Source: Ureibacillus acetophenoni (GTDB lineage: Bacteria; Bacillota; Bacilli; Bacillales_A; Planococcaceae). Taken from it: a DNA stretch of 64,000 bases. The position numbers were made by a program, and so were the translations under genes. Positions 1-64,000 of the stretch are shown here, piece by piece. The notes under the pieces were generated by a model. The model made no database searches, had not been told where the DNA came from, and saw only the letters and a program-made list of their open reading frames with translations. Position 1 is the stretch's first letter. Every line of letters begins with the position of its first letter. Location: assembly GCF_900220965.1 (NCBI RefSeq), contig NZ_OBQC01000006.1:62001-126000 (forward strand), given 5' to 3'.

Positions 1-147
1 AATGGTTAGTGTACCATATACTAACAATAGAGTAAATCTATAAATCTCTTTTAGGTCTTTTAGAATAGATAAGTAAGCTTCACAATATTAAATGCCCATA
101 AGCATCAAATTATCACGGAAATAATCATAGAGCCATTGAACTCTTCT

Positions 148-187
148 AAAAAAAGAAGGGGTAGCCGTACATCTCCAGCTCCCCCTT
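148..187 (-). terminator. Intrinsic terminator of the chemoreceptor gene
   Basis: Read on the minus strand, a GC-rich imperfect hairpin (arms AAGGGGGAGC and GGCTACCCCTT) is followed by a run of seven T. It lies directly after the stop codon at 195. Bases 1-147 hold no open reading frame or structure that I can support. Confidence 0.7.
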
Positions 188-194
188 ACAAAAC

Positions 195-2153
195 TTAATA
201 TTTAAATTGTTGAACTGTTTGTTTTAATCTTTCAGCCATTATAGCAAGTTCATCAGCTGAAGCTGCAATTTCCTCCATGGAAGCAAGTTGCTCTTCTGTG
301 GAAGCTGAAATATTTTGCACACTCGCCAAGTTTGTTTGAGAAAGTTCTTGTACAATATCTGTAGCATCTGCTACTAAATTGGCGTGATGAGACATCGCTC
401 CAGTAGCTACTGAAACTTCTTCCACTTCATTTGACACTTCAATCACATTTTCACGGATACTTGAAAACTTCTGGCCCGCTTCATTCATGACATCAATTCC
501 TTTAGATACTTCTGCAGTACCAGCTGCCATTGTATTTACCGCTTGCTCGGTTTCAATTTGAATATGTGTAATAATGTCAGCAATCTGAGTTGTTGCTTTT
601 GAAGATTGTTCAGCAAGTTTACGAACTTCATCTGCTACAACGGCAAAACCTTTACCAGCTTCACCAGCTCTTGCTGCCTCAATCGCTGCATTTAAAGACA
701 ACAAGTTTGTTTGATCTGCAATTTGTTTAATAGTTTCAACAATATTACCGATGTCCGCTGAACGTTTACCTAAATTCGTAACTGCTCCTTCAATCGACTG
801 AACAGATAAGTTAATGGATTGCATTTGCTCAACAGCCTTATGAATCGTTTCGTCACCAAGTTGTACCTCTTGTAGAGCTTGTTTTACTTTATTTGTTGCA
901 TTATCCGCTTTTTCGGAAATCACTCTAATATTTGTTTGCATTTCCTGTGTAGCTTGGGAACTATGATTCGCAGCAACAGATTGCTGTTCAGCTCCACTTG
1001 CAAACTGTTGAATAGAGTCTACAATTTGGTTTGTTGCTTTTTGATTCTCTACTGTGCTTGCAGTTAATTCCTCAGATGAAGCGGCTAGCGTATTGGACTG
1101 TTCACTTACTTGTCGAATGACTGTTTGTAATGAGTCCACCATTTTATTAAAGATATTTGCTAACTTGCCAAATTCGTCGTCTTTTTTAAGGTCAATTTTT
1201 TCACGTAAATCGCCTTCTCCAATTCTCACAGCAGATTCACCTAATAATCGTAAGGGTCTTAAAATTGAGCGAATAATCGGGTACCCAATTAAGAATCCGA
1301 TAACAATTGAAATTAACAGTACAATTGAAGTTACTTTCAATATACTATTCGTTGCAGCAGAAACATCTTCTTTCATTAATGTTCCAACAACATACCAACC
1401 TGTTAATTCATTTTGTTTATAGAATATCTGTTTATCAACGCCATCTTCATTTATTTCAAAATTACCAATCACATTGCCTGACATGTGAGTACTATATCGC
1501 TCGTTCGCTTGGGTACCATTTTCAATAGTGGAATCAGCTAAGTAAGTTTGGTTCGCATCCATTATGGAAGCATAGCCACTCTCCCCTACTTTGATGGCTT
1601 TAGTTAAACCAACAATTGTTTCTAAATTGATGTCGATTGAAACAACACCTGAACCGTCATTTAATACAGAAGCCACTGACATCGTTAGTTGACCAGTTGC
1701 CGAAGAGATATATGGGTCAATAATTACTGGTTCCTCAGGATTGTCCATTGCACCTGTATACCACGGTCTAGTAAATGGATCATAGTCGTCATCATAACTA
1801 TAATATGGATTTCTTAAAAGATTTCTCCCTGGTTGAGCAATAGTCACTGACTCTACTCTTTCTTCAATACGATTATACTTATCTAATTCTTTTATTATCT
1901 CTTTTTCAGTCCAATGACTTGAGATAATTGTACGGTAGTACTTAGCTTGTTCAATAACCGGTCGAATCTCTTTCGTAATGAGCGTATCTAATTGTTCTAC
2001 TTGTTGCATTGCACTATTACTAAGTTCTGACTGAAACTCTTTGCTAGCGTTTATGTAAGAAATCGAACCAATTGCTATACTTGGAACGAATAAAATAAAG
2101 ATAAAGGTTAAGATTAAACGAACCTTTACTGATATGCTTCTCCTGTTGTTCAT
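195..2153 (-). CDS. Methyl-accepting chemotaxis protein (dCache-HAMP-MCP signal)
   Basis: Transmembrane chemoreceptor of 652 residues that would bind a ligand outside the cell and control the CheA kinase. An N-terminal membrane segment lies at about residues 12-34. An extracellular dCache-like domain follows to about 270, with the PWYTGA and SIDINLETI stretches typical of this fold. A second membrane segment lies at about 273-297, then a HAMP domain, then the long helical signalling domain. The conserved hairpin tip reads [20 protein letters not shown]. Gln/Glu pairs suited to methylation are present. The start is supported by GGGGGAA seven bases upstream. It is a single-gene unit with its own terminator. 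The ligand cannot be read from the sequence; the family includes the B. subtilis McpA/McpB/TlpA receptors. Confidence 0.95.
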
Positions 2154-2341
2154 ACTGTACTTCCCCCAAATTTAGTGACACTTTACTCTACAATAGTGCT
2201 AAGCAAAATGAATCGAATGGCACCACTTTAATTTTCTTTAACTTAAACTATATTACTATAAATGTTTGATAAGAAGACATTAATTTTCAAAATAAACACC
2301 AGGCTAACTTCTATTTCTACTAAACGTCTCTTTTCCCCATC

Positions 2342-2378
2342 AAAAAAGGCATTTCTTCCTTAGGTAAGAAATGCCTTT
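2342..2378 (-). terminator. Hairpin terminator after the ferritin-cupin gene
   Basis: A 13-bp perfect stem (AAAGGCATTTCTT and its complement) lies just downstream of the stop codon at 2392 on the minus strand, with a T-rich tail. The rest of the 2154-2391 gap looks like the promoter region of the chemoreceptor, but I could not pick a convincing promoter. Confidence 0.8.
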
Positions 2379-2391
2379 CTATTAATTAATA

Positions 2392-3387
2392 TCACTCTTC
2401 CATTTGTTCTTCGGCAGCTTCTGCATCTTCTTTTGTTCTATGAATTGTGCCATGAGGATGATGTGGAGGTGCATAGATTGAATAAATTTTAAGTGGTTTA
2501 TCTCCTGTGTTAATAATGTTATGCCATTTTCCAGCAGGTACTAGAACGACGTAATCATCATAAACATCTTCTTCAAAGTCGAATTGTTTTTCGTTTCTAC
2601 CCATTCGTACAATTCCTTCGCCTTCTTCAATGCGTAAAAACTGATCTGTATCTGGATGCATTTCAACACCAATTTCTCCACCTACATCAATACTCATTAA
2701 CGTCAATTGTAAATGTTCTCCTGTCCATAATGCTGTACGGAAGGTATTGTTACGCTTTGTTATTTCATTAATATCTACCACAAATGGATCAGGTCCGTAA
2801 TCCTTTATTTCTTTAGTTAATGATGGAATATCCGTGTTTCTAAGATTATCAGTATCATTAGAATTATTAGAGTCACTAGGGTTATCTATTTTAATTTCAT
2901 TGTTAGGGTTAATAGGATTTTCTGATAATGAAATTCTAATTGCATTGAATCTTGTTGCATGTTTAATTTCATCTGAAAAAGCCCGGAAGAATACATCTCG
3001 AATTGCTTGATTTCTTGTTTTTAAATATTGGTTACGATAGGTTTCGTAATCTTTCAATTCGTCTTCGAAAGCCTCTTGTAATCCTTCTTCAAATGTATTA
3101 AACGCTACTCTTTCCACTTCATACTGGGGATGACGCTTTGTTAAAGTGTAAAACAAATTTACAAAGCTCTGTAAGTGCAATCTTTCTTCTTCAGCAATTT
3201 TTAGAATATCATTTTGATCTTTAGAGTTTGGCGCAAGTTCAGCTAGCCTACTATAGAAATCTACAGCAGCAGCTTCACCTTTCATGGCATTTAAAAGCGT
3301 TTGAAGAAGACCATCTTCATTGTACATTGGGGTATATTGGTTAGGGCTTCCATTAAAGCGCGGAAAATTATTGTTCAGTGTACTCAT
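2392..3387 (-). CDS. Ferritin-like diiron domain fused to a cupin domain
   Basis: A 331-residue two-domain protein. Residues about 25-155 form a ferritin-like four-helix bundle. They keep the diiron pattern Glu38, Glu68-x-x-His71, acidic residues near 108-110 and Glu140-x-x-His143. An Asn/Asp/Ser-rich linker (about 155-185) leads to a cupin at about 205-315, with a HPDTDQFLRIEEGEG strand and a PAGKWHN strand that carry likely metal ligands. The combination suggests metal or oxidant handling; the reaction is not known to me. The start is uncertain. The chosen ATG has AAAGG directly against it and AAGGGG further upstream; an in-frame start at 3447 would add 20 residues of poor quality. It is a single-gene unit. 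Confidence 0.8.
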   Translation of the reverse strand: MSTLNNNFPRFNGSPNQYTPMYNEDGLLQTLLNAMKGEAAAVDFYSRLAELAPNSKDQNDILKIAEEERLHLQSFVNLFYTLTKRHPQYEVERVAFNTFEEGLQEAFEDELKDYETYRNQYLKTRNQAIRDVFFRAFSDEIKHATRFNAIRISLSENPINPNNEIKIDNPSDSNNSNDTDNLRNTDIPSLTKEIKDYGPDPFVVDINEITKRNNTFRTALWTGEHLQLTLMSIDVGGEIGVEMHPDTDQFLRIEEGEGIVRMGRNEKQFDFEEDVYDDYVVLVPAGKWHNIINTGDKPLKIYSIYAPPHHPHGTIHRTKEDAEAAEEQMEE

Positions 3388-3491
3388 CCTTTCAATCAAA
3401 TTCCCCTTGGCGTACTTACATTCAAGATTAGAATGATGATAAAACATTCAAATTAGCATATGCCCAAATCACAAAAAAGTTATAGATAAAT

Positions 3492-3527
3492 AAAAAAAGC
3501 TAAGCTCCTCATAAAAAGAACTTAGCT
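3492..3527 (-). terminator. Terminator of the ywnB-like gene
   Basis: Hairpin with arms AGCTAAG and CTTAGCT, followed on the minus strand by a T-rich tract. It is placed directly after the stop codon at 3537. Confidence 0.65.
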
Positions 3528-3536
3528 CATAATTAG

Positions 3537-4175
3537 TTATTGTTTTTCACCTACAACAGTGAATCTTTCTTTTACATGTTTCGCATTTTCAATTTCATCA
3601 ACAAGGGCAATTGCATAATCTGCATAACTAATATAACTTTCACCTTGAGAATTTACTAATAAATGGTCTTTCCCAGCCTTATATGTACCTGTACGTTTTC
3701 CTTCAGGATCAAACATAACTGATGGACTAATGAATGTCCAATTAAGATCTGTTGTTTGTTGTAGCTCTTCTAAGTTACGACCTTGACCTGTTGCTGTTGG
3801 CTTAAACATATCTGGGAATTCCGGTGTATCTAGTAATTTTACTGTTTTCGCTTCGTCCACGTAAAGGCTACCTGCACCACCAACAACAATAATTCTTGTG
3901 TCTGTGCCTTTAGCAGCTTCAATTAATGCATGTCCTGCATCAACATGTGCTTGTTCTTCTCCAAGCGGAGCCCCAAATGCATTCACCACAACATCAAATT
4001 GTTTCACGTCTTCAGTTGTTACATCAAAAATACTCTTTTCAATAACTGGAAAAGCTTTATCTGTTAACTTAGATGCATCACGAACGATTGCTGTTACTTC
4101 GTGTCCGCGCTCTTTAGCTTCTTTTAAAACAAGACTTCCAACTTTACCAGTAGCTCCAATAATACCAATTTTCAT
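3537..4175 (-). CDS. ywnB: NAD(P)H-binding SDR-type oxidoreductase, YwnB-like
   Basis: A 212-residue Rossmann-fold protein of the atypical short-chain dehydrogenase group (NAD(P)H-binding, NmrA-like). The nucleotide-binding motif GATGKVG lies at residues 7-13. The VVGGAGSLY and SPSVMFDPEG stretches are typical of this family. The ATG at 4175 is chosen because GGAGGA sits eight bases upstream and the protein then begins directly at the first strand (MKIGIIGATG). It is transcribed divergently from an Rrf2 regulator, the same arrangement as ywnB/ywnA of B. subtilis. By analogy with Rrf2 regulators of the HypR type it may belong to a thiol or oxidant stress response; this is inference. Confidence 0.85.
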   Translation of the reverse strand: MKIGIIGATGKVGSLVLKEAKERGHEVTAIVRDASKLTDKAFPVIEKSIFDVTTEDVKQFDVVVNAFGAPLGEEQAHVDAGHALIEAAKGTDTRIIVVGGAGSLYVDEAKTVKLLDTPEFPDMFKPTATGQGRNLEELQQTTDLNWTFISPSVMFDPEGKRTGTYKAGKDHLLVNSQGESYISYADYAIALVDEIENAKHVKERFTVVGEKQ

Positions 4176-4214
4176 AAGATCCATCCTCCAATTATATGAA
4201 TAAAAATCCATACT

Positions 4215-4250
4215 GTAACTATAATTGTTACCTGTAACTATAATAGTTAC
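4215..4250. promoter_or_regulatory. Two tandem palindromic operators between ywnB and ywnA
   Basis: Two 17-bp palindromes stand side by side: GTAACTATAATTGTTAC at 4215-4231 and GTAACTATAATAGTTAC at 4234-4250. Their starts are 19 bp apart. They lie in the divergent intergenic region, close to the ywnB start. The likely binder is the adjacent Rrf2 regulator, since members of this family bind dyad operators in their own promoter regions. That assignment is inference; the palindromes are seen directly. Confidence 0.75.
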
Positions 4251-4371
4251 ATTTCATTTCAATGTCAATTAACTTATACTGTATAAGTATAATTAGGTAT
4301 AATAGATTGTAATCAAATGTATGACATTCATATAAATTAAATTTAGTTCTATATAAAGAAAGGTGACCTAG

Positions 4372-4815
4372 ATGTCAATCAGCAGCCGTTTTTCTGTTGG
4401 CATTCATATATTAGCTTTACTTGAGATCAATAAAGATGGTAAAAACACATCAGAACTTTTAGCAAGTAGTGTTAATACGAATCCAGCTTTAATAAGGAAA
4501 ATTATGGGTATGTTAAAAAAAGCCGGGTTAGTTGAAATCCACCCCGGAATTGCAGGTGCTAAGCTTGCGAAAGGTTTATCCGAAATTACATTTCTTGATG
4601 TGTATCAAGCGGTCAATGTAGTAAATGAAAATGAGTTATTTAGTGTCCATGACAATCCAAACCCTAATTGTACTGTAGGGAGAAATATTCAAGAATCGAT
4701 CATGCCTATTTTCTCAAATGCCCAATTAGCACTTGAAACCACATTATCAAAAGTTACCATTGAAGATGTCGTTATGGATATCGTTCATAAAGAACATGAA
4801 AATACTTCAAAATAA
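4372..4815 (+). CDS. ywnA: Rrf2 family transcriptional regulator, YwnA-like
   Basis: A 147-residue winged-helix regulator. The N-terminal HTH region runs from SSRFSVGIHILALLE to NPALIRKIMGMLKKAGLV, and the wing covers about residues 53-68. Only one cysteine is present, Cys100 in the NPNPNCTVG stretch. It matches the place of the redox-active Cys of HypR-type Rrf2 proteins (Cys99 in S. aureus HypR). The Fe-S-binding three-cysteine cluster of IscR/NsrR is absent. AAAGGTGA precedes the ATG. It is divergent from ywnB and probably binds the tandem operators between them. An oxidant-sensing repressor of ywnB and itself is the best guess. Confidence 0.88.
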   Translation: MSISSRFSVGIHILALLEINKDGKNTSELLASSVNTNPALIRKIMGMLKKAGLVEIHPGIAGAKLAKGLSEITFLDVYQAVNVVNENELFSVHDNPNPNCTVGRNIQESIMPIFSNAQLALETTLSKVTIEDVVMDIVHKEHENTSK

Positions 4816-4848
4816 AAGCGAAAGAAGGTTTCCCCTCTTTCGCTTTTT
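4814..4848. terminator. Bidirectional terminator between ywnA and selO
   Basis: A 12-bp near-perfect stem (AAAAGCGAAAGA with its complement) lies between convergent genes, with T-rich ends on both strands. It overlaps the stop codon of selO. Confidence 0.85.
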
Positions 4849-6307
4849 ATGTTCCACAAAATGTTCTGTATGGAATTGTTGATGGCGCGGGTACGGAACA
4901 ATATTCTTCTTTAACAGAATCATAATCGTAGGGATCTGCTAAAGCATTTAACAGATTTTCCATAACACTAAGATCACCATTCTCTGCAGCTTTTAACGCT
5001 TCTTCTACTCGGTGATTACGTGGTATAACAGTTGGATTGCTGATTCTCATTAACTCTTGTGATTCATCTCTAGATTGTTCTTGTCGGTTAAGACGTGCTT
5101 GCCATTTTTCATACCACACTTGGAATGGCTTTGTATCAAATAGCAATAAGTTTTCCAGTTTATTCATTGTTAAGCTACGGAATGTGTTTGTATAATCCGC
5201 TTTATGTTGGTACATGAGCTCAAGGAGTTCATTTATAAGATGTAAGTCTGCTGGCTCCTCATTGAACAAACCTATTTTTGCCCGCATTCCTGCCGACCAA
5301 TTTTCTTCGTAACGTTTTGGATACTCTTCTAAGATACTTTGTGCAATTTCTACCGCTTTTTCTTCGTCTTGATCGATTAAAGGAAGTAACGACTCTGCAA
5401 ATCGGGCTAGATTCCACAATCCAATCTTAGGTTGATTTTCATAAGCATAACGTCCGTGGGTATCAATTGAACTAAAGACCGTCTTTGTATCGTACGTATC
5501 CATAAATGCACATGGTCCATAGTCGATTGTTTCCCCACTAATCGTCATATTATCCGTATTCATCACACCATGGATAAATCCTACAAGCATCCATTTTGAG
5601 ATGAGATCTGCTTGTCTTTTAACCACTTCGTGTAGGAAGTTACCATAACGCATTTCATCATTTTCAATATCTGGATAGTGTCTTACAATGGCATACTCAG
5701 CTAGTGTTTGTAAATCCTCAATTTTTAAGAAACCAGCTGCATACTGAAATGTTCCTACCCTTAAATGACTTGCAGCAACTCTTGATAATATGGCACCTGG
5801 TAAATCTGTTTCTCGAATAACAGGATCACCTGTAGTGACAACAGCTAAACTACGTGTCGTCGGTATACCCAATGCATTCATAGCTTCACTTATAATATAT
5901 TCACGTAACATCGGACCTAAAGCAGCACGACCGTCTCCACCTCTGGAATAATGTGTTCTTCCTGCTCCTTTTAGTTGAATGTCCATTCTGTTACCTTCTG
6001 GTGTAATCTGCTCACCAAGTAATACAGCGCGGCCATCTCCTAACATCGTAAAATGACCAAATTGATGTCCTGCATAGGCTTGTGCTAAAGATTCTGCCCC
6101 TTCAGGCAGTTGATTTCCTCCAAAAATCGCTTCTCCTTCTTTACTATTTAAGAGTTCTGGATTTAAACCGAGGGATTCAGCCAATGATTTATTTAAAACT
6201 ACTAATTTTGGTGAACTTACAGGTGTAGGTTTAGTCGGTTTAAAAAAGGATTCCGGTAGACGTGCATAACTATTATCAAATTTCCAACCTATATTATTTT
6301 CAGCCAT
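4847..6307 (-). CDS. selO: Protein adenylyltransferase SelO (YdiU family)
   Basis: A 486-residue pseudokinase-fold enzyme that transfers AMP from ATP to Ser, Thr or Tyr side chains of target proteins, a redox-linked function described for E. coli SelO. The family signature is strong. [18 protein letters not shown] lies at about residues 77-94. [20 protein letters not shown] at 111-130 carries the nucleotide-binding Lys and Gly-rich segment. HGVMNTDNM carries the catalytic Asn/Asp. The C-terminus ends TFCGT, with Cys instead of the selenocysteine of animal homologues. The start is set by AGGAGG upstream of the ATG at 6307. A longer frame would overlap the upstream HAD gene, whose stop lies two bases away, so the two genes form an operon. 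Confidence 0.95.
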
Positions 6308-6308
6308 T

Positions 6309-6848
6309 TCAATCCTCCTTTTGCGCTTCTGTAATGATCCATTCACTAGCAGCATATAAATCTGGAAACGCTGCATCTGCAAGGGGATCACTCCCACCAA
6401 TAAATACTGTTCTTGTTCCTGCCTTCTTACCTGCGATTATATCCGTATCCGTGTCGCCCACCATATAGGATTTCGATAAATCCACATCGTATCGTTGTGC
6501 TAAATCTTCAATAAGCTTTGCATTCGGTTTTCTACAGTCACAACCTTCTTTTGGTTTATGTGGACAATAAACCGCTTCATGAATGATTGCACCTTCTTTT
6601 TTTAATTCCGAAATCATATGCTCGTGTATTTTTTGAAGTTGCGTTTCCTTCATATAGCCTAATCCTACTCCACCTTGGTTCGTTACGACAAAAATAAAAT
6701 CAAAATACTCATTTAGATTTTTAACCGCTTCAGCAACCCTAGGTAAGAAATATAAATCTCGAGGCTTATTCACAAATTTTACTCTTTTCGTTAATACTTC
6801 ATTGATCACACCATCTCGATCTAAAAATACAGCAGTTTTCGTTTTCAC
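6309..6848 (-). CDS. HAD-IIIA phosphatase (GmhB/HisB-N type)
   Basis: A 179-residue phosphatase of the HAD superfamily, subfamily IIIA. Motif I is DRDGVIN near the N-terminus, motif II is VTNQGGVG, and motif III/IV is [16 protein letters not shown]. The zinc-binding loop [15 protein letters not shown] (Cys-x-His ... Cys-x-Cys) is the feature of GmhB-like enzymes acting on D,D-heptose 1,7-bisphosphate or related sugar phosphates. The start is a GTG at 6848: AAGGAG lies nine bases upstream, whereas a GTG at 6875 would place this ribosome binding site inside the gene. It is directly followed by selO. Substrate unknown. Confidence 0.88.
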
Positions 6849-6960
6849 AATTGAACTCTCCTTATAAACAAACACTAAATGGGGTCATGTTATTTTCCCA
6901 TTAATCTTACGTAAGTATTCATGATGTTAAATATGTATGATCAAAATCTTCAACCTAATT

Positions 6961-6995
6961 AAAAAGTTGGCAACTACTTAGTAGAGCCAACTTTA
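6961..6995 (-). terminator. Terminator of the DUF1292 gene
   Basis: Stem AAAGTTGGC with its complement and a T-run on the minus strand, shortly after the stop codon at 7013. Confidence 0.8.
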
Positions 6996-7012
6996 TCATT
7001 TCTTATTTTAAT

Positions 7013-7279
7013 TTATTCATCTTCTAAAATCTCATCAAACGCATTTGAAACTTTATCAAATTCTTCGTCACTTTCAATGGCCTCGAAATCGCCTTCTTCA
7101 TCTACTCTTAAGAAGAACACGTCAATCTCTTCATCGGTTTCTTCTTTTAAATCTTCTACAAACCCTACTGCAACATACTGTGTACCTTCAATATTAATTG
7201 CTGCAAGGACTTCAACTTCTTGTTCTTCACCATCTTCTTCACCAATCGTGAAAATTTCCCCAACTTTAATCTCTTCCAT
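7013..7279 (-). CDS. DUF1292 family acidic protein (YrzB-like)
   Basis: An 88-residue, strongly acidic protein (start MEEIKVGEIFTIGEEDGEEQ). The pattern of a compact beta-rich half with YVAVGFVEDL, then an FFLRVDEEG strand and an acidic tail, fits the DUF1292 family found throughout the Firmicutes. Its function is not established. The ATG at 7279 has AGGGG eight bases upstream, better than the longer alternative. It stands alone, with its own terminator. Confidence 0.85.
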   Translation of the reverse strand: MEEIKVGEIFTIGEEDGEEQEVEVLAAINIEGTQYVAVGFVEDLKEETDEEIDVFFLRVDEEGDFEAIESDEEFDKVSNAFDEILEDE

Positions 7280-7396
7280 GGATAAGTCCCCTCTCTCTAA
7301 TAAAACATTCATTATTATTTTTTATCAAATTTGCTACGAATCATTCACTGTCTGAATTACCATCTTATAGAAGTTTGCTTATTAATAACACCATAC

Positions 7397-8638
7397 TTAT
7401 TTTGGATTTGCAATAGTTCCCATGAAAAGAATCGCATTTGACGTCTCATCAACAATGGCAATAAAGAATGGTCGATTCACTTCCATATGAAATGGTTTAT
7501 ACGTTGGTTGCATAGATGTTTCTGAAACGATGACAGATGTTACTGCGGCAGCTTCTGTCCCTTCCTCGTTCAAATCTATATAGGTTTTTTGTTTTACACT
7601 TGTAATAGCTGAATTAGATGTTCCTTCAATCATTTTTGACAAGTTAGCATTGTTAAAGGCTGTTGACATTCCTAGTGCTTCTAATGTTTCTCTTAGTTCA
7701 ACTTCATACTCTAATGTAAATTTAGGAAGTAATACAGTACCTTCTGTTTTATAAAAACTGCTTTGCCATTCTTGCCACTGTTCCATTGTAAGCATTTCTT
7801 CAAATTCTTTAAGGCTAACATTTTCGTTTGGCAAAAATACCTTCATTGTTATCTTTTCATCGCCATATGGAAGAGAAACAGCTTGGAACATATTATTTTT
7901 TGTATATGACAGCTCTTCATGCATTTCCATTAACGGCACTTCAATCGTCGAGCCGTCCTGTAATGTAAATTTCTTTTCTTTCGTTAATGATGTGTCAAAA
8001 GGATAAGTCCAACTACCTTTAAAATAAATTGCGTTTATAAGCATCGTTATCATATCTGGACTTAAGTTTTCTCCAACGACATTGTCAATTTTTCCATTTG
8101 TCTTGTTATTTACCCATTCATTTATCGTTTTTGGAGTCTGTGGATTTTGAACGTCAATTTCCGTAATTTCAGCGTTATAATAATCCCTATTTGTTGACGC
8201 AAACTCAGCTTGGAATTGATATTTATTATTCAACCAAATTGAATTCGCAATGTTTAATTGGATTTTATCTGAATTATGATCAAGCAATGTCATTAATGAA
8301 GCGTTAGCTCTATTTAAATCTTCTGGTGTCAGTCCATCCACATTAAGCACATTTTCTAACTCTTCCTTCGTTACTCCATCCGCACCGTTGTACACCATGG
8401 AAAGAGCCATAAATAAACTTGTAGGCGAAACGAACACATTTCCGTTTTCACTTCTTGAGACTTTGGATAGTAAATCAAAACCTAATGCATTATTTGAAGA
8501 TACTAGATCTTTATAATCTTCTTCTCCAAACTCAACATTACTGGAAATTTTCAATGTATTCCCCGTAGACAAAGAAGTAGTACCACAACCAACGAGAACC
8601 AAACTAATTGAAAACATCCAGATTAAAGCTTTTCTCAT
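7397..8638 (-). CDS. Lipoprotein serpin (serine/cysteine protease inhibitor)
   Basis: A 413-residue serpin with a bacterial lipoprotein signal peptide (MRKALIWMFSISLVLVGCG, lipobox LVGC), so it should sit on the outer face of the membrane. Serpin hallmarks are present: NAIYFKGSW, the breach/shutter region and the C-terminal FFIAIVDETSNAILFMGTI. The reactive-centre loop hinge reads EEGTEAAAVT, with small residues at P12-P9 as in inhibitory serpins. The scissile bond probably lies within SVIVSETSM. Inhibitory serpins trap a protease by suicide cleavage. Bacterial serpins are uncommon, and the target here is unknown. GGTGG precedes the ATG. No protease gene is adjacent. Confidence 0.93.
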   Translation of the reverse strand: MRKALIWMFSISLVLVGCGTTSLSTGNTLKISSNVEFGEEDYKDLVSSNNALGFDLLSKVSRSENGNVFVSPTSLFMALSMVYNGADGVTKEELENVLNVDGLTPEDLNRANASLMTLLDHNSDKIQLNIANSIWLNNKYQFQAEFASTNRDYYNAEITEIDVQNPQTPKTINEWVNNKTNGKIDNVVGENLSPDMITMLINAIYFKGSWTYPFDTSLTKEKKFTLQDGSTIEVPLMEMHEELSYTKNNMFQAVSLPYGDEKITMKVFLPNENVSLKEFEEMLTMEQWQEWQSSFYKTEGTVLLPKFTLEYEVELRETLEALGMSTAFNNANLSKMIEGTSNSAITSVKQKTYIDLNEEGTEAAAVTSVIVSETSMQPTYKPFHMEVNRPFFIAIVDETSNAILFMGTIANPK

Positions 8639-8726
8639 CTCATCACCACCTTAATAATTTGACTAAATCATTAATTAAAATGTTACAAAATTTATATAAT
8701 CTTCTTAAACAAAACACTGAAACATA

Positions 8727-8766
8727 AGGCAATAGAATAAATATAAGGACCTCTAAAGTATTGCCT
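8727..8766. repeat. Inverted repeat AGGCAATA upstream of the serpin gene
   Basis: AGGCAATA at 8727-8734 is repeated inverted as TATTGCCT at 8759-8766, inside the 260-bp gap between the divergent serpin and small 51-residue genes. It could be an operator or a weak hairpin. Confidence 0.4.
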
Positions 8767-8898
8767 ATTTTAATAGCGTTTATAAAATGAAATTAAAAAT
8801 CTCATTAAAGATTTGTTAAAGGTTGCTTTTTTAAATGTACATTGAAAAATTTAGGGTGGGTAAACTATGTACAAGATGATTACACGGAGGGATATGGA

Positions 8899-9054
8899 AT
8901 GAAAAAAGAAGAAAAGTTAAATGAAGAAGCAGCTATGAATAATAATTTAGGTTCCTCAACACTTCAAATGAATCAGGATATTGCAAAACAACATGTAAAA
9001 CCTAAAAGTACAAAGTCAAATAATGAAAAAAAATCTAACTTAAAATTGAATTAG
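8899..9054 (+). CDS. Small hydrophilic protein, unknown function
   Basis: A 51-residue polar protein rich in Asn, Lys, Glu and Ser, starting MKKEEKLNEEAAMNNNLG, with no membrane segment and no cysteine. The ATG at 8899 is preceded by GGAGGG with seven-base spacing; the in-frame TTG at 8842 has no ribosome binding site. A terminator follows directly, which supports a real short transcript. The composition resembles small spore or stress proteins of Bacillales, but I recognise no family. Confidence 0.6.
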   Translation: MKKEEKLNEEAAMNNNLGSSTLQMNQDIAKQHVKPKSTKSNNEKKSNLKLN

Positions 9055-9068
9055 TAAAAATACCAATA

Positions 9069-9096
9069 GGCAACAAATAATTATCTGTTGCCTTTT
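9069..9096. terminator. Terminator between convergent small genes
   Basis: Stem GGCAACA/TGTTGCC followed by TTTT on the plus strand, between the 51-residue gene and the convergent zinc-finger gene. Confidence 0.75.
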
Positions 9097-9104
9097 AATT
9101 CTAC

Positions 9105-9350
9105 CTATTCTTCTTGGATAAATTTAACCACGTCATAACCACATTCTTTACACGCAAACAAATGGGGGCAAATTTCGTCACTTGCTGTATTTGGATAGCC
9201 ATCTCCCATTTTTACGGTCTCTTCATCATTATAATGACCATACGGATCTAAAAAATCTGATACTTTACCGGAGTCTTCTAAAAGAATGTTACAGTTGGAA
9301 CAGTAAACTTTTAATTCTTTTAAAGAGTTACATAAAGGACAAACTGCCAT
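9105..9350 (-). CDS. Small zinc-ribbon-like protein
   Basis: An 81-residue protein with three CxxC knuckles (CPLC, CSNC and CKEC) plus a CPH pair, enough ligands for one or two zinc sites. The middle carries acidic and Gly/Tyr residues (FLDPYGHYNDEE). It has no signal peptide or membrane segment. The start at 9350 is chosen for a GGAG nine bases upstream; the ATG at 9365 would add five residues. It lies alone, convergent with a small gene. I do not recognise the family; a structural or nucleic-acid-binding role is only a guess. Confidence 0.7.
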   Translation of the reverse strand: MAVCPLCNSLKELKVYCSNCNILLEDSGKVSDFLDPYGHYNDEETVKMGDGYPNTASDEICPHLFACKECGYDVVKFIQEE

Positions 9351-9433
9351 TTCACATAGCTCCATTTCTAAATAGTATGTAGTACTCCATCTAGTATTAC
9401 CTAATGCTGAACAGTTTCATGACTCTATTGAAT

Positions 9434-9478
9434 GAAAAAAATAAAATTGAGCATTTCATAATGAAAAGAAATGCTCAA
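9434..9478 (-). terminator. Terminator of the germination operon
   Basis: Eleven-bp perfect stem (TTGAGCATTTC and complement) followed on the minus strand by a long T-rich tail, starting three bases after the stop codon of the last operon gene. Confidence 0.88.
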
Positions 9479-9480
9479 CC

Positions 9481-10344
9481 TTATCCACTTTGTCCTTTTG
9501 AAAATTTCGATTGAAACTTTTTAAATATCGACTTTTTTTGTTGATTTTGATTGCCATTTGAATTTTGCTTGTCTTGGGAATTTTGATTCCTCTTGGCGTT
9601 TTGATTACTTTGGGAATTCTGATTCCCGTTGGCATTTTGATTTCCTTGGGAATTCTGATTGCCGTTGGCATTTTGATTTCCCTGGGAATTTTGATTGCCA
9701 TTGGTGTTTTGATTTCCTTGGGAGTTCTGATTGCCATTGGTATTTTGATTTCCTTGGGAGTTCTGATTGCTATTGGAGATCTGATTGCCACTAGCATTTT
9801 GATTTCCTTGGGAATTCTGATTGCCATCGGTGTTTTGATTTCCTTGGGAATTCTGATTGTCATTAGCGTTTTGATTTCCTTGGGAATTCTGATTGCCATT
9901 GGCGTTTTGATTTCCTTGGGAATTCTGATTGCCATTGGCGTTTTGATTTCCTTGGGTATTCTGATTGCCATTGGCGTTTTGATTACTTTGGGAATTTTGA
10001 TTTCCATTAGCGTTTTGATTACTTTGGGAATTCTGATTGCCATTGGCGTTTTGATTTCCTTGGGAATTCTGATTGCCATTGGCGTTTTGATTTCCTTGGG
10101 AATTCTGATTGCCATTGGCGTTTTGATTTCCTTGGGTATTTTGGTTTCCATAGTAATTTTGATTAGTATTGATATTTTGATTACCTGTAGAGTCCTGATT
10201 TTCTTCTTGCACCTTCCATGGTGGATCTACATTTTTATGAATTTTTTGATTCCATTTGTGAATGCCATAAGGAATTGCAAATGCCAAAAAAGTACAAAAA
10301 AATGTAAAGAGAGTAGGAAAACGTTCCATTATTATTCTCATCAT
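9481..10344 (-). CDS. Membrane-anchored Asn/Gln repeat protein of the germination operon
   Basis: A 287-residue protein that I do not recognise as a family. A hydrophobic segment at about residues 8-27 is followed by a polar linker. About 200 residues of hexad repeats then alternate the GNQNAN and GNQNSQ types (12-residue period), before a basic tail (KKSIFKKFQSKFSKG). In DNA the repeat is a 36-bp tandem array. The start ATG overlaps the stop of the C-subunit gene as ATGA, with GGAG nine bases upstream, so it is translationally coupled to the receptor genes. Orientation across the membrane is not clear. The reading frame is chosen from this coupling, since two other frames are also open through the repeat. 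Confidence 0.75.
   Translation of the reverse strand: MMRIIMERFPTLFTFFCTFLAFAIPYGIHKWNQKIHKNVDPPWKVQEENQDSTGNQNINTNQNYYGNQNTQGNQNANGNQNSQGNQNANGNQNSQGNQNANGNQNSQSNQNANGNQNSQSNQNANGNQNTQGNQNANGNQNSQGNQNANGNQNSQGNQNANDNQNSQGNQNTDGNQNSQGNQNASGNQISNSNQNSQGNQNTNGNQNSQGNQNTNGNQNSQGNQNANGNQNSQGNQNANGNQNSQSNQNAKRNQNSQDKQNSNGNQNQQKKSIFKKFQSKFSKGQSG
9590..10150. repeat. 36-bp tandem repeat inside the germination operon
   Basis: About fifteen copies of a 36-bp unit, seen on the plus strand as alternations of TTTTGATTTCCTTGGG and ATTCTGATTGCCATTGGC. Copies differ by a few bases. Because the unit is a multiple of three and free of stops, three frames stay open. Such arrays often change copy number by slippage. 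Confidence 0.9.
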
Positions 10345-11522
10345 CTAAACCTACTCCCATCTGATGTTTTATTTATCGTTCCCGGTCTTTCTATCAATAC
10401 ATCTATATCGAAAGTGATTTTACTTTTAGAAAAGTAGTTTTCACCGATTTCCCAATTATTTTTCATTTGTTCCCATAACTTAGGATGATAATGATGTAAG
10501 TAAGTCCCTAATCCTAAAACATCGGTCATATAATCTTTTTGTAATTTTTCAACAGCTTTCTCAGTTAGTTCACTTATTTTTTCCTTAAGTTCTATTTCAA
10601 ATTTTTTGTGTACCTCCTCTTTCATGACATCCTGATTTCCATATTGTTCAGCGATTGTACCATTTACCTTAAGATTTATTTTAAATTGTAAGTTGCTCGG
10701 ATCATTATTTTCTAATTGAAATTTATGGTCAATTCTAAGCAGTTCAATTGCAGCTACTTTTCCATCAACCTCAATGTTAAGCGTACCTGTATTTTTTTCT
10801 TCTATAATAATGTTTAACCCTTTCGCTTCATCGCCTTTTAAAGTACCGACCATTTGAGCCTTTCTTCCGTTATAGACAGCAATCCCTTCGTAATCAATAA
10901 TTTTAGGCTCTAGCTTTTTTAATTGTGGAAGTGTAAAACTTTCCTGTTGTAATACTTTTTCTTGGATATCTCCAATTCGAATCGATTCAACCGTTTCAAT
11001 ATTACCTCTAATTTCCAATAACTCACCGATATAGTGGGAAGGAAGCTTTTCATCTTCCGGTTCAACAGATAATAAATCACCAGCTTTTCCGCTAGCAATG
11101 GCGATTAACATTCCCCTACGCATATCTTTTTCACGGAGAAATACATCAATATGTTCTTTAAATAAATTAGGTTGTTTTATTACATCTTCCGAAAAAAGAA
11201 TAACCCTTAAATGAGTTACATCAGTCACTCGACTCGTTTGTTTAAGCGTTTCTCTATTATTATTGATAATTGTGTCCCCAGTCGCAGATAAATTACGATA
11301 AGCAGGACCACTACCTCCTCCACTCAAAGTAACGAGTTGCTCTGGAACTATAAGTTGAGAAGTTAACTTAATTTTTGATGATTTGGACGATGATTGTTCT
11401 TCTGCAAGATCTATTCCAACTCCATAAACAAATGCCCTTTTCTCAAGTTCTATCTTGTCCCAACATCCTGTAAGGAGTAGCAAAATTACTATTAATAAAG
11501 TTATTTGTTTCATACAATTCAA
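10341..11522 (-). CDS. Germinant receptor C subunit (Ger(x)C lipoprotein)
   Basis: A 393-residue GerAC-family lipoprotein. The signal peptide ends in LLLLTGCW, so Cys is the acylation site. The family block begins WDKIELEKRAFVYGVGIDL, and the conserved long C-terminal domain ends in a beta-strand pair. In B. subtilis GerAC, GerBC and GerKC are essential parts of the inner-membrane germinant receptor of the spore. The frame opens with TTG at 11522, which overlaps the TGA stop of the B-subunit gene and has a GGTGG about nine bases upstream. An ATG at 11513 would remove three residues. It is the third gene of the operon, which should be read in the forespore. Confidence 0.93.
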   Translation of the reverse strand: MNCMKQITLLIVILLLLTGCWDKIELEKRAFVYGVGIDLAEEQSSSKSSKIKLTSQLIVPEQLVTLSGGGSGPAYRNLSATGDTIINNNRETLKQTSRVTDVTHLRVILFSEDVIKQPNLFKEHIDVFLREKDMRRGMLIAIASGKAGDLLSVEPEDEKLPSHYIGELLEIRGNIETVESIRIGDIQEKVLQQESFTLPQLKKLEPKIIDYEGIAVYNGRKAQMVGTLKGDEAKGLNIIIEEKNTGTLNIEVDGKVAAIELLRIDHKFQLENNDPSNLQFKINLKVNGTIAEQYGNQDVMKEEVHKKFEIELKEKISELTEKAVEKLQKDYMTDVLGLGTYLHHYHPKLWEQMKNNWEIGENYFSKSKITFDIDVLIERPGTINKTSDGSRFR

Positions 11523-12619
11523 TTTTGATTACCACCCTTCACTTTATAGGTGATTCCTAAAAGGATAGTGATTAATATGATTAGAAATAACATGGAATTG
11601 GATAAAAACCTACCAATTGTTGTTAGTTCGATATAATTAACCGGTAATGAACTAAGTAGGAAAACTAATGGTGACAAAAAATAGATAAGTTTCATTTTAT
11701 TAGCTTTTTTAAATAACATCATCATTAGTAAAATAACTAAATCAAATGATATTAATGTTGTTGTAAAGAGAATCATTGTCCAAATAACAAATACGATGAC
11801 ATCAAATCGCTCAAAAAAGCCACCTGGAATTTCCACTGCTCTAGATAGATCAAAAGATGGAAAAAATAAGTTACTCGTTGTAGCATTTCCGAATGTTCCA
11901 ACGCAAACTAGAAAAAGAAATAGTGAAAAAATTACAGCTATGAGGATTCCTTTTATGGCCATTTTAGGAGTGTTTTTTGGCTCTTTAACAACTTCAATAT
12001 AAAAAAGAATAATACTAAACCCTAAAAACACATGAACACCAGAATAACTAGCTCTTAAGTAACCTTCGAAATCAGTTTGAAATATAGGTAATAAATTTTC
12101 CAATTTAAATAAACCTATCGGAAGTAATGTTAGAAGTAATAATCCAACAATAACAGTAGGATAAAACAAAACAATCAAACGAAAAATTCCAGCACGTGAT
12201 CCAGCGACTCCATAGACAACAACCAAAAGAAAGCTTAAAGAAATCACTTGGATTGGCGTTTTATCAAACAAATATTGATGCGCCAATACACTAACTTCAC
12301 GTACTTGATAGGATGACACTAAAATAAAATGTAGAATAAAAAGTACTGAAATAATTACCGCTATCGGTTTTGAAAGTAAATACGAAGTAAAATTGAAAAA
12401 GGATTGATTTGGAAAAGACGATGCAATTTTAGCTATGAGCCAAGCTAAAAAACATGCAATGCACCCGCCAATCAAAATTGGTACCCATCCATCCGCAGCA
12501 CTTGTATCCTCGGCAATTATTCTTGGGAACGTTAATGTTGTAATTCCTATAATATTAGTAGTGACAGTAATCATGATGTCCCGGTCACTTATAAACCCAT
12601 GGGTTAGCGTAGGTTTCAT
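11519..12619 (-). CDS. Germinant receptor B subunit (GerAB/APC family)
   Basis: A 366-residue integral membrane protein with about ten hydrophobic segments, belonging to the GerAB branch of the amino acid-polyamine-organocation transporter fold. The opening region reads DIMITVTTNIIGITTLTFPR, as usual for GerB subunits. In this family the B subunit is the candidate germinant-binding protein. The start overlaps the stop of the A-subunit gene (ATGA), and GGAGGT lies about eleven bases upstream. The specific germinant cannot be inferred from sequence. Confidence 0.93.
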   Translation of the reverse strand: MKPTLTHGFISDRDIMITVTTNIIGITTLTFPRIIAEDTSAADGWVPILIGGCIACFLAWLIAKIASSFPNQSFFNFTSYLLSKPIAVIISVLFILHFILVSSYQVREVSVLAHQYLFDKTPIQVISLSFLLVVVYGVAGSRAGIFRLIVLFYPTVIVGLLLLTLLPIGLFKLENLLPIFQTDFEGYLRASYSGVHVFLGFSIILFYIEVVKEPKNTPKMAIKGILIAVIFSLFLFLVCVGTFGNATTSNLFFPSFDLSRAVEIPGGFFERFDVIVFVIWTMILFTTTLISFDLVILLMMMLFKKANKMKLIYFLSPLVFLLSSLPVNYIELTTIGRFLSNSMLFLIILITILLGITYKVKGGNQN

Positions 12620-14445
12620 TTACTACTTTGACCTCCATCATTGATTTTTTTTATATCGTCTGTTTTCAAATATGGTGGACGTTTTGTTAGTGTCGTAATT
12701 GGTGCTCGTATAAGTAAATTTTTTAAGTCCCCTAAAAAATATGGCGCAAATGGTGATGAGTATGGAATACCCATACTTTTTAAATTCACTACATGAATCG
12801 CAAGCAATATAAATACAAGAATAATTCCGTATAGTCCTAAAATTGATGCTCCAATTAACAAGGCATACCGAATTACTCTAACAGCCATTGCCAAGCTATT
12901 ATTTGGGATTGTGAATGTTGCAATTCCAGTAAGAGATGTAACGATAACAGTTGCAGGTCCTACTATACCTGCACTAACTGCTACTTCTCCAATTACAATT
13001 CCTCCAACAATACCAATGGTAGCTCCAATAGCTTTTGGCATTCGAATCCCTGCTTCTTGTAAAATTTCAAATGTAACAGCCATTAATAATACTTCAACAA
13101 TTGCCGGAAAAGGTACGTTTTCCCTAGTTGCTGCAATTGAAAAAGTAAGTTGCGATGGAATCATACCAGGATGATATGCTATCAATGCTACATAAATAGC
13201 TGGTAAAAACACTGCAATAAATGCAGAAATATAGCGTAGAAACCTTAACAGTGATCCCAATAACCATCGTTGATTGTAGTCTTCAATTGAAAGTAACGCA
13301 TCCCCTAAAGTAATGGGTGTTATTAATCCAAAGGGACTTCCATCTACTAGAATTCCTATTTTTCCTTGGAGTATATTATATGTTAATCTATCGGGTCTTT
13401 CTGTATCTAAAATTTGTGGGAACGGTGAAAGAAAACTATCCTCTATCCATTGTTCAACAACTCCTGAATCAGGAGCAAAGTCAATATCAATTGTTTTTAA
13501 TCTTCGATTCACTTCATCCAAAATATCTTCATTGACTATACCAGCAACATAGCATACTGCAAGCTTTTGTTTGGAACGCCGACCAATTTCATGAATATCA
13601 AAGCGTAGATTGGGATCCTTAATTTCCTTACGGATTAAAGATAGATTCGTATTAATGTTCTCTACAAATCCTACACGTGATCCCCTAATGACGGATTCTG
13701 ATTGTGGTTCATCAATGGAACGTTTCTCACCACCGACAGTATCCATGATTAAAGTTGTTTGCTCACCATCTAAGATAAAGATCGAGTTACCAGACAACAA
13801 TGCAAATGATAATTCGTCTAAAGTCTTCACTTTCTTACTATCTGTAATAGCTATTACTTCTGTTAATATTTGGTCTAATAAAGTGGAATTAGACTGCGAG
13901 TTATTTGACTGTTCGTTACCTGACTGACTGTTTTGGGACTGATTATTGTTGTTTGATTGACTGTTTTGGGATTGACTATCGTTGTTTAATTGGCTATTGT
14001 TTGTCCCTTGATTCATTGATTTGTTGCTACTTGTTTGATTGTCACTTGATTGGGAATTGTTTGACTGCTCTTTATTGGATTGGTTGTTTTTCTGATCATT
14101 ACTTGATTGATTGCTATTGTTATTTGACTGATCTTTGTTTTGACTCGATTGAATCTTACTTGATTGAACTGCTTTTAATATATTGTTGTTTACTAGGTCA
14201 GAATTTGTAATTCCACTGATATATAAAATCGCACATTTCGTTTCTGTGCTACCAACTTTAGTTTCCCTAACGACTAGATCACTTGGATTACCAAGCATTG
14301 TTTTAATCGTTTCAATATTTTTCGCCAAATCTTTTTCGATTGTAATACTAAATTCTTCACCTTTATTATTTGGTGAATTGTTGTTATTTGTATTGTTATT
14401 TTTGGGCTTATTACTATTTCCTGTAAAAATATATCTCATGCTCAT
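12616..14445 (-). CDS. Germinant receptor A subunit with an Asn/Ser/Gln-rich insert
   Basis: A 609-residue GerAA-family protein, about 110-130 residues longer than the usual 480-500. The extra length is an Asn-rich N-terminus (about 10-30) and a Ser/Asn/Gln tract at residues 95-188, which interrupts the first cytoplasmic subdomain between TKCAILYISGI and LLDQILTEVIAI. The rest is standard: YVAGIVNEDIL, GSRVGFVENINTN, GKIGILVDGSPF and four to five C-terminal membrane segments. GerAA proteins are reported to form an oligomeric ion channel in spores. The start at 14445 is set by GGGAG eight bases upstream; the ATG at 14460 lacks a site. Long low-complexity N-terminal regions are also known in some A subunits such as GerIA of B. 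cereus. Confidence 0.93.
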   Translation of the reverse strand: MSMRYIFTGNSNKPKNNNTNNNNSPNNKGEEFSITIEKDLAKNIETIKTMLGNPSDLVVRETKVGSTETKCAILYISGITNSDLVNNNILKAVQSSKIQSSQNKDQSNNNSNQSSNDQKNNQSNKEQSNNSQSSDNQTSSNKSMNQGTNNSQLNNDSQSQNSQSNNNNQSQNSQSGNEQSNNSQSNSTLLDQILTEVIAITDSKKVKTLDELSFALLSGNSIFILDGEQTTLIMDTVGGEKRSIDEPQSESVIRGSRVGFVENINTNLSLIRKEIKDPNLRFDIHEIGRRSKQKLAVCYVAGIVNEDILDEVNRRLKTIDIDFAPDSGVVEQWIEDSFLSPFPQILDTERPDRLTYNILQGKIGILVDGSPFGLITPITLGDALLSIEDYNQRWLLGSLLRFLRYISAFIAVFLPAIYVALIAYHPGMIPSQLTFSIAATRENVPFPAIVEVLLMAVTFEILQEAGIRMPKAIGATIGIVGGIVIGEVAVSAGIVGPATVIVTSLTGIATFTIPNNSLAMAVRVIRYALLIGASILGLYGIILVFILLAIHVVNLKSMGIPYSSPFAPYFLGDLKNLLIRAPITTLTKRPPYLKTDDIKKINDGGQSSK

Positions 14446-14545
14446 GCTAATAACTCCCATAAAAGGATTTGCTTCTTATTGTGCTATAAATTTGAAATTA
14501 TATACTCCAAAGGAAAAAGTTAAGGGAACTTTTCACACTTACCAG

Positions 14546-15304
14546 TTATTCATTTTTCGAACATGGTAATATTGGCCAAATTCGAACTACTGCCTTTTTA
14601 GAGTAGTGAAAAATTGGTTTTCCAACGGATGATAATAAGTTGAATTGTTTCAATATTGAATTGTGTTGAAAGTCCACATCCGCATCTTGGAGCAACCATG
14701 AACGATGTAAAATATCACTACGAAACGGCTCGCCTTTGTCATTAACTGTATAAAGACAATACCTTTCCACTAACCACTCTTCAAGCGTTCCTTTTTTCGC
14801 AAGTCTCGGTTCAGAAATAGGACGGTATTTCCACCATAAATTTTCTTCATTTCTCCTGTAGGGGGCACTTTCAAAATGGATGGTGTCCCCTACTTTTTTA
14901 TAATCCATATTTAAATAAACATAAGGAAGTCTAAAGGATTGCTTTGCCATTTTTGCTGTCAGCCAGTTCGCTGCAGCAAGGTTGAAAAAATATACTCCCG
15001 GTTTTCCATTTATCTGGATGTATGTACGAACATTAAATCCTAGAAATTGACTTAATCCTGGTATAGGTGGAAGACCACGGGCTCTAACTGAAGTGGTTAG
15101 ATAAGGAACGATCGAAATCCATCCTGTATTGTTGAATGTATCAAGTGTTAGCGACTGGGGAACTAATTTTGAGAGTTCCTCTAACTTTACTGGATAATGA
15201 ATAAACAAATTATCTAACCAAGTTTGTTTCATTACCCAAGGAACTTTTCTAGGATGACTTAAACGTTGGTGTTCGTATGAGTTTGTGTTGAATTGCTCAT
15301 TCAT
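14546..15304 (-). CDS. DUF2071 protein, YqjF-like
   Basis: A 252-residue protein of the DUF2071 family (YqjF in B. subtilis), with an acetoacetate-decarboxylase-like fold. Recognisable blocks include QTWLDNLFIHYPV, LVPQSLTLDTF, the VRARGLPPIPG loop and NGKPGVYFFNLAAANWL. The biochemical role is unknown. AGAGGTG upstream of the ATG supports the start. It lies upstream of the germination operon in the same direction, with a 100-bp gap, so independent transcription of that operon is likely. Confidence 0.85.
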   Translation of the reverse strand: MNEQFNTNSYEHQRLSHPRKVPWVMKQTWLDNLFIHYPVKLEELSKLVPQSLTLDTFNNTGWISIVPYLTTSVRARGLPPIPGLSQFLGFNVRTYIQINGKPGVYFFNLAAANWLTAKMAKQSFRLPYVYLNMDYKKVGDTIHFESAPYRRNEENLWWKYRPISEPRLAKKGTLEEWLVERYCLYTVNDKGEPFRSDILHRSWLLQDADVDFQHNSILKQFNLLSSVGKPIFHYSKKAVVRIWPILPCSKNE

Positions 15305-15476
15305 GGTGTTTCACCTCTTTAAAGGTTGTATCATTTTTCATGGCTTTCCTCATTTTTCTCAACTTTGGCCAATATTAGACAAGTTGAGTTATGTTTTGAG
15401 CGAATATTTTATATGGAGAGTTGTTAATAATGAAGAAGAATGGATGCTACTTTACTTAACATAGGAGGATTCAAAG

Positions 15477-15659
15477 TTGAACATTCAAAGAGCCCAGGAA
15501 ATAGCAGAGTCAGGCCATTTAGCAAAGGTATTTTATAATGGGGAACGTGTTTACATTCAACACGTTGATGAACAAAAAGAAACAGCAAGAATTTATCCTT
15601 TAGATGATCCACAAAAAGAGCAAGAAGTTTCTTTATCTAGTTTAAAAGAGATGAATTAA
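15477..15659 (+). CDS. sspH: H-type small acid-soluble spore protein
   Basis: A 60-residue protein matching the SspH family end to end: MNIQRAQEIAESG, then YNGERVYIQHVDEQKETARI, then PLDDPQKEQ and a final SLSSLKEM. These are minor spore-core proteins made in the forespore under sigma-G in B. subtilis. The start is TTG, with AGGAGG upstream. It shows that the host makes endospores. A repeat array follows directly. Confidence 0.93.
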   Translation: MNIQRAQEIAESGHLAKVFYNGERVYIQHVDEQKETARIYPLDDPQKEQEVSLSSLKEMN

Positions 15660-15675
15660 GTACGTATAAATAATA

Positions 15676-15818
15676 AAGGACATTTTACTGTGATAGATAC
15701 AGTAAGATGTCCTTTATCGATGTTATTATAGACATTTTGAATGGATTTCCACACTCTAATGTCTTTTATAAACCCTCTTAAAGACATTTCCAACGGATCT
15801 TACCTCTCGAATGTCTTT
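15676..15818. repeat. Helically phased inverted-word array (AAAGACATT/AATGTCTTT)
   Basis: Six 9-bp words alternate in orientation. Forward words (AAGGACATT, ATAGACATT, AAAGACATT) begin at 15676, 15728 and 15780. Inverted words (GATGTCCTT, AATGTCTTT, AATGTCTTT) begin at 15706, 15758 and 15810. Both sets have an exact 52-bp period, while the bases between words are unrelated. The array lies between convergent sspH and ywdK. Neighbouring word pairs could also form hairpins in RNA. Confidence 0.85.
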
Positions 15819-15831
15819 TATACTCTAAAAT

Positions 15832-16206
15832 TTAATTAATTACCTCAACTACAACCAATGCCCACGCCACAAGGAATAAAAGACCACCAATTGGTGTGAT
15901 TGCTCCTAGTTTTTTCACGCCAGTTACAGAGAGTACATATAAACTTCCGCTAAAGAAGATGACTCCAACAAACATTAAATAAGTCGCCCAAGTTAATAAC
16001 GAAGATTCCCCTATTAACGCATCCATTGATAAGATCCCGATTGCAAGTAGACCTAACGCGTGGTACATATGGTATTGCACACCCGTGTTCCAATATTGTT
16101 CATGTTTCGGTTCTGGGAACTTGTCCTTTAAAGCATGCGCACCAAATGCCCCGAGTACTACACCTAAGAAAGCTAAGCCGGCGCCTAGTAATAAACTAAT
16201 ATTCAT
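15832..16206 (-). CDS. ywdK: DUF423 membrane protein, YwdK-like
   Basis: A 124-residue protein with four membrane segments and the DUF423 signature: LGAGLAFLGVVLGAFGAHAL at the N-terminus, then WNTGVQYHMYHALGLL and FFSGSLYVL. Homologues are found in most bacteria and have no settled function. GGAGGAG precedes the ATG. It is a single gene, convergent with sspH. Confidence 0.9.
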   Translation of the reverse strand: MNISLLLGAGLAFLGVVLGAFGAHALKDKFPEPKHEQYWNTGVQYHMYHALGLLAIGILSMDALIGESSLLTWATYLMFVGVIFFSGSLYVLSVTGVKKLGAITPIGGLLFLVAWALVVVEVIN

Positions 16207-16279
16207 AACGACTCCTCCAACTATGTATTTCTGTTTTAACTATATAGATTTCAAGAGATGTGTTCAATTCATTTAGAAA

Positions 16280-16606
16280 TTATCGCCGAGGTGCTAAGAG
16301 CATTACTGACACACCAATTATACAAATACAAGCACCAATCCAATCATAAATATCTGGTGTTTTCTTATCAATCCCCCATCCCCATAAAACAGAAAGGACG
16401 ATGAATACTCCTCCATAAGCTGCGTACACTCGACCAAAGGATGGATACGCCTGCCATGTCGCAATAATGCCATATAACACTAATGCCACTCCACCAAACA
16501 ATCCTAACCATGCTGACCTATCTTCTCGTAGCCATTGCCATATTAAATAGCCACCACCAATTTCCGCTAACCCAGCTAAAATAAACAACACCGCTGCTTT
16601 TATCAA
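16280..16606 (-). CDS. YnfA/UPF0060 family small membrane protein
   Basis: A 108-residue, four-helix membrane protein of the UPF0060 (YnfA) family, distantly related to small multidrug resistance transporters. The N-terminus [20 protein letters not shown] and the [12 protein letters not shown] block are diagnostic. The start is a TTG at 16606: the sequence before it, AAAGGGTGATCAA, is an excellent match to the 16S rRNA 3' end. An in-frame TTG at 16627 would bury it. This gives the normal family length. Transport function is not shown here. Confidence 0.9.
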
Positions 16607-16679
16607 ATTGATCACCCTTTTATTCAATCATTCATTTATTATTTCATTATTTAATAAAAAGGTGAACTTTTACGTATTA

Positions 16680-16720
16680 AAAGAAACGCCAATCCAGAAT
16701 AAGATTGACGTTTCTTTTTA
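16680..16720 (-). terminator. Terminator of the zinc-ribbon gene
   Basis: Stem of the form AAACGCCAATC/GATTGACGTTT with T-rich flanks, just after the stop codon at 16728. It shares its core with terminators at 50275, 51722, 52993 and 54762. Confidence 0.75.
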
Positions 16721-16727
16721 CCAAATA

Positions 16728-16934
16728 TTATCCTCCAAAGAATAAATCCAATATATTCATACCTCTTGGGGAGTCTTTATTATAAAACTCTGAATATCCA
16801 CAGCTTTTACAATACACAACTGTGAATTGATTGTGTTGAACATCAAACATTCTAGATAACCCAGTTCCGGTCATTGCCACTTCTTTTGTATCTGCGTTGT
16901 TACTTCCACATTTAATACACCCTTGCTTATTCAT
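16728..16934 (-). CDS. DUF2082-type zinc-ribbon protein
   Basis: A 68-residue protein with two zinc knuckles, CIKCG near the N-terminus and CKSCGYSEFY in the second half. This is the pattern of small predicted nucleic-acid-binding zinc ribbons (DUF2082). It ends NILDLFFGG, a typical tail for the family. The ATG at 16934 has AAGGGGG nine bases upstream; a longer frame from 16991 adds unlikely sequence. Function unknown. Confidence 0.85.
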   Translation of the reverse strand: MNKQGCIKCGSNNADTKEVAMTGTGLSRMFDVQHNQFTVVYCKSCGYSEFYNKDSPRGMNILDLFFGG

Positions 16935-17011
16935 CTGTGTCGTCCCCCTTTGCTTTACTACTTCTACGAATCTAAAGTCATCAAGTTTCACTTAAGTAAT
17001 AAAACTTCCAA

Positions 17012-17047
17012 CCAAAAAAAAGCATGGATTAAGCTACTCCATGCTTT
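17012..17047 (-). terminator. Terminator of the copC-like gene
   Basis: Ten-bp perfect stem AAAGCATGGA/TCCATGCTTT with a T-run on the minus strand, after the stop codon at 17060. Confidence 0.85.
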
Positions 17048-17059
17048 CGAATTTAAAGT

Positions 17060-17551
17060 TTAAAACCTTCTTCTTCTTCCTTTACTCGGTTTTGTTACTA
17101 GTGAAAGAATTACTATGATGACTAATGCACCTATAATAATTACAAACCAATTAAACGAAGACCCTTCTTCACTACCTGTTTCAGTAGCTGCCTCTGCTTG
17201 TTCAGCATTATTAACCATAAATAAATAACTGCCACTCATTGGATGACCGTCTTCACCAATAATATTCCATTTAACTTCATATGTACCGCTTTCTAGTGGG
17301 GTTTCTATTTTTGCAATCATTGTATCGTTATTAACTGAAATTGTAAGTGGTATTTCTTCACCATTTTCATCTGTTAGTGTTGCTATACTCTTACTTTCAA
17401 TAGGTGTTTCAAATACTAACGTAAGTTCATTTATATTTCCTTCAATAATTTGTCCATCTGATGGGGTTGTTGTCTTAATATCTGTGTGGGCAAAGGTTGT
17501 CTGAGCAAAAACAAACAATAAAAATAAAGTAGTAATTAAAACCTTCTTCAT
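17060..17551 (-). CDS. CopC domain protein, exported and membrane-anchored
   Basis: A 163-residue protein with a cleavable signal peptide (VFAQTTFAHTD). A CopC beta-sandwich of about 95 residues follows, then an acidic linker, a C-terminal membrane helix and a basic tail (KGRRRRF). The mature N-terminal His and the DGHPMSGSYLFMV strand are the usual copper-site elements of CopC/YcnJ-type domains. Role: binding or delivery of copper at the outer membrane face, inferred from the family. The ATG at 17551 has GGAGG five bases upstream. No CopD or YcnI gene is adjacent. Confidence 0.88.
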   Translation of the reverse strand: MKKVLITTLFLLFVFAQTTFAHTDIKTTTPSDGQIIEGNINELTLVFETPIESKSIATLTDENGEEIPLTISVNNDTMIAKIETPLESGTYEVKWNIIGEDGHPMSGSYLFMVNNAEQAEAATETGSEEGSSFNWFVIIIGALVIIVILSLVTKPSKGRRRRF

Positions 17552-17680
17552 ATCATCCTCCTTCATATTCCCCTTTTGTACAATATATTGTTATCGATGA
17601 ACATTTAGACGTTTATTAGACACTATTCATCTTTCCTTGCCTATTAAAATCGACAAATTAGGTAGAAATATATATTGCTA

Positions 17681-17710
17681 TTGTAAATCTCGCCCAATTA
17701 TTGCTACAAT
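17681..17710 (+). promoter_or_regulatory. Candidate sigma-A promoter of the thiamine operon
   Basis: TTGTAA at 17681-17686 and TACAAT at 17705-17710 with an 18-bp spacer, placed just upstream of the TPP riboswitch. Confidence 0.55.
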
Positions 17711-17737
17711 GAATAGTGCAAGTTCATATCGAGAAGA

Positions 17738-17829
17738 ATGTAGGGGAGCTGGTGTGGCCAGCTGAGATTGTATCCTTTAGATACTAACCCTTAGAACCTG
17801 ATTTGGTTAATACCAGCGTAGGGAACATT
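17738..17829 (+). promoter_or_regulatory. TPP riboswitch (THI box)
   Basis: All conserved parts are present in order: GGGGAGC, CTGAGA, ACCCTTAGAACCTGAT and the GGTTAATACCAGCGTAGGGAA end. The element binds thiamine pyrophosphate. A terminator hairpin follows at 17870, so control is probably by premature termination of the thiY operon when TPP is plentiful. Confidence 0.97.
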
Positions 17830-17869
17830 GACTTCAAATTTACTTTCATTTGAATCAATATGTTTATTT

Positions 17870-17899
17870 ACGTCTGGGATGTATCCTAGGCGTTTTTTT
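17870..17899 (+). terminator. Regulated terminator of the TPP riboswitch
   Basis: Ten-bp stem ACGTCTGGGA/TCCTAGGCGT (two G-U pairs in RNA) followed by seven T, between the riboswitch core and the thiY start. Confidence 0.8.
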
Positions 17900-17947
17900 A
17901 TTCTTCGAGTATGAATTGACAATTCATATGAATGGGGGATCTTATCA

Positions 17948-18958
17948 ATGAAAAAGTTATTTATGTTGCTAGTGGTTGCTGTTTTAGCCCTTGTTGGCTG
18001 TCAATCACAACAACAGTCAAACGAAACAGAGACGAATTCAGCTAATGAATCGTCTGACCAATTACAAAAAGTATCTGTCGTTTTAGATTGGACGCCAAAT
18101 ACAAACCATACTGGTCTATATGTAGCGAAAGAAAAAGGTTATTTTGAAGAACAAGGCTTAGACGTTGAAATTATCATGCCTGGCGAAGCAGGTTCCGATC
18201 AACTTATCGCTTCTGGAAACGCTGAGTTCGGTGTGAGTATACAAGAAAATATTACCCTTGCACGTACACAAGGAGTACCAATTGTATCGATCGCAGCAGT
18301 TATCCAACATAATACATCGGGCTTTGCTTCACCTGCGAACTTAAATATTGCTTCTCCAAAAGATTTTGAAGGGAAAACTTATGGTGGCTGGGGTTCACCG
18401 ATTGAACAAGCTGTACTAGAAACAATTATGAATGTTGACGGTGCAGATATTGATAAGTTGGACATCGTGAATGCTGGTAATGCAGACTTCTTCACTATGA
18501 ACAATCAAGGTATTGATTTTGCTTGGATTTACTACGGTTGGACAGGCGTTGAAGCGGAGCTTCGTGGAGAACAGATTAACATGGTTTATTTAACGGATTT
18601 TAGTGAAAAATTGGACTACTATACGCCGGTCCTAGCAACAAATGAAAAAATGATTGAAGAAAATCCTGATACAGTAAAAGCGTTCGTAGCAGCGGCTGCT
18701 AAAGGTTATGAGGATGCAATTAATAATCCTGAAGAAGCTGCTGGAATTTTATCAGCTGCTGTACCTGAACTTGACGAAAAATTAGTAGTAGAAAGTCAAA
18801 AATGGTTAAGTACAAAATATCAAGATGATGCACCTCGCTGGGGTGAACAAAAACTAGAAGTTTGGAAAAATTATGCTGACTGGATGACGGACAATGGTGT
18901 TTTAGAAGGCGAATTTGATCCGGAAAAAGCATTTACAAACGAATTCTTACCGGAATAA
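17948..18958 (+). CDS. thiY: Thiamine-precursor ABC transporter substrate-binding lipoprotein
   Basis: A 336-residue lipoprotein (lipobox LVGC) of the ThiY/NMT1-THI5-like family. It captures thiamine pyrimidine precursors, such as formylaminopyrimidine or hydroxymethylpyrimidine, outside the membrane. Family features are DWTPNTNHTGLYVAKEKGYF at the start of the mature protein, GGWGSPIEQAVLE and FFTMNNQGIDFAWIYYGW. It is the first gene after the TPP riboswitch and is followed by the permease and ATPase genes. GGGGGA precedes the ATG by eight bases. The exact ligand within the thiamine precursor group is inferred from the family. Confidence 0.93.
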   Translation: MKKLFMLLVVAVLALVGCQSQQQSNETETNSANESSDQLQKVSVVLDWTPNTNHTGLYVAKEKGYFEEQGLDVEIIMPGEAGSDQLIASGNAEFGVSIQENITLARTQGVPIVSIAAVIQHNTSGFASPANLNIASPKDFEGKTYGGWGSPIEQAVLETIMNVDGADIDKLDIVNAGNADFFTMNNQGIDFAWIYYGWTGVEAELRGEQINMVYLTDFSEKLDYYTPVLATNEKMIEENPDTVKAFVAAAAKGYEDAINNPEEAAGILSAAVPELDEKLVVESQKWLSTKYQDDAPRWGEQKLEVWKNYADWMTDNGVLEGEFDPEKAFTNEFLPE

Positions 18959-18973
18959 GGAGGGCGTCTATTT

Positions 18974-19264
18974 ATGGCTAATGCATTAGTTAGTATTCAA
19001 ATCTTACCTAAAACAAAAAGTGGCGAAGATGTAATTCCATTAGTCGATGCAGCAATTGCTGTGATCGATGAGTCTGGTGTTAAGTATCAAGTCAATCCAT
19101 TAGAAACAACAATGGAAGGAGAACTTTCACAGTTGCTTGCAATCATTGAAAAAATGAATGAAAAGATGATTGAATTAGGTTGTCCAGGAGTACTGTCCCA
19201 AGTGAAAATTTCGTACAATCCATCGGGGGTTTCAATGGAGAAATTAACGGAGAAATATCGTTGA
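18974..19264 (+). CDS. Thiamine-binding protein, MTH1187/YqgV family
   Basis: A 96-residue ferredoxin-like-fold protein of the MTH1187/DUF77 family (Thiamine_BP). Blocks include ALVSIQILPKTKSGEDVIP, YQVNPLETTMEGEL and PGVLSQVKISYNP. Family members such as YkoF-type domains bind thiamine or its pyrimidine part. Its place between thiY and thiX under a TPP riboswitch supports that ligand. AGGAGGG lies upstream of the ATG, and its stop codon overlaps the start of thiX by one base. A cytoplasmic carrier or sensor is the likely role. Confidence 0.9.
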   Translation: MANALVSIQILPKTKSGEDVIPLVDAAIAVIDESGVKYQVNPLETTMEGELSQLLAIIEKMNEKMIELGCPGVLSQVKISYNPSGVSMEKLTEKYR

Positions 19265-20022
19265 TGAGGACGTTTTGGCAACGAGGAGGAAAGTCTTTTC
19301 TTTTCCTCCTCTTTTTATTCATCTTATGGGAAGTACTTGTACGACTAACAGAAACGCCGAAGTGGTTATTACCAGCTCCTAGTGATGTTTTAAAAGAAGC
19401 GACTGTGGGATTTGACACTTTTTCTGGACACATATTCCCTACAATTTCCTTGGCATTGATAGGCTTAGTGATCGGAAGTAGTGTCGGACTCATCATCGCT
19501 ATCATTCTTTACCGTCTACCTAAAGTAAATGAATTGTTCTATCCATTATTAATATTGTCGCAAAACATACCAACGATTGTCCTTGCTCCCCTACTAATTA
19601 TTTGGTTTGGGTTTGGAATGTTGCCAAAACTAATTGTCATCAGTCTTGTATGTTTCTTCCCAATCGTTGTAGCGAGCATGGATGGATTTAGACAAACTGC
19701 TCCAGAACTGAAACATTATATGCAAATGGTTGGTGCATCTCGTCGTCAAATCTTTTGGAAATTGGAGTTTCCACACTCCCTTCCCTCGATTTTCTCAGGG
19801 CTGAAAATCGCCGCAACTTATAGTGTAATGGGTGCTGTTATTTCAGAGTGGTTAGGAGCGAAAGCAGGTGTTGGGGTTTATATGACTCTTGCCCAATCAT
19901 CCTTCCGAATTGACCGCGTATTTTTAGCTATTTTCTTTATTATGCTATTAAGTGTTATTTTGTTCGGTGTGATTCGCTTGATAGAAAAACTTTTAGTTAA
20001 AGGCAGAAACGAGGGTGCTTAA
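19264..20022 (+). CDS. thiX: Thiamine-precursor ABC transporter permease
   Basis: A 252-residue permease of the SsuC/TauC/ThiX type with about six membrane segments. The ABC-contacting loop is seen as ASRRQIFWKLEFPHSLPSIF, the EAA-like motif of this subfamily. The start at 19264 overlaps the previous stop as TGATG; the longer frame from 19180 runs inside the upstream gene. It forms the membrane channel with thiZ and receives precursor from thiY. Confidence 0.93.
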   Translation: MRTFWQRGGKSFLFLLFLFILWEVLVRLTETPKWLLPAPSDVLKEATVGFDTFSGHIFPTISLALIGLVIGSSVGLIIAIILYRLPKVNELFYPLLILSQNIPTIVLAPLLIIWFGFGMLPKLIVISLVCFFPIVVASMDGFRQTAPELKHYMQMVGASRRQIFWKLEFPHSLPSIFSGLKIAATYSVMGAVISEWLGAKAGVGVYMTLAQSSFRIDRVFLAIFFIMLLSVILFGVIRLIEKLLVKGRNEGA

Positions 20023-20023
20023 T

Positions 20024-20764
20024 ATGTTGTTAAATATAAATAAATTAAATAAAACATTTGGGGACCTTCATGTATTAAAGGACATTAACTTAACAGTAAA
20101 TGAGGGTGAATTCGTTGCAATTCTTGGCCCTTCTGGAAGTGGGAAAAGCACTTTATTTCAACTAATAGGTGGAAATCAAATTCCTGATCAAGGCGAAATC
20201 TTCTTAAATGATGAACTAATCAACGGGAAAAAGGGTTTTATTAGCTACATGCCTCAGCAACCTTCCCTCTTCCCTTGGAGAACTGTTTTGGAAAATGTTG
20301 TACTAGCAGCTGAATTAAAAGGTAAACCAAATTATGAAGAAGCTAAGCAATGGCTTGCAAAAGTTGGTTTAGCTGATTTTGAAAATTCTTATCCTATTGA
20401 ATTATCTGGTGGAATGAAACAACGGGTATCATTTATAAGAGCTTTACTAAGTAAGCAGAACTTACTTTGTTTAGACGAACCATTTTCAGCCTTAGATGAA
20501 TTTACAAGGTTGAAAATGCAAAAGTGGCTTCTTTCTGTTTGGGAGGAAAATCGTAAATCGATTTTGTTTATAACTCATAGTATCGAAGAAGCAATCTTTT
20601 TAGCTGATCGAATCTATATACTATCGAAAAGACCCGCTGAAATTAAAGCAGAAATTAAAGTGCCCTTCTCTCGACCGCGTGATGAAAGGTTACTTGAATC
20701 AAGTGAATTTTTCACTTTAAAACAAGAAATCTTCCAATATATAAGGGAGGAAATTACCGAATGA
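20024..20764 (+). CDS. thiZ: Thiamine-precursor ABC transporter ATPase
   Basis: A 246-residue ABC ATPase of the SsuB/TauB/ThiZ type. Walker A is GPSGSGKST, the Q-loop region is YMPQQPSLFPWRT, the signature is LSGGMKQR, and Walker B is LLCLDEPFSALD, followed by the H-loop FITHSIEEA. The ATG at 20024 is chosen because GAGGG lies about nine bases upstream; a GTG at 20015 would overlap the thiX stop. It powers uptake with thiX and thiY. Confidence 0.93.
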   Translation: MLLNINKLNKTFGDLHVLKDINLTVNEGEFVAILGPSGSGKSTLFQLIGGNQIPDQGEIFLNDELINGKKGFISYMPQQPSLFPWRTVLENVVLAAELKGKPNYEEAKQWLAKVGLADFENSYPIELSGGMKQRVSFIRALLSKQNLLCLDEPFSALDEFTRLKMQKWLLSVWEENRKSILFITHSIEEAIFLADRIYILSKRPAEIKAEIKVPFSRPRDERLLESSEFFTLKQEIFQYIREEITE

Positions 20765-21531
20765 TCATTGATGCTCATATTCATTTGGATCAATATGAGA
20801 AGGACGCTCAAAATAAGATACTTTCCACATTAAACGAACATCAGGTAGAAGCTTTAATTACAGTGTCGTTTAATTTGGAATCTTGCTTGCAAAACCGCGC
20901 ATTTTCAATGTTAGATACTCGAGCGAAACCTGCTTATGGTTTTCACCCAGAACAGGATATCCCAACCCAAATGGAAATCGACCAACTATTTTCTTGGATG
21001 GAACAGCATAAGGATGAAATGGTGGCTGTCGGAGAAGTTGGTTTACCTTATTATAAGAAGTTAGAAAACAATGGTCTTTTAGATTACAAGCCCTATATGA
21101 GGTTATTAGAAAGATTTATAGAATTCGCAGTTGAATGTGATAAACCCATTGTACTTCACGCAGTATATGAAGATGCTGCGTTAGCATGTGATTTGCTCGA
21201 AAAACATCGTCTAACTAAAGCGCATTTTCACTGGTTTAAAGGTGATCAACCAACTGTGAAACGAATGATTCGTAACGGTTATTATATATCTGTTACGCCC
21301 GATGTATTATATGAGAATGAAATACAACAATTGGTGAAGAGGTATCCTCTTGAGTTGATGATGGTCGAAACGGACGGTCCTTGGCCATTTGAGGGACCAT
21401 TTGCAAATCAAATGACGGAACCAAAAATGATTCATCAATCCATTGTGAAAATTGCAGAACTTAAAGAACAACCAGTAGAGAAAACGAAACGAACACTCTA
21501 TGAAAATACGAAGAGGTTTTATAATATTTAG
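20761..21531 (+). CDS. TatD-family metal-dependent hydrolase in the thiamine operon
   Basis: A 256-residue TIM-barrel hydrolase of the TatD type. The metal ligands are visible: DAHIHLD at the N-terminus, GEVGLPY (Glu), VLHAVYE (His), FHWFKG (His) and ETDGPWP (Asp). The start overlaps the thiZ stop (ATGA), so it is part of the thiamine-salvage operon and translationally coupled. TatD proteins are usually annotated as DNases, but several relatives are amidohydrolases. No tenA or ylmB-type deformylase gene is nearby. The substrate may therefore be a thiamine-precursor amide; this is inference. Confidence 0.85.
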   Translation: MIIDAHIHLDQYEKDAQNKILSTLNEHQVEALITVSFNLESCLQNRAFSMLDTRAKPAYGFHPEQDIPTQMEIDQLFSWMEQHKDEMVAVGEVGLPYYKKLENNGLLDYKPYMRLLERFIEFAVECDKPIVLHAVYEDAALACDLLEKHRLTKAHFHWFKGDQPTVKRMIRNGYYISVTPDVLYENEIQQLVKRYPLELMMVETDGPWPFEGPFANQMTEPKMIHQSIVKIAELKEQPVEKTKRTLYENTKRFYNI

Positions 21532-21546
21532 TGTTATCGTGATGAA

Positions 21547-21585
21547 AGCATGAGTCTTCATAAATGAAAACTCATGCTATTTTAT
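21547..21585 (+). terminator. Terminator of the thiamine operon
   Basis: Nine-bp stem AGCATGAGT/ACTCATGCT with a short T-rich tail, after the TatD-family gene and before the convergent GGDEF-EAL gene. Confidence 0.75.
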
Positions 21586-21597
21586 ATTAAAGATGAA

Positions 21598-23727
21598 TTA
21601 GACAACCGCATTGTTATTAACAAACTCTTCAAAGGCTTCTTTCCTTAATGGTTTGCTATAATAATAACCTTGTCCAAACAATAAGCCTCTCTCACTTAAC
21701 CGAGAAACATGTTCTTCTAACTCAATCCCTTCCGCAATTACATTTAATCCTATTGTCTTTGCTAAATTTAATACTGCTAATACAATCGCTTGGCTTTCTT
21801 GATTGACATGAATATCTTTAACAAAGGATTGGTCGACTTTTAAAGTATCAATTGGCAAATGCTTTATATAACTTAATGAACTATATCCCGTACCAAAATC
21901 ATCTACAGAAATTTGGATCCCTAACTTACGAACTTCCTGTAAAATAGAAACTGTATTTTTTAGGTCAGCGAAAATGCTCTCTGTCACTTCAAACTCTAGC
22001 CATTTTGGGTCTAGTCCCGTTTCTTTTAAAATCTTATGTACTTGTTCAATAAAATTCGGTTCCTCTAATTGACGAACGGATATATTTACTGATACAGATA
22101 GTGGTCCATAGCCCTTATCTTGCCATTCCTTCGTTTGTCTACAACTTTCTCTTAAAACCCACTCACCTAATGGTACAATTAGTCCTGTTGACTCCGCTAA
22201 TGGTATAAATTTCATTGGAGGAATTGTTCCTAAGTCTGGATGTTTCCATCTTACCAACGCCTCCATCCCAATGACCTCATTTGTACAAATGTTAAGTTTA
22301 GGTTGGTATTCTAAGTAAAATTGTCTTTCTTTTATACCCTTTCTAAGAGCATTTTCTAAAATTCTACGTTCAAATGATTGATGTTCAATGGATTCATTGA
22401 ACACGCTAAAATTATTTTTCCCATTGCCCTTCACTGTATAAAGTGCATCATCTGCGTTTTTAATTAGTTCATCGGATGATGTTCCATGATCAGGATATAG
22501 CGCTACTCCTAGACTACATGTAATTCGATGCTCCACACCATCAATGTTTAACGGGGTTTGAAATTTTTCCAGTAACTTTTTCACTACAGCGCTAGCTTCT
22601 TCTTCACTGTCTATATCTTTTAACATGACAACAAATTCATCCCCACCGAATCTTGCAGCAACATCTTTTTTGCTTAACACAGATTGGATTGTGTTTGCAG
22701 CTTCCTTTAATACTAAATCCCCTATGTCATGTCCCCATTGATCGTTAATATTCTTAAAGTTATCTAAATCAATAAATAATATTGCTAGTTTGGATTTCGT
22801 TTTCGAGCGATTCATCATTTCATCTCTTAGCTTACTAATAAAGGAACGACGATTTGGAAAATTTGTTAAAGAGTCATGATACGCTAAATGATATACAGTT
22901 TGTTCTACTGCTTTACGATTACGAATATCTCTCATAACAATTAAAAGTAATTCGTTAGAAGAATAAGTTGAATTACTAATGATTCGAATCGTTGCCTCAA
23001 CATCAATATGATTACCGGAATTATTACAAATGCGAAATTCCATTAAAAGTGGTTCTTTTCTTTTTCGACAATAGGTTTGAACATCATGTTTAACAGCTTC
23101 TAGATCTTCTGGGTGTATTAAGTCGAAAAAGTTTCCATTTATTAAAGAAGCAACATCGTAATTTAAAAGAGTATTAAATGTTGGCGATACATATCTAAAA
23201 GAACCATTGGATTCTATAAGTGTTAAAAGATTGATTGTATTCTCTGCGATTAGTCGATAATTCTCATTATTTCTTCTTGCTTCTTCCGCAAATTCTTTTT
23301 CTTTCGTAATTTCTGTACTAATAGAGTAGTATTGAACAGTCTCTCCCTCTTCACCTACAATTGGTACAACTATAGAATGAACCCAGAATTTTGACCCGTC
23401 TTTCTTTTCATTTTGCATTTCCCCCTTCCAAATACGTCCTTCTAACAACGTCTTAACCATATCTTTTAGGTCGTTAGCTTTAAACGTATTCGAATAGAAA
23501 AAAGCATGTTGTTGCCCGATTAATTCGTCCCTACTGTACTGACTTGATTCACACGCTAGATCATTTACATAAATAATCTCGCCCTTTTTATCGAATACAA
23601 TAACGATTGAGGATTGATCAATCGCATATTCCAACAGTTGAAGTTTCTCTAATTTTTGTCTCACTTTTAGTGGTAGATTTTCTAATTCTATTATTTCATC
23701 CTCATTATTGATGTAATTATATTTCAT
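21598..23727 (-). CDS. PAS-PAS-GGDEF-EAL cyclic-di-GMP enzyme
   Basis: A 709-residue cytoplasmic protein without membrane segments. PAS domains lie at about residues 30-150 and 155-275. A GGDEF domain covers about 280-440 with the intact active-site motif RFGGDEF. An EAL domain runs from about 455 to 705 with EALVRWKHP and VDDFGTGYSSLSYI. Both active sites look complete, so it could make and degrade cyclic-di-GMP. The inhibitory I-site upstream of GGDEF is degenerate (SKKD instead of RxxD). The PAS domains suggest control by a small ligand, redox state or light. AAGGAG lies upstream of the ATG. It is a single-gene unit. Confidence 0.93.
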   Translation of the reverse strand: MKYNYINNEDEIIELENLPLKVRQKLEKLQLLEYAIDQSSIVIVFDKKGEIIYVNDLACESSQYSRDELIGQQHAFFYSNTFKANDLKDMVKTLLEGRIWKGEMQNEKKDGSKFWVHSIVVPIVGEEGETVQYYSISTEITKEKEFAEEARRNNENYRLIAENTINLLTLIESNGSFRYVSPTFNTLLNYDVASLINGNFFDLIHPEDLEAVKHDVQTYCRKRKEPLLMEFRICNNSGNHIDVEATIRIISNSTYSSNELLLIVMRDIRNRKAVEQTVYHLAYHDSLTNFPNRRSFISKLRDEMMNRSKTKSKLAILFIDLDNFKNINDQWGHDIGDLVLKEAANTIQSVLSKKDVAARFGGDEFVVMLKDIDSEEEASAVVKKLLEKFQTPLNIDGVEHRITCSLGVALYPDHGTSSDELIKNADDALYTVKGNGKNNFSVFNESIEHQSFERRILENALRKGIKERQFYLEYQPKLNICTNEVIGMEALVRWKHPDLGTIPPMKFIPLAESTGLIVPLGEWVLRESCRQTKEWQDKGYGPLSVSVNISVRQLEEPNFIEQVHKILKETGLDPKWLEFEVTESIFADLKNTVSILQEVRKLGIQISVDDFGTGYSSLSYIKHLPIDTLKVDQSFVKDIHVNQESQAIVLAVLNLAKTIGLNVIAEGIELEEHVSRLSERGLLFGQGYYYSKPLRKEAFEEFVNNNAVV

Positions 23728-23913
23728 AAAGAAAGATACTCCTTTTTACTCAACGAAGTTATTAACTTAGTGCGAATGAATCATATATTTCACTATAAGA
23801 TAATACCTAATATCTATATTGTATACAAATTTCTTAACTGTCAAAATTAAAAATAAATGATTCCCCTTTATTATGTACTTTATCTAAATAAGCGATAACC
23901 GCTTCGATTATAG

Positions 23914-23949
23914 AAATAAAAAATGTCGGAAAATATACTTTTTCCGGCA
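23914..23949 (-). terminator. Terminator of the VOC gene pair
   Basis: Stem GCCGGAAAA/TTTTCCGAC followed by T-rich sequence on the minus strand, downstream of the stop codon at 23976. Confidence 0.75.
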
Positions 23950-23975
23950 AATAGTAATCTTATTTTTATATTCTA

Positions 23976-24356
23976 TTAACAGTTACAAATCATCACTACA
24001 TTACCATCGGGATCTTTAATATTGAACCAAGCCGTATCCCCTACTCTTTCAATTTCTCTAACAATTGAAATTCCCTTTTCCAAAACATAGTTATAAGCTT
24101 CATCGATATTTGTAGTAAAGAAATTAAAAATTGGATTTGGACTGACATGATGTTGAAATATTGGATCAAATGTATGGTCATCTAGTGTGAGTGAAGTTGT
24201 ACCTGTAATTGGAACATTAAATACAGGAGATTGTACTTTTTCTAAATTGATTTCTAAACCTAGTAAACCACAATACCATTTGGCAGATTCCTTTAGGTTA
24301 GTTACATGAATAAATACACCATTCATTTGATTTATTATCGGGACTGTTTTATTCAT
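23976..24356 (-). CDS. VOC (glyoxalase-fold) family protein
   Basis: A 126-residue single-module vicinal-oxygen-chelate protein, with MNGVFIHVTNLKESAKWYCG at the N-terminus and the closing strand AWFNIKDPDGNVVMIC with a Glu-less end. The fold is used for glyoxalases, dioxygenases and drug-binding resistance proteins; the reaction is not clear. The start at 24356 has GGAGG five bases upstream. It follows another VOC gene by 22 bases, and the pair probably forms an operon. Confidence 0.85.
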   Translation of the reverse strand: MNKTVPIINQMNGVFIHVTNLKESAKWYCGLLGLEINLEKVQSPVFNVPITGTTSLTLDDHTFDPIFQHHVSPNPIFNFFTTNIDEAYNYVLEKGISIVREIERVGDTAWFNIKDPDGNVVMICNC

Positions 24357-24378
24357 TTCTTCCTCCTTGGAGTTATTT

Positions 24379-24723
24379 TTACTTATATTCAATAAGACCA
24401 AAACTAATTCCTACTGGGTCTATTAAATAGGCAAGATAAAACTCTTCGAACTCCATTTTGTCACGTAGTATTTTAGCTCCCGCATTGCAACTTTGTTTAA
24501 TGACTTCTTCAATCGAATCCACTTCTATTTGAATGCGTGTTCCGTGTGGGAAATCTGCAGGTCCCAAGCTGATTCCTCCATTAATGTTTGACTCTAACCC
24601 AGTATCTACTGGCCAGTAATCGTAATTTGGTTCTGATACTTTCCAACCGAAAACATTTTTATAAAACTCAATTGCTTTCTCGGGTTGTTGACTGTTCATT
24701 TCAAAGCCGACAATTTTAGCCAT
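24379..24723 (-). CDS. VOC (glyoxalase-fold) family protein
   Basis: A 114-residue protein of the VOC superfamily, close to the group that includes the B. subtilis YdfO and streptomycete PEP-cluster VOC proteins. It starts MAKIVGFEMNSQQPEKAIEF and has FYKNVFGWKV, GGISLGPADFPHG and the closing AYLIDPVGISFGLIEY. The start at 24723 is set by GAAAGG nine bases upstream; a longer frame from 24798 lacks a site. It is the first gene of a two-gene VOC operon. Substrate unknown. Confidence 0.85.
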   Translation of the reverse strand: MAKIVGFEMNSQQPEKAIEFYKNVFGWKVSEPNYDYWPVDTGLESNINGGISLGPADFPHGTRIQIEVDSIEEVIKQSCNAGAKILRDKMEFEEFYLAYLIDPVGISFGLIEYK

Positions 24724-24860
24724 TTGTGACATCCTTTCTTTAGAATCTATTAGATTTATTATTCGGTTAATTAATTTATGATTCCTTGTTTTATTCAAGA
24801 AAACTTGTTAATTTGATTATGACTTAGTAAGAATTTGGCTATATTTCATTCATATGCTGA

Positions 24861-24875
24861 TTCACAATATGTGAA
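24861..24875. promoter_or_regulatory. Palindrome upstream of trhO
   Basis: TTCACAATATGTGAA, two perfect 6-bp arms around ATA, in the divergent gap between the VOC pair and trhO. A second palindrome, TTTTAATGTTTTATTAAAA, lies about 30 bp further on. Either may be an operator; no regulator can be named. Confidence 0.35.
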
Positions 24876-25002
24876 ATTTATGATATTATTTTAGGGTTGC
24901 TGTTTTAATGTTTTATTAAAATAGTGATTGAATTTCTATCATTACGTTAGAAGTTCACCGATCAGGTATATCCTGCAAATATAATTGAGAGGTGGAAACA
25001 AA

Positions 25003-25962
25003 TTGGATTATCGAGTTTTACTTTATTATCATTATAATCACATTGAAGACCCTGCCGCTTTTGCAGCAGAACATTTAGAGTTTTGTAAGTCGATTAACTT
25101 AAAAGGTCGTATTCTTGTAGCACATGAAGGTATTAATGGTACAGTTTCAGGTACAGTTGAAGATACAAATGCATACATGGAACATATGAAAAATCATCCA
25201 TTATTTGAAGGCATCGTTTTCAAAATTGATGAAGCAGACGGTCATGCATTTAAAAAAATGCATTGTCGCCCTCGTCCAGAGCTTGTTAACTTAAGCTTAC
25301 CAGAAGATGTTAATCCGCACGAACTCACTGGCCGTTACCTTTCTCCACAAGAATTCTTTGAGGAAATGCAACGTGAAGATACAGTAGTTCTAGATGTACG
25401 TAACACTTATGAATATGATGTCGGTCACTTCCGTGGTGCGATTCGCCCAGAGGTAGAAACATTCCGCGATACTCCACAATGGATTCTTGACAACAAAGAG
25501 CTATTCGAAGGGAAACGCGTTTTAACATACTGTACAGGTGGTATTCGTTGTGAGAAATTCTCTGGATGGTTAATGCGTGAAGGTATTGGTGAAGAAGTTG
25601 GACAATTACACGGTGGTATTGCAACTTATGGTAAAGACCCTGTTGTAAAAGGTCAGCTTTGGGACGGGCAAATGTACGTATTTGACGAGCGCTTAACTGT
25701 TCCAATTAACCAAGTTGAGCACGTTGTAGTTGGACGTGATCATTACGATGGTACACCATGTGAACGTTATGTTAATTGTGCAAGCCCTGAATGCAATAAG
25801 CAAATTCTTGCATCAGAGGAGAACGAAGCAAAACACCTTGGTGGTTGCACAATCGAATGTACAAAAGACCCTCGCAACCGTTACGTAGCAAAACATAACT
25901 TATCAGAAGAGTATGTTGCTGAAGTCGTTGCGAAATTAGAAGAAGAACAACAACTTGTATAA
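25003..25962 (+). CDS. trhO: tRNA uridine-34 hydroxylase (rhodanese family)
   Basis: A 319-residue TrhO (YceA/YbfQ) protein that makes 5-hydroxyuridine at the wobble position of tRNAs in an oxygen-dependent way. An N-terminal acylphosphatase-like domain ([17 protein letters not shown] to [13 protein letters not shown]) precedes a rhodanese domain with [18 protein letters not shown] and the active-site loop [13 protein letters not shown]-terminal Cys-rich segment ([20 protein letters not shown]) follows. The start is TTG at 25003, with GAGAGGTGG seven bases upstream, giving the normal family length. It is a single gene with its own terminator. Confidence 0.95.
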
Positions 25963-25974
25963 TAGATAAATTTT

Positions 25975-26003
25975 GGGCACTCCTATTCGGGAGTGCCTTT
26001 TTG
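25975..26003. terminator. Terminator between trhO and the LysR gene
   Basis: Eight-bp GC-rich stem GGCACTCC/GGGAGTGCC followed by TTTTT on the plus strand, between convergent genes. Confidence 0.88.
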
Positions 26004-26005
26004 TC

Positions 26006-26884
26006 TTATTTATAAATTTCAATCACCGTTTCTAAAAAGGCTCGTAATGCATGTGGTGTGTAACGATTTTTTTTCACGGCAATGCCAATTTTCCAAGGGA
26101 TATATTGACTGCTAATTTCTTTAACAGCTATGTTGTTTCCAAACATTTTTACTAATGGACTCGGCACCATTGCCACTGCTAGACCTTCTCTTACTAAAGC
26201 AATTAGTAGATCCCATTGTGATGTGTTATAAACTTCATTTGGTACAAACCCTTCTTTTTGGCAACTATGAAGAACGATTTGACGTAGTGCAAACGTTGAG
26301 TCAAATAAAACCCAATTCTCATCTTTCAATTGTTGTAGTGACAGTTCCTTCGCATCTTGTAAGTTATGATGTTCCGGTAAGCAAACAACAAAATGCCCTT
26401 CATAAATTTGTTGTACTTCCAACTCATTACTCTTTGCGGGCAATACAACAAAGGCTGCATCTACTTCCCCCTTGGCAACAAGCTTCTCAATTTCTAGACC
26501 GCCATCCTCTACTATTTCTAGGGTCACATCTTTGTAAGTTTTAGAAAACTGCTTAGCTACTCTTGGAAAGAAAAACGTTCCAATAATTTGGGGTAATCCA
26601 ATTTTTAAATGGCCCGTAATCTGTTCATTCATATCTCCGAGGGCAAACTCCAATTCCTTTTTTTGTTGAAGGATAATTAGTGCCTTTTCATAAAGTAACT
26701 TTCCTTCATCTGTTAAACGAATAATTCGGTTCGTACGGTCAATTAATTTAACCCCTAGTTTCTGCTCTAACTTTTGTATCGTTTTTGAGAGAGATGGTTG
26801 GGCAATGAAAAGCTCTTCGCTTGCCCTTGAAAAACTACCACATTCAACTACTGCCTTGAAAGCTTCTAAATCACGAAAGTTCAT
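26006..26884 (-). CDS. LysR family transcriptional regulator
   Basis: A 292-residue LTTR. The winged-helix domain lies at residues 1-60 (MNFRDLEAFKAVVECGSFSR, QPSLSKTIQKLEQKLG), followed by the periplasmic-binding-like effector domain. GGAGGG precedes the ATG. It is divergent from a nitrilase gene, and the 230-bp gap between them holds a large nested inverted repeat. The simplest reading is that it activates the nitrilase gene in response to a nitrile or its product; this is inference from gene arrangement. Confidence 0.92.
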   Translation of the reverse strand: MNFRDLEAFKAVVECGSFSRASEELFIAQPSLSKTIQKLEQKLGVKLIDRTNRIIRLTDEGKLLYEKALIILQQKKELEFALGDMNEQITGHLKIGLPQIIGTFFFPRVAKQFSKTYKDVTLEIVEDGGLEIEKLVAKGEVDAAFVVLPAKSNELEVQQIYEGHFVVCLPEHHNLQDAKELSLQQLKDENWVLFDSTFALRQIVLHSCQKEGFVPNEVYNTSQWDLLIALVREGLAVAMVPSPLVKMFGNNIAVKEISSQYIPWKIGIAVKKNRYTPHALRAFLETVIEIYK

Positions 26885-26985
26885 TATTGCCCTCCATTAT
26901 TCCATTTAAGAATACTAATTATGTCTTTTATATATTTTACATTATATTCAAGCTTAAATTAGACTTTTTATGTATGGGATTTAAT

Positions 26986-27072
26986 TAGAGTTTGTTACGC
27001 TAGGGTGCATTTAGTGATTTTTCTACTCCCTAGTGTGGATTACTACTGTCACCATTGTTGTAACAAACTCTA
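26986..27072. promoter_or_regulatory. Nested inverted repeat between the LysR and nitrilase genes
   Basis: Outer arms TAGAGTTTGTTAC (26986-26998) and GTAACAAACTCTA (27060-27072) are perfect 13-bp complements. Inside them CTAGGG (27000-27005) pairs with CCCTAG (27028-27033). It probably contains the LysR binding sites, and the outer arms could bring about DNA looping or form a long RNA hairpin. Confidence 0.6.
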
Positions 27073-27114
27073 CTATGTTTTAACAATACGCATTTCAAAC
27101 AAAGGGGTTTCTAT

Positions 27115-28038
27115 ATGACGAATTGTAAAGTAGCTGTTGTACAAGCAGGTTCGATTGTCATGAATAAAGAGAAATGTATTGAGAAAGCAGTAGACTTAAT
27201 TCAAGAGGCTGGAGAGCAAGGGGCTAACATTATTGTTTTCCCAGAAGCTTATATTCCAGCGTATCCTCGTGGGATGAGCTTTGGGGCTGTAGTCGGTAGT
27301 CGAACACCTGAAGGACGTAATGAATTTTTACGTTATTCTAAAAACGCGATTACAGTTCCCGGTCCTGAAACGGATCAATTAGGTGAGGCTGCAAAAAAAA
27401 GCGGTGCTTATGTTGTTATGGGAGTCATTGAACGGGATTCAGAGCTAAGTGGTGGTACATTGTACTGCACTGCGATCTTCATTGGTCCGGATGGTACTTT
27501 GCTTGGAAAACATCGGAAATTAAAACCAACTGGTAGTGAACGTCTCATTTGGGGTGAAGGAGACGGAAGTACTCTCCCAGTGTTTGATACGCCATACGGC
27601 AAAATTGGTGCTGTGATATGTTGGGAAAACTATATGCCATTACTACGTACAGCAATGTATGAAAAAGGAATCCAAATTTATATTGCACCAACTGCCGATC
27701 ATCGTGATTCTTGGTTTGCAACGATGCGCCATATCGCCTTGGAAGGGCGTTGCTTCGTATTATCTTGCAATCAATACAGTACAAAAGATATGTATGAAGA
27801 AGATTTGCTGGAAACAGAAGATATGCAAAAGGCACCGTTTGAACTAACAAGAGGCGGTAGCTGTATTATTAATCCGCTGGGAGAATTTTTAGTGGAACCT
27901 GTATTTGGCAAAGAAGAAATTTTATACGCCGATTTAGATTTAGACGATATTACACGAGGTCATTTTGACTTTGATGTCGTTGGCCATTATAATCGTCCAG
28001 ACATTTTCAAACTGATACTAAATGAAGAAAAACAATAA
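27115..28038 (+). CDS. Nitrilase (carbon-nitrogen hydrolase)
   Basis: A 307-residue cytoplasmic nitrilase that would convert an organic nitrile to the carboxylic acid and ammonia. The catalytic triad is seen as Glu44 (FPEAYIP), Lys135 (HRKLKPT) and Cys169 (VICWENYMP). The WENYMPLLR block and the length fit true nitrilases (EC 3.5.5.1) rather than amidases. AAAGGGG precedes the ATG. A divergent LysR regulator is its likely controller. Substrate range (aliphatic or arylaceto type) cannot be decided. Confidence 0.92.
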   Translation: MTNCKVAVVQAGSIVMNKEKCIEKAVDLIQEAGEQGANIIVFPEAYIPAYPRGMSFGAVVGSRTPEGRNEFLRYSKNAITVPGPETDQLGEAAKKSGAYVVMGVIERDSELSGGTLYCTAIFIGPDGTLLGKHRKLKPTGSERLIWGEGDGSTLPVFDTPYGKIGAVICWENYMPLLRTAMYEKGIQIYIAPTADHRDSWFATMRHIALEGRCFVLSCNQYSTKDMYEEDLLETEDMQKAPFELTRGGSCIINPLGEFLVEPVFGKEEILYADLDLDDITRGHFDFDVVGHYNRPDIFKLILNEEKQ

Positions 28039-28090
28039 TAACTTTGATGGGATGTTTTGAAAGTGAATCTTTCTTAACACCCCGTCTAAT

Positions 28091-28543
28091 TTATAAGTCT
28101 TGAGATAATCGAATCATATCTCTACATTGAATTCCATTTTCATAGATTTCATCAGAATAATGTTTAACAAAAAAATCGTGGTCAATACCTGTTATTCTAA
28201 AGCCACATTTTTGATACAGGGCAAGCTGTGAAATACTTGAATTCCCAGTACCAATTTCGATTGTTTTATAACCATTTCCCCTAGCCTTTTGAATGGCATC
28301 CAATACCATTTGTTTCCCTAAGCCCTTCCCCTGGTGTTTTCCCTCGACTGCTACATTAACGATTTCAACAGTTTCAGGTCTAGTTGGAAGTAATACATAA
28401 ACTCCAATCATTTCATGATCCACTTCAACAACATAGCACTTCCCCCTTGCCAAATAACCTTCAACTATTTTTATAGAAGGGTCTGCTAGTAATAATAAAT
28501 TCATTGGTGGTTTTTCCTGATCGTTTAGTTCTCTAATAATCAT
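28091..28543 (-). CDS. GNAT acetyltransferase
   Basis: A 150-residue N-acetyltransferase resembling B. subtilis YvbK. The acetyl-CoA loop is GKHQGKGLGKQ, followed by IEIGTGNSSISQLALYQKCG, the typical end of such small GNAT proteins. Its start overlaps the stop of the upstream NUDIX gene (ATGA), so they are co-translated. Acceptor unknown. Confidence 0.88.
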   Translation of the reverse strand: MIIRELNDQEKPPMNLLLLADPSIKIVEGYLARGKCYVVEVDHEMIGVYVLLPTRPETVEIVNVAVEGKHQGKGLGKQMVLDAIQKARGNGYKTIEIGTGNSSISQLALYQKCGFRITGIDHDFFVKHYSDEIYENGIQCRDMIRLSQDL

Positions 28544-28995
28544 AAGCTACTCCTATTAATAAATTCTCTTATTATCGGTAAATCTGGCGGACTAATGTTC
28601 TGTGGGAGATCATGAAGTTCAAAGAAAGACATAGCTTGGGATTCTCCTTCATCAATTTTGATTTCGCCTTCGTAGTCATCACAAATGTATGCTGAAACTA
28701 CGTTGTACACTTCATCACCATGAGGATATTTATAATAAAATTCTTCCCCAGAGTAGACATTGAATAGCTCTAATTTGTTGGCTATCAAACCCGTCTCTTC
28801 ATAAAGCTCTCTTTTTGCAGCTTCCTCCAATGACTCCCCTAGCTCTAAGGAACCGCCTGCTAACCCCCAACAGTTGTTGTCCTTCCTAAGCTGTAACAAA
28901 ATCTCTTTATTTTTATTGAATACAATAACACATGCTCCAACCATGATTAGTGGAATGCTACCGACAATTTTTCTTAACTCCATTATGTAATTCAT
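28540..28995 (-). CDS. NUDIX hydrolase
   Basis: A 151-residue NUDIX enzyme. The NUDIX box runs from GGSLELGESLEEAAKREL to YEETGL and keeps all catalytic Glu residues. AAGGGAG precedes the ATG. It overlaps a GNAT gene downstream and lies 28 bp after another NUDIX gene, so three to four genes may form one operon. Substrate (a nucleotide or sugar diphosphate) unknown. Confidence 0.9.
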   Translation of the reverse strand: MNYIMELRKIVGSIPLIMVGACVIVFNKNKEILLQLRKDNNCWGLAGGSLELGESLEEAAKRELYEETGLIANKLELFNVYSGEEFYYKYPHGDEVYNVVSAYICDDYEGEIKIDEGESQAMSFFELHDLPQNISPPDLPIIREFINRSSL

Positions 28996-29023
28996 AGATT
29001 TTCTCCCTTATATTTAATGGCTA

Positions 29024-29473
29024 TTATTCTATGAAATCAAAGATTCTTATATCGACTGCATCGATAGGTCCAAGTGGTTCTTTTAAGTCCCATAGTTTAA
29101 TTTCCGATGTCTCATTATTTTGTAGAAACGATTCTAGTTCTTCGATTGTTGTTGTATATACAGGATTGTATTTAATCTTACCATCTGATAAGTTTTTAAC
29201 TTTAGCTAATCCTTGAAATGCTAAATCCTGAACCTGTTGCCCAGTTTCCTCATAAAGTTCTCGAATCGCGCATTCTTTCGGTGTTTCGTTACCCTCACAT
29301 TTTCCTGCCGGTATCTCCCATTGCTTTCTCCAAGTGTTGTAACAAAGAAGATATTTACCTTCGCATTTGATGAGAGCAAATGAACCTGCAAGTGGATTGA
29401 ATTGATGCAGTTCCTCTTCATTTGTATAGATAAAATCAATGAACTCAAATCCATTATTTTTAGTAATATTCAA
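29024..29473 (-). CDS. NUDIX hydrolase
   Basis: A 149-residue NUDIX protein with the box starting GKCEGNETPKECAIREL and continuing YEETGQ. The opening Gly is followed by Lys-Cys rather than the common Gly-rich start. The start is TTG at 29473, with AAGGAAGGTGA upstream. It is followed closely by a second NUDIX gene and a GNAT gene in the same direction. Substrate unknown. Confidence 0.88.
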   Translation of the reverse strand: MNITKNNGFEFIDFIYTNEEELHQFNPLAGSFALIKCEGKYLLCYNTWRKQWEIPAGKCEGNETPKECAIRELYEETGQQVQDLAFQGLAKVKNLSDGKIKYNPVYTTTIEELESFLQNNETSEIKLWDLKEPLGPIDAVDIRIFDFIE

Positions 29474-29580
29474 CTAGTCACCTTCCTTGTTCCGGCATTA
29501 AATATGCTAGATTGGATAGGGACGAATTTCCTTTAATAATGTCACCTATCCTGTATTTTTTAGTGTAAGACCTCATGAAT

Positions 29581-30045
29581 CTATTTTACTTGAGTCGATT
29601 TTTCATAAACTTTCGTTTCTTCCCCATTGAAAAGATATGCATTGGTTGAATGTTTCCAACCGTATTTTTCGTAATATCCATCAATATCTGTACAAAGATA
29701 TAAGGTCTCATAGCCTATTTTACGAGTTTCCTGGATTGCATGATTTAGAAGCGCCTCGCCCACTTTTTGTCCCCTTGATTCAGGCACTACATATAAACAT
29801 GCAAACCATGGAGTTAAATCTTGGCGGCTAATTAAATCATTTCTTAAAAGTGCATACGAACCAATAATTTTTTCGTTTTGAAGAGCTATATAAAATCTAG
29901 GTAAATCACTTTTAGTCGTAGCAGAATGCTTCATACAATCATGGTAGAAATGGAAATTCTGTTCATTGCCCCAATACCCCCATATAAAATCAATTGCTTG
30001 GTCGAATAAATCTGTTCTATCCTTTATTTCAACTATTTCAATCAT
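29581..30045 (-). CDS. GNAT acetyltransferase
   Basis: A 154-residue GNAT protein with the acetyl-CoA loop ESRGQKVGEALLNHA and the conserved end LYLCTDIDGYYEKYGWKH. The ATG at 30045 has AAGGAG six bases upstream, better than the frame start at 30066. It resembles aminoglycoside- or peptide-modifying GNATs only in fold; the acceptor is unknown. Confidence 0.88.
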   Translation of the reverse strand: MIEIVEIKDRTDLFDQAIDFIWGYWGNEQNFHFYHDCMKHSATTKSDLPRFYIALQNEKIIGSYALLRNDLISRQDLTPWFACLYVVPESRGQKVGEALLNHAIQETRKIGYETLYLCTDIDGYYEKYGWKHSTNAYLFNGEETKVYEKSTQVK

Positions 30046-30096
30046 GGTGTTCTCCTTAATCATCAAATCTATTTATTACTCTCCATACTAAATTCA

Positions 30097-30132
30097 ATAA
30101 AAATAGCACTTCTCCTTCCTGGAAAAGTGCCT
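30097..30132 (-). terminator. Terminator between argS and the GNAT gene
   Basis: Hairpin GGCACTTTTCCA/AGAAGTGC with a T-rich tail on the minus strand; it lies between argS (stop at 30187) and the GNAT gene start at 30045, so it ends the argS transcript. Confidence 0.75.
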
Positions 30133-30186
30133 TTAAGAGTCTATAGTTCGTTACAGCTGTAATAAAAGATGAATCGCCTCATAGCC

Positions 30187-31875
30187 CTACATCTCTTCAG
30201 GTGCATGAATTCCTAATAGACGTAGTCCTTCATTTAAAACAACTTGAACGCAATACACTAGAGTTAATCTTGCTTGTTTTTGTTTTAAGTCATCAAGAAT
30301 ACGTACAGTCCCATAGTATTTGTTAAATGCTTTTGAAAGATCTAAAAGAAATTTTGCAATTTGGGATGGATCGTACTGTTCAAATGCACGTTTAATGACA
30401 TCAGGAAAGACCATTAATTTTGTAATAATTGACCATGCTTCACCATCTGTTAATGTGACAGCATCCAGATTTTCCTCGTATCCCCCTTTTCTTAAAATGG
30501 ATGAGGCACGTGCATGAGTATATTGAACATATGGACCGGTTTCCCCTTCAAATCTCAACATATCTTCAAGTGAAAATTCAATGTCATTTAAGCGATGATT
30601 TTTTAAATCATGGAAAATGACTGCACCCGTTCCTACTTGTCGAGCAACATCCTCTTTTGCATCAAGCGTCGGATTCTTTTCTTCTATATTTTCCTTGGCA
30701 AGGTTGATTGCTTCAGTTAACACTTCTTCTAATAAAACTACTTTCCCTTTACGAGTAGACATTTTTTTACCGTCTTTTAACATCATGCCAAAGGGAACAT
30801 GTTTCAGACCATTATGCCATTCGTAGCCCAGCTTTTCTAAGACAGTAAAAAGCTGTTTAAAATGTAGGGATTGTTCATTGCCCACAACATAGAATGACTT
30901 TTCGAATTTGTACGTTTCCTGACGGTAAAGAGCTGCTGCTAAATCCCGTGTAGCATAAAGAGTAGTCCCATCTTTCTTTGTAATTAAGCAAGGTGGTAAA
31001 TCGTCTCCGATTTCTACAATTTGTGCCCCCTCTGACTCTTGTAATAGATTCTTTTCTTTTAGTAACTGAACAACTTTATTCATCTTATCGTTATAGAATG
31101 CTTCCCCATTTGTTGAATCAAACTTAATCCCAAGTAGTTGATAGATTTTATTAAACTCTTTTAGAGATTCCTCTCTAAACCAATTCCATAACTTTAAAGC
31201 TTCTTCATTGCCATTTTCCAGGTTTTTAAACCAATGTCTTGCTTGATCATTTAGTTCTTCATTTTGTTCTGCTTCATCATGAAACTGTACATATAATTTT
31301 AAGAGTTCTTTTATCGGATTGTCTTGAACCTTTTCTTTGGTGCCCCACAATTTATAAGCAACAATTAACTTTCCAAACTGAGTTCCCCAATCACCCAAAT
31401 GATTGATTCTAACTACTTCATAACCACATTTTTCTGAAATAAGAGCTAAGGCATTCCCTATAACCGTTGAACGTAGATGGCCCATCGAAAAGGGTTTAGC
31501 AATATTTGGAGAGGAAAAATCAATCGTAATGACTTTTTTGTTTCCGATAGTTATTTCTCCATAATGTTCCTTTTTAGTAAGTACCTCTTTGATGACATTT
31601 GTTGAAACGACTCTTTTATTTAAAAATACATTTACAAAGCCACTAATTGCTTCTACATGTTGAAATGTATTAGACAATTGTAAGTTTTGAGCTAGGTCTA
31701 CAGCGATCTGTTGAGGCGACTTTTTGTAAATCTTCGCTAATTCAAAACATGGGAATGAAAGATCTCCCAGTTTATCGAACTTTGGTTTCTCAATCATACT
31801 TTCCAACTTACTTCTATCCGCAACTTCATGTAATTGACCAAATAATACTTCTGCAAACTCATGTTTATAGTTCAT
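30187..31875 (-). CDS. argS: Arginyl-tRNA synthetase
   Basis: A 562-residue class I synthetase that charges tRNA-Arg. The ATP-binding signature is SPNIAKPFSMGHLRS, the HIGH-like element of this group, and the KMSKS-like loop is KKMSTRKGKVV. The N-terminal Add1 domain and the C-terminal DALR anticodon domain (FEGETGPYVQYTHARAS to the end) are complete. The start at 31875 is fixed by AAGGAGG seven bases upstream. It sits behind a T-box leader, so expression should rise when uncharged tRNA-Arg accumulates. Confidence 0.95.
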   Translation of the reverse strand: MNYKHEFAEVLFGQLHEVADRSKLESMIEKPKFDKLGDLSFPCFELAKIYKKSPQQIAVDLAQNLQLSNTFQHVEAISGFVNVFLNKRVVSTNVIKEVLTKKEHYGEITIGNKKVITIDFSSPNIAKPFSMGHLRSTVIGNALALISEKCGYEVVRINHLGDWGTQFGKLIVAYKLWGTKEKVQDNPIKELLKLYVQFHDEAEQNEELNDQARHWFKNLENGNEEALKLWNWFREESLKEFNKIYQLLGIKFDSTNGEAFYNDKMNKVVQLLKEKNLLQESEGAQIVEIGDDLPPCLITKKDGTTLYATRDLAAALYRQETYKFEKSFYVVGNEQSLHFKQLFTVLEKLGYEWHNGLKHVPFGMMLKDGKKMSTRKGKVVLLEEVLTEAINLAKENIEEKNPTLDAKEDVARQVGTGAVIFHDLKNHRLNDIEFSLEDMLRFEGETGPYVQYTHARASSILRKGGYEENLDAVTLTDGEAWSIITKLMVFPDVIKRAFEQYDPSQIAKFLLDLSKAFNKYYGTVRILDDLKQKQARLTLVYCVQVVLNEGLRLLGIHAPEEM

Positions 31876-31893
31876 GTCATTCCTCCTTAAAAT

Positions 31894-32312
31894 AAAAAAA
31901 CTCCCGCCTCTTTTCATAAGAAAAGAGACGGGAGTTGTATTTTCCCGCGGTACCACTCTAATTGTTAATCAAATACGCCTCGGCGTATTTGCGCCCAGAT
32001 TTTATCGAGCTTGCTCGATAATTACCTTTAAAAAATCTGTGGCATCCGCCGGAGGCTTTAACTTCATTCATCTTACCACCTAATTAATATTTTAAACTTC
32101 TGTACCTATCGCAAGAGCTTTATTTGTACAAAACATCTGTTGAATGAAGTTATAACCACTCTATTTGATAACGAGGTTCACCCCGACTTTCCCTACTACA
32201 TTTTCAGGAAAGTATCTACAAAGTGCGCTTCATTATTTGATCCGTACTAGGCTTTCACTATCCCTAGCTCGCTTTACCTTTACAAATAACTACTCTCTTT
32301 GTCATCGATTTT
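31894..32312 (-). promoter_or_regulatory. T-box leader of argS
   Basis: On the minus strand the leader shows a stem I opening (GACAAAGAGAGTAG), an AGCGAGC...AAGCC loop region and the T-box sequence AGAGTGGTACCGCGG at 31945-31959. The terminator CTCCCGCCTCTTTTC with its complement lies at 31901-31934, followed by a T-run. A likely specifier is CGC (Arg) at 32225-32227, in the context GAAG-CGC-A. At about 420 nt it is much longer than usual because of an extra hairpin element. Confidence 0.9.
31971..32057. repeat. Multi-hairpin element embedded in the argS T-box leader
   Basis: An 87-bp block with three palindromic parts. AAATACGCC/GGCGTATTT lies at 31971-31990. TTATCGAGC/GCTCGATAA lies at 32002-32021 and is framed by CCAGATTTT and AAAATCTG. 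TCCGCCGGA lies near 32046. It lies between the specifier region and the antiterminator. The look is that of a dispersed hairpin repeat inserted into the variable linker. Confidence 0.6.
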
Positions 32313-32331
32313 TTATATTGTATTTCAATCA

Positions 32332-32359
32332 ATTATAGCCATTCATTACCAAATTTCAA
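32332..32359 (-). promoter_or_regulatory. Sigma-A promoter of argS
   Basis: On the minus strand TTGAAA, a 16-bp spacer and TATAAT, ending about 20 bp before the T-box leader. Confidence 0.75.
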
Positions 32360-32399
32360 GGATTTTTTTTCAATAAAATTGCATTCATAGGTTTCTTAT

Positions 32400-32634
32400 G
32401 AGCAACTTCAACTATGAATTGAGTAATTTTAGAACCCTAGGGATTTTTTGAGCAACTTTTGGGCGCTTGCGAGCAACTTTTATCTGTTTACGAGCAACTT
32501 TTATCTGTTTACGAGCAACTTCTTCATTTGCCGAATTTTATGAGCGACTTTCGGGAGTTTTCGAGCAACTTTCGGAACTTTATGAGCATTTTGATCGTGG
32601 AATTGAGCTACTTTCATGCACTTATGAGCAACTC
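32400..32634. repeat. Helically phased direct-word array (GAGCAACTT)
   Basis: Eleven copies of a 9-bp word (GAGCAACTT and near variants such as GAGTAATTT, GAGCGACTT and GAGCTACTT). They begin at 32400, 32421, 32450, 32471, 32492, 32513, 32542, 32563, 32584, 32605 and 32626. Steps are only 21 or 29 bp. The 12- or 20-bp spacers differ almost everywhere. It lies 3' of the metX-like gene. Confidence 0.88.
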
Positions 32635-32650
32635 TCCCTCCACACCAACA

Positions 32651-32690
32651 AAAAATCAGCCCTACCAAAGAGCTGATTTTTGATTTTTCA
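32651..32690 (-). terminator. Terminator of the metX-like gene
   Basis: Ten-bp stem AAAAATCAGC/GCTGATTTTT directly after the stop codon at 32700; T-rich on the minus strand. Confidence 0.8.
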
Positions 32691-32699
32691 TTATATATA

Positions 32700-33767
32700 T
32701 TATTCTGCAACTGCCTCTGCAACATTAATAGCAAGCAGTTCATTTAAGTAGTTATCTACTTGCGTAAAGTAATCTGGTTCCACGCCAAAGAGTCCGAAAT
32801 GACCTAGTAAACTATTAATTACTTTTAATTCACTGTTTGGAATTAGTTTTTGTTCTGCCTCACAGTCACGTACTGGGAAGAACATGTCTTCATTAAGTGG
32901 CATGACAAATACTTTAGCTTTAATGCGACCAAGAGCCTCTTCTAGATTACCATTCGTATGACGACTCACGTCACCTCTTTGCCATTTCCAAGCCATTGTA
33001 AGTAATGAATTCGGATCTAAACTTTGGAATAATGGTTGTAAAAAGCCTTCAGTAAATTGTTCTACCGTTTCAATTCCAAAGAGCTTCCACCCTTCTTGCT
33101 TGTAGAATTCTGTACTTAACCCCATCACAGCCCAAATATCTGCATGTCTCTTTAAACCATCCGCTACATCGAAATGAGACGAATAGTTTCCACCATTCCA
33201 TCCTGGGTCAGACGTAATCGCATCCATTAAAGTTTTCGTAAATAAGAAGTCATGTACTGTGTTTTTAGCTGTACCTGCAATTGGCGCTGCACGTTTTACC
33301 ATATCTGGGTAACGAACTGCCCATTCATATGTTTGCTGCGCTCCCATAGATCCACCGACAACTAATGCAATTTCTTCAATTCCAAATTTCTCTGTAATTA
33401 ATTTGTGTTGTGCTCGCACATCATCGCCGATTCGAACATTCGGGAAATTTGCCATAGCAATCGGCTCTGGGCTGTTATGAGGTGAACTAGAAACACCATT
33501 ACCAATTTGATTGATCACGATAATAAAGTACTTCTCAGGATTTAACGCTCTGTCCTTGCCGATATAAGATTCATAGTTTTTACTTGTCCCAGAAAACCAA
33601 GTAGGAACGACAATCACATTATCTTTTGCTTCATTTAACGTTCCATGAGTAGTATAAGCTAGCTTTAAATCTGGAATGATGCCACCATCTTCTAATTCAA
33701 AATCTCCTAAATTATAAATTTCAAAAGGCCCAACATTTTCTTGCGAATAGAAATCGTTTTGAATCAT
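32700..33767 (-). CDS. MetX-family alpha/beta hydrolase (homoserine acetyltransferase-like)
   Basis: A 355-residue alpha/beta hydrolase of the MetX group. The nucleophile elbow is GGSMGAQQ (Ser140). A distal GHFGLFG carries the catalytic His at about 323, and an Asp lies in the preceding NEDMFFPVRD strand. The LAYTTHGTLN and QIGNGVSSSP blocks match the family. True homoserine O-acetyltransferases carry further conserved residues that I cannot confirm here, so acyl acceptor and reaction stay open. GGTGG precedes the ATG. No methionine gene is adjacent. Arrays of short repeats lie on both sides. Confidence 0.85.
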   Translation of the reverse strand: MIQNDFYSQENVGPFEIYNLGDFELEDGGIIPDLKLAYTTHGTLNEAKDNVIVVPTWFSGTSKNYESYIGKDRALNPEKYFIIVINQIGNGVSSSPHNSPEPIAMANFPNVRIGDDVRAQHKLITEKFGIEEIALVVGGSMGAQQTYEWAVRYPDMVKRAAPIAGTAKNTVHDFLFTKTLMDAITSDPGWNGGNYSSHFDVADGLKRHADIWAVMGLSTEFYKQEGWKLFGIETVEQFTEGFLQPLFQSLDPNSLLTMAWKWQRGDVSRHTNGNLEEALGRIKAKVFVMPLNEDMFFPVRDCEAEQKLIPNSELKVINSLLGHFGLFGVEPDYFTQVDNYLNELLAINVAEAVAE

Positions 33768-33975
33768 TAACTATTTCCACCTTTCGATATAAATTAAGAT
33801 GACTGAATTTGAAATGTGCTTCTACTATAATTTTAGAATTATATGAGGCTTAAGTCTATGACTATTACTGTCGAAAAATACCGGCTCTAAAGGATCTAAA
33901 TACTCTTGTCTTTTAAAGGGTCATGTTAGGGGACATTTCTTTTTGGATTCTCAATTTCTTGACTAGGTAATAGGT

Positions 33976-34498
33976 TTGCGTGACAGATTTTTTTGATACA
34001 CCTACTTTTTGTCATGCAAATTGATTTTGCGTGACAACTTTCTTTGATCTCCCTACTTTTTGTCATGCAAATTGATTTTGCGTGACAACTTTCTTTGATC
34101 TCCCTACTTTTTGTCATGCAAGTTGATTTTGCGTGACAACTTTCTTTGGTTCAACTACTTTTTGTCATGCAAGTTGATTTTGCGTGACAACTTTCTTTGG
34201 TTCAACTACTTTTTGTCATGCAAGTTGATTTTGCGTGACAACTTTCTTTGGTTCAACTACTTTTTGTCATGCAAGTTGATTTTGCGTGACAACTTTCTTT
34301 GGTTCAACTACTTTTTGTCATGCAAGTTGATTTTGCGTGACAACTTTCTTTGATCTCCCTACTTTATGTCATGCAAATTGATTTTGCGTGACAACTTTCT
34401 TTGATCTCCCTACTTTATGTCATGCAAGTTGATTTTGCGTGACAACTTTCTTTTGGGTTCAACTACTTTTTGTCTTGCATATCCATTTTGCGTGACAC
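33976..34498. repeat. 51-bp array of inverted words (TTGCGTGACAA/TTGTCATGCAA)
   Basis: Eleven copies of TTGCGTGACAA begin at 33976, 34027, 34078, 34129, 34180, 34231, 34282, 34333, 34384, 34435 and 34488. All steps are 51 bp except the last, which is 53. Each is preceded by TTGTCATGCAA about 18 bp upstream, its inverted partner with one G-T mismatch. Spacers alternate between two forms (TTTGATCTCCC and TTTGGTTCAAC). It fills most of the 780-bp gap between the metX-like gene and the TPR gene. Confidence 0.92.
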
Positions 34499-34550
34499 TT
34501 TTATTCAGGTTCCTAATTTCTTGTCTAACAACAACCTTTTACGGAAACTA

Positions 34551-35036
34551 TTACTTCCACACTTCATCCAACTTATCGGAATAAAATTCAATAGCCCTTT
34601 TATATTTTAAAATTTCATGATCCGTAGTCGTCTCGATTAAGGATTTTAGTAATATTTCCATTGCTTTGCCGTGTTCATTCAAGTTATATAACGTCATTGA
34701 ATAAAACACCTGCATCGCTCTATTGTTAGGAAATTGCACTACGCCCTGTTGAAATACCTGCTTAGATTTTTCATACTCACCTAGAGTACGATATGTACTT
34801 CCCAATCCTAATAAAGCTCCTTCTAATTCTCCTTTTGGTAACCCTAAACGAATTGCCTCTACATAATAAGGAACTGCTTTTCCTTCTTCTCCCAATAAAT
34901 CGAAACTCCATGCACATTGATAATTGATAGATGCATTCGTTGGATATTTTTCAATTAGTTTTATAAGTACTTCATTGGACTCTTTGTGGTTTCCACTTTG
35001 TCTTAAATTGAGTGCTTCCTTTAGTTCATTTTCCAT
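34551..35036 (-). CDS. Tetratricopeptide repeat protein
   Basis: A 161-residue soluble protein with about four TPR-like helix pairs, for example residues starting KEALNLRQSGNHKESNEVL and LGSTYRTLGEYEKSKQVFQQ, then YNLNEHGKAMEIL. Such proteins act as protein-protein adaptors; the partner is unknown. GGGGAG eight bases upstream of the ATG supports the start. It is monocistronic and followed by the 51-bp repeat array. Confidence 0.85.
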   Translation of the reverse strand: MENELKEALNLRQSGNHKESNEVLIKLIEKYPTNASINYQCAWSFDLLGEEGKAVPYYVEAIRLGLPKGELEGALLGLGSTYRTLGEYEKSKQVFQQGVVQFPNNRAMQVFYSMTLYNLNEHGKAMEILLKSLIETTTDHEILKYKRAIEFYSDKLDEVWK

Positions 35037-35233
35037 TAGTAAAACTCCCCATCATCTATTTCTCTTATTCTACTTCAACAAATAACCTGTCAGTCCTCTT
35101 TCTAGGTCTTATTAGTTTTATTGATTAATAGAATATGTACAGTGTTACACAAATTTAGTTGGTGCAATTTTTAGAAAAAACTGAATATTGGTGATAAACT
35201 ATTTATATCTTATGAGAATGGGAGAGTTGCTTA

Positions 35234-37042
35234 ATGGTTCAATTTGGTAAACCGGATGTAGAACAATTTTTTCAAACGTTAGATGTTCAAGATTTCACAA
35301 TTAGTCCAGATGAGAAACAATTAGTCATTAGTACTAACCTTAACGGACATTTTAATCTATGGGGATTAGACTTACCGAAACAGTTTCCATATCCTCTAAC
35401 TTTTAATAATCAAGCAGCATCATTTCTTCAATTTGCGAAAACTGGTGATTTCATTATTACAGGATTTGATCAAGATGGTGATGAGAATATACAACTGTAT
35501 GCTCTTTCACCTCAAGGTGGTAATCTCGTTCCTTTACGTACAAAAGAAGGAGAACGACATTTCTTATCGCATTTAACTGAAGATGGTAAACGACTTTATT
35601 ATTACACAACAAAAGATAACCCAACATATTTTAATAGTTATGTATATGATATTGAGTCTGGTAATGAGGAATTATTGTTAGAAGGAACTGTTGCTCCTAC
35701 TGGTGTAGCAGCCGTAAGTCCAGATGAAACATCATATGCGTTCGTTAAAATGTTTGGAAACACTTATTCATTAGGTTATGCACATATTGATGGCGAAAGC
35801 TTTTTAATGACACCTGAAACTACAGAACAACATACAATTTCTGATGGCGTATATACATCTAATTCTGAAATATATTTCCTAACAAACTATGATTCGGATT
35901 TAACATATCTTGCAAAGTTTGACTTAAACTCTAAAAAATTTGAAGCAGTTCTACAACTTGAAAATGAAGACTTTTCTAGCATGAGTTTCTCAAAGAAGGA
36001 CAAAGCCCTCTATATTGTTGGTTCATTTGGAGTAGAAGATCGTTTGTACAAATATAGTTTAGAAACTGGTGAATTGAAAAACATCGAAACGCCTTCTAGT
36101 ATTGTAGAAAAATTAGTTGTCACGCAAAGCGGAAATTTATACCTTCTAGGACGCTCATCTACAAGACCAAGAAATGTCTTTGTTTCTAAAGATAATGGTG
36201 CTACTTGGGAAGAATTAACTCACTTCCGTGTGCCAGGGGTTCGTGACGAAGATTTAGTTGAACCTGAAATCGTTAAATATCCGTCATTCGATGGACTTGA
36301 AATTGAAGCACTGTTCTTTAAAGCGAAAGAGGAAAATGCAAATGGACATGTCATCTTATGGCCACATGGCGGTCCACAATCTTTAGAAAGAAAATGGTTC
36401 CGTTCGATGTTCCAATTCTTACTGAATCGCGGCTATTCCATTTTTGCACCAAACTTCCGCGGATCTTCAAATTACGGCTTGAAGTTTATGAAGATGGTTG
36501 AAGGTGACTGGGGTCACGGTCCACGTTTAGATAATTTAGAAGGTGTCGAGTGGCTAATTAAAAATGGCTATGTTGAGGAAGATAAAGTATTACTATTAGG
36601 TGGAAGTTACGGAGGATACATGGCCCTTCTTCTACACGGTCGCCATGCAGATAAATTCAAAGCAGTCGTTGATATATTTGGTCCAAGTAACTTATTCTCC
36701 TTTGTTGAGTCTGTTCCGGAATTCTGGAAGCCATTTATGGAGCAATGGGTTGGAGATCCAGTAAAAGATAAAGAAAGACTGACAAAGGACTCCCCTATTA
36801 CTTATTTAGATGGCATGACAAAACCGATGCTTGTTATTCAAGGTACGAACGATCCACGAGTTGTTCAAAAAGAATCAGACCAAATTGTTGCAGCACTAAA
36901 AGAAAAAGGCCGAGAAGTGGAATACATCGTTTTAGAAGACGAAGGCCACGGCTTCTCGAAAAAACAAAATGAAATTTTTGTTTACCGTAAAATGCTCGAA
37001 TTCTTTGAGCAGCAAATTTCAGTAGAAACAGCTACAAAATAA
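35234..37042 (+). CDS. S9 family peptidase (acylaminoacyl-peptidase type)
   Basis: A 602-residue prolyl-oligopeptidase-fold serine peptidase. The N-terminal half is a seven-bladed beta-propeller (repeated [13 protein letters not shown]-like strands). The C-terminal half is an alpha/beta hydrolase with [14 protein letters not shown], the nucleophile motif [14 protein letters not shown], the Asp in [10 protein letters not shown] and the His in [10 protein letters not shown]. It has no signal peptide, so it should act in the cytoplasm on short peptides or N-acylated peptides. It is related to B. subtilis YuxL. GGGAGAG lies upstream of the ATG. Confidence 0.93.
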
Positions 37043-37048
37043 AATAAA

Positions 37049-37080
37049 CAAGGCGCTACTCCCATGGAATAGCGCCTTCT
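37049..37080. terminator. Bidirectional terminator
   Basis: Stem AAGGCGCTA/TAGCGCCTT between convergent S9 peptidase and AIM24 genes. Confidence 0.85.
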
Positions 37081-37083
37081 ACT

Positions 37084-37776
37084 TTAACTCTGTGCTTGCA
37101 TATAAACTTCTTCATATGGTTGAACGATAACAAATCCATCGCCTTCAAATCTCATTTGAATCGATTCGCCACTACCTCTTCCGATGAAAGTTTTAAGGGA
37201 TATATCCGTTTGGAATTGTGGCTCAAGATTTCCAGACCACGCGACAGTTGCATTTGGATCTGTAATTACTGGTTTACCAGGCGTGACACGTAATGTCAAT
37301 GCTTCATAGTGTGCTGTTATCGCAACTAAGCCAACTCCAGAACATCGAATATTAAATAATCCACCAGCCATCATTCCAGCAACTCTTCTCATCATTTTAA
37401 TTTCATGATGAATAGATGGAGTAAAAGCAAGTAAGTCATTACCATTGACGGAGATTGATTCGTTATTTAAGTGAAGAATGATAACCTTTTTACCGCCATC
37501 AGCAAGATATAATTTCCCTTGCCCATTGGCTTTCATGAGGGAAGCCCCTTCTCCGGAGATTGCCTTTTTAAACAACGCTCCAATCCCCTGCTCTAATATC
37601 CCTTCACGCTCAAATTTAATATGACCTTCATATGCAATCATCGATCCAGCCTTAGCCCAAACTTGCCCGTTCAGATTCACTTCTAACATACGTGGTGTTT
37701 CTAATTCAAAGAATCCTTGTCCTTTATCCGTTTGCCCAGTTGTTCTAATAAGTTCATCGATCGAGTACTTATTCAT
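37084..37776 (-). CDS. AIM24 family protein
   Basis: A 230-residue beta-rich protein of the AIM24/TIGR00266 type. Markers are MLEVNLNGQVWAKAGSMIAY, ANGQGKLYLADGG and the GGLFNIRCSGVGLVAITAHY strand. The family has a tryptophan RNA-binding attenuator-like fold and no clear bacterial function. GGGGAGG lies upstream of the ATG. It stands alone. Confidence 0.88.
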   Translation of the reverse strand: MNKYSIDELIRTTGQTDKGQGFFELETPRMLEVNLNGQVWAKAGSMIAYEGHIKFEREGILEQGIGALFKKAISGEGASLMKANGQGKLYLADGGKKVIILHLNNESISVNGNDLLAFTPSIHHEIKMMRRVAGMMAGGLFNIRCSGVGLVAITAHYEALTLRVTPGKPVITDPNATVAWSGNLEPQFQTDISLKTFIGRGSGESIQMRFEGDGFVIVQPYEEVYMQAQS

Positions 37777-37981
37777 CTCCCTTTACCTCCCCTTTATTTT
37801 CATTCTAAAAATAAAAGAACCAATAATCATAAACTAATTAAGTCTTTATTTGGAAGTATAAACACCAGCAATTATAATCCCACAGCTTATCAATATGATT
37901 TAAATATTATTTGTATGATTAGCAGTGATTTATATATAGATGGAAAGGAGCGTTAAATTACTTATCCCCCTCAATTATCAT

Positions 37982-38012
37982 AAAAAAATACCCCATCAAA
38001 TAAATGATGAGG
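37982..38012 (-). terminator. Terminator of the siderophore-binding protein gene
   Basis: Stem CCCCATCA/TGATGAGG close to the stop codon at 38038, with a T-run on the minus strand. Confidence 0.75.
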
Positions 38013-38037
38013 CATTTAGTATTTTTGGTAAGATGGC

Positions 38038-39027
38038 TTAATTTTTTTCAATGAAGAATTCTTCAATATCATCAAGCATTAAATTAGCAGCGATTACTCC
38101 TCCAGCAGTATTCCAAATGGCATCACTTACTTTATGGATGTTCCCAGCTTTTACAGCATTTAAGTTTTGGAATAATGGATCATTAACCCATTCTTCTTCT
38201 AGCTGAGTAGCTTCACCATCGCCTGTTTCATATGAGAAGTAAAAAATAATATCTCCATCCATCGCAGGAATACGTTCTTTTGTTACATTCTTTTCAGCAA
38301 AATCATCCACATTTTGAGATTCAGGACGTGCAAAACCTAGTTGGTCTAAAATAACTCCAGAGAATGTATCTTTATGATATATTCGAACATCACCTGCCAT
38401 GAAACGAACGATTGATACTTCTTTTTGTAGGTTATTTCCTAGTTTTGATTGTAAATCCGTTACTCGGTTATCAAAATCCTGCATAACTTGTTTACCTTCT
38501 TCTTCTTTGTTTACTGCTTTTGAATAAAGCTCAAAGTTTTTCTTCCAATCTCCTCGCAGGTCTTCTGCGAATACTGTAGGTGCAATAGCACTTAGTTGCT
38601 CATAGATTTTCTCATGTCGCATTTTATTTCCAATAATTAAATCGGGTTCCAAAGAAGCAATTGTTTCTAAACTTGGCTCACCTTCCATACCAACGTTTGT
38701 AACGCCTTCCATTTCATCTTCAATATGGTCATACCAAGGATTACCAGTCCAAGATTGAACAGCACCAACAGGTTTTACATCTAAAGCAAGTAGTGCCTCT
38801 GTTCCCTCATTTGTTAATATAACAATTTTTTCTGGAGTTTTTTCTAATTCAGTCGTACCCATTGCGTGTTCAATTGAATATCCTTCAGTCGTTGTAGGCG
38901 TTGTTTCTCCATCAGAAGTATCGCTCTCTTGCGTAGTTTCAGAATTATTTCCGCAACCACTAAGAATGAGAATACTTAGTAAAGCTGTTAATAAGAAAAA
39001 TTTGTGTTGTTTAAAATATGTAAACAT
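38038..39027 (-). CDS. Ferric-siderophore ABC transporter substrate-binding lipoprotein
   Basis: A 329-residue lipoprotein (lipobox LSGC) of the FecB/FhuD/FeuA class (helical-backbone binding protein). The mature protein begins after an acidic Ser/Thr linker, and conserved parts include PEKIVILTNEGTEALLALDV, WYDHI and LEPDLIIGNKMRHEKIYEQL. It binds an iron complex outside the cell for the divergent permease pair. AAAGGAGG precedes the ATG. Two Fur boxes in the intergenic gap indicate iron repression. The siderophore is not identifiable; no biosynthesis genes are nearby. Confidence 0.93.
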   Translation of the reverse strand: MFTYFKQHKFFLLTALLSILILSGCGNNSETTQESDTSDGETTPTTTEGYSIEHAMGTTELEKTPEKIVILTNEGTEALLALDVKPVGAVQSWTGNPWYDHIEDEMEGVTNVGMEGEPSLETIASLEPDLIIGNKMRHEKIYEQLSAIAPTVFAEDLRGDWKKNFELYSKAVNKEEEGKQVMQDFDNRVTDLQSKLGNNLQKEVSIVRFMAGDVRIYHKDTFSGVILDQLGFARPESQNVDDFAEKNVTKERIPAMDGDIIFYFSYETGDGEATQLEEEWVNDPLFQNLNAVKAGNIHKVSDAIWNTAGGVIAANLMLDDIEEFFIEKN

Positions 39028-39044
39028 ATTTTACCTCCTTTGAT

Positions 39045-39059
39045 TGATAATGATTATCA
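39045..39059. promoter_or_regulatory. Fur box 1
   Basis: TGATAATGATTATCA, a perfect 7-1-7 Fur box, upstream of the substrate-binding protein gene. Confidence 0.93.
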
Positions 39060-39107
39060 TTTACTTTTAGAATATTATTCGATAAAATTAACTATGTCAA
39101 TAAATAA

Positions 39108-39135
39108 TTGAAAATGATTATCAATTACTTATAAG
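39108..39135 (+). promoter_or_regulatory. Promoter of the permease genes overlapped by Fur box 2
   Basis: TTGAAA (39108-39113) and TATAAG (39130-39135) with a 16-bp spacer. TGAAAATGATTATCA at 39109-39123 matches the Fur 7-1-7 consensus at 14 of 15 positions and covers the -35 element, so Fur binding would block the polymerase. Confidence 0.75.
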
Positions 39136-39193
39136 CAGGCTATCTTTCATAATAAGATATAAATTATTTGTTTTTATAGGGAGAAAAAGATGA

Positions 39194-40198
39194 ATGGTTC
39201 TACATAGTGTTAAAAGTAAATATTTTGGCCTTATTATTGGCCTACTGTTACTAATATTGTTTAATTTTTTAAGTATTATTCTTGGATATACAGATATTAC
39301 GATTCAAACAGTTATAGAGAGCTTTACTAACTTTAATGGCTCGAATGAACATATTATTATCCAAGACGTACGGATACCAAGGGCGTTAATTGCAACTACC
39401 GTAGGAGCAAGTCTTGGGATTGCAGGCGCTTTATTGCAAGCATTAACAAGAAACCCTCTCGCATCACCAGATATTCTTGGTTTTAATGCAGGTGCGAGTT
39501 TTTCAATTGTTGTAGCACTTATGTTATTTTCAGTTTCGTCATTACAAGCAACTACTTGGATTGCTTTCGTTGGTGCAACCATCGCTGGTCTTTTAGTTTA
39601 TTTCTTAGGTTCGATTGGTCGAGATGGTATGACACCTATTAAAATGACCTTAGCAGGGGCTGCCATTGCTGCCCTCTTTGGATCATTAACTCAAGGTCTA
39701 CTAGTAATGGATGAATCTGCATTAGATCAAGTTTTATTCTGGATGTCGGGATCCGTACAAGGTAGAAAACTTGAAATTTTGCTTGCCGTATTACCATATT
39801 TAGTTATCGGGTTGGTTATTGCTATCTCCATTTCAAATAAAATTAATATCTTAATGATGGGAGAAGATGTTGCCAAAGGGCTTGGCCAAAGAACACTGAT
39901 TGTCAAACTTATTACGGGCCTTTCGGTTGTTTTACTAGCCGGCGGATCAGTTGCAATAGCAGGTCCAATTGGATTTATTGGAATTGTCGTACCCCATGTA
40001 GTGAAGTCAATTGCAGGTAATGACTATCGTTGGATAATTCCTTACAGTGGAATTGTCGGTGGAGTCTTTCTCTTAATGGCTGACATAGGTGCTCGTTATG
40101 TGTTAATGCCTGAAGAGGTTCCAGTTGGTATTATGACTGCCCTTGTAGGTACACCTTTCTTTATATACATTGCACGTAAAGGAGGAAAGCTTGCATGA
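39194..40198 (+). CDS. Iron-siderophore ABC transporter permease 1 (FecCD family)
   Basis: A 334-residue FecCD permease with about nine to ten membrane segments. The family block LGIAGALLQALTRNPLASPDILG lies in the first third, and GPIGFIGIVVPHVVKSIAG near the C-terminus. It forms half of the membrane pore. GGGAG precedes the ATG by about ten bases. The downstream permease gene overlaps it by four bases. Confidence 0.94.
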   Translation: MVLHSVKSKYFGLIIGLLLLILFNFLSIILGYTDITIQTVIESFTNFNGSNEHIIIQDVRIPRALIATTVGASLGIAGALLQALTRNPLASPDILGFNAGASFSIVVALMLFSVSSLQATTWIAFVGATIAGLLVYFLGSIGRDGMTPIKMTLAGAAIAALFGSLTQGLLVMDESALDQVLFWMSGSVQGRKLEILLAVLPYLVIGLVIAISISNKINILMMGEDVAKGLGQRTLIVKLITGLSVVLLAGGSVAIAGPIGFIGIVVPHVVKSIAGNDYRWIIPYSGIVGGVFLLMADIGARYVLMPEEVPVGIMTALVGTPFFIYIARKGGKLA

Positions 40199-41250
40199 GA
40201 AAGTATACTTCAGTAAGAGCTTTTCGAGATCGTATTTCTTTTCTACTTGATCGTAAAGCTATTACATTTCATGTCATCTCCCTCTTATTACTTGGTGTGA
40301 TATTTTTAATTAGTGTAGGTATGGGAGAACAGCTCTTTTCTCCATGGAAAGCATTGAACATAATGTTAGGCAATGGTAGTAGTTTTGAGTCATTAATTGT
40401 TCAATCATTCCGAATGCCTCGCATTCTAATATCAATTTTGGTAGGAATTAGTCTTGCGGTAGCCGGTGCTATTTTACAAGCTATTCTTCGAAATCCTTTA
40501 GCCTCACCTGATGTAACAGGAATTACAGGTGGCGCATCGGTAGCGGTTGTTTTATTTCTAGCCATATTTAGTAATGAAAGTAATGCTTTAACAGTGAGCA
40601 TCCATTGGATGCCACTTGCAGCATTTATTGGGGCAACAATTGTTGCAATTTTACTATATCTACTTGCATGGAAGAATGGCTTATCATCTTTCCGCTTAGT
40701 GTTAATTGGTATTGGTTTATGGGCTTTAACAAAAGCGTTAACAAATTTATTTATGATCATTGGTCCAATTCATCAAGCAGCTCAAGCAAATGTTTGGATT
40801 ACTGGTTCTGTTTATGGTGCTAATTGGAACAACGTTCAAATTTTAGCTCCCCTAACGCTTGTTCTGTTAATTATTGTATTCATTATGACTAGACATTTGA
40901 ATATTCAAGAGCTTGGTGAAGATATTGCATTAGGTGTTGGGGCAAGAATCGAAAGACAGCGGTTTGGTTTACTTTTACTAAGTACTGCATTAATTGGAAG
41001 TTCTGTTGCCTTTGCTGGTGGTATAGGCTTTGTTGGCTTAATGGCACCACATATTGCTAGAAAGTTAGTCGGTTCATCATTTGGAAACCTATTACCTTTA
41101 TCAGCAATAATAGGTGCAATTTTAGTATTACTTGCTGATACAATCGGTCGAACTGTCTTTTTACCACTCGAGATTCCGGCTGGCGTATTTACTGCAGCTA
41201 TAGGAGCGCCTTACTTTATCTATTTATTATACCGACAACGAAATGCTTAA
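40195..41250 (+). CDS. Iron-siderophore ABC transporter permease 2 (FecCD family)
   Basis: A 351-residue FecCD permease that pairs with the upstream protein. It has LAVAGAILQAILRNPLASPDVTG and GGIGFVGLMAPHIARKLVG. The start overlaps the previous stop (ATGA), giving translational coupling and balanced amounts of the two subunits. About ten membrane segments are visible. Confidence 0.94.
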   Translation: MRKYTSVRAFRDRISFLLDRKAITFHVISLLLLGVIFLISVGMGEQLFSPWKALNIMLGNGSSFESLIVQSFRMPRILISILVGISLAVAGAILQAILRNPLASPDVTGITGGASVAVVLFLAIFSNESNALTVSIHWMPLAAFIGATIVAILLYLLAWKNGLSSFRLVLIGIGLWALTKALTNLFMIIGPIHQAAQANVWITGSVYGANWNNVQILAPLTLVLLIIVFIMTRHLNIQELGEDIALGVGARIERQRFGLLLLSTALIGSSVAFAGGIGFVGLMAPHIARKLVGSSFGNLLPLSAIIGAILVLLADTIGRTVFLPLEIPAGVFTAAIGAPYFIYLLYRQRNA

Positions 41251-41266
41251 ATAGGAGTGTACCATT

Positions 41267-42094
41267 ATGAATGTTTTAGAAACGAAAAATTTAACCTTAT
41301 CTTACGGAGAACATATTATTTTAGATCAATTAAATCTTACCATTCCTAAAGGTAAAATAACCGTTCTGATTGGTAGTAATGGTTGTGGTAAATCCACCCT
41401 CCTTCGCTCTATGGCACGGTTACTTAAACCCACAAGTGGTTCGATATTATTAGATGGTGAAATGATGATGAAACTACCTACAAAAGATATCGCGAAAAAG
41501 TTAGCCATTCTACCTCAAGGTCCAGTTTCTCCAGAAGGTTTAACTGTATTGCAATTAGTAAAACAAGGTCGCTATCCATATCAGAAATGGCTTCAACAAT
41601 GGTCATCAAAGGATGAAGCAATCGTCCATCATGCATTACAATCAACAGGTATGACCGAACTTTCTGATCGATTAGTCGATTCTTTATCTGGTGGGCAAAG
41701 ACAACGTGCGTGGATTGCCATGACATTAGCACAGGACACTGACACAATTTTATTAGATGAACCTACTACTTATCTTGATTTAACTCATCAAATTGAAGTT
41801 TTAGACCTTCTATTTGAATTGAACGAAAAGGAAAAACGTACAGTTGTAATGGTACTACATGACATAAATTTAGCCTGTCGCTACGCCCATAATATTGTTG
41901 CCGTAAAGGAAAAGGCGGTTTATGCACATGGTAAACCAGAAGATATAGTAGATCGTGAATTAGTGAGAGGTGTATTTAATCTAGAGTGTGAAGTTATTCC
42001 AGATCCGGTATTCGGAACTCCAATGTGTGTACCGTACGGGAAAGGTAGGTTGATGAATGGAGTGAAAAAAGATGTTATCCACATTCACTCCTAA
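41267..42094 (+). CDS. Iron-siderophore ABC transporter ATPase (FecE/FhuC type)
   Basis: A 275-residue ABC ATPase. Walker A is GSNGCGKST, the signature is [10 protein letters not shown], and Walker B is [12 protein letters not shown], followed by [14 protein letters not shown]. The [14 protein letters not shown] stretch with RYPYQKW is typical of siderophore ATPases. It energises the two permeases. The next gene starts inside its 3' end. Confidence 0.94.
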
Positions 42095-42848
42095 TGAAAT
42101 AACTGTATTGAAGGAAACCTATCGATTAACTTTTAAAACTAGCGCGTCTGACTTAACTACTCAGGTATCCCTTTTGTTGGATGAAGAGAAACTTCATACT
42201 TATTTAACAAAGGTTAAATCAATAACAAAGGCAGCCAACCTGGGTGTAGCTGCCTCTCTTTTCGTGAAAAGATATAGTTTTGCTGTATTAATTGCGTTAT
42301 ATTCAATGACTATAATGAACAAACGAATCGATTTTTCGGTCGATAACCTATCCATTCAAACCTTAGATGAATCGGATACGATATGGCTTCCCTCAATAAA
42401 ATTTGAGAGCTTAAATTTAAGCCCATCTCTGGATTTTGACAGAGCAAACTGGCGAAACGAAATATTAACTGAAATTTTTTCAAACCATATAGAGATATTA
42501 TTCAGTTGTTTAAATAAAGTCTCTAAACTTTCCAAACGAATTATGTGGGAAAATCTTTATACATATATTGTTTGGATGTATACAAACTTACTAGCAAATA
42601 AAGAGTATGAAGATCTACACCCTATAATCATAGATGATTTTGATTGGATAACATCAGTAGGAAAAGGAAATGTATTTGGTGAATATATTGAAAATCCCTT
42701 TCTAAACTTTAGAGGTACAAAGGAAAGTATAAATTTATTAGACGGAACTCCTCACAAAAGAATCACTTGTTGTTTGTCATATTTAACTGAAAGTAACAGG
42801 AGCTTTTGCAAAAACTGCCCTATTAAGCGGAAACGTAAACAAGTATGA
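42072..42848 (+). CDS. FhuF-like ferric-siderophore reductase
   Basis: A 258-residue protein with the FhuF-type C-terminal cluster motif [17 protein letters not shown] (Cys-Cys-x10-Cys-x2-Cys), which holds a 2Fe-2S centre in E. coli FhuF. The N-terminal part is helical, without membrane segments. The reaction would be reduction of the imported ferric complex in the cytoplasm to release ferrous iron. The start lies within the end of the ATPase gene (23-bp overlap) with GGAG nine bases upstream, which fixes it in the Fur-controlled operon. Confidence 0.85.
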
Positions 42849-42857
42849 AAAAATCTA

Positions 42858-42902
42858 AAAGGACTATTTTTCGTTGGCATTATGCCAGAAGAATAGTCCT
42901 GT
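42858..42902 (+). terminator. Terminator of the iron-uptake operon
   Basis: Long stem AGGACTATT...AATAGTCCT with an internal GGCATTATGCC hairpin and a T-rich end, after the FhuF-like gene. Confidence 0.7.
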
Positions 42903-42944
42903 TTATACTAAAGTTTAGTTGAAATAACAATTGCCAAAATTCCC

Positions 42945-43310
42945 TTAATCTACAATAAATTCCGCAATCGATTCTTTCGCATCCCCAATAGAAAAAGTTG
43001 TAAATAAAACTTCATTACCTATCTCAACTTCGTTATTATCTAATTGCTCTTTAGCCTCTTCAGATAAGCGGTATGTTATATCGTTACCATTCGCAGTAAT
43101 GACTACTTCATCGTCTGCTTCAATGCTTTTTAATGTACCTGTAATTTGAGGTGCTTCTTCCCCAGCTAACATTGTACCTCCAGCTAAATTCTCCGTGGAT
43201 TCTTCAGTTTCATTCGTTTCATTTTCTTGTTCTGCATTTCCACAAGCCCCTAAAATAGTCAGCATAAATATACTAACTCCAATGAACGTCAGTTTCTTGA
43301 TGTTTTTCAC
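42945..43310 (-). CDS. Small lipoprotein, unknown function
   Basis: A 121-residue lipoprotein with lipobox LGAC. An acidic Glu/Asn/Thr linker follows, then a compact beta-rich domain of about 75 residues (QITGTLKSIEADDEVVITAN, TYRLSEEAKEQL). It starts with GTG, with GGAGG upstream. It is convergent with the iron operon. I do not recognise the domain; the small-barrel appearance would suit a ligand-binding or metal-related surface protein, but this is only a description. Confidence 0.75.
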   Translation of the reverse strand: MKNIKKLTFIGVSIFMLTILGACGNAEQENETNETEESTENLAGGTMLAGEEAPQITGTLKSIEADDEVVITANGNDITYRLSEEAKEQLDNNEVEIGNEVLFTTFSIGDAKESIAEFIVD

Positions 43311-43524
43311 CTAGTTCGCCTCCTTTGCTTCCATCTATACATTTGTCGAATAATCATTGAATTCGTTTCACCGATATTGAAAACTACTAACTCTCATTTT
43401 TCAGGACATTAATTTATTAAATGTTGTCCTTATTTAGTAGTTTTTTGCATAAGTTGGACTATTAACAAATGTAGAAAAGTTCTATTAGTTATTTAGTAGA
43501 TATCTACAATATTGGAGGAATCGT

Positions 43525-44427
43525 ATGCATCACCACCACCATCATCACCATCACTCTGAAAATAAAAAAGCTTTATTTGTAGGTTTTATCATTATTTCTG
43601 CTTTTGTCCTAGTAGAATTCGTTGGAGGTATTTTAACGAATAGTTTAGCTCTACTATCAGATGCGGGACATATGTTTAGTGATGCTATTTCCTTAGGTGT
43701 TGGCTTAATCGCCATAAAAATAGGTGAGCAATTCACAAGTGAAAACAAGACTTTTGGTTATAAACGCATTGAAGTGTTAGCTGCACTATTTAATGGCCTT
43801 CTATTAATCTTAATATCCATTGCAATCATGTGGGAGGCACTTCATCGTTTTTCTGAACCACACATTGTTGCTAGTAAAGGGATGCTTATTATTGCAGTTA
43901 TTGGTGCATTAGTGAATATTGGGGTGCTAATTTTACTAAAAGATGCTCACAATCATGGAAATATAAATATGCAAGCCGCTTTTTTGCATGTTGTTGGGGA
44001 CTTACTCGGATCAATTGGCGCTATTATTGCATCACTATTAATAATGTTCTTTGGATGGACGTTGGCAGATCCATTTGCAAGTGTAATTGTTGCCTTTTTA
44101 ATTATTAAAAGTGGGTTTAGTATTACTTATGATGCGGTCCATATATTAATGGAGGGAAAACCAATTCATTTGGATATGGAGCAAGTTCGTAAAAGATTAA
44201 TGCAAATACCAGGTGTTGTAAAAATCCATGATTTACATGCATGGAGCATTACTTCAGATTTCCCCTCATTGAGCTGCCATCTCGTCATATCAACGAACAA
44301 TCACGATGAAATACTAAAAGAAGCACTTAGAGAATTGCATGATACTTTTCATATCGAACATGCTACTGTACAAGTGGAAAGCGTACGTGTAGATCTAGAA
44401 AAGTATGAACACCATCTTTGTAATTAA
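43525..44427 (+). CDS. czcD: Cation diffusion facilitator, CzcD type, with poly-His start
   Basis: A 300-residue CDF exporter for zinc and related divalent metals. Six membrane segments hold the paired metal sites: HMFSD in helix 2 (LLSDAGHMFSDAISLG) and HVVGD in helix 5 (FLHVVGDLLGSIGA). A C-terminal ferredoxin-like cytoplasmic domain ends with HIEHATVQVE. The N-terminus is nine consecutive histidines after Met, a natural metal-binding tail. GGAGG lies upstream of the ATG. Specificity (Zn, Cd or Co) cannot be decided from sequence. The regulator is not adjacent. Confidence 0.93.
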   Translation: MHHHHHHHHHSENKKALFVGFIIISAFVLVEFVGGILTNSLALLSDAGHMFSDAISLGVGLIAIKIGEQFTSENKTFGYKRIEVLAALFNGLLLILISIAIMWEALHRFSEPHIVASKGMLIIAVIGALVNIGVLILLKDAHNHGNINMQAAFLHVVGDLLGSIGAIIASLLIMFFGWTLADPFASVIVAFLIIKSGFSITYDAVHILMEGKPIHLDMEQVRKRLMQIPGVVKIHDLHAWSITSDFPSLSCHLVISTNNHDEILKEALRELHDTFHIEHATVQVESVRVDLEKYEHHLCN

Positions 44428-44431
44428 AGAA

Positions 44432-44505
44432 AAAGCGTCTATCCATTTATAGAACTAGCCCCTGTCAAGTAGGCTGGGGCTAGTTCACATTTGGATCAAC
44501 GCTTT
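44432..44505. terminator. Long imperfect palindrome / bidirectional terminator
   Basis: Nested arms: AAAGCGT with ACGCTTT outside, ATCCATTTAT with ATTTGGAT in the middle, and GAACTAGCCCC with GGGGCTAGTTC inside. The 74-bp element lies between convergent czcD and the alkD-like gene. It is longer than a normal terminator. Confidence 0.7.
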
Positions 44506-44524
44506 CAATTCTTGCTTTATTTTA

Positions 44525-45232
44525 TTAACATATACATGTCTTTCTTTTGACCCCTAATTTATCTTTCGCTTCTACCTTTTGAATATAATCTACTGCAAGA
44601 GGTACTTTACAAGCGGTATTTCCAACATCTACATGCACCTTACCAATAGATTCAGCAACTTGTTTTGCTTCCTCAGTTAACTCTGGAACATATGCGCCTA
44701 CGGATATGACAAAGCCATTCATAACGTAACGTACACGATTTCGCTCCTGATGGACTGTATTTTTCACTTGATCCAATAATTCTTTTATTTCATTTATATC
44801 TAGTTCATCGTCAGGAGTAATTGATAGATAGTTTGAGTAAGCACTCCAACCACATACTGCAATCATTTCTTCCTCTGATTTCATCCATTCCCTAGCTAGT
44901 TCTAAAGCATAATTACTTTCCGCTGCCACTTGTGCAACTGTATATTCAGCAGCCATATACCAATACGCTTTTTTAGCCCAATCTTGTAGTGTCTCCTTTG
45001 TAATAAGCTTAGGATTTACCGACAGACCCGCTAGATACATTGCGTCATGATTGCCTGAGTCATACAATTGTAACGCTAATTCGTGATCCTTCTTTACAAA
45101 CTTAACTAACTTCTTCAAATCACCAATCTTCACGCCAAAATAAGGCTCTTTAACTCCGTGATTTAAGTAAACTTGTTTCGTTTGTTCTGAACCTAATTCT
45201 TCTAACTTTTTCATAATTTCTTCGTATGTCAT
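44525..45232 (-). CDS. DNA alkylation repair protein, AlkD-like
   Basis: A 235-residue all-helical HEAT-like repeat protein of the AlkC/AlkD family, which removes alkylated bases from DNA without base flipping. Recognisable parts are GVKIGDLKKLVKFVKKDHEL, WYMAAEYTVAQVAAESNYAL and CGWSAYSNYLSI. It ends KRKTCIC. AAAGGATGG precedes the ATG. It belongs to the shorter, less-studied branch, so glycosylase activity is an assumption. It is a single gene. Confidence 0.85.
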   Translation of the reverse strand: MTYEEIMKKLEELGSEQTKQVYLNHGVKEPYFGVKIGDLKKLVKFVKKDHELALQLYDSGNHDAMYLAGLSVNPKLITKETLQDWAKKAYWYMAAEYTVAQVAAESNYALELAREWMKSEEEMIAVCGWSAYSNYLSITPDDELDINEIKELLDQVKNTVHQERNRVRYVMNGFVISVGAYVPELTEEAKQVAESIGKVHVDVGNTACKVPLAVDYIQKVEAKDKLGVKRKTCIC

Positions 45233-45289
45233 AGTACCATCCTTTCACGCACTTCAATAATTAATCAATACATTTTTTCACTAATAGTT

Positions 45290-45754
45290 TCAATTAATAT
45301 CCCCTAAATAAACAGGTGATCTTTCACCATGATAATGATTAATAATAAACTTTTTTATTTCTTTTGGATAAATTCTGTATTGTAGCAACTCTTCTATAGG
45401 TACCCACTCAATTCCTATTTGATGACTATCAGGATGATTAGGAATTATCTTGGCATCAAATTCATTTACTAAATTACAAGTAAAATAGAACTCCACTTGA
45501 TGAACATGTGCATCTTCCTCTGCATATTCATGGTTTCTTCCTATGTATTCACGTAAAAAAAGTAAATCTCCAACCTCAACTTGTTGCCCTACTTCTTCGA
45601 TACATTCTCTTATTACCGCATCTTGAAGATTTTCTCCCATCTCTTGTCCACCACCTGGAAAAAGATAAAAAGCACCTTCATTATCTAGATTTTTAGTTAA
45701 TAATACTTTGCCATCTTTAAAGATGACAGCCTTAGCAGAGTTTCGAATAGCCAT
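45290..45754 (-). CDS. NUDIX hydrolase
   Basis: A 154-residue NUDIX enzyme. The box is GGGQEMGENLQDAVIREC followed by IEEVGQ, and a later insertion carries the HEYAEEDAHVHQVEFYF strand. The ATG at 45754 is chosen for an AGGAG upstream; a GTG at 45772 gives six extra residues. Substrate unknown. It is a single gene, divergent from the nucleoid-associated protein gene. Confidence 0.88.
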   Translation of the reverse strand: MAIRNSAKAVIFKDGKVLLTKNLDNEGAFYLFPGGGQEMGENLQDAVIRECIEEVGQQVEVGDLLFLREYIGRNHEYAEEDAHVHQVEFYFTCNLVNEFDAKIIPNHPDSHQIGIEWVPIEELLQYRIYPKEIKKFIINHYHGERSPVYLGDIN

Positions 45755-45916
45755 CTTTCTCCTACCTTCCACTAGTTATCTATTTGTTAGTTCTGCTCAA
45801 ATAGACTGTAATCCTTTTAAATTATTGAACTATTTACCATCAAAAATTCAATGAAAAAGTAGGTTTGTATATGATATGGTATACATTCAGGTAAAAATAG
45901 ATTTGAAGGTGAAATT

Positions 45917-46924
45917 ATGATCGATGTTAGTGAGAGTAGATTAGTAAAGTACGTAATGCATCATGTAGGTGACCAACTCGTTTTAAATGACGAGGCTTTT
46001 ACACAACCGGAAATATTATTACAAGCTGCTTTTACACAGTTAGCATTTCATAAAATAGATTGGGACCAACAATACGAATTCTTCCATGAAACTGATCTTG
46101 GATTAAATGAAGTTTATACTTATGTTAACTCTATATTTGACCAGGAAGACAGTTTTTTAGAACAATCAAAAAATATAGCAACACACTTAAACAGTTCTTC
46201 AGGACACCCAGGTATTAAAAGTGGTGAGCTATTTATCGGTTTATTTGACAATTGTATAATGACGACTGGTTCAACGAAAAAAGTATTAGCTATCGTTAAA
46301 ATTGAAGATAAAGAAATCTTCTTAGATGTAAAAAGCGGCGAAGATAAAGTCACTGTAGATGGAATAGACGGCATTAATGTTAAGAAAGCGAATAACATGG
46401 CTTTAGTCGTTGATATGGGTGCTGACGAACCACCATTAGTCTTTATTAAAACAAAGAAAAAAGAAGATGTTGTTTACTGGCAAGAAAGATTTTTAAAAAT
46501 TAAAGTAGCAGATGAATATTATTACAATACGAATTTAGCTCTTTCAGAAGTTAAGAAATATATTCTAAAAGAAGACAATTTTTCGAACCCTGAAAAATTA
46601 GATCTTTTAAACAAAACGCTCGATTATTTTAGAAATGAAGAAGAATTTCATGCATCAAACTATATTGATACGGTTTTTGAAAAAGCTGATGAAGCACAGA
46701 AAGACATTATTGTGAATACGGTTAAGCCCTATGAAACAGTTATTTCTGAAAGTGCCATTATTAAAGCTGAGAAAAGTTATAAACGTAAAATTAAACTCGA
46801 TTCAAATATTGAAATTCAAGTGAATGTTCATAACATCGAACAAATGAATGAATTAATTGAAGTCGGTTATGATGAAGAAACGAATCGTAAGTTTTATAAA
46901 ATTTATTTCGAGGAAGAAGTTTAG
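45917..46924 (+). CDS. Nucleoid-associated protein (NdpA/YejK-like family)
   Basis: A 335-residue protein that fits the 37-kDa nucleoid-associated family (PF04245): start ESRLVKYVMHHVGDQLVLND, the central GELFIGLFDNCIMTTGSTKKV and KSGEDKVTVDGIDG, and a C-terminal strand-rich end. The family binds DNA; E. coli YejK is the reference. Members in Firmicutes are less studied. AAGGTGA precedes the ATG. It stands alone. Confidence 0.75.
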   Translation: MIDVSESRLVKYVMHHVGDQLVLNDEAFTQPEILLQAAFTQLAFHKIDWDQQYEFFHETDLGLNEVYTYVNSIFDQEDSFLEQSKNIATHLNSSSGHPGIKSGELFIGLFDNCIMTTGSTKKVLAIVKIEDKEIFLDVKSGEDKVTVDGIDGINVKKANNMALVVDMGADEPPLVFIKTKKKEDVVYWQERFLKIKVADEYYYNTNLALSEVKKYILKEDNFSNPEKLDLLNKTLDYFRNEEEFHASNYIDTVFEKADEAQKDIIVNTVKPYETVISESAIIKAEKSYKRKIKLDSNIEIQVNVHNIEQMNELIEVGYDEETNRKFYKIYFEEEV

Positions 46925-46936
46925 TGTTATTACCGC

Positions 46937-46975
46937 AAAAGCCAATTACCTTATATTCATGGTAATTGGCTTTTG
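46937..46975 (+). terminator. Terminator of the nucleoid-associated protein gene
   Basis: Ten-bp perfect stem GCCAATTACC/GGTAATTGGC with TTTT, between convergent genes. Confidence 0.88.
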
Positions 46976-46977
46976 TA

Positions 46978-47343
46978 TTAGTCGATCCTTTGAATCATCT
47001 CTACACGGTTGCCAAATGGGTCACGGAATTCGAAACGGTCAAAACCTGGGATTGGTACAGCTTCAAGGACTTTTATGTCTTCTTGTGACAATCGGTTTCT
47101 CCAAAATTCTATATCTTCTACTTCGTATGCAACATGCGCTTTCGTAGTTAGTCGATCAAATCCATCTTCCGTTCCGATATGTACATCCCTGTCTCCAACG
47201 TTTATCCAAAATCCACCGCGCCCTTTTAGCGAATCTGGCTTTTCAACTTCTTGTAAACCTAAAACTTCACAATAAAACCTTTTCCCCTCTTCTTCAGTTC
47301 CTTTAGGAATCGTAATTTGAACGTGATGTATCCCTTTAATCAT
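46978..47343 (-). CDS. VOC (glyoxalase-fold) family protein
   Basis: A 121-residue VOC protein: MIKGIHHVQITIPKGTEEEG, FYCEVLGLQEV, GGFWINVGDRDVHIG and the closing FRDPFGNRVEMIQ with its Glu metal ligand. His ligands lie in the HHVQI strand. GGGG precedes the ATG. Possible glyoxalase or dioxygenase activity; substrate unknown. Convergent with the nucleoid-associated protein gene. Confidence 0.85.
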   Translation of the reverse strand: MIKGIHHVQITIPKGTEEEGKRFYCEVLGLQEVEKPDSLKGRGGFWINVGDRDVHIGTEDGFDRLTTKAHVAYEVEDIEFWRNRLSQEDIKVLEAVPIPGFDRFEFRDPFGNRVEMIQRID

Positions 47344-47525
47344 TTCTTCCCCACTCCTGTAAATTCAAATTCGACAGAAAAATCCTCTATTCAAGAAATG
47401 TATTCAACAGATATATCATATTTTCCTTTTAAATGAACTATAAATGAATCTAAATAAATTTAGTAAAATAAAGCGAATAATTCACATTCCGATATGACAC
47501 ATTACATATAGGAGGTGTGATAAAA

Positions 47526-47771
47526 ATGGCAAACATCATTGGTGTTGAACAATCATTATCAAACGTAGAAGCTGCATTAAAAGCAAAAGGGTACGAAGTG
47601 AAACAACTTCGTAACGAAGAAGATGCGAAAAATTGTGCCGCATGCGTTATTACAGGGCAAGATGAAAACGTGATGGGAATCAGCAACGTTGTAACAGAAG
47701 GTTCTGTTATTAATGCTCACGGTTTATCTGCCGATGAAGTAGTAGATCGTGTGGAAAAACTGTTAAATTAA
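47526..47771 (+). CDS. ykuS: UPF0180 family protein, YkuS-like
   Basis: An 81-residue protein that matches the UPF0180 (YkuS) family in length and layout: [37 protein letters not shown] and [16 protein letters not shown]. Function unknown; widely kept in Bacillales. GGAGGTG lies eight bases upstream of the ATG at 47526. Confidence 0.9.
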
Positions 47772-47780
47772 TATTTAATA

Positions 47781-47830
47781 AATGCTGTCATAAAAATCGT
47801 GATCGGTTTCTATGGCAGCATTTTTTATTT
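47781..47830. terminator. Terminator between ykuS and the PAP2 gene
   Basis: Stem AATGCTG/CAGCATT with a T-run on the plus strand, between convergent genes. Confidence 0.8.
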
Positions 47831-48475
47831 CTATAATTTCACTCTTTTTGTTAGAAAATTGTATATCCATATGACCATCGCTAACCAGAACCCACTTGCA
47901 AAATATCCAGCAATAACATCACTTGGATAATGAACACCGAGATAAATTCGACTCATCCCGATCATCAATATGAATAGAATACCAATTAGAATAGATGCTG
48001 CTCTCCCCCAAGGATTTGTTATATGTTTCGAAAATACATAAGTCACTATTCCATAAAAAGCCACCGCGTTCATGGCGTGTCCACTTGGAAAACTAAATCC
48101 TCCAATTTCTATTAGGCGATTCAAATCTGGTCGTTCACGGTGGAAAAACTCTTTCAAAAGTCGATTCAACATACGTGCACCTAAAAAAGCAATAGGAAGT
48201 AAAATAAGTTCTAATCGTTGTTTAAAGAAAGCATAATGGAAGATAAGCAAGACAATACCAATTATAAATATAACTTTAGAAGATCCTATTTCGGTAAAAA
48301 ATATCATAATGGTTGTTAAAGTAGGATTTTCTAACCCTTGAATAATTGCTATAATGACACTATCAAAAGCTAAATTATCATACCTACTAATAATAAATGC
48401 CATTAAACCGAATCCTATTAGAGACCCAAAACTAATTAAAAGTAGCAGTAGATGTTGAACCCTGTTGTTGTTCAT
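47831..48475 (-). CDS. PAP2 family membrane phosphatase
   Basis: A 214-residue membrane protein with six hydrophobic segments and the three PAP2 motifs: KEFFHRERP, SFPSGHAMN and SRIYLGVHYPSDV. The active site faces outward. Substrates in this group are undecaprenyl pyrophosphate or phosphatidylglycerol phosphate; which one applies is unknown. The ATG at 48475 has AAGGAG nine bases upstream; a GTG at 48496 would place that site inside the gene. Confidence 0.9.
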   Translation of the reverse strand: MNNNRVQHLLLLLISFGSLIGFGLMAFIISRYDNLAFDSVIIAIIQGLENPTLTTIMIFFTEIGSSKVIFIIGIVLLIFHYAFFKQRLELILLPIAFLGARMLNRLLKEFFHRERPDLNRLIEIGGFSFPSGHAMNAVAFYGIVTYVFSKHITNPWGRAASILIGILFILMIGMSRIYLGVHYPSDVIAGYFASGFWLAMVIWIYNFLTKRVKL

Positions 48476-48595
48476 TAGACCATTCTCCTTAGACACACTA
48501 TTCTTATCTTAATATTATAGAAGTGCCACGAAATAATACTTCGGGCACGAAGAAAGTTTGGTGTTGTCTATTGTGAATATAATTAAACAGCTATA

Positions 48596-48988
48596 TTATT
48601 TACTTCCTAAGAGTTGATTCAAACGCTCTTCCTCTAAATTTTTGTCTAGATATTCATATAACCCTAGTAAGTTTCCCCAAGGATCTTCAAAGGTACACCA
48701 TTTTACGGGAACACCTTCTTTATAATGGATTTCAAATGGACCAATCGGTAATTCTTTCAGTAGTCGTTCTCTCTCTTCTCCAAGATCTCTCACGCCAAAG
48801 CGTAACGGACCACTGCCTTCAGTTGGAGTCCCTTCAGCAACTTGCAACCAACAACCTGGAGTTACTTCCCACTCAATGAAACCTTCATGAGGAATGAAAT
48901 CAGGCTCTCTTTTTAATAATGTTTGATACCATTGTTTCCCTTTTTGGAAATCATTCACTCGAATTTGAATCGTCATTTCAAAAAACAT
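48596..48988 (-). CDS. VOC (glyoxalase-fold) family protein
   Basis: A 130-residue VOC protein with MTIQIRVNDFQKGKQWYQTL at the start and CTFEDPWGNLLGLYEYLDK at the end. GGAGG seven bases upstream selects the ATG at 48988 over that at 48994. It has no clear His ligand in the first strand, so an enzymatic role is uncertain; a binding role is possible. Confidence 0.82.
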   Translation of the reverse strand: MFFEMTIQIRVNDFQKGKQWYQTLLKREPDFIPHEGFIEWEVTPGCWLQVAEGTPTEGSGPLRFGVRDLGEERERLLKELPIGPFEIHYKEGVPVKWCTFEDPWGNLLGLYEYLDKNLEEERLNQLLGSK

Positions 48989-49127
48989 ATACATTCCTCC
49001 AAACGATATTAATTACTATTATCTTCTTTTTCGTTTTAGGATTTCCTTTAATTTATAGGCATTGATTAGGAAAATATTATGAATTGCATTTATAATTGGA
49101 AAGGATAAATGAATGGAGGTAGTATTC

Positions 49128-49490
49128 ATGATAAAACAAATTGCTACTGTTGCAGTTTATGTAGAAGATCAACAAAAAGCAAAAACATTTTGGACAGAAA
49201 AAGTGGGATTTAAAGTTGTTGCAGAACATCCAATGGGGCCAAATGCAACTTGGTTAGAAGTAGCACCTAAAGGGGCAGAAAGTCGTTTAGTTCTTTACCC
49301 TAAAGCGATGATGAAGGGCTCTGAAAATATGAAGGCTTCTATTGTTTTCCAAAGTGAAGACGTTAAGGGTACATATGAAAAGATGAAAGCCAATGGCGTA
49401 GAATTTTTAGGCGAACTTCAAGAGATGCAGTTCGGCTCATTTGTACAATTTAAAGATGAAGACGAAAATACATTTTTATTAAAAGGTTAA
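49128..49490 (+). CDS. VOC (glyoxalase-fold) family protein
   Basis: A 120-residue VOC protein similar to the YraH/GloA-like group: MIKQIATVAVYVEDQQKAKT, FWTEKVGFKVVAEHPMG and FVQFKDEDENTFLLKG. The ATG at 49128 has GGAGG eight bases upstream. It is divergent from the VOC gene at 48596-48988. Substrate unknown. Confidence 0.84.
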   Translation: MIKQIATVAVYVEDQQKAKTFWTEKVGFKVVAEHPMGPNATWLEVAPKGAESRLVLYPKAMMKGSENMKASIVFQSEDVKGTYEKMKANGVEFLGELQEMQFGSFVQFKDEDENTFLLKG

Positions 49491-49495
49491 AAAAG

Positions 49496-49530
49496 GAAGA
49501 TCTATAGAAAATATCCTTTCTATAGATCTC
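49496..49530. terminator. Hairpin between the VOC and HAD genes
   Basis: Perfect 13-bp stem AGATCTATAGAAA and its complement between convergent genes. Confidence 0.75.
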
Positions 49531-49537
49531 CCTGAGT

Positions 49538-50173
49538 TCATTTATTTGCTGCGTTCAATAAATTTCGAGTAATTTCTTCAGGTTTATGCACTACAAATTT
49601 CGGATTTTCCTTCTCAACTAAATCAAAACCATCAATGCCCCAGCTCACCCACATAAAAGGGATACTTACTTTGTTACAAGCTTGAATATCTCTTAATTCG
49701 TCGCCCACATAGAGTATTTGATCCGGACTTACTTTGTTTTGTTTCATAAACTTTTTTAGTACAGTATCTTTGCCGAAAATTCTGCTAGAAGTTAAGACTT
49801 CACTTACCAAATCTACCCCTTCCTGCTTTAGAAGTAGTTCAATATTTTCCTTTGCATTGGATGACACAACAACGATTTTGTATCCTTTAGCAGTTAGATC
49901 ATTCAGCATGTCTTTTATACCATCAAAGAGTTTGACTTCCTTAATATTTTCCTTAAAGAAGCGATACACTTTTGGCATAATGATAGGTAATTTATACATC
50001 GGGAAATTGTATTCTCTCGCTCTTTGTGAAAGAGACATATGTTTAGTAGCAATGACACCCTCAACGTCAATCGGATCATAACGATATTTTGGAGCAAATA
50101 AATTCCACGCTTTTATAAAAACATCTGTGGAATCCGCAAGTGTTCCATCAAAGTCAAAAACAATATATTTCAA
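49538..50173 (-). CDS. HAD family phosphatase (PGP-like)
   Basis: A 211-residue HAD phosphatase. Motif I is FDFDGTLADST, motif II is VVVSSNAKEN and the final motif is ILYVGDELRDIQACNK. The order and the helical cap resemble phosphoglycolate-phosphatase-like enzymes. The start is TTG at 50173 because GGAGGA lies seven bases upstream; extension to 50236 would add 21 residues before the catalytic strand. Substrate unknown. Confidence 0.87.
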   Translation of the reverse strand: MKYIVFDFDGTLADSTDVFIKAWNLFAPKYRYDPIDVEGVIATKHMSLSQRAREYNFPMYKLPIIMPKVYRFFKENIKEVKLFDGIKDMLNDLTAKGYKIVVVSSNAKENIELLLKQEGVDLVSEVLTSSRIFGKDTVLKKFMKQNKVSPDQILYVGDELRDIQACNKVSIPFMWVSWGIDGFDLVEKENPKFVVHKPEEITRNLLNAANK

Positions 50174-50274
50174 GTCTAGTTCCTCCAGAAAATCAAATTC
50201 ATATTTTCTAGTGTAATGAATGGGGCCGGTAAACACAAAAATTCTCTCTATGTATTTGATATTTGACTTTATTT

Positions 50275-50306
50275 AAAAAAACGCTAATCTCCTACGATCA
50301 GCGCTA
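50275..50306 (-). terminator. Terminator of the tmrB-like gene
   Basis: Stem CGCTGATC/GATTAGCG with seven T on the minus strand. It belongs to the recurring terminator family described in the findings. Confidence 0.75.
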
Positions 50307-50325
50307 GATAAATAATTTATTAAGT

Positions 50326-50862
50326 TTACTTGTGTGTTGCGGGAAGTAGTTTTATTCCTACGATTTCAGCTATTTTTTCTACTACTTCTGATATCGATAG
50401 TTGCTCAGTATTAATTTGTGGCTGGAATCTTTCATTGGTTAATCCTTGTAAGCAACGATCAATTTGTTGAGAAGCCCATGAATTTATTTCTTCCCCTCGA
50501 TTTAATAATCGATGAGCTATCGTATCTTTAGATGCCGAAAGGACAAAATGATTTACAGTGATTCCGTCATTTCTAAGCTTTCCAATCAACTCATCAAAAT
50601 ACTGTGGACTTACAATAGTCATTGGCACAATCAAAACACCATCGTACTCCCGGTTTAGATATTTTAAAAAACTATAATTCCCTTCACGCCAAACCTCGTA
50701 ATCTTGAAAATCAGCTTTTTTTATCTCATTTGGGAAAACCCATCTTGTTGTTTGACCAAGTATTTCAGGATCATATACAAAGGATTTCGGAATTCTTCTA
50801 TGTAACTCATTAGCCGTTTCAGTTTTCCCAGCGCCAAAGGCTCCATTTAACCAAATAATCAA
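50326..50862 (-). CDS. tmrB: TmrB-like P-loop protein (tunicamycin resistance type)
   Basis: A 178-residue protein with strong similarity to B. subtilis TmrB, recalled from the N-terminus: MIIWLNGAFGAGKTETANEL, VYDPEILG, VPMTIVSPQYFDELIGKLR and SWASQQIDRCLQGL. Walker A is GAFGAGKT. TmrB is an ATP-binding membrane-associated protein that gives tunicamycin resistance. This copy is shorter and lacks the C-terminal amphipathic tail, so the same function is not certain. The start is TTG at 50862, with AGAGGTG upstream. Confidence 0.85.
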   Translation of the reverse strand: MIIWLNGAFGAGKTETANELHRRIPKSFVYDPEILGQTTRWVFPNEIKKADFQDYEVWREGNYSFLKYLNREYDGVLIVPMTIVSPQYFDELIGKLRNDGITVNHFVLSASKDTIAHRLLNRGEEINSWASQQIDRCLQGLTNERFQPQINTEQLSISEVVEKIAEIVGIKLLPATHK

Positions 50863-50904
50863 TCAAAACACCTCTAATTAAAATTTAGAAAATATACAAA
50901 GAAG

Positions 50905-51120
50905 TTATTAGAAAAAATTGACCACTTATTAGACAATTCACAGAAGTTATTAGACAAAATCAAAATTTTATTAGACATTCCCATGAAAGTTGCCCCCCGA
51001 GAAGAAGTTATTAGACAAATCGGAACACTTATTAGACAATCCACGGGAGTTATTAGAAAAAGTTAAGGCATTATTAGAAATTCCACTTTAAAGTAGCTCC
51101 TCACGCTGAGGATATTAGAA
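50905..51120. repeat. Helically phased direct-word array (TTATTAGAC)
   Basis: Nine copies of TTATTAGAC or TTATTAGAA (the last is ATATTAGAA) begin at 50905, 50926, 50947, 50968, 51008, 51029, 51050, 51071 and 51112. Steps are 21, 21, 21, 40, 21, 21, 21 and 41 bp. The 12-bp spacers have unrelated sequences. It lies 3' of a GNAT gene and fills the 300-bp gap. Confidence 0.88.
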
Positions 51121-51161
51121 AGAATCTGCCACTTACTGGGGAATTGTACATATTTAAATGG

Positions 51162-51686
51162 TTAATAAGGAACATCATTGATTTTAATTGGTGTCGTTAA
51201 ACCTGATTCCCAATCGCTACGAATAGCACCGTAAACAACACAATCTGAAGCAGTTCCATCTTCATTTTCCCAAGCACTTCGCAGGTACCCTTCTTTTACA
51301 AAACCTGCCTTAGTAAAACACTTTCTCATTCCGAAATTATCAAATCTCGTATAGCCCTCTATACGAATTTTATTTTTATCTCCAAATAAATAGTCTTTTA
51401 ACCAAATAATTGTTTTAGTTCCGTATCCTTTTCCCCTATCATTTTGATCAAAACGCATATCAAAATTAGGAATTGAGTCACTTATATCATTTATGATGAT
51501 GATCCCGATCCTAGTACCATTGTCGATGATCCAATATGTTTCCCTATCATTTTGATAGTACCCTTTTTGATAATTTTCACGAACTGATTCTTCTTTAATA
51601 ATTTGTTTTCCGTGAAATTCCCATTGGTTCTTCGTTAGTAGTTCTACCAAATCATCGATTTCATCTTGAAATAACTTAAATTCCAC
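51162..51686 (-). CDS. GNAT acetyltransferase (RimJ/RimL-like)
   Basis: A 174-residue GNAT protein: FDMRFDQNDRGKGYGTKTII, RIEGYTRFDNFGMRKCFTKA and GYLRSAWENEDGTASDCVVY. This layout resembles RimJ/RimL-type and antibiotic-modifying acetyltransferases. The start is GTG with AGGGGG seven bases upstream. Acceptor unknown. Confidence 0.88.
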   Translation of the reverse strand: MEFKLFQDEIDDLVELLTKNQWEFHGKQIIKEESVRENYQKGYYQNDRETYWIIDNGTRIGIIIINDISDSIPNFDMRFDQNDRGKGYGTKTIIWLKDYLFGDKNKIRIEGYTRFDNFGMRKCFTKAGFVKEGYLRSAWENEDGTASDCVVYGAIRSDWESGLTTPIKINDVPY

Positions 51687-51721
51687 TTTAATTCCCCCTC
51701 CACTACAATTAATTCAACAAA

Positions 51722-51756
51722 AAAAGCACCAATCCTTTTTTTGGATTGACGCTAAA
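51722..51756 (-). terminator. Terminator of the small membrane protein gene
   Basis: Stem AGCGTCAATCC/GGATTGGTGCT with a long T-run on the minus strand, after the stop codon at 51770. Confidence 0.82.
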
Positions 51757-51769
51757 GGATATCAATTAT

Positions 51770-52144
51770 TTAGTTAAATAATGTAGAACGGGCTTCTACA
51801 TATTTTGTTAAACAATCAACGATAAAGAAAATCGTGACATAGAAAATTCCAATCACAAGCGCTACTAGTATAAGACTTCCATCAAAGATTGTAAATAGGA
51901 ATACACATATAAGTGCGCAAACTAAATGTTTAAAATATGAAAGTAAAAGAGCATCACTTTTACTATAGTGCTCAATTGCTAAAGAAGATAGGACACCACC
52001 TACAAAAAGAATAGGTACTGTTACTAAACTGACTGCTAATCCGATATAAAGATTGTACCCTGTACCAAATTCAAATAGAAGCGGTGCGATAAAAAAACCA
52101 ATGACGGATGTTATGAATGCTGCGTATAATTTTCTTGAAAGCAT
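51770..52144 (-). CDS. Small integral membrane protein, possibly UPF0715
   Basis: A 124-residue protein with four membrane helices: FITSVIGFFIAPLLFEF, then LYIGLAVSLVTVPILFVGGV, LVCALICVFLFTIF and LVALVIGIFYVTIFFIV. The layout reminds me of the UPF0715 membrane proteins of B. subtilis (YwlA, YoaG), but I cannot confirm it. The ATG at 52144 has GAGGGGG upstream; a longer frame would overlap the upstream kinase gene. Function unknown. Confidence 0.7.
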   Translation of the reverse strand: MLSRKLYAAFITSVIGFFIAPLLFEFGTGYNLYIGLAVSLVTVPILFVGGVLSSLAIEHYSKSDALLLSYFKHLVCALICVFLFTIFDGSLILVALVIGIFYVTIFFIVDCLTKYVEARSTLFN

Positions 52145-52166
52145 TTCTTTCCCCCTCAAATCCAGA

Positions 52167-52934
52167 TTAGAAGAATTCATATAACCCCTCATTAAATTTA
52201 TGTTCTTCATTAGTTACCTTGTATCGAGTATAACCAGTATAGAAAGCCTTTATAAATTCTTCATTGTTAATAAACTTTCTAATTGCTAAAGATACATCAT
52301 ATCGAGGATCGCCAACCGTCATACCTGATACATCTATGAACATACTAGCTACTCCATCAATAACGAGTACATTGTCTGTTGTACAGTCACCGTGTATCAT
52401 TGTTTGTTTCACAGGTTCCGGAATTGTTTTCTTTAGTTGAATTAATAATTCCTCTGTACCGTCTACATCACCAATTTTTAAATAGTGTTCTGCAGTTTTC
52501 AACTGATAGTCAAGCCAATCATCTTCCGTGCTTAACTCATGAATTAGTTTTGTTTCATGTAATTGATGCAATAATTGCCCAAAACTTTGCAATAGTAATT
52601 TCTTTTCCTCTATATTATTCGCTTTTTTCAATGCAGTTGTTAATGAAATTCCATTTTCAAAAGACATAATTACGTGATCACTATCCTGATCCTCTATATA
52701 ACCATAATATTTCGGAACAGGAATGTTATTCTCGTTTTTTAAAATCTTTAATACTTCAGATTCTTGCTTTAACCATTCTCTATATCTCTCTTTAAACGAA
52801 CTTTTCAACAAATAAGTTCCTTCGTAGGTTTCAATTTTACGAACTTCGGAAGTGCAACCTTGTTCTGCTAGCATAGTTATATCTTTAATTTCACCTATAA
52901 CATGCTCTATTTTTCTTCGAAAATTACTTTCCAT
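52167..52934 (-). CDS. APH-family phosphotransferase (kinase fold)
   Basis: A 255-residue aminoglycoside-phosphotransferase-fold protein. The N-lobe contains TYLLKSSFKERYREW with its ATP-binding Lys. The catalytic loop is MIHGDCTTDNVLV, and the metal-binding segment is FIDVSGMTVGDPRYD. Such enzymes phosphorylate antibiotics or small metabolites such as homoserine, choline or fructosamine; the substrate here is unknown. It is followed by a membrane protein gene after 22 bp. The ribosome binding site is weak (GTGAG). Confidence 0.85.
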   Translation of the reverse strand: MESNFRRKIEHVIGEIKDITMLAEQGCTSEVRKIETYEGTYLLKSSFKERYREWLKQESEVLKILKNENNIPVPKYYGYIEDQDSDHVIMSFENGISLTTALKKANNIEEKKLLLQSFGQLLHQLHETKLIHELSTEDDWLDYQLKTAEHYLKIGDVDGTEELLIQLKKTIPEPVKQTMIHGDCTTDNVLVIDGVASMFIDVSGMTVGDPRYDVSLAIRKFINNEEFIKAFYTGYTRYKVTNEEHKFNEGLYEFF

Positions 52935-52992
52935 TTCTCACACTACTTTCGCATGTAAACGTTTTCTTCATGATAATAAAATGTTCAACATA

Positions 52993-53025
52993 AAAAGCAT
53001 TAATCCTTCTTAGATTAACACTTTT
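52993..53025 (-). terminator. Terminator of the small coiled-coil gene
   Basis: Stem AGTGTTAATC/GGATTAATGCT with TTTTT on the minus strand; a member of the recurring terminator family. Confidence 0.75.
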
Positions 53026-53078
53026 TCTTCATAAAAATTATTTTATTATTCATGCAACGAATATAGACCGCCACATGA

Positions 53079-53225
53079 TTAATTTTTAATCTTATTTATT
53101 TCTTCCCTTAGTTTTTTTATTTCTCGCGTTTGTTCTCTAATACTTTTATTAATACCGCGCATTAAATCATATATTGCGAGCAATAATGCAAAAAGTACAA
53201 TTACACCAACAATTATATACTCCAT
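53079..53225 (-). CDS. Small membrane protein with a coiled-coil tail
   Basis: A 48-residue protein: one membrane helix (YIIVGVIVLFALLLAIYDL) followed by a charged helix rich in Lys, Glu and Arg with heptad-like spacing (SIREQTREIKKLREEINKIK). GGGAGG eight bases upstream of the ATG at 53225 supports it. Function unknown; small proteins of this form often assemble with or anchor a larger partner. Confidence 0.75.
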   Translation of the reverse strand: MEYIIVGVIVLFALLLAIYDLMRGINKSIREQTREIKKLREEINKIKN

Positions 53226-53278
53226 CTTTTTATCCTCCCTTGAATCCATACAAATCAGTATAACAGTTATTCCCAACA

Positions 53279-53318
53279 CGAAAAAAGAGGTTGACCCTTA
53301 GCGGATCATAACCTCTTA
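53279..53318 (-). terminator. Terminator of the MFS gene
   Basis: Eight-bp stem AAGAGGTT/AACCTCTT followed by six T on the minus strand. Confidence 0.8.
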
Positions 53319-53319
53319 C

Positions 53320-54573
53320 TTAAACGGTTTGTTCAACTTTTCTCTCTTTTACTAAAAGTACCCCGATTAATCCCATAATCGCAAAAATAACTGGAATGAT
53401 AAATCCGTAATGATAGCCATAGTTGATAGAGCTTTCAGGGAATAAATCTAAGACATTACCAAAAATAATCGGTAATAGGACAGCACTTGTGAACCCACCC
53501 ATATTAGCAAATCCAGTAACTACCCCTACCTCTTTGGCAGAGAATGACTCTCTCACAATAGCAAACGTTAATGAACTCGCCCCGTTGCCAAATCCAATTA
53601 CGATAAATAAAAACAGAACTAACCAAAAAGATGGCGTCACTCCGGATAAAAACATCCCTATCCAGCTAGCAACTACAAGTGTATATACTAGGGTATATAT
53701 TTTTTTAATAGAAGTTATTCTACTACTAATCCAACCTATAAATACTCCTCCAACCATTGCTCCGAGAAGACCATACATGATTAATTGACTTGCTTGTGAA
53801 CGTGTCATATCAAAAACTTGGATACCGTATGGAACGCCCCAAGATCCGATAAACCCAACATATCCTCCAACTACACCAAAATGGCAAAGGAAGGTAGCCC
53901 AAGCTTGTCGTGTATTCATTAGTCTCCATAAGATTTTCCATACACTCTCTCTCGGTTCGGTTGGCTCTTTTTTATCTTGTTGTTCATCGTTAAATAGTTT
54001 TTTCGGTTTTAATACGAGAACGAAATAAAGTACAAATGTTAACAAAACTAACGTAATTCCGATAGTTAAAAATGGTATTCTCCAACCTGCGTATGAAATC
54101 CAAATTGAATAAGGAACGGTAGCGGTAAGAGAACCAATACTACTAACTAGCGATACTAAACTTAGTAATTTCACAAATTCCCTACCGTTGAACCATTGTG
54201 TAAAAATTAAAACGAGGTTAATAAAAATGGCAGCATCCCCTACACCTACGAATAACCGCGCGATCATTAACACATATTCATTTACAGCTGTACTATATAA
54301 AATACTTCCAATTCCTGACAATAGTGTACCAAGAATTAAAAATCGGTTTGGACCAAATCGATCTGACAATAATCCCGATGGAATTTGTAATCCCGCATAG
54401 GCAACGAATGAAATACTGCTAATTATCCCGATTACCATTGCAGTAAGTTGGAAGTCCTTCATTAATTGGTCAGTAATAAGACCAGGAGCCGTTCGTTGGC
54501 TAACAATTAAAAAGTACGGCACTAAAACAGCACTCAATACTAACCATCTATAGCTGCTTTCCCGTTTGTTCAT
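53320..54573 (-). CDS. Major facilitator superfamily transporter
   Basis: A 417-residue membrane protein with twelve hydrophobic segments in two halves and a charged central loop rich in Lys, Glu and Asp (around KKLFNDEQQDKKEPTEPRES). The MFS loop motif is GLLSDRFGPNR between helices 2 and 3. It resembles the anion:cation symporter or hexuronate type (YFLIVSQRTAPGLITDQLMK start). The substrate cannot be named. GGGAGG lies upstream of the ATG. Confidence 0.9.
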   Translation of the reverse strand: MNKRESSYRWLVLSAVLVPYFLIVSQRTAPGLITDQLMKDFQLTAMVIGIISSISFVAYAGLQIPSGLLSDRFGPNRFLILGTLLSGIGSILYSTAVNEYVLMIARLFVGVGDAAIFINLVLIFTQWFNGREFVKLLSLVSLVSSIGSLTATVPYSIWISYAGWRIPFLTIGITLVLLTFVLYFVLVLKPKKLFNDEQQDKKEPTEPRESVWKILWRLMNTRQAWATFLCHFGVVGGYVGFIGSWGVPYGIQVFDMTRSQASQLIMYGLLGAMVGGVFIGWISSRITSIKKIYTLVYTLVVASWIGMFLSGVTPSFWLVLFLFIVIGFGNGASSLTFAIVRESFSAKEVGVVTGFANMGGFTSAVLLPIIFGNVLDLFPESSINYGYHYGFIIPVIFAIMGLIGVLLVKERKVEQTV

Positions 54574-54761
54574 TGAAGTAACCTCCCTTTTTCAAGATGT
54601 ACTGCAACGTAGGTTAAAATTTAAATAGACTTCGCTGTAATTTAGTCGACTTTTTTTAACCCCTTATGTATCTATGATTATTTACATATATTATTCTTCT
54701 CATAAACTTCCTTAGTTTACCAAATACATTCAATCCTCAACTTCTAGATTTTAAGAAGAAT

Positions 54762-54793
54762 AAAAGCGCTAATCATGTTATAGATTAACGCGA
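54762..54793 (-). terminator. Terminator of a GNAT gene
   Basis: Stem GCGTTAATC/GATTAGCGC with TTTTATT on the minus strand, after the stop codon at 54802. Confidence 0.78.
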
Positions 54794-54801
54794 GTGGTAA
54801 A

Positions 54802-55275
54802 CTAATGGTCTTTGATCATAGTAATAAATTCAGTCGTTTTACTTTTAAATTCTATCTTTTTAGCAAAACCAAACTTCTCATATAAGCGAATGGCACGTTG
54901 ATTAAACTTTGCTACAGTTAGACGAATCGGTAGCCCATGCTCCTTTTGGATTTGTTCTAATACAAACGAAAAGAAGTTAGTACCATTGCCCTTACCCGTT
55001 AATGTAGGTTTCATTCCTAATCCGATATCTGGGAAAGGACTTGCGTATGCCCCAAATTGATGACCTACTGGTACTTGCGCAGAATTACCGACGCAAAAAA
55101 AACCGATTACTTCATTTTGATTGTTTACAATTGCCTTATATTCATTATTCAATAATTCACTCAAAGATTCATCATTTAATTCGTTATTGTAAAAGTCGTA
55201 CGGTGGTTCGTACTTCCAGCTCAAAATTTCTTCTGCATATGTAGGTTCCATTTTTTTAACATGCAATTCGTTCAT
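54802..55275 (-). CDS. GNAT acetyltransferase
   Basis: A 157-residue GNAT protein: MNELHVKKMEPTYAEEILSW, the CoA loop LTGKGNGTNFFSFV and FNQRAIRLYEKFGFAKKIEF. AGGAG lies upstream of the ATG. It closes a run of three same-direction genes (GNAT, kinase-like, GNAT) separated by short gaps, likely one operon. Acceptor unknown. Confidence 0.87.
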   Translation of the reverse strand: MNELHVKKMEPTYAEEILSWKYEPPYDFYNNELNDESLSELLNNEYKAIVNNQNEVIGFFCVGNSAQVPVGHQFGAYASPFPDIGLGMKPTLTGKGNGTNFFSFVLEQIQKEHGLPIRLTVAKFNQRAIRLYEKFGFAKKIEFKSKTTEFITMIKDH

Positions 55276-55284
55276 ATTATTCTC

Positions 55285-55854
55285 CTAATTTAAACTTTGT
55301 GCGATTTTAATAATTTTTTCTATAACAGAATTTACTTCCCTATTATTTTGGATAACGAATAGATAGTCCGCTTCGCCAGGGGCAGGATCCAGAACATCTT
55401 CATTTGAAGATTCAATTTGTTGACGCTTTAGCACTTCTACAAAACTTGTATAAGGACCTCTAAATATATTCGTACTCCGTTTACTATTTTCAACACGTGC
55501 TTGAAGTACCTCATCGGGAATATCAAAATGCACTAGAATACGAGTATATTCACTTTTTGGAAATAACTCATTAAGCAAATACGATCGACCTTTTTTACTT
55601 CGATTTGAGTTTGAAATTATGAGGTGGAGATTTGTATTGTCTTTCGCATATTCTACAATAAGCCTTGAAATGGCGTGTTTTAATGTATTTGGACCCTTTT
55701 TAGGTTGCATGATTTTATAATATGTATTTATAAATTCTGCATGATTATCTTGATCCATAACAAATGAATTTTCTAGTTTTTGCTCTAGTTCCCTAGCAAA
55801 AGTCGTTTTTCCACTATGTGTTTTGCCAACAGTTACTATTACTAGTCTTTTCAT
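55285..55854 (-). CDS. P-loop ATP-binding protein (nucleotide kinase-like)
   Basis: A 189-residue P-loop protein: MKRLVIVTVGKTHSGKTTFA with Walker A GKTHSGKTT, a NAEF-like acidic strand (MDQDNHAEF), LIISNSNRSKKGRSYLLNEL and an Arg-rich lid (ARVENSKRSTNIFRGPY). It resembles small kinases of the zeta-toxin or adenylate-kinase-like class. The ATG at 55854 has AAAGGA eight bases upstream. Ten bases lie before the next gene. Substrate unknown. Confidence 0.8.
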   Translation of the reverse strand: MKRLVIVTVGKTHSGKTTFARELEQKLENSFVMDQDNHAEFINTYYKIMQPKKGPNTLKHAISRLIVEYAKDNTNLHLIISNSNRSKKGRSYLLNELFPKSEYTRILVHFDIPDEVLQARVENSKRSTNIFRGPYTSFVEVLKRQQIESSNEDVLDPAPGEADYLFVIQNNREVNSVIEKIIKIAQSLN

Positions 55855-55889
55855 TACGATATTCCTTTCTAAAACCATTACGTGCAAGT

Positions 55890-56417
55890 CTATTCTTTAA
55901 TTAGTGAGTAAATGTACGTATCATGTGGTTTGCTATTTTGATACATATTTTTTCTCAATATTCCTTCTCTTTGAAAACCTAATTTCTCTAATAGTCTATA
56001 AGAACCATAGTTTTCAAGATAAATAATTGCCCCGATTCTAGTTAAATCCATCTCATTAAATCCATAATTAATGACTTTCTGGATTGCTTCAGATGCATAT
56101 CCCTTTCGCCAATAATTCGGGTGAATTTCATACCCAATTTCAGCTTTTCGATGCTTTGATGCCCAAGCGTGATAGCCTATTGTTCCAATTAACTCGTTAC
56201 TCTCTTTAAGTTCGATACCCCAACGAATAGTTTTTTTCTCTAAATAGTTCTTTGAGAAAAGTTCAATTAAGTCCTTGGCTTGATCGATATTTTGGAATGC
56301 ATCACTACCGTAATATTCCATTACTTGATCATTTGAAAAACAAGCAAAAATGGCATCTGCATCTTCATTCGTAATTTCTCTTAATTTGAGCCTCTCAGTT
56401 TCTAAAATTGGAAACAT
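55890..56417 (-). CDS. GNAT acetyltransferase (RimJ/RimL type)
   Basis: A 175-residue GNAT protein with the RimJ/RimL start MFPILETERLKLREITNEDA, GYEIHPNYWRKGYASEAIQK for the CoA site and ENYGSYRLLEKLGFQREGIL. Such enzymes acetylate N-termini of ribosomal proteins or small amines. GGGGGAG precedes the ATG. It is the first gene of the three-gene unit. Confidence 0.9.
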   Translation of the reverse strand: MFPILETERLKLREITNEDADAIFACFSNDQVMEYYGSDAFQNIDQAKDLIELFSKNYLEKKTIRWGIELKESNELIGTIGYHAWASKHRKAEIGYEIHPNYWRKGYASEAIQKVINYGFNEMDLTRIGAIIYLENYGSYRLLEKLGFQREGILRKNMYQNSKPHDTYIYSLIKE

Positions 56418-56537
56418 GGAACTCCCCCCTGTTTAAGCATGCTTACAACAATCATCTACCTTAGGATTCTATAAATAATGTAATAATCCTCTTATAGTGA
56501 CATTCAGAAACTCTAAAAATTAAATTTTAAGAATTGT

Positions 56538-56566
56538 TTGACTTCTGTAATTATCCATGTTAAAAT
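56538..56566 (+). promoter_or_regulatory. Sigma-A promoter of ileS
   Basis: TTGACT at 56538-56543 and TAAAAT at 56561-56566 with a 17-bp spacer, about 30 bp before the T-box leader. Confidence 0.8.
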
Positions 56567-56591
56567 TCAATCCAATAAAAGCATACAAATT

Positions 56592-56840
56592 CGTTGATGA
56601 GAAAAAGTAGCGTTTCGTTTTGATCCCCAGAGAGCTGACATTTGGTGCAAGTCAGTGTTCAAAAGTTACGTGAAAAATCCTCTCTGAGAAGTTAGGCTGA
56701 AATTTAGTAAGTCTCACCGGGTGTCTACCGTTAAAAGGACCGCGTATGATTGTACGTTGCTAAGTGCTATTGAGCGGATCAATAGAATTAGGGTGGTATC
56801 GCGGGTTAACCCCGTCCCTTCTTGGGACGGGGTTTTTTGC
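56592..56840 (+). promoter_or_regulatory. T-box leader of ileS
   Basis: Stem I opening GATGAGAAAAAGTAG, AGAGAGCTGA and GGTGCAAGTCAG loops, a probable ATC (Ile) specifier at 56677-56679, then the T-box AGGGTGGTATCGCGG at 56790-56804. The terminator stem CCCCGTCCC/GGGACGGGG at 56810-56832 is followed by six T. It makes ileS transcription respond to uncharged tRNA-Ile. Confidence 0.95.
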
Positions 56841-56958
56841 GTTCTAACGTATAAGCATTTAGGTAATACGCAAGAAAAACATCAACAGGTCCAATTTGGA
56901 GCCAGTTATGTTTATCAAGTATGTTTTTATACAAAAATTTTGTATAGGAGCGATATCT

Positions 56959-59900
56959 ATGAATGCTAGTGTTAGTAAGGAAACAGTTGTTCATCGTGAG
57001 GAACGTATCCGAAAGTTTTGGTCAAAAGAAAATACGTTCCAAAAGTCTGTGCAATTAAGATCAGGAAAAACACCTTTTGTTTTTTATGAAGGACCACCAA
57101 CTGCAAATGGTCTCCCCCATGTCGGCCATGCATTCGGTCGAACAATTAAAGATGTGGTAGCACGTTACAAAACGATGAAGGGATATTTTGTTGAAAGAAA
57201 AGCTGGTTGGGATACACATGGACTTCCAGTAGAACTTGGTGTTGAAAAGCAACTTGGAATTTCCGGGAAACAACACATTGAACGGTATGGCGTTGAGCCC
57301 TTCATCAACAAATGTAAAGAAAGTGTCTTTACCTACGAAAAGAAATGGCGATCATTTACTGAAGAGCTAGGTTACTGGGTTGATATGGATGATCCTTATT
57401 TAACCTTAAGTAATGACTATATCGAAAGTGTGTGGAACATCTTAAGCAAGGTACACAAAGACGGCCTATTATATAAAGGCCACCGCGTATCCCCTTACTG
57501 CCCTAGTTGTCAAACGACTTTAAGTTCACATGAAGTCGCACAAGGCTATAAGGATGTAAAAGATCTATCAGCAACTGTAAAATTTAAACGAATTGATGCA
57601 AAGAATGAATATTTCTTAGGTTGGACTACAACCCCTTGGACATTACCCGCAAACGTTGCTCTTGCAGTCAATCCTACATTAACGTATGTTCGCGTACAAA
57701 AAGACAATGAAGTTTATGTAGTCGCTAAATCTTTAGTAAGTAAAGTTCTAGGTGAAGATGTAACGGTTTTAAGTGAGCATAATGGTCGGGAATTTGAAGG
57801 CGTTCGTTATGTCCCTCCATTCGAGTATGTAACTATTCAGAAAGGGCACGAGATTGTTTTAGCTGAATATGTAACTGAGGACAGTGGTACGGGTATTGTA
57901 CACATCGCACCTGCTTACGGTGAGGAAGACTATAAAACTGTTCAGCAAAATGGATTATCTATTGTTAATGTTGTTGATTTACAGGGCCGTTACACAAATG
58001 ATGTTACGGAACTAGCTGGGAGATTTGTGAAAGAGTGCGATGTTGACATTATTAAAATGCTTTCAGAAAAAGGAATGCTTTTCCATAAAGAAAAATATGA
58101 ACATAGCTATCCTCATTGTTGGAGATGTGATTCTCCCCTACTTTATTACGCAACAGATAGTTGGTTCATTAAGATGTCTTCATTAAAGGATAAAATGCTT
58201 GAAAATAATGCCACTGTCAACTGGTATCCTGATCATATTAAAGAGGGGCGTTTTGGGAACTTCCTTGAAAACCTAATGGATTGGAATATTAGTAGAAATC
58301 GATATTGGGGAACTCCGTTAAATGTTTGGATTTGTTCAAGTTGCGGGCATGAGGAAGCTCCAGGTAGCGTTCAGGAATTACAGGACCTTGCGAATACTCA
58401 AATTTCAAATGAGATTGAATTGCACAAACCTTATATTGATGATGTACAGTGTACTTGTCCGAAGTGTAATGGCGTTATGAATAGAACTCCTGAAGTAATT
58501 GATGTTTGGTTTGATAGTGGTTCAATGCCTTTTGCACAGTATCACTACCCTTTTGGCGACAAGGCCAAGTTCGAATCCCAGTTTCCAGCGGATGTAGTAA
58601 TTGAAGGAATCGATCAGACAAGAGGATTTTTCTACAGCTTACTTGCGGTCTCTACCCTTTATACAAGGAAGGCTCCATATAAAAACGTATTGTCTCTTGG
58701 GCATGTACTTGATGAACATGGACAGAAGATGTCTAAAAGCAAAGGTAACGCATTAGACCCTGTTGAGTTGATTTCGGAGTATGGTACACACGCACTTCGA
58801 TGGGCTTTCCTAGTAGACAGTTCACCATGGAACCCGAAGCGATTTTCTAAAAAAATTGTTCAAGATGCTAAATCAAAGTTAGTTGATACATTAGATAATA
58901 CCTATAAATTCTATGAGTTGTACGCTACTATTGATGGCTATGTATATGATAAAGAGCAACTTGGGAAAAGAACGATTCTTGATGAATGGATCCTTTCTCG
59001 ACTAAATAGTACAGTGAAATTGGTTAATGAATACATGGACCGTTATCAATTTACTCAAGCAACTAGAGAAATCGGGTCACTAGTTGACGAACTAAGTAAT
59101 TGGTATGTTCGAAGATCCAGAACACGCTTTTGGGCTTCTGGTATGTCGGAAGATAAACGAGCTGCTTTTTCAACCCTTTATGAAACCCTTACGACAATCA
59201 CTCGTCTCCTAGCTCCTTTTGTTCCCTTTGTGGCAGAAGATATTCACTTTAAATTACACAAAACGAGTGTTCATTTACAAGACTATCCTACAGTGGATGA
59301 AGCAGCAGTGAATGACACTTTAGAAGCAAATATGAAAACCGTTCTGAAAGTAGTAGAATTTGGTCGAAGTATTCGAAATAGCAAAAACTTGAAAGTAAAA
59401 CAACCGTTACAAACGCTAGTTGTTTGGAGTGGTGTAGGAGTCCAATCATTAGATGTCTTCTCTAGCATCATTAAAGAAGAATTAAATGTGAAAGATGTAG
59501 TTTTTGCGGATAATTTATCGAGTTACCAATCAACTGTATTGAAGTTAAACTTTCAAACTGCAGGTGCTGCTTTTGGTAAGTTAGTCAATGATGTGAAGAA
59601 CTATGTTGATCAGCTGAATGAATTAGAAAAACAGACTTTATTAAGTAATGGTCAGCTAGAATTTAACGTAATTGGTCAAACGGTTGTTTTAATGAAAGAA
59701 CATGTTCTTGTAGAACATCAGGTAGCTAAAGGATATAAGATGACTGGTGATGAACAGCTCAAAGTGCTTTTAGATACTACGCTCACTCCCCTACTCTTGG
59801 TGGAAGGTCAAGTACGGGAATTAATTCGAGCAATACAAGATACTCGTAAAAAATTAGATTTACCAATAGAAAAATACATCTCTGTGAATTTCTCTTCTAC

Positions 59901-60054
59901 CGATACAACACTTAGGAAAATAAAAGGATTTGAGGAACTAATTAAAGAGAATGTACTCGTTCATACAATAAGCTATGAAAAACATCAACAATCAGAAACT
60001 CAAATTGACTTCAGCTTTGGGGATGAAAAGGTTATTGTGTCGTTGGGAGAGTAA
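56959..60054 (+). CDS. ileS: Isoleucyl-tRNA synthetase, long (IleRS2-like) type
   Basis: A 1031-residue class I synthetase. It has the HIGH element [20 protein letters not shown], the connective editing domain with [15 protein letters not shown], a zinc-binding [11 protein letters not shown] region, the KMSKS loop [14 protein letters not shown] and a long C-terminal extension. Length and motif context fit IleRS2, the eukaryote-like form found in some Firmicutes and often resistant to mupirocin, rather than the roughly 920-residue housekeeping IleRS1. The start at 56959 is set by AGGAG eight bases upstream. Control by a T-box is clear. Resistance is inference. Confidence 0.93.
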
Positions 60055-60161
60055 GAAATACGCATTTGACCTTGCTAGTAGAAATGAGTTGCGTAATAAA
60101 ATTTGGTAAAACTATAAAAAGTTGTAACGCTAAACCCAGTTACAAGGAATAAATTTAAAGT

Positions 60162-60206
60162 AAGCACTGTCATTAAAGCATTTATGCTATTGGCAGTGCT
60201 TTATTG
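60162..60206 (+). terminator. Terminator of ileS
   Basis: Stem AAGCACTG/CAGTGCTT with a T-rich end. A smaller hairpin GTTGTAAC/GTTACAA lies just before it at about 60121. Confidence 0.75.
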
Positions 60207-60311
60207 CTTCGTATCTTATATATACATCATCAAAATCATAGCCTTCTTCTTCACTTTGTTATATGTTAGAGAAAACATAAATACTGACGAACTGAAGAAA
60301 GGGTCACCAAC

Positions 60312-62069
60312 ATGAAACATACTTCATCCAATGATCAATCACCACTGCTTTCATTTGAATTTGCTACATCATCAGGCGAGATACAGCCTTTAACTTTCCG
60401 CAATCCAATTCAATTGATAGTGGCAACTAAAATAGAAGAAATTCTACCTTGCTTTGAGCAAATACAAGAAGCTGTTGAAAAAGGATATTATGCTGCTGGT
60501 TTTCTTACATACGAAAGTGCTCCAGCCTTTGATGCTGCTTATAAAGTACGAGATGGCCATACGATGCCGCTTCTCTGGTTTGGCATTTTTTCAGAACCTC
60601 AACAAGGGTCACTAAATAGTTCTGGTACCTTCCATATAGATAAATGGGAACCTACTGTTAGCATTGAGGAATACAACGAAGCCATCAAGTCTATTAAACA
60701 ATCGATAGAAAAAGGCGATACATTCCAAACAAATTATACAATTCGTCTAAAGTCGACCTTCGAAGGTGACGACATTGCGTTATTTCAAAAACTAAAACGA
60801 GCACAAGCTTCTAATTATTGTGCCTATATTAATACTGGTGAACATAGCATATTATCTGCTTCCCCTGAGCTATTCTTTCATATTGAAGGTGACAAAATTA
60901 TAACTCGTCCGATGAAGGGAACAACTTTAAGAGGCAAGACGGTAGCTGAAGATGAAGAGAATGCTAAATGGTTATACCATTCAGAAAAAAATCGTTCGGA
61001 AAATGTAATGATTGTGGATTTACTTCGAAATGACTTAGGAAGAATTGCGGAGCTTGGTTCCGTTCATGTGACGAAGCTTTTTGAAGTTGAACAGTACCCT
61101 ACTGTTCATCAAATGACTTCTACAGTAAAAGCGAAAATTGCACCTGATGCAAGTTACTTTAATATTTTCAAAGCAATATTCCCTTGTGGTTCAATTACAG
61201 GTGCACCAAAAATTAGCACGATGGACATCATTTCTCAAACAGAAAGCACACCTCGCGAAGTATACTGTGGAGCCATTGGATATTTTGCCCCTAATGGTGA
61301 AGCGGTGTTTAACGTACCAATTAGAACCGTAGTCATTGACCGACAAACTGGTGAAGCCACTTATGGTGTTGGTGGCGGGATTACTTGGGATTCTACCGCT
61401 AAAGGTGAGTATCACGAAGTTCTCGCAAAAGCTAGTTTTCTCGAAAGAGATGTACCAGAATTCCAATTGCTAGAAAGTATTTTATTACAAGATGGAGAGT
61501 TTTTCTTATTAGATGAACACCTTCGTCGCCTATCAAATTCAGCTAAGTATTTTGGCTTTTCATTGAACATAGAAGACGCCCGAGCAGCACTTTCGGAAAT
61601 TGTCCAAAAGCATAAAGATGGTGAATATAAAATCCGTTTACTTTTAGATAAATCAGGTACCTTAACAACTGAAGCACAACAGTTAAAAACGATGAAGGCG
61701 CCAATGACCGTAACGTTAGCTGACAAGCCTATTAATAAAGAAAATCTTTATTTATATCATAAAACCACACATCGAAAAATGTATGAAGATTATCAAAATA
61801 AATTCAAAGATTATTTCGATGTTCTCCTTTGGAATGAAAATGAAGAGTTAACGGAATTCACTAATGGAAATATCGTACTTGAAATAGACGGTTCCCTTTG
61901 GACACCCCCTATCGAATGCGGGTTACTATCGGGCACATATCGCGAAGTCCTTATAAAAGAAGGCCGAGTCAGTGAGAAAACACTAACTTTAGCTGACTTA
62001 GAAAAGTGTACAAACATCTGGTTTATTAACAGCGTGAGAAAATGGCTTCCGGTTCAATTAACAAAGTAG
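60312..62069 (+). CDS. pabB: Aminodeoxychorismate synthase I fused to ADC lyase (PabB-PabC)
   Basis: A 585-residue two-domain enzyme for p-aminobenzoate, the folate precursor. Residues about 1-365 are a chorismate-binding domain with QTNYTIRLKS, RPMKGTTLRG, the NVMIVDLLRNDLGRI block, GSITGAPK and EVYCGAIGY. Residues about 380-585 are a class IV aminotransferase-fold lyase with YHKTTHRKMYE (probable PLP Lys) and ELTEFTNGNIV. It would make 4-amino-4-deoxychorismate and then cleave it. No pabA amidotransferase gene is adjacent. GAAAGGG lies eight bases upstream of the ATG. Confidence 0.93.
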   Translation: MKHTSSNDQSPLLSFEFATSSGEIQPLTFRNPIQLIVATKIEEILPCFEQIQEAVEKGYYAAGFLTYESAPAFDAAYKVRDGHTMPLLWFGIFSEPQQGSLNSSGTFHIDKWEPTVSIEEYNEAIKSIKQSIEKGDTFQTNYTIRLKSTFEGDDIALFQKLKRAQASNYCAYINTGEHSILSASPELFFHIEGDKIITRPMKGTTLRGKTVAEDEENAKWLYHSEKNRSENVMIVDLLRNDLGRIAELGSVHVTKLFEVEQYPTVHQMTSTVKAKIAPDASYFNIFKAIFPCGSITGAPKISTMDIISQTESTPREVYCGAIGYFAPNGEAVFNVPIRTVVIDRQTGEATYGVGGGITWDSTAKGEYHEVLAKASFLERDVPEFQLLESILLQDGEFFLLDEHLRRLSNSAKYFGFSLNIEDARAALSEIVQKHKDGEYKIRLLLDKSGTLTTEAQQLKTMKAPMTVTLADKPINKENLYLYHKTTHRKMYEDYQNKFKDYFDVLLWNENEELTEFTNGNIVLEIDGSLWTPPIECGLLSGTYREVLIKEGRVSEKTLTLADLEKCTNIWFINSVRKWLPVQLTK

Positions 62070-62082
62070 AGAAAAAAAATAG

Positions 62083-62136
62083 AAACCAATAATCTTTCTT
62101 CCGAAAACTATCGATGAAAGATTATTGGTTTTTTAA
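62083..62136. terminator. Bidirectional terminator
   Basis: Perfect 16-bp stem AAACCAATAATCTTTC and its complement, followed by a T-run, between convergent pabB-C and the LysR gene. Confidence 0.9.
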
Positions 62137-63047
62137 AATTGCTTATATTTGTCTTTCGTAAATTGTAAAAATGCCGTTGCAGCAGGTGTTAGTTCAGTAT
62201 CTTTTTTGTAACTAATAACAACATTATTTTTATATGTTGGATTTCCAATCGTATATAAATTTGATTCAAATACAAGTTGGTCACGTGTTACAACACATTC
62301 AGGAATTAACGTTATACCTAACCCGCTATTTGCTAATCTGAATGCATTTTCAATATTATTCGTGTCTAGTATTATATTTGGTTTAATATCGTAATGCTCA
62401 AAAATTTGATCAGTTAATCGGCGCAAGCCTAATCCTGGTTTTAACAATATAAATTTATCATTGTTTAACCGAGAAGGATTAAATGGAATATGCTTCGGCT
62501 CCGTAATGTTCTTCTCGTATAACTCATGTCCAGGTGGAATTACTAGATAAATATTTTCTTCATATAATCTTTCATAAACAAGATCTGAATTTGTAATAGG
62601 CAACATATTAATACAAATATCAATTTTATTTTGAAGAACTAATGCCTCCATTTCAGCAGCAGGTGCTTCCTCAAGTTGAACCTCAATGCCTGGATATTTA
62701 TCCATAAATTGAGGAAGAAATTTGTACAACGTATGAGAAGCAAGAATTGGATTAATTCCAATTGTTAACCGGCCTTTTTTCAAATTTGAAATCGCTTCAA
62801 GTTCATGTTGCATTTTTTCGTAAGTTTTTTGTATGTCTTTCATATATGCGACATACAATTCACCTGCATAAGTCAATTTGATAGGTGTCACTTGACGATT
62901 GATTAACTCAACACCAATCTTTTCCTCTAAGTTTTTTATAAATTTACTCAAATATGGTTGTGAAACAAAAAGTGCATTTGCTGCGTGTGAAATACCCCCA
63001 TATTCTTCAATAGCCTGTAAATAGTTTAGAGACAAATTTTCTTTCAT
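62133..63047 (-). CDS. LysR family transcriptional regulator
   Basis: A 304-residue LTTR with the HTH at residues about 3-62 (NYLQAIEEYGGISHAANALF, SQPYLSKFIKNLEEKIG) and an effector domain with LVIPPGHEL and GLGLRRLTDQIFEHY. GGAGTAAAG lies upstream of the ATG. It is divergent from a GntP-type permease gene, its likely target, with a 264-bp shared control region. Confidence 0.92.
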   Translation of the reverse strand: MKENLSLNYLQAIEEYGGISHAANALFVSQPYLSKFIKNLEEKIGVELINRQVTPIKLTYAGELYVAYMKDIQKTYEKMQHELEAISNLKKGRLTIGINPILASHTLYKFLPQFMDKYPGIEVQLEEAPAAEMEALVLQNKIDICINMLPITNSDLVYERLYEENIYLVIPPGHELYEKNITEPKHIPFNPSRLNNDKFILLKPGLGLRRLTDQIFEHYDIKPNIILDTNNIENAFRLANSGLGITLIPECVVTRDQLVFESNLYTIGNPTYKNNVVISYKKDTELTPAATAFLQFTKDKYKQF

Positions 63048-63228
63048 TTCTTTACTCCTCGATTCATGTATAACGAAGATTATTCGCTATAGTTACCTTT
63101 TCATACGAAAATTTATAGAAAAAACGAACAATACTGCTCTCAAGTATGAAACCGTTTTCTTCAAAAACGCATAATAACTTAAATGTTATACTCGCAATAA
63201 TAAAATAAGTATTATAAAGTCCGACAAT

Positions 63229-63241
63229 ATTATGACATAAT
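63229..63241. promoter_or_regulatory. Candidate LysR operator upstream of the permease
   Basis: ATTATGACATAAT, a perfect palindrome with a one-base centre. A second inverted pair, TTTCATAC/GTATGAAA, lies around 63100-63155. Both sit in the divergent gap between the LysR gene and the permease gene. Confidence 0.4.
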
Positions 63242-63311
63242 TCTAAAAGTGAACAGATACTGTCAATAATAATTCACAATTTACAACTAGAAAAACAGGA
63301 GGACAAATGAT

Positions 63312-64000
63312 ATGGGAACTTTAGGAATTCTTATAGCAATCACAGTCATCGTCTATGGTTCGATGAAGGGATTCAGTATTGTATTTATTGCTCCTGTAGC
63401 TTCGATTATAGTCATATTAACAAATGGAATGGAGTTCTTCCCTAGTTTAATTGGAACAGAAGCTTCATTTATGACAGGGCTTACAGGATTTATTGTTAGC
63501 TTTTTTACCATCTTTTTATTAGGTGCAATTTTAGCACAATATATTGAAAAAAGTGGTGCAGCACAATCGATTGCACAACAGGTACTTAAAATTACAGGAA
63601 CGGAGAAACCATTTCCTGTATTAGTAGCAGTCTTTTTAATCAGTGCCATTTTAACATATGGTGGAATTAGTTTATTCGTTGTATTATTTGTCGTTATTCC
63701 CCTTGCAAAACCATTGTTTAAACAATTAAACATTGCCTGGAATTTGATTGTTCTTCCAGTATTTTTAGGTATTGGGACATTTACGATGACAATGATGCCG
63801 GGTACACCTTCTATTCAGAACGTAGTACCATCGAAGTACTTAGGAACACAAATAACCGCAGCACCTCTAATAGGGATCGTAGCTACAATAGTCGCTATTG
63901 CTTCTGGTTTATGGTATATGCGTAGAGCATTAAATAAAAGTTTAGTAAATAAAGAAACATTCCAAGTAGATGAGAATGCTGGTAAACAAATTGAGTTAAA
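63312..64000 (+). CDS. GntP-type permease, N-terminal part (cut by window end)
   Basis: At least 229 residues, open to the end of the window. The ATG is preceded by AGGAGG at nine-base spacing. The protein starts MGTLGILIAITVIVYGSMKG and continues with long hydrophobic helices, including LTYGGISLFVVLFVVIPLAK and a MTMMPGTPSIQNVVPSKYLG loop typical of GntP/CitMHS-type organic-acid transporters. The substrate is probably a carboxylate or gluconate-like compound; this is a family-level inference. The divergent LysR gene probably controls it. Confidence 0.85.
   Translation, partial: MGTLGILIAITVIVYGSMKGFSIVFIAPVASIIVILTNGMEFFPSLIGTEASFMTGLTGFIVSFFTIFLLGAILAQYIEKSGAAQSIAQQVLKITGTEKPFPVLVAVFLISAILTYGGISLFVVLFVVIPLAKPLFKQLNIAWNLIVLPVFLGIGTFTMTMMPGTPSIQNVVPSKYLGTQITAAPLIGIVATIVAIASGLWYMRRALNKSLVNKETFQVDENAGKQIEL

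What the first reader, a model, noticed from the sequence alone, without database searches (positions are those of the whole stretch)
32400..32634. Array of a 9-bp word repeated at steps of exactly 21 or 29 bp, with variable spacers
Eleven GAGCAACTT-type words have start-to-start steps 21, 29, 21, 21, 21, 29, 21, 21, 21 and 21. The intervening 12 or 20 bp do not match one another, except for two identical neighbouring spacers. Words are conserved, spacer length is conserved and spacer sequence is not, so this is not simple slippage of a tandem repeat. A step of 21 bp is two turns of B-DNA and 29 is close to three, which puts the words on one face of the helix. I infer a set of sites for a DNA-binding protein that packs cooperatively. 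It lies directly 3' of a gene.
Basis: partly seen in the sequence, partly recalled or inferred. Interest (0 to 1): 0.85.

Follow-up and report, generated by a model that had tools for sequence, protein, structure and literature searches.

The report
Nuclease genes paired with DNA-word arrays
The odd run of repeated nine-letter DNA words is one of about a dozen such runs in this bacterium's genome, and runs of words like these stand beside a family of putative DNA-cutting proteins whose words differ from protein to protein, which points to an undescribed partnership of protein and DNA word in Bacillus-like bacteria.

Summary
The array is real: 11 GAGCAACTT-type words at steps 21/29; chain of 11 against at most 2 in 2000 shuffles. 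It is one of 12 dispersed arrays of this word in the genome. Between arrays words are shared and spacers are no more alike than chance. The two largest arrays lie directly 3' of NERD-domain (PF08378) genes. Of 64 NERD genes with a C-terminal zinc-ribbon motif, 57 have an array in their flanks; controls: 0 of 15 other NERD genes without the motif (two disrupted ones set apart), 38 of 205 ordinary genes in this array-rich genome, 15 of 293 in three others. Protein phylogeny separates 20/21-bp direct-word arrays from 51/52-bp inverted-pair arrays; related proteins tend to have related words, weakly overall. Within the genus, arrays of this word were seen only in genomes holding one NERD clade or its remnant, plus a vestige in an incomplete genome. 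Best reading: sequence-specific NERD proteins with cognate word arrays, REP/RAYT-like in logic, unrelated in parts. Binding, cutting and function are inferred. The papers searched do not describe it; one lists NERD as a putative CRISPR-linked gene.

The parts
32400..32634 (.). GAGCAACTT word array (11 words, steps 21/29); GAGCAACTT on +, AAGTTGCTC (the sense read beside the NERD genes) on -
32651..32681 (-). terminator-like hairpin after the metX-like gene; the array lies just beyond it
   Evidence: 13-nt arms, 92% complementary
32700..33767 (-). metX-like acyltransferase gene; the array lies 3' of it. G010 has an array at the same site, G016 a vestige, G004 and G005 none
   Evidence: the name metX is my reading of the sequence, no family search was made
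30187..31875 (-). argS-like gene (arginine-tRNA ligase); start at the ATG at 31873-31875 is my reading, the listed ORF runs to 31956
   Evidence: one DNA match annotated argS
31921..32314 (-). T-box leader
   Evidence: RF00230, 102.1 bits against 93
33975..34501 (.). second word array: 51-bp units with TGACAA and TTGTCA words in inverted orientation; same words (GCGTGACAA, TTGTCATG) as the array 3' of NERD gene L197 of this genome
50905..51084 (.). third word array: TTATTAGA words at steps 21,21,21,40,21,21,21; no NERD gene with this word found in this genome (orphan)
15692..15827 (.). fourth, weaker array at lag 52 with TGTCTTTTATA / TAAAGACA type words
   Evidence: 55 of 84 matches

Best explanation
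The array is a dispersed target-site array of a chromosomal protein-and-word system. The protein is a NERD-domain (PD-(D/E)XK-type) nuclease-like protein with a C-terminal zinc ribbon and a putative helix-turn-helix tail. Paralogues recognise different short DNA words. Words stand in arrays beside the protein's own gene and at other intergenic sites: at two-turn (20-21 bp) steps in one part of the protein tree, as inverted pairs every 51-52 bp in one clade. Shown here: the arrays; the association of ribbon-NERD genes with arrays; period following protein clade, and words doing so in part; co-occurrence of this word's arrays with one NERD clade inside the genus; unrelated spacers between arrays. 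Inferred: that the protein binds the word; that it nicks or cuts there; that this activity (unequal exchange, conversion, copying of words) drives array growth and spread, so that it works like the REP/RAYT pair with a different enzyme. A host-useful role is possible and not excluded.
For: 12 arrays of one word in this genome (81+50 pattern matches against 4+4 for the reversed control). Spacer cores between arrays near-identical in 0.18% of 11,731 pairs against 0.23% expected, within arrays 12.2% of 1,635. Ribbon-NERD genes with an array: 57 of 64, against 38 of 205 control genes in array-rich G000, 15 of 293 in G022+G013+G046, and 0 of 15 NERD genes without the motif. The 52-bp class is one side of one branch, 1 change against 16.8 in shuffles, 0 of 500 (four labels set by hand). 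Nearest protein is first or second in word similarity in 23 of 36 genes; Mantel rank correlation 0.16, p 0.001. D and K in all 36 rows, E in 94%; four invariant Cys in 27 rows. Nine loci have arrays on both sides, with the same word. The matching NERD clade (55-61% identity) is found only in G000 (two), G010 and as a remnant in G022 of 25 genomes; exact GAGC pairs only in G000 and G010; GAGC arrays 3' of RNase J only in G000, G010 and G022 of 24 genomes. Two further words are commonest where NERD genes with those words were known. Also seen in named genomes of three NCBI families.
Against: No binding or cutting data; the structure model was useless (pLDDT 34), so the HTH tail is read from sequence by eye. 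The word-protein correlation is weak, and in 7 of 36 genes the nearest protein's word ranks 17th or worse of 35. Seven of 64 ribbon-NERD genes have no array over threshold. GAGCAACTT-type arrays also occur in Planococcus chinensis, Sporolactobacillus, Evansella and Chryseomicrobium, whose NERD genes I did not show to belong to the L036 clade; the P. chinensis protein beside its array is only about 30% identical to that clade. The TTATTAGA word has no NERD partner in this genome. The vestige in G016 has no matching NERD gene there, in a genome 76% complete. Relatedness of genomes confounds the co-occurrence counts. G022 showed one word array in 200 kb of sampled sequence, so wide dispersal is not general. 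Methanosarcina sp. Ant1 has a similar 21-bp array and no NERD match.
Confidence: 0.7

Rival explanations
1. Host-useful chromosomal marks: the arrays are polar sites read by the NERD proteins for chromosome handling (segregation, replication restart, repair), and selection for that role keeps words and orientation.
For: In two dnaA-started chromosomes 11 of 13 array clusters with TCGCAA/TCGCAC words point with replication, two of them beside NERD genes (clusters grouped by me from the full lists for G013 and G004; replichores from GC skew and dnaA). In G000 the word sense agrees with both flanking genes in 9 of the 11 GAGC arrays that lie between co-directional genes. Array sites persist at two orthologous loci in G000 and G010.
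Against: Of five TCGCAAATA places checked in G000, two point against their neighbours. Other genomes do without: G046 (no NERD) 0 word arrays in 200 kb, G009 (no match to the ribbon-NERD query L212) 0 in 50.5 kb, apart from weak coding-like hits. Word numbers vary wildly: 405 TCGCAARTA pairs in G000, none in 17 of 25 genomes.
Confidence: 0.22
2. Anti-phage or anti-mobile-DNA system: NERD is the effector and the genomic arrays act as self marks, sponge or activator.
For: Weak matches of some of these proteins to PglW, MkoA, HEC-02B and MAD6 models.
Against: Those matches are far below NCBIfam cut-offs and cover only the NERD part. L036 has no plasmid match and one partial phage match. The L037 locus is syntenic with the G022 remnant: same GntR-like neighbour.
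Confidence: 0.12
3. RNA-guided, CRISPR-like arrays: words are repeats and spacers are guides.
For: Conserved words with variable spacers. Altae-Tran et al. 2023 report non-CRISPR arrays with hypervariable spacers and name NERD in a figure legend on putative CRISPR auxiliary genes (PMC10910872, section 15 and passages).
Against: About 7 free bp per unit and spacers duplicated within arrays; one clade has inverted words every 51-52 bp; in G000 roughly 30 word arrays in 400 kb sampled (by eye).
Confidence: 0.03
4. Ordinary tandem-repeat slippage with no protein partner.
For: Higher-order units (81-113 bp) are duplicated within arrays, so slippage or unequal exchange does act.
Against: Does not explain one word at 12 loci with unrelated spacers, the NERD association or period by clade.
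Confidence: 0.03

Closest known systems
REP/REPIN elements and their RAYT transposases
   Same: A single-copy chromosomal enzyme gene flanked by its own short repeat; the repeat dispersed between genes; several enzyme-repeat pairs in a genome; repeat class assigned by proximity to the enzyme gene; abundance tied to presence of the cognate enzyme (PMC3686654 abstract; PMC3116915 passages)
   Different: Enzyme is a NERD-type protein with zinc ribbon, not a tyrosine (Y1) transposase; class A words are direct and not palindromic; regular arrays of many words at 20-21 or 51-52 bp; spacers locus-specific
NERD domain family PF08378
   Same: NERD domain well over the Pfam cut-off in the three proteins scanned (47.6-59.6 bits against 22.1); D...E-x-K motif kept
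   Different: C-terminal zinc ribbon plus putative HTH, and a word array beside the gene; the 15 intact-looking NERD genes without the motif had no array
CRISPR arrays, and the non-CRISPR hypervariable-spacer arrays of Altae-Tran et al. 2023 (PMC10910872)
   Same: Regular word-spacer arrays near a nuclease-like gene
   Different: Very short units, arrays also far from the gene, no guide-length spacers; cas genes were not searched for
Plasmid iterons, and polar chromosome sequences such as KOPS/SRS (recalled, no call)
   Same: Two-turn direct words; possible orientation with replication
   Different: Chromosomal, many loci, different words for different paralogues, partner is NERD

Membership tests
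NERD domain (PF08378) | Match over Pfam gathering score | tested here: met
   L036 59.6, L037 47.6, L102 55.9 bits against 22.1; for the other genus loci
NERD domain (PF08378) | D...E-x-K nuclease motif retained (motif recalled) | tested here: met
   D and K in all 36 class A rows, E in 94%; D81 and K96 invariant, E94 at least 90%, 27 rows
REP/RAYT | Repeat flanks the enzyme gene and is dispersed elsewhere | tested here: met
REP/RAYT | Enzyme is a RAYT (Y1) transposase | tested here: not met
   in the three proteins scanned only PF08378 matched at E up to 0.1
REP/RAYT | Repeat is a short palindrome | tested here: not met
   chosen class A words have no inverted copy in the flank except L211; the 51/52-bp class does have inverted word pairs
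CRISPR-Cas | Guide-length unique spacers | tested here: not met
   about 7 free bp per unit; spacers duplicated within arrays
CRISPR-Cas | cas genes nearby | not tested
   flanking ORFs were listed but not scanned for cas
Known anti-phage defence system | Match to a PADLOC or NCBIfam defence model | tested here: not met
   7 proteins, only weak partial matches
Sequence-specific DNA-binding protein | Binds the word | not testable with these tools
   zinc ribbon by invariant cysteines and weak ribbon matches (best E 0.069); HTH by eye

The most novel reading that the evidence does not exclude
A widespread, undescribed class of bacterial genome-shaping system: multi-paralogue NERD-zinc-ribbon nucleases, each reading its own DNA word, that plant and maintain arrays of that word between genes, perhaps oriented with replication, across at least three families of Caryophanales (Bacillales), with word specificity diversifying in step with the protein.
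Probability: 0.5. Interest if true: 0.95.

Novelty: categorically new. Interest (0 to 1): 0.88.

Why it matters
In the 31 papers listed for the NERD domain (listing only) I saw no function for this ribbon-bearing group; the best hit concerns another NERD protein, SmdA of Staphylococcus. Here dozens of paralogues come with their putative target written next to the gene. That makes the recognition code directly testable, offers a natural set of diverged DNA-reading nuclease-like proteins, and would give a second, independent case of the REP/RAYT kind of partnership between an enzyme and its dispersed words.

Tried and rejected
Coding reading: 21 bp is 7 codons and gives EQL heptads, but the 29-bp steps break the frame. 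Rfam on 31400-34700: only the T-box. Plasmid search of the array: none. Viral contigs with L102 and L036: two pattern hits each, no relative. Folding of L102 without an alignment: pLDDT 34, not used.

Rows dropped or set by hand: the three-word cluster on the window minus strand at 246-293 and the pair at C35 (no array in L040) taken as chance; L236 (521 aa) left out of the tree; in the tree labels L201 (period 103 made of 21-bp steps), L227 and L232 (score 49) were set to '21' and L255 (62 in a 171-bp flank) to '52'; by the strict threshold they are 'other103', 'none', 'none', 'short', as counted in the 57 of 64. L102 is in the 57, but its automatic label rests on neighbouring repeats; its true array is five words at 21-bp steps. 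L036 lacks the N-terminal stretch of L212 behind an in-frame stop. In one search, 18 of 20 ribbon-NERD genes of five named genomes pass 50 (L340 is the L102 gene again); I distrust L331 and L340. Of the other 7 NERD hits, 4 had a match to the profile but no ribbon motif (1, L323, has an array) and 3 had no match and were not examined. Whether hits in the random samples are word arrays or coding repeats was judged by eye. My notebook gives the G016 vestige steps 21,21,29,21; the recount gives 21,21,28,19 with decayed words. The G009 sample was meant to be 200 kb but its first contigs are short: 50.5 kb, three weak hits (51-53) that look coding. L244 has its 5' array in the reverse orientation.

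Full report
OBSERVATION. A chain of 11 words at 21/29 steps is far outside chance: 2000 dinucleotide shuffles gave at most 2. The array lies between a metX-like gene (minus strand, with a terminator-like hairpin) and the T-box leader of argS.

IT IS DISPERSED. In the 3.98-Mb genome (G000, 39 contigs) the 21-bp word pair with up to 3 mismatches occurs 131 times against 8 for the reversed control. Most of the listed matches fall into 12 arrays at 12 intergenic places, steps of 21 with occasional 29 and a few others such as 18, 20, 22 and 30; the largest have 35 and 30 words. Arrays at different loci share the word but not the spacer: 0.18% of 11,731 between-array spacer pairs are near-identical against 0.23% expected from composition, while 12.2% of 1,635 within-array pairs are. 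So arrays grow locally by duplication, and something acting in trans keeps the word the same (inference).

THE PARTNER GENE. The two largest arrays (L037, L036) and the short one found in Planococcus chinensis (L102) lie directly 3' of NERD-domain genes. I examined 83 NERD loci: 62 from 11 genomes of the genus, 20 from other genera of the family, chosen among hits of 320-400 aa open frame, and L102. These are part of the NERD genes listed, not all. A scan for self-similarity at lags 9-70 over 69 loci (60 of them NERD loci) gave mostly lags 52, 21, 51 and 42. With a C-terminal zinc-ribbon motif: 66 proteins; 57 have an array in the 1.2 kb after or 0.9 kb before the gene, 7 do not (two of these score 49 and one 46 at lag 21, one has 216 bp of 3' flank), 2 had too little sequence. 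Without the motif: 17; 15 have none, and the two with arrays are a gene with in-frame stops (L199) and a disrupted one read as a 100-aa fragment (L221). Control genes of at least 200 aa, same flanks and threshold: 38 of 205 in G000, 1 of 86 in G022, 13 of 102 in G013, 1 of 105 in G046 (Fisher tests: p 6e-25 against G000, 7e-44 against the other three, 3e-11 against ribbonless NERD; G013 alone 2 of 3, p 0.05). In this genome all 7 ribbon-type NERD genes found with the class A profile (4 class A; 3 class B, one of them interrupted) have arrays; the two further NERD matches are of other types, and the one examined (L196) has none.

WORDS AND ARCHITECTURE. Words differ between paralogues, for example AAGTTGCTCATAA (L036), TCGCAAATAAA (L200), TCGCACGTAAA (L234), AAAGTGGCTAGATT (L239), TGTCCTATAGA (L215), read in gene sense; sister genes and orthologues share words (L036 and L037; L306 and L313; L234 and L243). 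On a quick tree of 65 ribbon-NERD proteins (SH-aLRT only) the 52-bp class is one side of one branch with support 100 (1 change, shuffled mean 16.8, 0 of 500). In the 51/52-bp class words stand in inverted pairs; window 33975-34501 is an example, and its words match those beside NERD gene L197 of the same genome. Among 36 class A genes the nearest protein is first or second in word similarity in 23, and 17th or worse in 7; the overall correlation is weak (0.16, p 0.001). Irregular steps look clade-specific: 29 in the L036/L037/L212 clade, 18-19 in L200/L234/L243/L249, 40 in L201/L209. Nine loci have arrays of the same word on both sides of the gene.

CO-OCCURRENCE. In 25 genomes of the genus, exact GAGC pairs occur only in G000 and G010; NERD genes of the matching clade (58-61% identity to L212) only in G000 (two) and G010, with a broken remnant in G022 (55%). 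Beside the G022 remnant stand four GAGC words at 21-bp steps, next to the same GntR-like gene as L037, and six more words 3' of its RNase J gene. Of 24 RNase J orthologues (G020 has only a paralogue), those of G000, G010 and G022 have GAGC arrays 3' of them; the other 21 show 0 or 1 word. At the metX site, present in 5 of 25 genomes, G000 and G010 have arrays, G016 a decayed one without a matching NERD gene (76% complete genome), G004 and G005 none. These genomes are related, so these are not independent trials. For two other words I expected, before searching but without a note, high counts where a NERD gene with that word was known: TCGCACGTA pairs (up to 1 mismatch) are 63 in G004 and 30 in G003 as expected, and 1, 0, 5, 0 in G000, G007, G010, G022; also 36 in G002 (its L238 is in that protein clade), 19 in G005, 14 in G001, 13 in G016 and 5 in G024, where I had no word beforehand. 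TCGCAARTA pairs are 405 in G000 and 30 in G013 as expected, at most 10 elsewhere, none in 17. Reversed controls are 0 throughout. These counts include the arrays beside the NERD genes.

GENOMES WITHOUT. G046 (no NERD match) shows no word array in 200 kb, and G009 (no match to L212) none in 50.5 kb, apart from coding-like hits; G022 has one in 200 kb, G013 about four, G000 about 30 in 400 kb (sorted by eye).

RANGE. The P. chinensis genome coincides with G106 of the window's own family by identical coordinates and score, so the family is that of Planococcus (inference). Ribbon-NERD genes with arrays occur in named genomes of Caryophanaceae (Planococcus, Chryseomicrobium), Sporolactobacillaceae and Bacillaceae (Evansella): 18 of 20 genes in five genomes pass the threshold, two of them doubtful. 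L036 has no plasmid match and one partial phage match.

MECHANISM. The protein has a conserved D...E-x-K motif, four invariant cysteines and a conserved tail that I read as a helix-turn-helix (ribbon matches are weak). The simplest account is that the tail reads the word and the NERD domain acts on DNA there. Nicking or cutting in an array would promote the local duplications seen and could spread words; this is inference. Arrays with TCGCAA/TCGCAC words point with replication in 11 of 13 clusters of two dnaA-started chromosomes, 9 of 11 without the two beside NERD genes. In G000, 9 of 11 GAGC arrays between co-directional genes agree with those genes, but of five TCGCAAATA places only three do. 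This is a hint of a replication-linked process, no more.

COMPARISON AND NOVELTY. The closest logic is REP/RAYT (PMC3686654 abstract; PMC3116915 passages). Membership fails on enzyme type and on the palindromic repeat. Altae-Tran et al. 2023 (PMC10910872; section 15 and passages read, supplement not) describe non-CRISPR arrays and name NERD among putative CRISPR auxiliary genes, which may be a glimpse of this association. Searches of the paper library showed no description of NERD genes with word arrays; most subscription papers are not in that library.

AFTER CHECKING. Two odds were lowered because of facts added on re-reading: best explanation 0.72 to 0.70 (GAGC-type arrays in other families without a shown clade match), chromosomal-mark rival 0.25 to 0.22.

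Noticed in passing
window 50905-51084; L286 about 2877; L295 about 14490: TTATTAGA (TTGTCTAATA) arrays with 21-bp steps; window and L295 show a 103-bp higher unit. No NERD gene with that word found in this genome; the word differs by two letters from TTGGCGAATA of NERD L201.
   Followed up: partly
L283:4433, L284:10266, L286:3151 and 7093 in G000; L434:3643 and L436:16168 in G004: A different intergenic repeat family (GGTACCAGGTAC / CAGAATTGTTTGTGTACC type, lags 34-108), unlike the NERD words.
   Followed up: no
L199, L221, L429:2406-2956: Interrupted or fragmentary NERD genes (stops inside; remnant in G022) that still have a word array beside them.
   Followed up: partly
L096 (Methanosarcina sp. 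Ant1): 21-bp array of GAGYAACTT words in an archaeal contig whose genome has no NERD match; chance, misbinning or another system.
   Followed up: no
window 9544-10164 and 13921-14113: 36-bp and 33-bp repeats inside ORFs, probably repetitive proteins.
   Followed up: no
46 class A array flanks: Irregular steps (18, 19, 29, 30, 39, 49) are 1-3 bp short of whole helical turns, as if resetting a drift of 21-bp steps; steps 12, 22, 23, 32 and 44 go the other way (R 0.58, 22 votes, not independent).
   Followed up: partly
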